Positions 1 to 14,355 of a stretch of DNA of 14,355 nt are shown piece after piece. The notes under the pieces were generated by a model, which ran no database searches, was not told where the DNA came from, and saw only the letters and a list, made by a program, of their open reading frames with translations. The position numbers and the translations under genes are program-made. The stretch's first letter is position 1. Each line of letters starts with the position of its first letter. The stretch comes from Desulfobacterales bacterium (lineage in GTDB: Bacteria; Desulfobacterota; Desulfobacteria; Desulfobacterales; Desulfobacteraceae). The DNA lies in assembly GCA_022361535.1 (NCBI GenBank), contig JAKSAU010000852.1, positions 1 to 14,355 of the forward strand, given 5' to 3'.

Positions 1-1373
1 GACTTGGATTGATGTCAAATATCATTTTCATCAACAATTGCGATCTAAGTGAGCATGAAAATCAAGCCGACATTGAATCTGCGCGTGATAAGCTTTTAAA
101 AGAGCTGACATTGCTCGTACCACAGCCCCAACTTTTTTCATTCTCAGCACTTTATACCTTGTTCAATTCTTTGGGAAATCGATTATCCCAAAGGAATGCA
201 AAACGACTTTCCTTGTGGCAAGATGACAAACATATGGTCGGTTTTTGTGAAAATGAATATAAATTGTTTATTTCTGCTTACAATCAGCTCTTAGAGAACA
301 AACGATATGACCTGCTGTACGCAAATCATCTCAATCGACTTAGGATTGTAGCAGACACCCTTGAAAAAAAAGCAGATGTCATAACCGACATATTAAATAC
401 TGATTTGGCAGATCAGGATAAGGCCAAAGAGCATTTAAAAGGTCTTGAGGACAATGCAAAACGCCTTAGGGTAATTGTTGATAACTCAGTACAAGGCGCT
501 GTTTCCGGTTTAACAAATGAAATTCAAGGAAACTTGAAAAATGCATTTCTTAAAGACAGCGTCAACATAAATCGAATGGTTGCACAGTTCATTAACCAAA
601 CGAAAATTGACCCTGAACCTTACAGGGCAGGGGTAAAAGAAACCGGATTTAAGCAAATTCTTTATTTAATGTTCCAAGATTTTAAACGGGAACTTGATAT
701 TTTTTCACTGGAACAAGTTGTACCGGAACTCAAACGATTGGTATTAATCCAGGAAAAAAGAATTGAAGACTATTTTCAGTCACTTCTCGATTCTTACCGT
801 ATTGATTTCCTTGGCATGAGTAATCTACCTATTTCTGATGGGAATACGTTTTCCCTTGAATTGCTGGAAAATGAAACAAGTGAATCCAAAGCTGTAGATT
901 TACAAGCTATAAAGAAAATTCTAGGGCTTAGTTTACCTGATCAAATTTTTTCGGCCAAATTTACAACCCGCATGCGAGCCAATGCACTGACTGATTTTAG
1001 TATTCATTCCTTTGTCCTTTTTATTTCTGCCCTGGTCGATAAACATATTCGCTTTTCCTTTACGCCCGGACTTGACAGAGCCGGAGCTAAAATTAAAAAA
1101 GAATGCCTTGTTCTAATACGTCAGCAGATAAAAGGCTATCATCTCAACCTGAGAAACAACTATTTTTCACCCCTTATAGAAGCTGTCACCCGTGATTTTA
1201 AAGAGAAAATACTTCAAAGATTCACCATGTACGAAACATTAAATAGAGACATGGAACACCTTTTTTCCCTCAAACAGGATGAAAAAAATAAAAACCTTGA
1301 AAAAGTTCTTGATGCAAAAACAAAAATTAACCAGATACGTTTATCTTTAGACAGTTTTTCTCTTCACAGCTAA
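1..1373 (+). CDS. Dynamin-family GTPase, C-terminal part (5' end outside window)
   Basis: The reading frame is open from the left edge; an ATG at 12 exists, but I think the true start lies upstream. The first visible residues, IIFINNCDLSEHE, look like the G4 guanine-specificity motif (normally N/TKxD, here NNCD) at the end of a beta strand. About 30 residues later LFSFSAL resembles a G5 (SAL) motif. This order, followed by about 370 residues of almost purely helical, charged sequence with few predicted breaks, is what follows the G domain of bacterial dynamin-like proteins: neck, trunk and assembly helices. The P-loop, G2 and G3 would lie before the window. Such GTPases remodel or tether membranes. 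The G4 lysine is replaced by Asn. No transmembrane segment is evident in the visible part. If the ATG at 12 is the true start, this is instead a GTPase fragment or an unrelated helical protein. The family call is inference from motif order. Confidence 0.6.
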   Translation, partial: LGLMSNIIFINNCDLSEHENQADIESARDKLLKELTLLVPQPQLFSFSALYTLFNSLGNRLSQRNAKRLSLWQDDKHMVGFCENEYKLFISAYNQLLENKRYDLLYANHLNRLRIVADTLEKKADVITDILNTDLADQDKAKEHLKGLEDNAKRLRVIVDNSVQGAVSGLTNEIQGNLKNAFLKDSVNINRMVAQFINQTKIDPEPYRAGVKETGFKQILYLMFQDFKRELDIFSLEQVVPELKRLVLIQEKRIEDYFQSLLDSYRIDFLGMSNLPISDGNTFSLELLENETSESKAVDLQAIKKILGLSLPDQIFSAKFTTRMRANALTDFSIHSFVLFISALVDKHIRFSFTPGLDRAGAKIKKECLVLIRQQIKGYHLNLRNNYFSPLIEAVTRDFKEKILQRFTMYETLNRDMEHLFSLKQDEKNKNLEKVLDAKTKINQIRLSLDSFSLHS

Positions 1374-1397
1374 CCTATTGTAAGCATACGTTTTTTT

Positions 1398-1415
1398 GCA
1401 AACATTTGCTTTTTT
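1398..1415 (+). terminator. Weak possible intrinsic terminator after the dynamin-like gene
   Basis: GCAA at 1398-1401 pairs with TTGC at 1406-1409 around a 4-nt loop and is followed by six T residues (1410-1415). The stem is short, so termination would be inefficient. The rest of the 1374-1538 gap is AT-rich and shows no convincing promoter. Confidence 0.25.
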
Positions 1416-1538
1416 ATTCTCTTTGTCAGGTCAAAACTTTACTTAAAAAGTATTGAATTTTCGCACCAATATGGTATGAAGATCAGAATTCTTTTTCCGT
1501 TAACTCTGATACACAACGAACGCTCTGCAGGATGGAAG

Positions 1539-1940
1539 ATGAAACGATTTGGTAACACCAAAACCGGTTATGTGGGCCAGAAAAAACACCACAACCTTTT
1601 CAGAATGCGACTTCACTTGATGATTATAATGGTCAAGGCCAAACTGGAAGGGTATCCTGTCGGCAGCTACAGAAAACAAGCTGTACTCAATATCGCTTCC
1701 GAGCTGCACAAAGATGTTTCTCAAATGGATATACGTATCAGCAGATCTAATACATCCAATCACTTGTTCAAAGAACGCGTAAAACTGCTCAGTGTCATGG
1801 CAACTGCCATGATTTCTGAAGATTACCCTTTGGGCATCCACAGACGTGAAGCCGTGTTAAACAATATTGATAGTATTATTGCTACCGCCTTTCCCTCTCA
1901 GGACTTTTCTGCGTACCACAAAATACTGAAAGCTGCCTAA
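1539..1940 (+). CDS. Hypothetical protein with two tandem related repeats
   Basis: I do not recognise the family. The frame is open from an ATG at 1476, but that codon has no ribosome binding site. The ATG at 1539 is preceded by AGGA about 7 nt upstream, so I chose it (133 residues, MKRFGNTKTG...). The protein is basic and has no signal peptide or clear membrane span. Its main feature is an internal duplication of about 32 residues: a hydrophobic helix, then YPVGSYRKQAVLN in copy 1 and YPLGIHRREAVLN in copy 2, each followed by another hydrophobic helix. The copies are separated by about 30 polar residues. The Y-P-[VL]-G-x-x-R-[KR]-x-A-V-L-N consensus suggests a small helical unit that may dimerise or bind a ligand. 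The response regulator follows 18 nt after the stop, so the two are probably co-transcribed. Confidence 0.65.
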   Translation: MKRFGNTKTGYVGQKKHHNLFRMRLHLMIIMVKAKLEGYPVGSYRKQAVLNIASELHKDVSQMDIRISRSNTSNHLFKERVKLLSVMATAMISEDYPLGIHRREAVLNNIDSIIATAFPSQDFSAYHKILKAA

Positions 1941-1958
1941 TAAAAACGGAGATCAGCC

Positions 1959-2327
1959 ATATTTGAAAACGTAAAAATAGTAGTTGTGGATGACGATCCC
2001 GGAATACGCCATCTCACCGTCAATGCATTGGCTTATTGCGTAAACCGGGAGATTTTATCTTTTTCCGACGCCTCATCTGCCTGGACCTACCTTGACGATG
2101 GTGGCGAGACTGATATTGTCATTTCCGATGTTGATATGCCGGGCATGAATGGATTTGAACTGCTGAAAAAATTTAAAGCAAAATTTCCAGATAAAATATT
2201 TATACTGATGTCCGGAAAAACCAGAAATGCAGACAAAGCAGAAAAATTCGGAGCAGACGGTTATCTTGGGAAACCGTTTTCCATTAATGATCTTTTTGAT
2301 ATTGTACAGAATTACGTGGTGGATTAG
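1959..2327 (+). CDS. Single-domain response regulator (CheY-like receiver), apparent AUA start
   Basis: This is a stand-alone receiver domain of 122 residues if read from 1959. It has the acidic pocket D11-D12-D13 after strand KIVVV, phospho-acceptor D57 in SDVDMPG, S85 in LMSG, and K105 in GKPF: the complete set for Asp phosphorylation. There is no output domain, so it should act by protein-protein contact or phosphotransfer. The only conventional start in frame is GTG at 1986, but that would remove the first beta strand and has no ribosome binding site. An in-frame ATA at 1959 lies 7 nt after CGGAG (1947-1951) and gives the normal N terminus, M/I-FENVKIVVVDDD. I therefore place the start at ATA, while noting that a sequencing error or a G-to-A change in an ATG would look the same. 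No histidine kinase gene is present in the window. Confidence 0.8.
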   Translation: MFENVKIVVVDDDPGIRHLTVNALAYCVNREILSFSDASSAWTYLDDGGETDIVISDVDMPGMNGFELLKKFKAKFPDKIFILMSGKTRNADKAEKFGADGYLGKPFSINDLFDIVQNYVVD

Positions 2328-2887
2328 TTCAACTTTTCAATGACCTGTTCTACCTGATCTTTAAGTTCATTAGGTCTGAAAGGCAGTCCTTTGAACAATT
2401 TTCTTTCCAATAAAATCGTTTTATCCCACATCACTTTAACTCTTTGGTTAAAATCAGGCAGGTACCCATATTTTTCTTGAATATAAGCAAGACGCTTGTC
2501 AAGGGAAACAACCCGGTCATGAAGAACGCGTTTGTCAGCATAATTCACTATTTCAGGTTCTGTTACAGTATTACTTAAAATGCCGTCATCAAGGATCACA
2601 TGCTGCCTTATGATATCTCCGATTTCAGGGTACCCTAAATCCGATAATAAACCGGCCCCGGTCTCTGAATGGATTTCTCCGGTGGTAAAACTACGAGTTT
2701 TAGTAATATCATGAAGCAGTGCTGCTTTTTTAACAAGATCAAGGTTGAGAAGAGGTGATGTTTTTTTTAGTTCTCCACCGATACAAACGGCAACGTTGGA
2801 CACCATTACTGAGTGATCAATAATATGATCCATCATTTGCATTTTGCTTATAATCTGGAAACATTCCCTGTCAGTTGGCAGGTTCAC
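2324..2887 (-). CDS. HD-domain metal-dependent phosphohydrolase
   Basis: This is a 187-residue protein made of an HD fold. The metal ligands are in the expected order: H25 (DHSVMVS), H59-D60 (ALLHDITKT), H73 (IHSETGA), H96 (IRQHV) and D118 (NYADK). HD proteins hydrolyse phosphate esters, often of nucleotides, or degrade signalling nucleotides; the substrate cannot be read from the sequence. There is no GYP motif of cyclic-di-GMP phosphodiesterases and no second domain. The last 60 residues are helical and charged. Translation starts at a GTG preceded by AGAGGGA 5-6 nt upstream. The stop overlaps that of the convergent response regulator (TTAG shared by both), and no hairpin separates them. 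The opposite strand start region is shared with the plus-strand operon beginning at 3006. Confidence 0.85.
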   Translation of the reverse strand: MNLPTDRECFQIISKMQMMDHIIDHSVMVSNVAVCIGGELKKTSPLLNLDLVKKAALLHDITKTRSFTTGEIHSETGAGLLSDLGYPEIGDIIRQHVILDDGILSNTVTEPEIVNYADKRVLHDRVVSLDKRLAYIQEKYGYLPDFNQRVKVMWDKTILLERKLFKGLPFRPNELKDQVEQVIEKLN

Positions 2888-2939
2888 TCAATCCCTCTGT
2901 TACCTGTAAAGTTAAAAACTTTGTAATAAAAATTATATA

Positions 2940-2967
2940 TTGCAGTTATAGCCTTTACTGTTATGAT
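2940..2967 (+). promoter_or_regulatory. Candidate sigma-70 promoter for the 3006-8267 operon
   Basis: TTGCAG (2940-2945) and TATGAT (2962-2967) are separated by 16 nt and placed about 40 nt before the ATG at 3006. The region between the divergent genes is strongly AT-rich. The match is 4/6 and 5/6 to the consensus; no operator is obvious. Confidence 0.4.
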
Positions 2968-3005
2968 AGAAAAGAACTTTTTAGCCCCTGCTCCGAAGGT
3001 TACCA

Positions 3006-3830
3006 ATGCGCATACTCGAACAGATTGTTTCAGGCGGGCAAAGCGGCGCAGACCGTGCAGCCCTGGATGTTGCCATAAAATTCAATATTCCGCACGGTGG
3101 TTGGATCACAAAAGGAAGACGGACAGAAACCGGACCCTTGCCTGACAAATACCGCCTCAAAGAAATGGATACAAGCGATTATCCAAGCAGGACCAGACAA
3201 AATATCCTGGATTCAAATGGAACGGTTATTATTTCAAGAGGTCCATTAACAGGTGGTTCCAAATTAACCCGAACCTTTGCCAAGGTTGTGGGAAAACCAA
3301 ACTGTCATATCAACTTGCTAAATCATGATATTCTTGAAGCAGCCCTTGTTCTTCAGTCGTTTATCCTTGAAAATAGTATTAGGATTCTTAATGTTGCAGG
3401 TCCACGCGCAAGTCACGACCTAACAATCTATCATGATGTAAAATCGATACTGGAGGCTGTTTTCTATCTTGATTTCCTAGAAGATGACAATGAATGCTCA
3501 GGTGCAAAGATGTTAAAGTCTCAAAATACTGTTGAATATGCCTTTAATAACCTTGAGCAAACCATTGAGGGACTTTTAGACGATCTAAGTCTTAGAGGAA
3601 AAACAATCATTGCTCGAATAGACCATAAAAGACTTTGGATTATCTACTTTTCACTTCTTGATCATATCAAATTAAGGACCGGTCTTGATAAAAAAGACTC
3701 CCATGTGCTGAACTTATTGGCTAAAGGCAAAAGTATTAAGGATTATACACCTGAAGACGCCGCTATGGATCTTGTTAAGCAATTAAGATCGAAACTTTCC
3801 AACGAATATAAACTAAGGATTCTTCAGTGA
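3006..3830 (+). CDS. Circularly permuted YpsA-like SLOG-superfamily protein ('putative molybdenum carrier' family) with C-terminal helical extension
   Basis: Residues 1-155 match the cpYpsA family, often annotated as putative molybdenum carrier (Pfam 12694). Visible motifs are VSGGQSGADRAALD (residues 8-21), a PHGGWITKGRRTE-type loop (29-41), ISRGPLTGGSKLT (76-88) and NVAGPRAS (129-136). These glycine-rich loops form the nucleotide-binding site of this Rossmann-like SLOG fold. The proposed roles are binding or cleaving nucleotide-derived ligands; molybdenum carriage is an old structural inference and is not supported here by any Mo gene nearby. Residues 160-274 are an acidic, mostly helical extension that I do not recognise and that the usual family members, about 150-170 residues, lack. 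The ATG is preceded by GAAGG with a 6-nt spacer. The stop codon is embedded in the start of the rhomboid gene. Confidence 0.8.
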   Translation: MRILEQIVSGGQSGADRAALDVAIKFNIPHGGWITKGRRTETGPLPDKYRLKEMDTSDYPSRTRQNILDSNGTVIISRGPLTGGSKLTRTFAKVVGKPNCHINLLNHDILEAALVLQSFILENSIRILNVAGPRASHDLTIYHDVKSILEAVFYLDFLEDDNECSGAKMLKSQNTVEYAFNNLEQTIEGLLDDLSLRGKTIIARIDHKRLWIIYFSLLDHIKLRTGLDKKDSHVLNLLAKGKSIKDYTPEDAAMDLVKQLRSKLSNEYKLRILQ

Positions 3831-4801
3831 TACCAATTCGGGACAATCAGGTATCCCAGTCCAAACCGATCGTAACCTATAGTATAGTTGGAATAACCAG
3901 CCTAGTTTTTATTTGGCAGCTCGGCATGGGCCTTGGAAATGAAGCCGTCTTTTACGTTTACGGTTTTGTTCCTGGTAAATATACACTCCACGAATTATCT
4001 AAGTACTTTTCCCTAACCAACAAATTATTTACACCATTGTCTTACATGTTCTTGCATGGCGGATTTTGGCATTTTATTGGTAATATGTGGTTTTTATACA
4101 TTTTCGGGGATAATATTGAAGCCAACCTTGGTTCGTTTAGATTTGCAGTCTTTTATCTTTTATGTGGATTCCTTTCAGCATTGTTTCATTTTATGCTTAA
4201 CTACAATTCTCCCATACCGACCATTGGTGCAAGCGGTGCAATTGCCGGTGTAATGGGGGCATATTTTCTGCTTTACCCGGGAAACAAAATTTTGACCTTA
4301 ATTCCTATATTGATTTTTCCTGTATTTATAAGGATTCCTGCTTTTGTTTTTTTAGGGATATGGTTTATTTTACAATTTCTAAATGCGACCGGACAAAATA
4401 CAGGATCAAGTATCGCATGGTGGGCACATGTAGGCGGTTTTATATGTGGGCTGATGCTTGTTTCCTTTAATAAAAAACTGCCGCGCACGGGAACACGTGA
4501 AAAGATATACAAGTTTACTGAAAAAAAGCACAGCCCAAAACTTCAGGTTATCACGCCAACATCAAAAGATTTCGGACCCGACCTATACGGAACCATTGAA
4601 TTAACCACCCTTGAGGCATTGAGCGGAGCACGAAAAATGGTAACCATTCCATGGGGATTCAAAAAACCGATTTATAGGGTAAATGTTCCTCCTGGCGTCA
4701 AACGCGGCGCCCATTTAAGGCTTAAAGGAATGGGTAAAAATATGCCTGGCCAGGCGCGTGGGGATCTCTTTTTAAAGGTTGAAATCAGGAATGCCATTTA
4801 A
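3827..4801 (+). CDS. Rhomboid intramembrane serine protease fused to a DnaJ C-terminal-like domain
   Basis: Residues 1-215 form a rhomboid protease: about six membrane helices, HGGFWHFIGN (H82 and N86 region, oxyanion site), GASGAIAG with catalytic S136, and AHVGGF with catalytic H201. Both members of the Ser-His dyad are present, so the enzyme should be active and cleave transmembrane substrates within the inner membrane. After a basic linker (216-250), residues 251-320 match the C-terminal substrate-binding region of DnaJ/CbpA proteins: DLYGTIELTTLEALSGA, then YRVNVPPGVKRGAHLRLKGM and ARGDLFLKVEI. There is no J domain and no zinc finger. Because rhomboids usually end in the cytosol after an even number of helices, the added domain is probably cytosolic, but topology is inference. 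Translation starts at GTG, 4-nt overlap with the preceding gene, with AAGGA 7 nt upstream. Confidence 0.88.
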   Translation: MIPIRDNQVSQSKPIVTYSIVGITSLVFIWQLGMGLGNEAVFYVYGFVPGKYTLHELSKYFSLTNKLFTPLSYMFLHGGFWHFIGNMWFLYIFGDNIEANLGSFRFAVFYLLCGFLSALFHFMLNYNSPIPTIGASGAIAGVMGAYFLLYPGNKILTLIPILIFPVFIRIPAFVFLGIWFILQFLNATGQNTGSSIAWWAHVGGFICGLMLVSFNKKLPRTGTREKIYKFTEKKHSPKLQVITPTSKDFGPDLYGTIELTTLEALSGARKMVTIPWGFKKPIYRVNVPPGVKRGAHLRLKGMGKNMPGQARGDLFLKVEIRNAI

Positions 4802-7673
4802 AACAATCATACAATACCTAACTTTAACCGGGTTAATCCTGATTGTCTGTATTCAGGCTGCTTTCATCAGCCTGCCGCTCATAGCTGATGCCCTTATAAA
4901 ACAGAAGTTTGGAAAAGAGCTAAATGAATTTCAACTCGACTTTACCACAAATAATATTGGATTTTCACGCACCCTGGTCCGAGATCTTTCTTTTGGAAAA
5001 GATTTGAAAGCGGATACAGTAGAGTTGGTATATACCATTAAAAATTTCAATTCGTTTCAACTTGAAAAAATCACAGTTTCAGGGCTGTCTTCAAAGGTAT
5101 ACTTGCTGGAAGGACAAAAAATTAAGTTTAATTCTTTTGTCTTTCCAACAAAAGAAAACAAAAATAATAAAAAGAACCATTCAATTTCTAAATTGGATCT
5201 TAAAAAAATCACTGCTTTCTTACCAAGGCAAATCAGGATAAAAAACAGTCAGATAAAGGCACTGCATAAATCAACAGATTTTTTGATTCCTATTGACCTT
5301 ATGGCAGTGATTGACCCCGAAGAACAAAAAGCAGATGTTAAAGTCAGTTTAAAACCCAACGGGCAGAATATAAACATTGGTATTTCTGGAGATTTTATTG
5401 ATAAATCTTTGGCATTCAAGGCAATGGGGCAGCAAATTCAGCCAGACTGTATTATTCCTAAAATACCAATTGTTCCTGGCAATATCCGTTTTTCAGGTCC
5501 TCTTGATTTTAAGATAGAATCAGATGATTTAAAAGAATGGAGAATAAACGCATCCGGTATAAACATTGATCATCCACAAAGTCCTAAAGCAACCCTTAAA
5601 CAAATCAGCGGGTTGTTAAGTATTGGTAGTGAAACTTTTGATATCCTTTTTAGATCAAATGGAATCATCAAACTAAGCGGTCCAGGATTGTCTATTCCTG
5701 ATTTTTCTTTCACCATGGATTCTACATTAAACAAGGAGACCTCACCCAAGTTCAATCTTTCTTTAAAGAATTTGGAAGATGGCTGGACCCTTAAAGGTGA
5801 ACAAGTAGATTGGCTACCTGCTCTTAAAAAGTTATCCGAAGATTTATCTATCTTAAATTCTGAATTAAACTTGAGCTTGTCTGGTGATCTTGAAGACCAG
5901 ACCTGTAAATTAGATATAAGTTCTGAATCGATAATCAATAAGATCAATACCGAAATTGTAAAAACAGGGCCTGTTCAATTGAATACGGAGTTTAAAGGCA
6001 ATCTATTTAAACCAAATAAAGATAATTCCATTTCCTTTAAATCAAAGTTTGGAGAACTCAATTGGACATCAGGTTCCAATACGATTGGACTTAAAAATTT
6101 GCATGGAAAAGGAAATCTTAAGTTACACTTCCCTAAACAGTTAAAGCAAAACGATAGAGTTCATTTTCTTGGCGGAAATGTCGAAATCACAAGCTCCTCT
6201 CTCTTTCTTCAAACTGGATCTGATACCGCTAAAATTCCAAATATTTCTTTCAAAGCCAAAGTTAAGCAGTCTGCAAACCCATCCGGCCTTTCTTTAGGTA
6301 TAGACGGGTCATTCAGCCAAGCTGAATTCAATCATAAACAAGCAAATGGAACCGTGCAAAAAGGTGGTATTTCCGGAATTATTTCTTTTTCACCCGACTA
6401 TACTCAAAAAGCAGTGCTTAAAACCAGATTGGGTAACATGGATGTTACCTTAATAAAGCATCCAATTAGCATAAAAGGACTTTCACTTGAGCTACCGATG
6501 ACTTACCCGTTTAAACCCAATACTTCCCAAGGAACGTTTTTGGTAAAACATACGTCATACGCTCAAAAGGCTAAGGCATCACTTTCCGGTACCATAAACC
6601 AGACAGCTGACATAGCTTTTAATACAACAGGCCGCATTGATAATACCCATATTCCAGGATTATATGCAGACTTTAACATAGATGCCGGTTTGGATCTAAA
6701 ACAAGTCCCATGGGCTGATGCAATGATTAAAACCAATCAGTTCCTTTTAACTCAGGAGGAACTATTACGTATTGTTCCCACAACAGATATACCTGGAAAT
6801 TTTCAAATTGATCTTTCAACTCAAGCAAAAATCCTATACCAAGACCATCAACTCAACACATCTGCAATTGTAAACATCCACGACGGTAGTATCGATTTTC
6901 CGGGGCTTGATTTGACGGCATTAGGAATAACCGGAAATATTTCATTCAACAATCTTGAAAAACTTGAAAGTGTTCCCGGACAATTAGTGTCAATAAAATC
7001 CATTGATGCCGGCCAATTTAAATTTGATAACGCGGACATACGATTCAGTATCGAGGATGGGAAATCCCTAAACATAGAAAATTTGAAGTTGAATTGGTGC
7101 AACGGTTTAGTCTCAACCGAATCAATAAGACTTCCTGCTCCTGATAACCGTTTATCCCTTACTTTATATTGTGACCGCCTTGAAATGGATAGTTTATTAA
7201 GACAAATTGGTGCGTTTGATGCCAGGGGAGGGGGAACACTTAATGGTAGAATTCCCGTACTTTACAGGGATGGAGACATATCATTTGATGATGGGTTTTT
7301 ATTTTCAACACCAGGGCAGGGCGGCAGGGTCTTTGTAAAAGATTTAGATAGAATGCTTGAAGGCTTTCCTAAAGATACCCCCGAATTCTCACAACTTGAT
7401 TTGGCTGGAGAGGCACTAAAAGATTTTCAATATGAATGGGCAAAGTTAAAAATGAATACACAAGGAGACACATTGGCCGTCCATATGGAACTGGACGGAA
7501 AACCTGCTGCTGTACTACCTTTTGAATATAATAAAAAGCTCAACTCTTTTGTGCGGGTGGATGCCAAAAGTCCTGGGTCAAAGTTCCAGGGCGTCAAGCT
7601 TGACGTGAACTTGAAACTTCCCTTTAATCGCGTCATGAAATTTGGTAATAAACTTAAAAATATTATGGATTAA
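4791..7673 (+). CDS. ydbH: YdbH-like AsmA-superfamily intermembrane lipid-bridge protein
   Basis: This is a 960-residue protein with one N-terminal membrane helix (about residues 8-32), no cleavable signal, and a long periplasmic region rich in alternating beta strands, typical of AsmA/TamB-like repeating beta-groove proteins. The C-terminal 150 residues carry the YdbH signature (the domain labelled dicarboxylate transport, Pfam 11739): RGGGTLNGRIPVLYRDG, DDGFLFSTPGQGGRVFV and a late amphipathic FQGVKLDVNLKLPF. In E. coli, YdbH in the inner membrane joins the outer-membrane lipoprotein YnbE to form a bridge that supports phospholipid transport, redundantly with TamB and YhdP. Both partners follow directly here, which strengthens the call; the dicarboxylate label is not supported. 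I chose the ATG at 4791 over the upstream TTG at 4779. It overlaps the rhomboid gene by 11 nt, indicating translational coupling. Confidence 0.85.
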   Translation: MPFKTIIQYLTLTGLILIVCIQAAFISLPLIADALIKQKFGKELNEFQLDFTTNNIGFSRTLVRDLSFGKDLKADTVELVYTIKNFNSFQLEKITVSGLSSKVYLLEGQKIKFNSFVFPTKENKNNKKNHSISKLDLKKITAFLPRQIRIKNSQIKALHKSTDFLIPIDLMAVIDPEEQKADVKVSLKPNGQNINIGISGDFIDKSLAFKAMGQQIQPDCIIPKIPIVPGNIRFSGPLDFKIESDDLKEWRINASGINIDHPQSPKATLKQISGLLSIGSETFDILFRSNGIIKLSGPGLSIPDFSFTMDSTLNKETSPKFNLSLKNLEDGWTLKGEQVDWLPALKKLSEDLSILNSELNLSLSGDLEDQTCKLDISSESIINKINTEIVKTGPVQLNTEFKGNLFKPNKDNSISFKSKFGELNWTSGSNTIGLKNLHGKGNLKLHFPKQLKQNDRVHFLGGNVEITSSSLFLQTGSDTAKIPNISFKAKVKQSANPSGLSLGIDGSFSQAEFNHKQANGTVQKGGISGIISFSPDYTQKAVLKTRLGNMDVTLIKHPISIKGLSLELPMTYPFKPNTSQGTFLVKHTSYAQKAKASLSGTINQTADIAFNTTGRIDNTHIPGLYADFNIDAGLDLKQVPWADAMIKTNQFLLTQEELLRIVPTTDIPGNFQIDLSTQAKILYQDHQLNTSAIVNIHDGSIDFPGLDLTALGITGNISFNNLEKLESVPGQLVSIKSIDAGQFKFDNADIRFSIEDGKSLNIENLKLNWCNGLVSTESIRLPAPDNRLSLTLYCDRLEMDSLLRQIGAFDARGGGTLNGRIPVLYRDGDISFDDGFLFSTPGQGGRVFVKDLDRMLEGFPKDTPEFSQLDLAGEALKDFQYEWAKLKMNTQGDTLAVHMELDGKPAAVLPFEYNKKLNSFVRVDAKSPGSKFQGVKLDVNLKLPFNRVMKFGNKLKNIMD

Positions 7674-7689
7674 ACCTAAAGGAGATATT

Positions 7690-7902
7690 ATGGCCAAACA
7701 CTGGTGTTCCATTTTTATCTGTCTTTTTTTTCTAGCCTCAACCGGGTGTAGTACCAGTCATGAAGTGGAAGTCAAACCCGTTGAAATCAAGCCGATTCAC
7801 ATTACAATTGATGTAAATGTTAAAGTTGATAAGGCCTTGGATGATTTCTTCGGTGACATTGATGCGGCTGAGGACCAACTTGAAGAAGGGGAGGTGGAAT
7901 AA
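7690..7902 (+). CDS. ynbE: YnbE-like outer-membrane lipoprotein
   Basis: A 70-residue lipoprotein. A short basic start (MAKHW), a hydrophobic stretch and the lipobox LASTGC predict signal peptidase II cleavage and lipidation of C20. The mature part contains KPIHITIDVNVKVD, matching the conserved PITINxNVKI core of YnbE, which pairs by beta-strand addition with the C terminus of YdbH. An acidic tail (DIDAAEDQLEEGEVE) replaces the end seen in E. coli. The residue after the lipid-modified Cys is Ser, not Asp, consistent with outer-membrane sorting. The true start is the ATG at 7690, preceded by a perfect AAAGGAG with a 5-nt spacer; a longer frame from 7642 has no such site. The gene lies 16 nt after ydbH and overlaps the next gene by 1 nt. 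Confidence 0.88.
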   Translation: MAKHWCSIFICLFFLASTGCSTSHEVEVKPVEIKPIHITIDVNVKVDKALDDFFGDIDAAEDQLEEGEVE

Positions 7903-8267
7903 TGACTAAGTCCGGAAAAATCATTTTATTTTTGGTTGCTGTATTCTTTGTTTTTACAGGAATAACTTGGGCCGGTGGAATAAAGGAACGAATGAAGGCA
8001 CGACTGCCAGTCATTCATGACTTAAAAACCAATGGAATAGTTGGTGAAACCAATACCGGTTACCTTGGATTTGTTACCGCTAAGAAAGCAAAAGCCGATG
8101 TTGTTGCAGCAGAAAACAAAGATCGAAAAGCAATATACAAGCACATTGCTAAACAGCAAAATGTTTCCTTGGAACTTGTCCAGAAACGCAGAGCCAAAGC
8201 GCTTGCAGATCGGGCAAAACCAGGACATTTTTATCAGAATGACTCAGGAGTGTGGGTAAAAAAATAA
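7902..8267 (+). CDS. ydbL: YdbL-like DUF1318 periplasmic protein
   Basis: A 121-residue protein with an N-terminal signal peptide ending TWA-GG (cleavage near residue 24). The mature domain is DUF1318: IKERMKARLPVIHDLKTNG, VGETNTGYLGF, AAENKDRKAIYKHIAKQ, then RRAKALADRAKPGHFY and GVWVKK, all in the family order. YdbL is encoded with YdbH and YnbE across proteobacteria and appears to modulate their assembly in the periplasm. The start overlaps the ynbE stop (TAATG) and is preceded by GGAGG with a 7-nt spacer. Nothing is truncated. This is the last gene of the run; a strong terminator lies about 95 nt downstream, beyond a separate candidate promoter. Confidence 0.9.
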   Translation: MTKSGKIILFLVAVFFVFTGITWAGGIKERMKARLPVIHDLKTNGIVGETNTGYLGFVTAKKAKADVVAAENKDRKAIYKHIAKQQNVSLELVQKRRAKALADRAKPGHFYQNDSGVWVKK

Positions 8268-8273
8268 AATCTG

Positions 8274-8302
8274 TTGACACGTACTTTATCAGAATGTAAA
8301 TA
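8274..8302 (+). promoter_or_regulatory. Candidate promoter of the nickel transport operon
   Basis: A perfect -35 TTGACA (8274-8279) is followed by a degenerate TAAATA (8297-8302) after 17 nt. It lies immediately downstream of the ydbL stop and is the only promoter-like sequence before nikK. Between the terminator (ending 8412) and nikK only 26 nt remain, too little for another promoter. I find no obvious NikR palindrome here. Confidence 0.45.
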
Positions 8303-8377
8303 AACTTCAAACGTGGACAGAAGTCCGCACTTGCAGTTCAAAATACATATACAAAATCACCAACCACGAAGGTTGAA
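8303..8377 (+). promoter_or_regulatory. Structured leader with possible antiterminator segment
   Basis: Positions 8303-8318 pair with 8323-8338 to give an imperfect hairpin with an AGAA tetraloop, a 2x2 internal loop and one mismatch. Within it, TTCAA (8306-8310) and CGTGG (8312-8316) are also complementary to TTGAA (8373-8377) and CCACG (8364-8368), which belong to the terminator's 5' side. The two pairings are mutually exclusive, the layout expected for an attenuator or riboswitch. It does not match a riboswitch class that I can recognise. Confidence 0.4.
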
Positions 8378-8412
8378 AAGACTTAAGTCTTTTTCCTTCG
8401 TGGTTTTTTTTT
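8362..8412 (+). terminator. Strong intrinsic terminator in the nik leader
   Basis: AACCACGAAGG (8362-8372) pairs perfectly with CCTTCGTGGTT (8395-8405), enclosing the nearly perfect inner palindrome AAAAGACTTAAGTCTTTT (8376-8393). A run of nine T residues (8404-8412) follows. It can end transcription from the ydb operon, and it also sits between the candidate nik promoter and nikK. Confidence 0.93.
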
Positions 8413-8438
8413 GATGAACGCCTAAAATGGAGTTTAAA

Positions 8439-9227
8439 ATGAAATCTAAATCTTATCTGCTTTCTGTTGTGTTGTTGGCTGTTGCTTTTCTACTCTTTAA
8501 TTCTTCCTATTGCCTGGCCCATTTTGGAATGGTAATTCCATCGGACAACATGGTTTCTCAGGATGAGCCCCGCACCGTTAAATTGACCCTGTCCTTTTCT
8601 CATCCTTTTGAGGGAATTGGTATGGAGCTTGTCAAACCTGAAAATTTTTCTGTCGTTAAAGATGGCAAAGCTATTGATAATACAAGCCTGCTGAAACCGG
8701 AGAAAGTTATGGCCCACCCCGGATGGTCAATGGACTACAAAATTAAACGACCAGGTGCATATACATTTGTTATGACACCTCAACCTTACTGGGAACCTGC
8801 TGAAGACTGTTACATAGTCCACTACACTAAAACCGTTGTAGCTGCTTTTGGTGACGACAGTGGTTGGGATAATGAATTAGGCCTTAAAACAGAAATAGTT
8901 CCTCTTACCAAGCCTTTGGGTTTGTATTCAGGAAATCTGTTCCAGGGTATTGTCAAACTGAATGGAAAACCAGTACCTTATGCTGAAGTAGAAGTTGAGT
9001 ATTACAACGAGGAAAATAAGGTTCAGGCACCATCTGAAGACATGATTACCCAAACTGTAAAAGCTGACAGCAACGGTGTTTTTTCATACACAGTTCCGGC
9101 TCCTGGCTGGTGGGGATTCGCAGGTTTAAACACTTCGGATAAAAAAATGGTGTACAAAGGAGAAGAAAAGGATATAGAGTTGGGCGCAGTCATTTGGGTT
9201 AAATTTGAAGAATGGCAGGAAAAATAA
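8439..9227 (+). CDS. nikK: NikK, DUF4198-type exported subunit of nickel ECF transporter
   Basis: A 262-residue DUF4198-family protein. A signal peptide (KSK, then a hydrophobic core, ending YCLA) predicts cleavage before H28, so the mature protein would begin HFGM. Two beta-rich regions follow: residues 45-150 and a carboxypeptidase-regulatory-like beta sandwich at about 160-262 (LNGKPVPYAEVEVEYY, DSNGVFSYTVPAPGWWGFA). In nickel-type ECF transporters, NikK and NikL replace the small CbiN subunit of cobalt systems and are thought to help NikM capture Ni2+ at the outer face of the membrane. The start at 8439 is chosen because GGAG (8429-8432) sits 6 nt before it; the in-frame ATG at 8427 lacks a ribosome binding site. 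nikM begins 4 nt after the stop. Confidence 0.82.
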   Translation: MKSKSYLLSVVLLAVAFLLFNSSYCLAHFGMVIPSDNMVSQDEPRTVKLTLSFSHPFEGIGMELVKPENFSVVKDGKAIDNTSLLKPEKVMAHPGWSMDYKIKRPGAYTFVMTPQPYWEPAEDCYIVHYTKTVVAAFGDDSGWDNELGLKTEIVPLTKPLGLYSGNLFQGIVKLNGKPVPYAEVEVEYYNEENKVQAPSEDMITQTVKADSNGVFSYTVPAPGWWGFAGLNTSDKKMVYKGEEKDIELGAVIWVKFEEWQEK

Positions 9228-9231
9228 ACCA

Positions 9232-9837
9232 ATGCATATTTCCGAAGGAGTATTGTCCGGTCCGGTGTTGGGCGCTGGTGCAGCAGTTACATTAGGGTTT
9301 ACAACGCTGGGGCTTAAAAAAATTTCCTATGATCAGATGGTCCATGTGGCCATCCTGGCCTCGGCATTTTTTGTCGCCTCACTAATACACGTTAACATCG
9401 GTCCGGTCAGTGTCCATCTTATTTTAAACGGAGTTTTAGGGCTGCTGCTTGGTGTAGCAGCCTTTCCGGCCATACTGACTGCTTTAGTTCTTCAGTCTTT
9501 GTTTTTTCAATACGGCGGCCTTACGGCTTTAGGGGTAAACTGCCTGATTATGGCGGTCCCTGCTGTTACAGTTCACTATCTTTTTTTTCCCATGCTCGGC
9601 AAATCAAAAACAATGACTTTCACAGCCGGAATGCTTTCTGGGGTATTCTCCATACTCGGTTCCAGTTTTTTGCTTGGTGGGGCATTATGGTTTACCGACG
9701 AGCAATTTTTAAAAACCAGTATGGCAATTGTAGCCGGTCATGTCCCGGTAATGATTATTGAAGGCATTGTTACAGGATTCTGTCTTTCATTTCTGGTTAA
9801 AGTCTACCCGGAAATACTTCCCAAAAAAATACAATGA
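9232..9837 (+). CDS. nikM: NikM, substrate-specific (S) membrane subunit of nickel ECF transporter
   Basis: A 201-residue CbiM/NikM-family protein with about six membrane helices. It starts at the conserved MHISEGVLSGPVL; in this family the N-terminal amino group and His2 directly bind the metal inside the protein. Further candidate ligands are H53 and H62 in HVNIGPVSVHLILNG, the family's core signature. An upstream TTG at 9205 would bury this N terminus and can be rejected on functional grounds. The ATG at 9232 has AGGA 11 nt upstream. Nickel rather than cobalt is inferred from the neighbouring nikK and nikL and from the absence of cbiN; NikM and CbiM are not safely separated by sequence alone. 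The stop overlaps the nikL start (ATGA). Confidence 0.88.
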   Translation: MHISEGVLSGPVLGAGAAVTLGFTTLGLKKISYDQMVHVAILASAFFVASLIHVNIGPVSVHLILNGVLGLLLGVAAFPAILTALVLQSLFFQYGGLTALGVNCLIMAVPAVTVHYLFFPMLGKSKTMTFTAGMLSGVFSILGSSFLLGGALWFTDEQFLKTSMAIVAGHVPVMIIEGIVTGFCLSFLVKVYPEILPKKIQ

Positions 9838-10319
9838 AAAAAATATTACAGATCTCTATCTTTTTATTAGCCTTTGTTATCCTTATTCGACCATGTTTTG
9901 CACATAAGGTGGTCCTGTTCGGATGGGTTGAAAATAATACCGTACATATTGAGGCTGGGTTTGGCAGCAACAGGCCTGCTATGGATTGCAGTTTAAAGGC
10001 ATTTGACCAATCCAACACCATTATTTTTCAAGGAAGAACTGACAAAAATGGAAAATTTACATTTCAAGTGCCTGAGTTATGGTCAGGTGATATGAGGCTT
10101 GAGATCGAAGCTGGCCCAGGACATAAAGGAACCTGGACCATACTTGCATCTGAGTTTGCAGCACCCGAAGCAACTGGCAGGACAGACGAGATCTCTGAAA
10201 AGTATTCTGCTATGAATAAAAGCCCAAGTGGTGTTAAAATTTTTTTTGGTATTCTTCTGATATTTACTCTGGCTATTGGTATCAGGCAGATTAAAAAGAA
10301 AAAGGCTGACCGGACATGA
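9834..10319 (+). CDS. nikL: NikL, accessory exported/membrane-anchored subunit of nickel ECF transporter
   Basis: A 161-residue protein with a signal peptide ending PCFA, predicted to leave a mature N terminus HKVVLFGW. A small beta-sandwich domain follows (about residues 24-110, with DKNGKFTFQVPELWSGDMRLE, similar to the second half of NikK). Then come a linker and one C-terminal membrane helix (about 133-152) with the basic end IKKKKADRT. This architecture, a periplasmic domain anchored by a C-terminal helix, is that of NikL. It should sit beside NikM and support Ni2+ loading. No convincing Shine-Dalgarno precedes the ATG, so translation probably depends on coupling through the 4-nt overlap with nikM. 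It overlaps nikQ by 4 nt in the same way. Confidence 0.78.
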   Translation: MKKILQISIFLLAFVILIRPCFAHKVVLFGWVENNTVHIEAGFGSNRPAMDCSLKAFDQSNTIIFQGRTDKNGKFTFQVPELWSGDMRLEIEAGPGHKGTWTILASEFAAPEATGRTDEISEKYSAMNKSPSGVKIFFGILLIFTLAIGIRQIKKKKADRT

Positions 10320-11074
10320 ACCTTGATCAATTTGAAAGTGGTGATTCAATTATCCATAAACTTGATCCAAGGGTCAGAATTAGTATAGCTGCTCTGATAT
10401 CTATTGCTGCTGCGTTATCCAACCATTTAGGTATTATTACTGTATATCTTATCTTAAGTATAAGTTTAGTTTTCCTCGCCCAATTTTCACCAAGACAAAT
10501 TAAAGACAGGCTAAAGCCATTGCTATGGTTTCTGATAATGATATGGATATTTCTACCCCTGACATTTACCAAAGATATTGTATTCACATGGGGATGGATA
10601 TCTATCAGCAAGGCTGGAATCTTATTAAGTCTGCAGATTTCTTTGAAAGCAATTTCTATTTTACTGATTTTTTCTGCTCTGGTAATCACCATGCCTGTGG
10701 CAGTATTAGGCGCAGGTCTGCATCATTTAAAAGTCCCTGATAAATTGGTATTTCTGCTGTTGATGACCTACAGATATATAGCTGTGATACATGAAGAATA
10801 TCAACGGCTTTTAAGAGCCGCAAGGTTCAGGGGATTTAAGCCACGCACAAATCTTCACTCTTATAAAACGTTTGCATACCTTGCTGGTATGCTTTTTGTC
10901 AGGGCATCTTTCAGAGCCAGGCGGGTGTACCAGGCCATGCTTTGCCGTGGATTTAACCAACGTTTTTATACCTTAGATGAATACGAACCGTTTAAATTAA
11001 ACTCGGTTTTCTTTTACATAATGGCAGCAATTGGCATCTCACTTATTCTGATTGAAAGGCTTTTACCCTTCTAA
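10316..11074 (+). CDS. nikQ: NikQ/CbiQ-type ECF transporter transmembrane (T) component
   Basis: A 252-residue CbiQ-family membrane protein. Several hydrophobic helices (about residues 22-57, 69-85, 97-125, 143-158, 230-250) surround the cytosolic coupling helices. The two diagnostic Ala-Arg-Gly motifs are present: RAARFRGF (167-174) and YQAMLCRGF (205-213). These contact the ATPase and transmit ATP-driven movement to NikM. The early LDPRVRI (16-22) is also typical. The T component itself does not set specificity; nickel is inferred from context. The ATG overlaps the nikL stop, and the TAA stop shares one base with the nikO start. Confidence 0.92.
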   Translation: MNLDQFESGDSIIHKLDPRVRISIAALISIAAALSNHLGIITVYLILSISLVFLAQFSPRQIKDRLKPLLWFLIMIWIFLPLTFTKDIVFTWGWISISKAGILLSLQISLKAISILLIFSALVITMPVAVLGAGLHHLKVPDKLVFLLLMTYRYIAVIHEEYQRLLRAARFRGFKPRTNLHSYKTFAYLAGMLFVRASFRARRVYQAMLCRGFNQRFYTLDEYEPFKLNSVFFYIMAAIGISLILIERLLPF

Positions 11075-11796
11075 TGACCAGTATTATAGAACTTCGTAAT
11101 GTTGATTTTTCTTATCCCGGCAGCACTGAAAAAATATTAGACGGCTTGGACCTTAGCATAAATCCAGGTGATAAGATTGGACTCATGGCGCCAAATGGAA
11201 GTGGAAAAACCACTCTCCTGCATACGATCATGGGATTGGGTCAAGTTGAGTCAGGGAGCATAAAAATATTTGATAAGCCCATGAAGACCGAGGATGATTT
11301 TTCATCCATCCGTACACGGGTTGGTCTTTTGTTCCAAGATTCCGATGACCAATTATTTTGTCCTACTGTTTTAGAGGATGTTGCTTTTGGTCCATTGAAT
11401 ATGGGATTGGACCGTAAGCAGGCAAAAGAAAAATCGTTACAGATTCTTTCCGAACTTGGTATAACCGACTTGCAGCAATGTGTCACTCACCGGCTCAGCG
11501 GCGGTCAAAAAAGACTGGTTGCACTGGCTGCTGTCCTTGCATTGTCTCCAAAGGTCCTATTATTGGATGAACCGACTTCGGGGCTGGACACTGCAGTTAA
11601 AGAGAAGTTGGCAGGAATACTCAATAACCTTGACATTGCTTACCTAATCATTTCACATGAATTTGATTTTTTGAATAATGTTACAAATAGAATTTTTTCA
11701 ATGGAGAAGGGTAAGATACTAACCGATGAAGAGATTCATGTACATCGTCATGAGCATGTACATAAACATGGCCGCCACCCGCATGTTCACAAATAA
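11074..11796 (+). CDS. nikO: NikO/CbiO-type ECF transporter ATPase with histidine-rich tail
   Basis: A 240-residue ABC ATPase with all catalytic motifs: Walker A APNGSGKTT (39-47), Q-loop FQDSDDQLF (87-95), signature LSGGQ (141-145), Walker B VLLLDEP (161-167) with E166, D-loop SGLD, and switch H195. One ATPase gene implies a homodimer powering import through NikQ and NikM. Beyond the ATPase core, residues 222-240 form a tail with nine histidines in alternating spacing (H222 to H239), a likely metal-binding or sensing tail on the cytosolic side, as seen in some nickel-handling proteins. This is the last gene of the operon; no terminator hairpin is visible in the 23 nt before the convergent gene. 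Confidence 0.93.
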   Translation: MTSIIELRNVDFSYPGSTEKILDGLDLSINPGDKIGLMAPNGSGKTTLLHTIMGLGQVESGSIKIFDKPMKTEDDFSSIRTRVGLLFQDSDDQLFCPTVLEDVAFGPLNMGLDRKQAKEKSLQILSELGITDLQQCVTHRLSGGQKRLVALAAVLALSPKVLLLDEPTSGLDTAVKEKLAGILNNLDIAYLIISHEFDFLNNVTNRIFSMEKGKILTDEEIHVHRHEHVHKHGRHPHVHK

Positions 11797-11819
11797 AAAT
11801 ATAGTTTAAGGAGTTTGGA

Positions 11820-12248
11820 TTAATATCCGCCTTCCATTAAATCGTTTAATTCTTTTTGGATGCAGAAATATATATCTTCATCACTTCCGTAAACGTCAAT
11901 GACATCTTTGTGGTCAATAAGGGTTTCAACCACAAAGGCTGTGAGGTATAGGCTTGCGATGTTAGGGTTGGACACAAGGGTTCTAAAGGGCGCAACCGCA
12001 TAGTCAATATCAAAATCTTCTGCTCTGCACATAGTATCAAGGCAGCGTACAATCTGGTTTTCAATGCTTGATTTGCTTACGGTTTCAATGAGCCCGGTTT
12101 CAATAAGTTTCATAGAAACTTTGTTGCTGAATAAATCAATGTTATCCCGGATTGTGCTAATAGTCTTAATTCTCTCCCGCTCCTTTGAAGATTCAATTTT
12201 AGAGAGGAGTTTGGATTCCCTGTTACCGGTGTAAAACATCTTTGCCAT
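11820..12248 (-). CDS. Hypothetical protein, 142 residues
   Basis: I do not recognise this family. The start at 12248 (MAKMFYTGNRESK) is chosen because AAGGA lies 7 nt upstream; an in-frame ATG at 12269 would place that site inside the gene. The protein is soluble, helical and slightly acidic, with no signal peptide or membrane helix. A charged helix of about residues 12-45 (SKLLSKIESSKERERIKTIS) could form a short coiled coil. The middle contains two cysteines (VRCLDTMCRAED) eight residues after an SSIENQ segment, and the C terminus ends YGSDEDIYFCIQKELNDLMEGGY. It lies 140 nt downstream of recJ on the same strand. It may have its own promoter: TAATAT (12295-12300, minus strand) is near a weak TTGAAA. 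Confidence 0.75.
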   Translation of the reverse strand: MAKMFYTGNRESKLLSKIESSKERERIKTISTIRDNIDLFSNKVSMKLIETGLIETVSKSSIENQIVRCLDTMCRAEDFDIDYAVAPFRTLVSNPNIASLYLTAFVVETLIDHKDVIDVYGSDEDIYFCIQKELNDLMEGGY

Positions 12249-12388
12249 GGATTTATCCTTAAATAACAAAATCGTTAAAAGCTAATCTCTAGTTATATTA
12301 CAGATCTTGTCCTTTTTTCAAGCAAAATCCAGGCCTTTGATAAAAAAACACCTGTCTTGCATCATATCAATTTAAGGACTTGATAAGC

Positions 12389-14092
12389 TTAAAGATCCTG
12401 AATGATTATCTGTACTGCATCAGGCTTGAATTTATTGATTTTGAGTTTGAAAAGAACCTTTGAATAAAAATTGGGCAAATCTGCTGTGTCGCTGAGGTTG
12501 AAATGAAGCGCTTCAACTTGATGCGTGGAGGATTCAGCTTTTAAAATCATTTTTCTATGGCAACTTCCGATTATTTGGGAAGAAGCAACCCACAAGTTGC
12601 GTATTAGAAAAACAGGTTCAGGGTTGGCTGTACCAAAAGGACGTAGCTGATCTATTTCACGGGCCAGTTCTATTGTGATGTCATCAAGATTAAGCTCAGC
12701 ATCTACTTTAAAGGTTTTAATAAAATCCTGATCTGAATATTTTTCAAATAAGGATTTGACCAAGGCAGGTTTGAGAAGCTCCAAACAATCTGTTTGCACG
12801 GTTAACCCAGCAGCCATGGCATGGCCACCGAACTTTTCAAATAGATGGTTGTTCTCATTGAGAATCTCATGGATATTTATTTGGTTGACACTTCTACATG
12901 AACCAGTGGCCATCCCTTCAGACACTGAAAGGAGTACCACAGGGCATACGTACTTTCTGGAAAGTCTTGAAGCTGCAATGCCAAGCACAGATGCTTCCCA
13001 GTCATCGCTCCAAAGAACAATCATCCGTTCATCCAATAATGATGGCTCTCTGGCAATACGGTTTTCAATATCCTGAACAATTTCCCGTTCAATTTGCTGC
13101 CGCTTCAGATTAAGTTCATCAAGTAGTTGGGCGGTTGTTTTTGCCTGTGACAGTGTTGGAGCTGTTAAATGGGATACACAGATGCGAGCGTGGGATACAC
13201 GACCTGCGGCATTGATTCTTGGAACGATTTTAAATGAAATATCATCTGAATCAAGCTGTGAAAGATCTATTCTTGAAGCATGTGCCATAGATTTGATTCC
13301 TGGCCGGGTCCCCAGCTTAATTTGGCGCATACCAGCGACACACAGGCTTCTGTTGTCGTTGATCAAAGGAACCATATCTCCAATGGTACCTATGGTAAAA
13401 AGATCTAAAAACATAGCCAGACTTGGCTCAGTATACTTCTCCCACAGCCCTTTATCTCTGAAATACTTTCGCAGTGCCATGATCAGGTAAAATGCAACAC
13501 CAACGCCTGCAAGATAATTCAAATCAGAGCCGCAGTCTTTTTGTTTTGGATTAATTACGGCAAGGGCGTTTGGAATATCTTTTCCCGGCTCATGATGGTC
13601 AGTAATAATAACATCAATATCTTCTTTGGATGCAGCGTCAACTGCTTCATGGGAGCTAATCCCACAGTCGACAGTTATGATCAAATCCACATCCATTTCA
13701 ACGGCACGATCTATATGCGGTGGATGAAGGCTATAGCCTTCTTTTACCCTGTGAGGAATGTACCAGGTCAGATCAGCATTAACCATGGATAAAAATTCAT
13801 AGACCACTGAAGTAGCAGTTACTCCATCAGCATCAAAATCCCCAAAGATAAAAATCTTTTCTTTATTGATCACAGCAGTGTAGATCCGCTCCACTGCGCG
13901 ATCTATGCCTTTTAGATCAAAAGGATTACGCAATAATGAAAAATCCGGATTTAAGAAAAACTTGGCATCTTCTGGATCACATATTTCCCTGTCGACTAAA
14001 AGCTTTGCTAATACAGGATGGCAGTTAAGACTTGCTTGAATATGATCTGCAATTTTCAGGTCCGGGTCCGCGTATGTGAGTTGGGTTTCCAT
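12389..14092 (-). CDS. recJ: RecJ single-stranded-DNA-specific 5'-3' exonuclease
   Basis: A 567-residue RecJ of normal bacterial length. RecJ degrades 5' single-stranded ends in recombination (RecF pathway), mismatch and base-excision repair. The DHH domain motifs are complete: FGDFDADG (83-90), TVDCGIS (140-146), TDHHEPG (164-170), GTIGDMVP (235-242) and PRINAAGRVSHA (291-302). The DHHA1 domain follows with GIAASRL (371-377) and FGGHAMAAGL (421-430). Residues 440-567 form the OB-fold-like C-terminal region (RPFGTANPEPVFLIRNL). All metal-binding Asp and His residues are intact, so the enzyme should be active. The ATG at 14092 lacks a clear Shine-Dalgarno. The gene is divergent from the DUF4911 gene; a hairpin TATCAA/TTGATA just after the stop is too far from a T-run to be a confident terminator. 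Confidence 0.96.
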   Translation of the reverse strand: METQLTYADPDLKIADHIQASLNCHPVLAKLLVDREICDPEDAKFFLNPDFSLLRNPFDLKGIDRAVERIYTAVINKEKIFIFGDFDADGVTATSVVYEFLSMVNADLTWYIPHRVKEGYSLHPPHIDRAVEMDVDLIITVDCGISSHEAVDAASKEDIDVIITDHHEPGKDIPNALAVINPKQKDCGSDLNYLAGVGVAFYLIMALRKYFRDKGLWEKYTEPSLAMFLDLFTIGTIGDMVPLINDNRSLCVAGMRQIKLGTRPGIKSMAHASRIDLSQLDSDDISFKIVPRINAAGRVSHARICVSHLTAPTLSQAKTTAQLLDELNLKRQQIEREIVQDIENRIAREPSLLDERMIVLWSDDWEASVLGIAASRLSRKYVCPVVLLSVSEGMATGSCRSVNQINIHEILNENNHLFEKFGGHAMAAGLTVQTDCLELLKPALVKSLFEKYSDQDFIKTFKVDAELNLDDITIELAREIDQLRPFGTANPEPVFLIRNLWVASSQIIGSCHRKMILKAESSTHQVEALHFNLSDTADLPNFYSKVLFKLKINKFKPDAVQIIIQDL

Positions 14093-14191
14093 GGGTTGAA
14101 GGGGTTATATCGGCTCTACCGAACCATGTCAATTGCCTAAATATCCAGTAAGCTATCTTTGCGAAGGGGGTGTTAATATTTTAATTGAGTA

Positions 14192-14211
14192 ATACCACGT
14201 ATTAATGGTAT
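14192..14211. repeat. Inverted repeat upstream of DUF4911 gene, possible operator
   Basis: ATACCA (14192-14197) and TGGTAT (14206-14211) are perfect 6-nt inverted arms separated by 8 nt. The right arm overlaps the candidate -10 element, a position where a dimeric repressor could act. It could also be chance in AT-rich DNA. Confidence 0.3.
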
Positions 14212-14251
14212 ATTGCAGGTTTTATAACTATAAAAATTAGCATATTATATC

Positions 14252-14355
14252 ATGCAAACCATTGTTAAAGAATATGTGGTGGAAAAAACCAAAATTGGCT
14301 TCATCAGATTCATATTTGAGGCCTATGAAGGTCTTGCCGTGGTGACCACCCTTGA
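14252..14355 (+). CDS. DUF4911-family protein, N-terminal fragment (cut by right edge)
   Basis: Thirty-four codons from ATG at 14252 run open to the window end: MQTIVKEYVVEKTKIGFIRF, then IFEAYEGLAVVTTL. The pattern of a beta strand, then a helix with I-x-F-I-x-E-A-Y-E-G-L-A and V-V-T-T-L-D, is characteristic of DUF4911, a small family of about 70 residues common in deltaproteobacteria, of unknown function. No Shine-Dalgarno is visible before the ATG, but the preceding in-frame codons reach a stop (TAA at 14231) without another conventional start. A weak promoter is possible: TTGAGT (14185-14190), 18 nt, TATATT (14209-14214). The 159-nt gap to recJ holds no other gene. Confidence 0.72.
   Translation, partial: MQTIVKEYVVEKTKIGFIRFIFEAYEGLAVVTTL

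Follow-up and report, generated by a model that had tools for sequence, protein, structure and literature searches.

A conserved twin-hairpin leader before nickel and cobalt uptake genes of Desulfobacterales, a candidate transcription-antitermination switch

The described systems closest to the leader analysed here are the RNA targets of ANTAR proteins, the guanidine-II (mini-ykkC) RNAs, the HMP-PP (thiS) riboswitch, the NiCo (czcD) riboswitch, which is a four-way junction, and the nickel operons regulated by NikR. The loops of guanidine-II RNAs are of the type ACGR. According to excerpts of PMC8934654 and PMC3369931, ANTAR targets consist of two hairpins, the second of which lies inside a terminator, and transcription terminates unless a protein holds the hairpins. 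Excerpts of PMC7266159 describe guanidine-II RNAs as mainly two identical stem-loops and the NiCo riboswitch as one that switches exporters on, and in the HMP-PP riboswitch a recognition element likewise overlaps the terminator (excerpt of PMC6478431). NikR regulates nik(K)M(L)QO operons in delta-proteobacteria (excerpt of PMC545781), and the NikKMLQO operon type is known from these and other bacteria (excerpts of PMC545781 and PMC2667541).

The window, which is the whole 14,355-nt stretch of DNA that was analysed, contains such an operon on the forward strand. Behind a single leader lie a nikK-like gene (DUF4198, PF10670; 8439-9227, with its ATG at 8439), nikM/cbiM (PF01891; 9232-9837), nikL (9834-10319; no Pfam match, and 88.4 bits to NF058648, below the cut-off of 100), nikQ/cbiQ (PF02361; 10316-11074) and the ATPase gene nikO/cbiO (PF00005; 11074-11796). 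The named proteins of the closest relatives belong to Desulfobacter sp. and other Desulfobacteraceae. The region directly 5' of the leader (4779-8267) contains YdbH-like, small lipoprotein-like and DUF1318 (YdbL) genes, with ydbL ending at 8267; the YdbH-like and DUF1318 families are found in 15 and 14 of 81 nikK loci, respectively. Two additional ORFs, labelled by eye, are receiver-domain-like (1986-2327) and HD-domain-like (2324-2887).

The leader begins with a -35-like TTGACA (8274-8279), followed at a spacer of 17 nt by TAAATA (8297-8302), a weak match to a -10 element, and transcription probably starts near 8308-8310. Hairpin P1 (8313-8328) has the stem GTGGAC/GTCCGC and the loop AGAA (8319-8322). 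A linker that is A/T-rich and variable in length and sequence (8329-8360) joins P1 to hairpin P2 (8361-8375; CAACC-ACGAA-GGTTG, with CCACGAAGG at 8364-8372), a putative antiterminator that is exclusive with the intrinsic terminator hairpin (8362-8405; 5' arm 8362-8372, 3' arm 8395-8405). The apical hairpin of the terminator, P3 (8375-8394), has the loop TTAA. An earlier note on this DNA had read the leader as attenuator-like, with its own promoter, and the features on which this was based are plainly present in the sequence: a 44-nt hairpin of 11 bp plus 8 bp, nine T residues (8404-8412), and a distance of 26 nt between the T tract and the nikK ATG, within which a Shine-Dalgarno-like GGAG is found (8429-8432). 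As in an attenuator leader, the terminator hairpin and T tract (8362-8412) lie between the promoter and the start codon, and P2 is an exclusive alternative that shares with the terminator the CC and the base preceding it (with one covarying P2 pair).

The promoter analysis and the analysis of runs in the 5+5-bp pairing used 62 leaders (61 loci and the window; L055 was left out), of which 57 were analysed after the omission of five that do not contain the CCANGAAGG motif. In 53 of these 57 nikK leaders, TTGAC is present within 60 nt 5' of the P1 model start, compared with 5% in mononucleotide shuffles, in agreement with a promoter belonging to the leader itself. Over the 62 leaders, the motif occurs 58 times, 57 times at 35-45 nt and once at 29 nt before the P1 model start. 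Therefore, this conserved promoter-like spacing suggests that the RNA probably begins with P1 or a short way 5' of it. Neither TTGACA nor TAAATA is in the list produced by a simple promoter scan of the window, and a -10-like hexamer at a spacer of 16-18 nt was found in only 9 of the 57 leaders under a narrow rule.

To collect relatives, one-per-species genomes were scanned with the nikK family, and the best 80 of 555 relatives were kept as loci. Without any RNA search, the same layout is visible upstream in many of these best 80 of 555: an (N)NGAA-loop hairpin is separated by an A/T-rich stretch from NCCAYGAAGGN, after which come an inner hairpin, a GTGG arm and a T tract. Thirty-two nikK leaders, that of the window among them, went into a covariance model, R1; the conserved bases of R1 are partly imposed on later matches, and the score of the window itself is a product of this construction. 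At E <= 0.1, an element ending no more than 330 nt before nikK was found in 62 of the 80 protein-fetched loci (best 80 of 555) and in the window, which amounts to 31 nikK leaders beyond the 32 used for R1. Among the 18 loci without such a match, two (L045 and L078) include only a short upstream stretch, two (L039 and L065) carry the element before an upstream porin-like gene, two (L043 and L076) carry it before nikM, five (L019, L033, L042, L046 and L058) have weaker matches (E 0.12-0.56), and seven (L014, L049, L061, L066, L067, L072 and L075) have no element at E <= 1. Rfam scans of the window (E <= 5), 12 loci (gathering thresholds) and 5 short loci (E <= 5) gave no match for the element, the few sub-threshold matches looking like chance, and searches of plasmid and viral collections also gave no match. 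No report of the element was among the matches listed in a search of the open-access literature; the main text of PMC8632094 contains neither 'desulfo' nor 'nickel'.

The conservation of P1 and the terminator as predicted from these sequences is beyond chance. The RNA from 8303 to 8420 folds at -38.3 kcal/mol (z = -6.0), and none of 200 shuffles was as good. RNAalifold applied to the 32 leaders, the window included, predicted P1 and the terminator, with two-sided changes at 9 of 16 pairs. In alignment A3 (103 elements from 100 sources), which was fitted to a model holding P1 and the terminator and thus favours both, P1 exhibits changes on both sides at all six pairs, with 94.9% of cells paired, and in the terminator stem 7 of 10 pairs change on both sides. 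The earlier note had predicted a local hairpin at 8303-8338 and had named its lack of conservation and covariation in relatives as grounds for abandoning the proposal; both were found, and the strong core of the hairpin is 8313-8318 paired with 8323-8328. The P1 arms vary freely with compensation and the loop is fixed: NGAA or NNGAA is present in 163 of the 189 elements, among 192, in which P1 could be picked for this count, mostly with C-G closure. The linker between P1 and P2, counted in the 169 elements in which P1 was picked for that purpose, spans 26-91 nt with a median of 37 nt. P3 was considered as a third conserved GAA hairpin and was rejected, having an (N)NGAA loop in just 66 of 192 elements and no such loop in the window.

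As judged from these comparisons, the conserved alternative to the terminator is the small predicted hairpin P2, which arises from the 5' arm of the terminator itself. The strand CCAYGAAGG serves as this arm and can also fold on itself as NCC-ANGAA-GGN', with a loop that is a small copy of the P1 loop type, ANGAA closed by C-G. This loop is present in 192 of 192 elements, a figure imposed by the search motif, since 13 of 205 elements without the CCANGAAGG motif were left out. The base preceding CC, which is G or A, is under a double pairing constraint. In the 103 elements, it pairs with its P2 partner (pair 121-131) in 101 (GC 45, AU 44, GU 12, other 2) and with its terminator partner in all 103 (GC 47, AU 46, GU 10, other 0). 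Together, the three positions read ATT in 44 elements, GCC in 39, GTC in 8, GCT in 6, GTT in 4 and others in 2; A opposite C at the P2 partner was never seen among the 103. In a wider set of 192 elements, the base and its P2 partner are A/T in 91, G/C in 64, G/T in 31, A/C in 1 and others in 5. On a tree built without the tested columns, which rests on approximately 100 columns and has A-C inferred at two inner nodes, position 121 changes 18 times and position 131 changes 16 times; both change on the same branch in seven cases, and most of the remaining changes proceed via G-U. Moreover, each G in the GG of CCANGAAGG is kept in 101 of 103 elements although its terminator partner is unpaired in 13 and 14 rows, which points to a second role of this dinucleotide. 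These patterns support two mutually exclusive pairings, P2 and the terminator, of one strand.

Because the two CC-GG pairs (122-130 and 123-129) hardly vary, covariation in P2 is confined to a single pair, and in 44 of the 103 elements the outer pair (120-132) does not form. For P2 alone, which is outside the model to which A3 was fitted, the number of pairs with two-sided changes was reached by shuffles in 86 of 500 cases and the number of pair types in 371 of 500, whereas the number of cells paired, the number of cells changed and the covariation score all beat the 500 shuffles. P1 and P2 together have a covariation score of 0.646; shuffles score 0.214, and slid versions do not exceed 0.157.

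A different antiterminator had been proposed in the earlier note, in which 8306-8316 would open the terminator by forming 5+5 bp with its 5' side. The complementarity does exist in the letters of the window (8306-8310 with 8373-8377 and 8312-8316 with 8364-8368), but it is close to chance in the relatives. For the inner five pairs, a run of at least 5 bp with NCCANGAAGG was found in 4 of 57 leaders, and the mean run was 3.28 compared with 3.14 in shuffles. The duplex between the 5' segment and a 15-nt arm had a mean energy of -4.5 compared with -3.8 in shuffles, the relatives being 0.6 kcal/mol lower, and only 4 of 58 leaders, the window included, reached an energy as low as that of the window (-8.4). 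This pairing was therefore rejected as the conserved alternative.

Prefix folds of the window contain P1 and P2 when they end at 8375, 8380, 8385, 8390 or 8395, and those ending at 8400, 8405 and 8412 contain P1 and a growing or full terminator, P2 being gone. By calculation, P2 alone has an energy of -4.3 kcal/mol as a 5-bp stem and -1.7 as a 4-bp stem, and the terminator has -24.1. An unaided P2 should therefore lose to the terminator in this model, and the default outcome should be termination.

Nickel enzymes are central to sulfate reducers. At E <= 0.01, 274 of the 389 genomes searched in the order of Candidatus Desulfobacula maris, which we take to be Desulfobacterales, carry the element; the count is likely low, as 10 candidates per genome were scored with strict filters, and the chance expectation at this threshold is approximately 4 of 389, with E-values possibly off by approximately five-fold. 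In a phylum-wide draw, 56 of 297 genomes carried the element, and several copies per genome were present in the first ten genomes searched.

To describe the genes following the element, 127 elements were used from 148 rows after duplicate sites and most antisense palindrome rows had been dropped; they were the best-ranked rows by E-value, a choice that favours nikK, and class sizes were taken from BLAST clusters, with Pfam run on representatives of 20 of the 25 clusters. The next gene is nikK-like in 52 cases, nikM in 4, nikL in 1 and nikO in 1 (possibly any ABC ATPase). Other classes are TonB receptors (14), Peripla_BP_2 (8), porin-like proteins (6; 2 OprB and 4 by eye), FmdE (5), DUF3842 (4), methyltransferases (4), a repeat protein without a Pfam match (4), and FecCD, SBP_bac_5 (NikA-like), CbiM with PDGLE and DUF3450 (2 each). 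Fumarase accounts for two elements before one gene, and DUF4198, TrmO, a LuxR-type regulator and a permease (APC-like by eye) account for one each; four elements precede other genes, and for six no ORF was picked. Uptake functions, tallied as nik-like, TonB, Peripla_BP_2, porin-like, FecCD, SBP_bac_5, CbiM, DUF3450 and DUF4198, make up 95 of the 127, or 89 without DUF3450 and the porins assigned by eye. Some copies precede genes without a clear metal role, such as those for fumarase, the LuxR-type regulator and the permease. Twenty loci from the phylum draw contain 22 additional elements, many of which, as read by eye, also precede similar genes; for some this is not the case or no gene was picked.

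The distribution of NikR is far narrower. NikR_C was detected in just 9 of the 389 genomes; that is, most genomes of the order lack a NikR detectable by an NikR_C search, and the element (274 of 389) is a concrete and widespread candidate for the regulation of nickel uptake in this order. NikR was also considered as a strict alternative to the element and was rejected in that role. Six of the nine NikR genomes (G049, G297, G302, G324, G352 and G353) carry the element at E <= 0.01 and three (G051, G068 and G285) do not; therefore, the element and NikR are not mutually exclusive. NikR-regulated operons are of the same type as that of the window, but they are controlled by a DNA-binding repressor (excerpt of PMC545781), and no NikR box GTGTTAC-N13/14-GTAACAC with up to 3 mismatches is present near the promoter of the window. 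The N13 form has one match, at chance level, inside nikK (8807-8833), and the N14 form has none. No linked regulator gene was recognised among the families common to at least 7 of the 81 nikK loci.

On balance, we lean towards reading the leader as a twin-hairpin transcription-antitermination switch, in which a trans-acting factor would hold P1 and P2 during nickel or cobalt shortage. RNA polymerase would start just 5' of P1, and P1 would fold first, followed by the weak P2. If P2 were left unheld, the GG arm made later would pair with the CC strand of P2, the terminator would form, and the nickel importer would be off by default. When nickel (or cobalt) is short, the factor, for which an RNA-binding protein, either metal-free or activated, is the likeliest candidate, would recognise the like loops of P1 and P2, hold P2 and thereby block the terminator. 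Holding P2 would turn the operon on, and importers would be wanted in shortage, which therefore suggests the sign of the response. The role of P2 as the working antiterminator, the protein nature of the factor, the identity of the sensed metal and the sign of the response are all inferred, and the architecture and this importer logic would speak for a trans-acting antiterminator rather than a plain metal riboswitch. The presence of the same element before many metal-uptake genes suggests a regulon, and a P1-P2 RNA would be a simple bait for the sensor. A wider claim is that the element represents a new class of RNA sensor for nickel/cobalt status, in which two GAA-loop hairpins, one of them embedded in a terminator, control the nickel/cobalt uptake regulon of an order of sulfate reducers in which NikR is mostly missing, through either direct binding of a metal-related ligand or a new family of antiterminators that bind RNA and sense metal; we regard this claim as evenly poised.

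The twin loops of the same type on variable stems, the wide conservation and the recurrent nickel/cobalt uptake genes would also suit a protein-free riboswitch, in which P1 and P2 would dock via their GAA loops, bind Ni2+, Co2+ or a metal-related small molecule, and shift the balance between P2 and the terminator, much as the two-hairpin guanidine-II RNAs bind guanidine. These RNAs, as described in an excerpt of PMC7266159, demonstrate that so simple an RNA can bind a ligand. However, importers would be switched on by any ligand bound so as to hold P2, the opposite of what would be expected of the metal being imported, and the element has a small conserved core and a linker of varying length; we consider this explanation rather unlikely. 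The sensed signal might instead be a different one, such as molybdenum or tungsten, iron or a metallophore, with nickel uptake as one output among several. FecBCD-like transporters, TonB receptors, FmdE, TrmO and fumarase behind the element are indeed not nickel-specific, but NikK/NikM/NikL, CbiM with PDGLE and NikA-like proteins are its recurrent and specific members, which makes a different signal improbable.

Two simpler explanations dispense with sensing by the RNA. The terminator follows the ydbH-ynbE-ydbL operon on the same strand and could be a plain terminator of that operon, with unregulated read-through into nikK and an incidental P1. Yet the element stands before many other genes, the DUF1318 gene is present in just 14 of the 81 nikK loci, and both P1 and the promoter-like TTGAC are conserved, so that this explanation is very improbable. 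Both hairpins are also palindromic as DNA and could be operators bound by a repressor; the compensated variation of the P1 arms around a fixed loop, the absence of an NikR box near the promoter and the rarity of NikR_C in the order make this idea hardly credible.

The putative antitermination switch resembles the ANTAR-target leaders of EutV, NasR and AmiR in overall plan, with two like-looped small hairpins, the second in the terminator stem. According to the excerpts of PMC8934654 and PMC3369931, however, ANTAR loops are hexaloops with A1 and G4, a rule that the (N)NGAA loops of the element do not follow, and the eut linkers of Enterococcus faecalis are 5-12 nt long compared with 26-91 nt here. 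An ANTAR target was thus rejected on loop, linker and gene content; the element may work like an ANTAR leader without being one by these tests. The ANTAR domain PF03861 was found in 10 of 16 element-bearing genomes searched, with no match in G002, G003, G006, G007, G009 and G247, of which G003 is a complete chromosome record (that of L047) and several others are MAGs that may be incomplete. If our reading is true, twin-hairpin antitermination extends beyond ANTAR proteins. The NiCo riboswitch shares the nickel/cobalt connection with the element but, unlike it, switches exporters on (excerpt of PMC7266159), and it is not among the Rfam matches in the window, the 12 loci or the 5 short loci, in keeping with the dissimilarity remarked on in the earlier note. 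Guanidine-II RNAs, which share the twin small stem-loops described in the same excerpt and differ in their genes, are likewise not among the matches in these three Rfam scans. The HMP-PP riboswitch belongs to thiamin genes (excerpt of PMC6478431), and its sequences were set beside the element through the Rfam scans alone.

Several element-bearing loci have additional features. On a 52-kb contig of Eth-SRB2 (G009, contig C35; L111-L113), the element is present five times, with an additional weaker sixth copy. Genes for TonB receptors, an FmdE protein, a methyltransferase, an ABC ATPase and a LuxR-type regulator lie nearby, and the regulator gene itself stands behind a copy. In Desulfobacter vibrioformis (L090, 1501-1789), two tandem elements precede a fumarase gene (PF05681). 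DUF3842-like genes, for which we know of no function, stand repeatedly behind the element (L213, L208, L125, L117 and, by eye, L234). A porin-like outer-membrane gene, identified by eye in L022, L039, L065 and others, is present in 15 of the 81 nikK loci, in some of them (L039 and L065) with an element of its own, and is a candidate outer-membrane nickel channel. Locus L030 contains a selenocysteine tRNA within the nikK locus (1580-1669, minus strand). In the window, a 149-aa ORF on the minus strand without a Pfam match (11820-12269) recurs in 8 of the 81 nikK loci.
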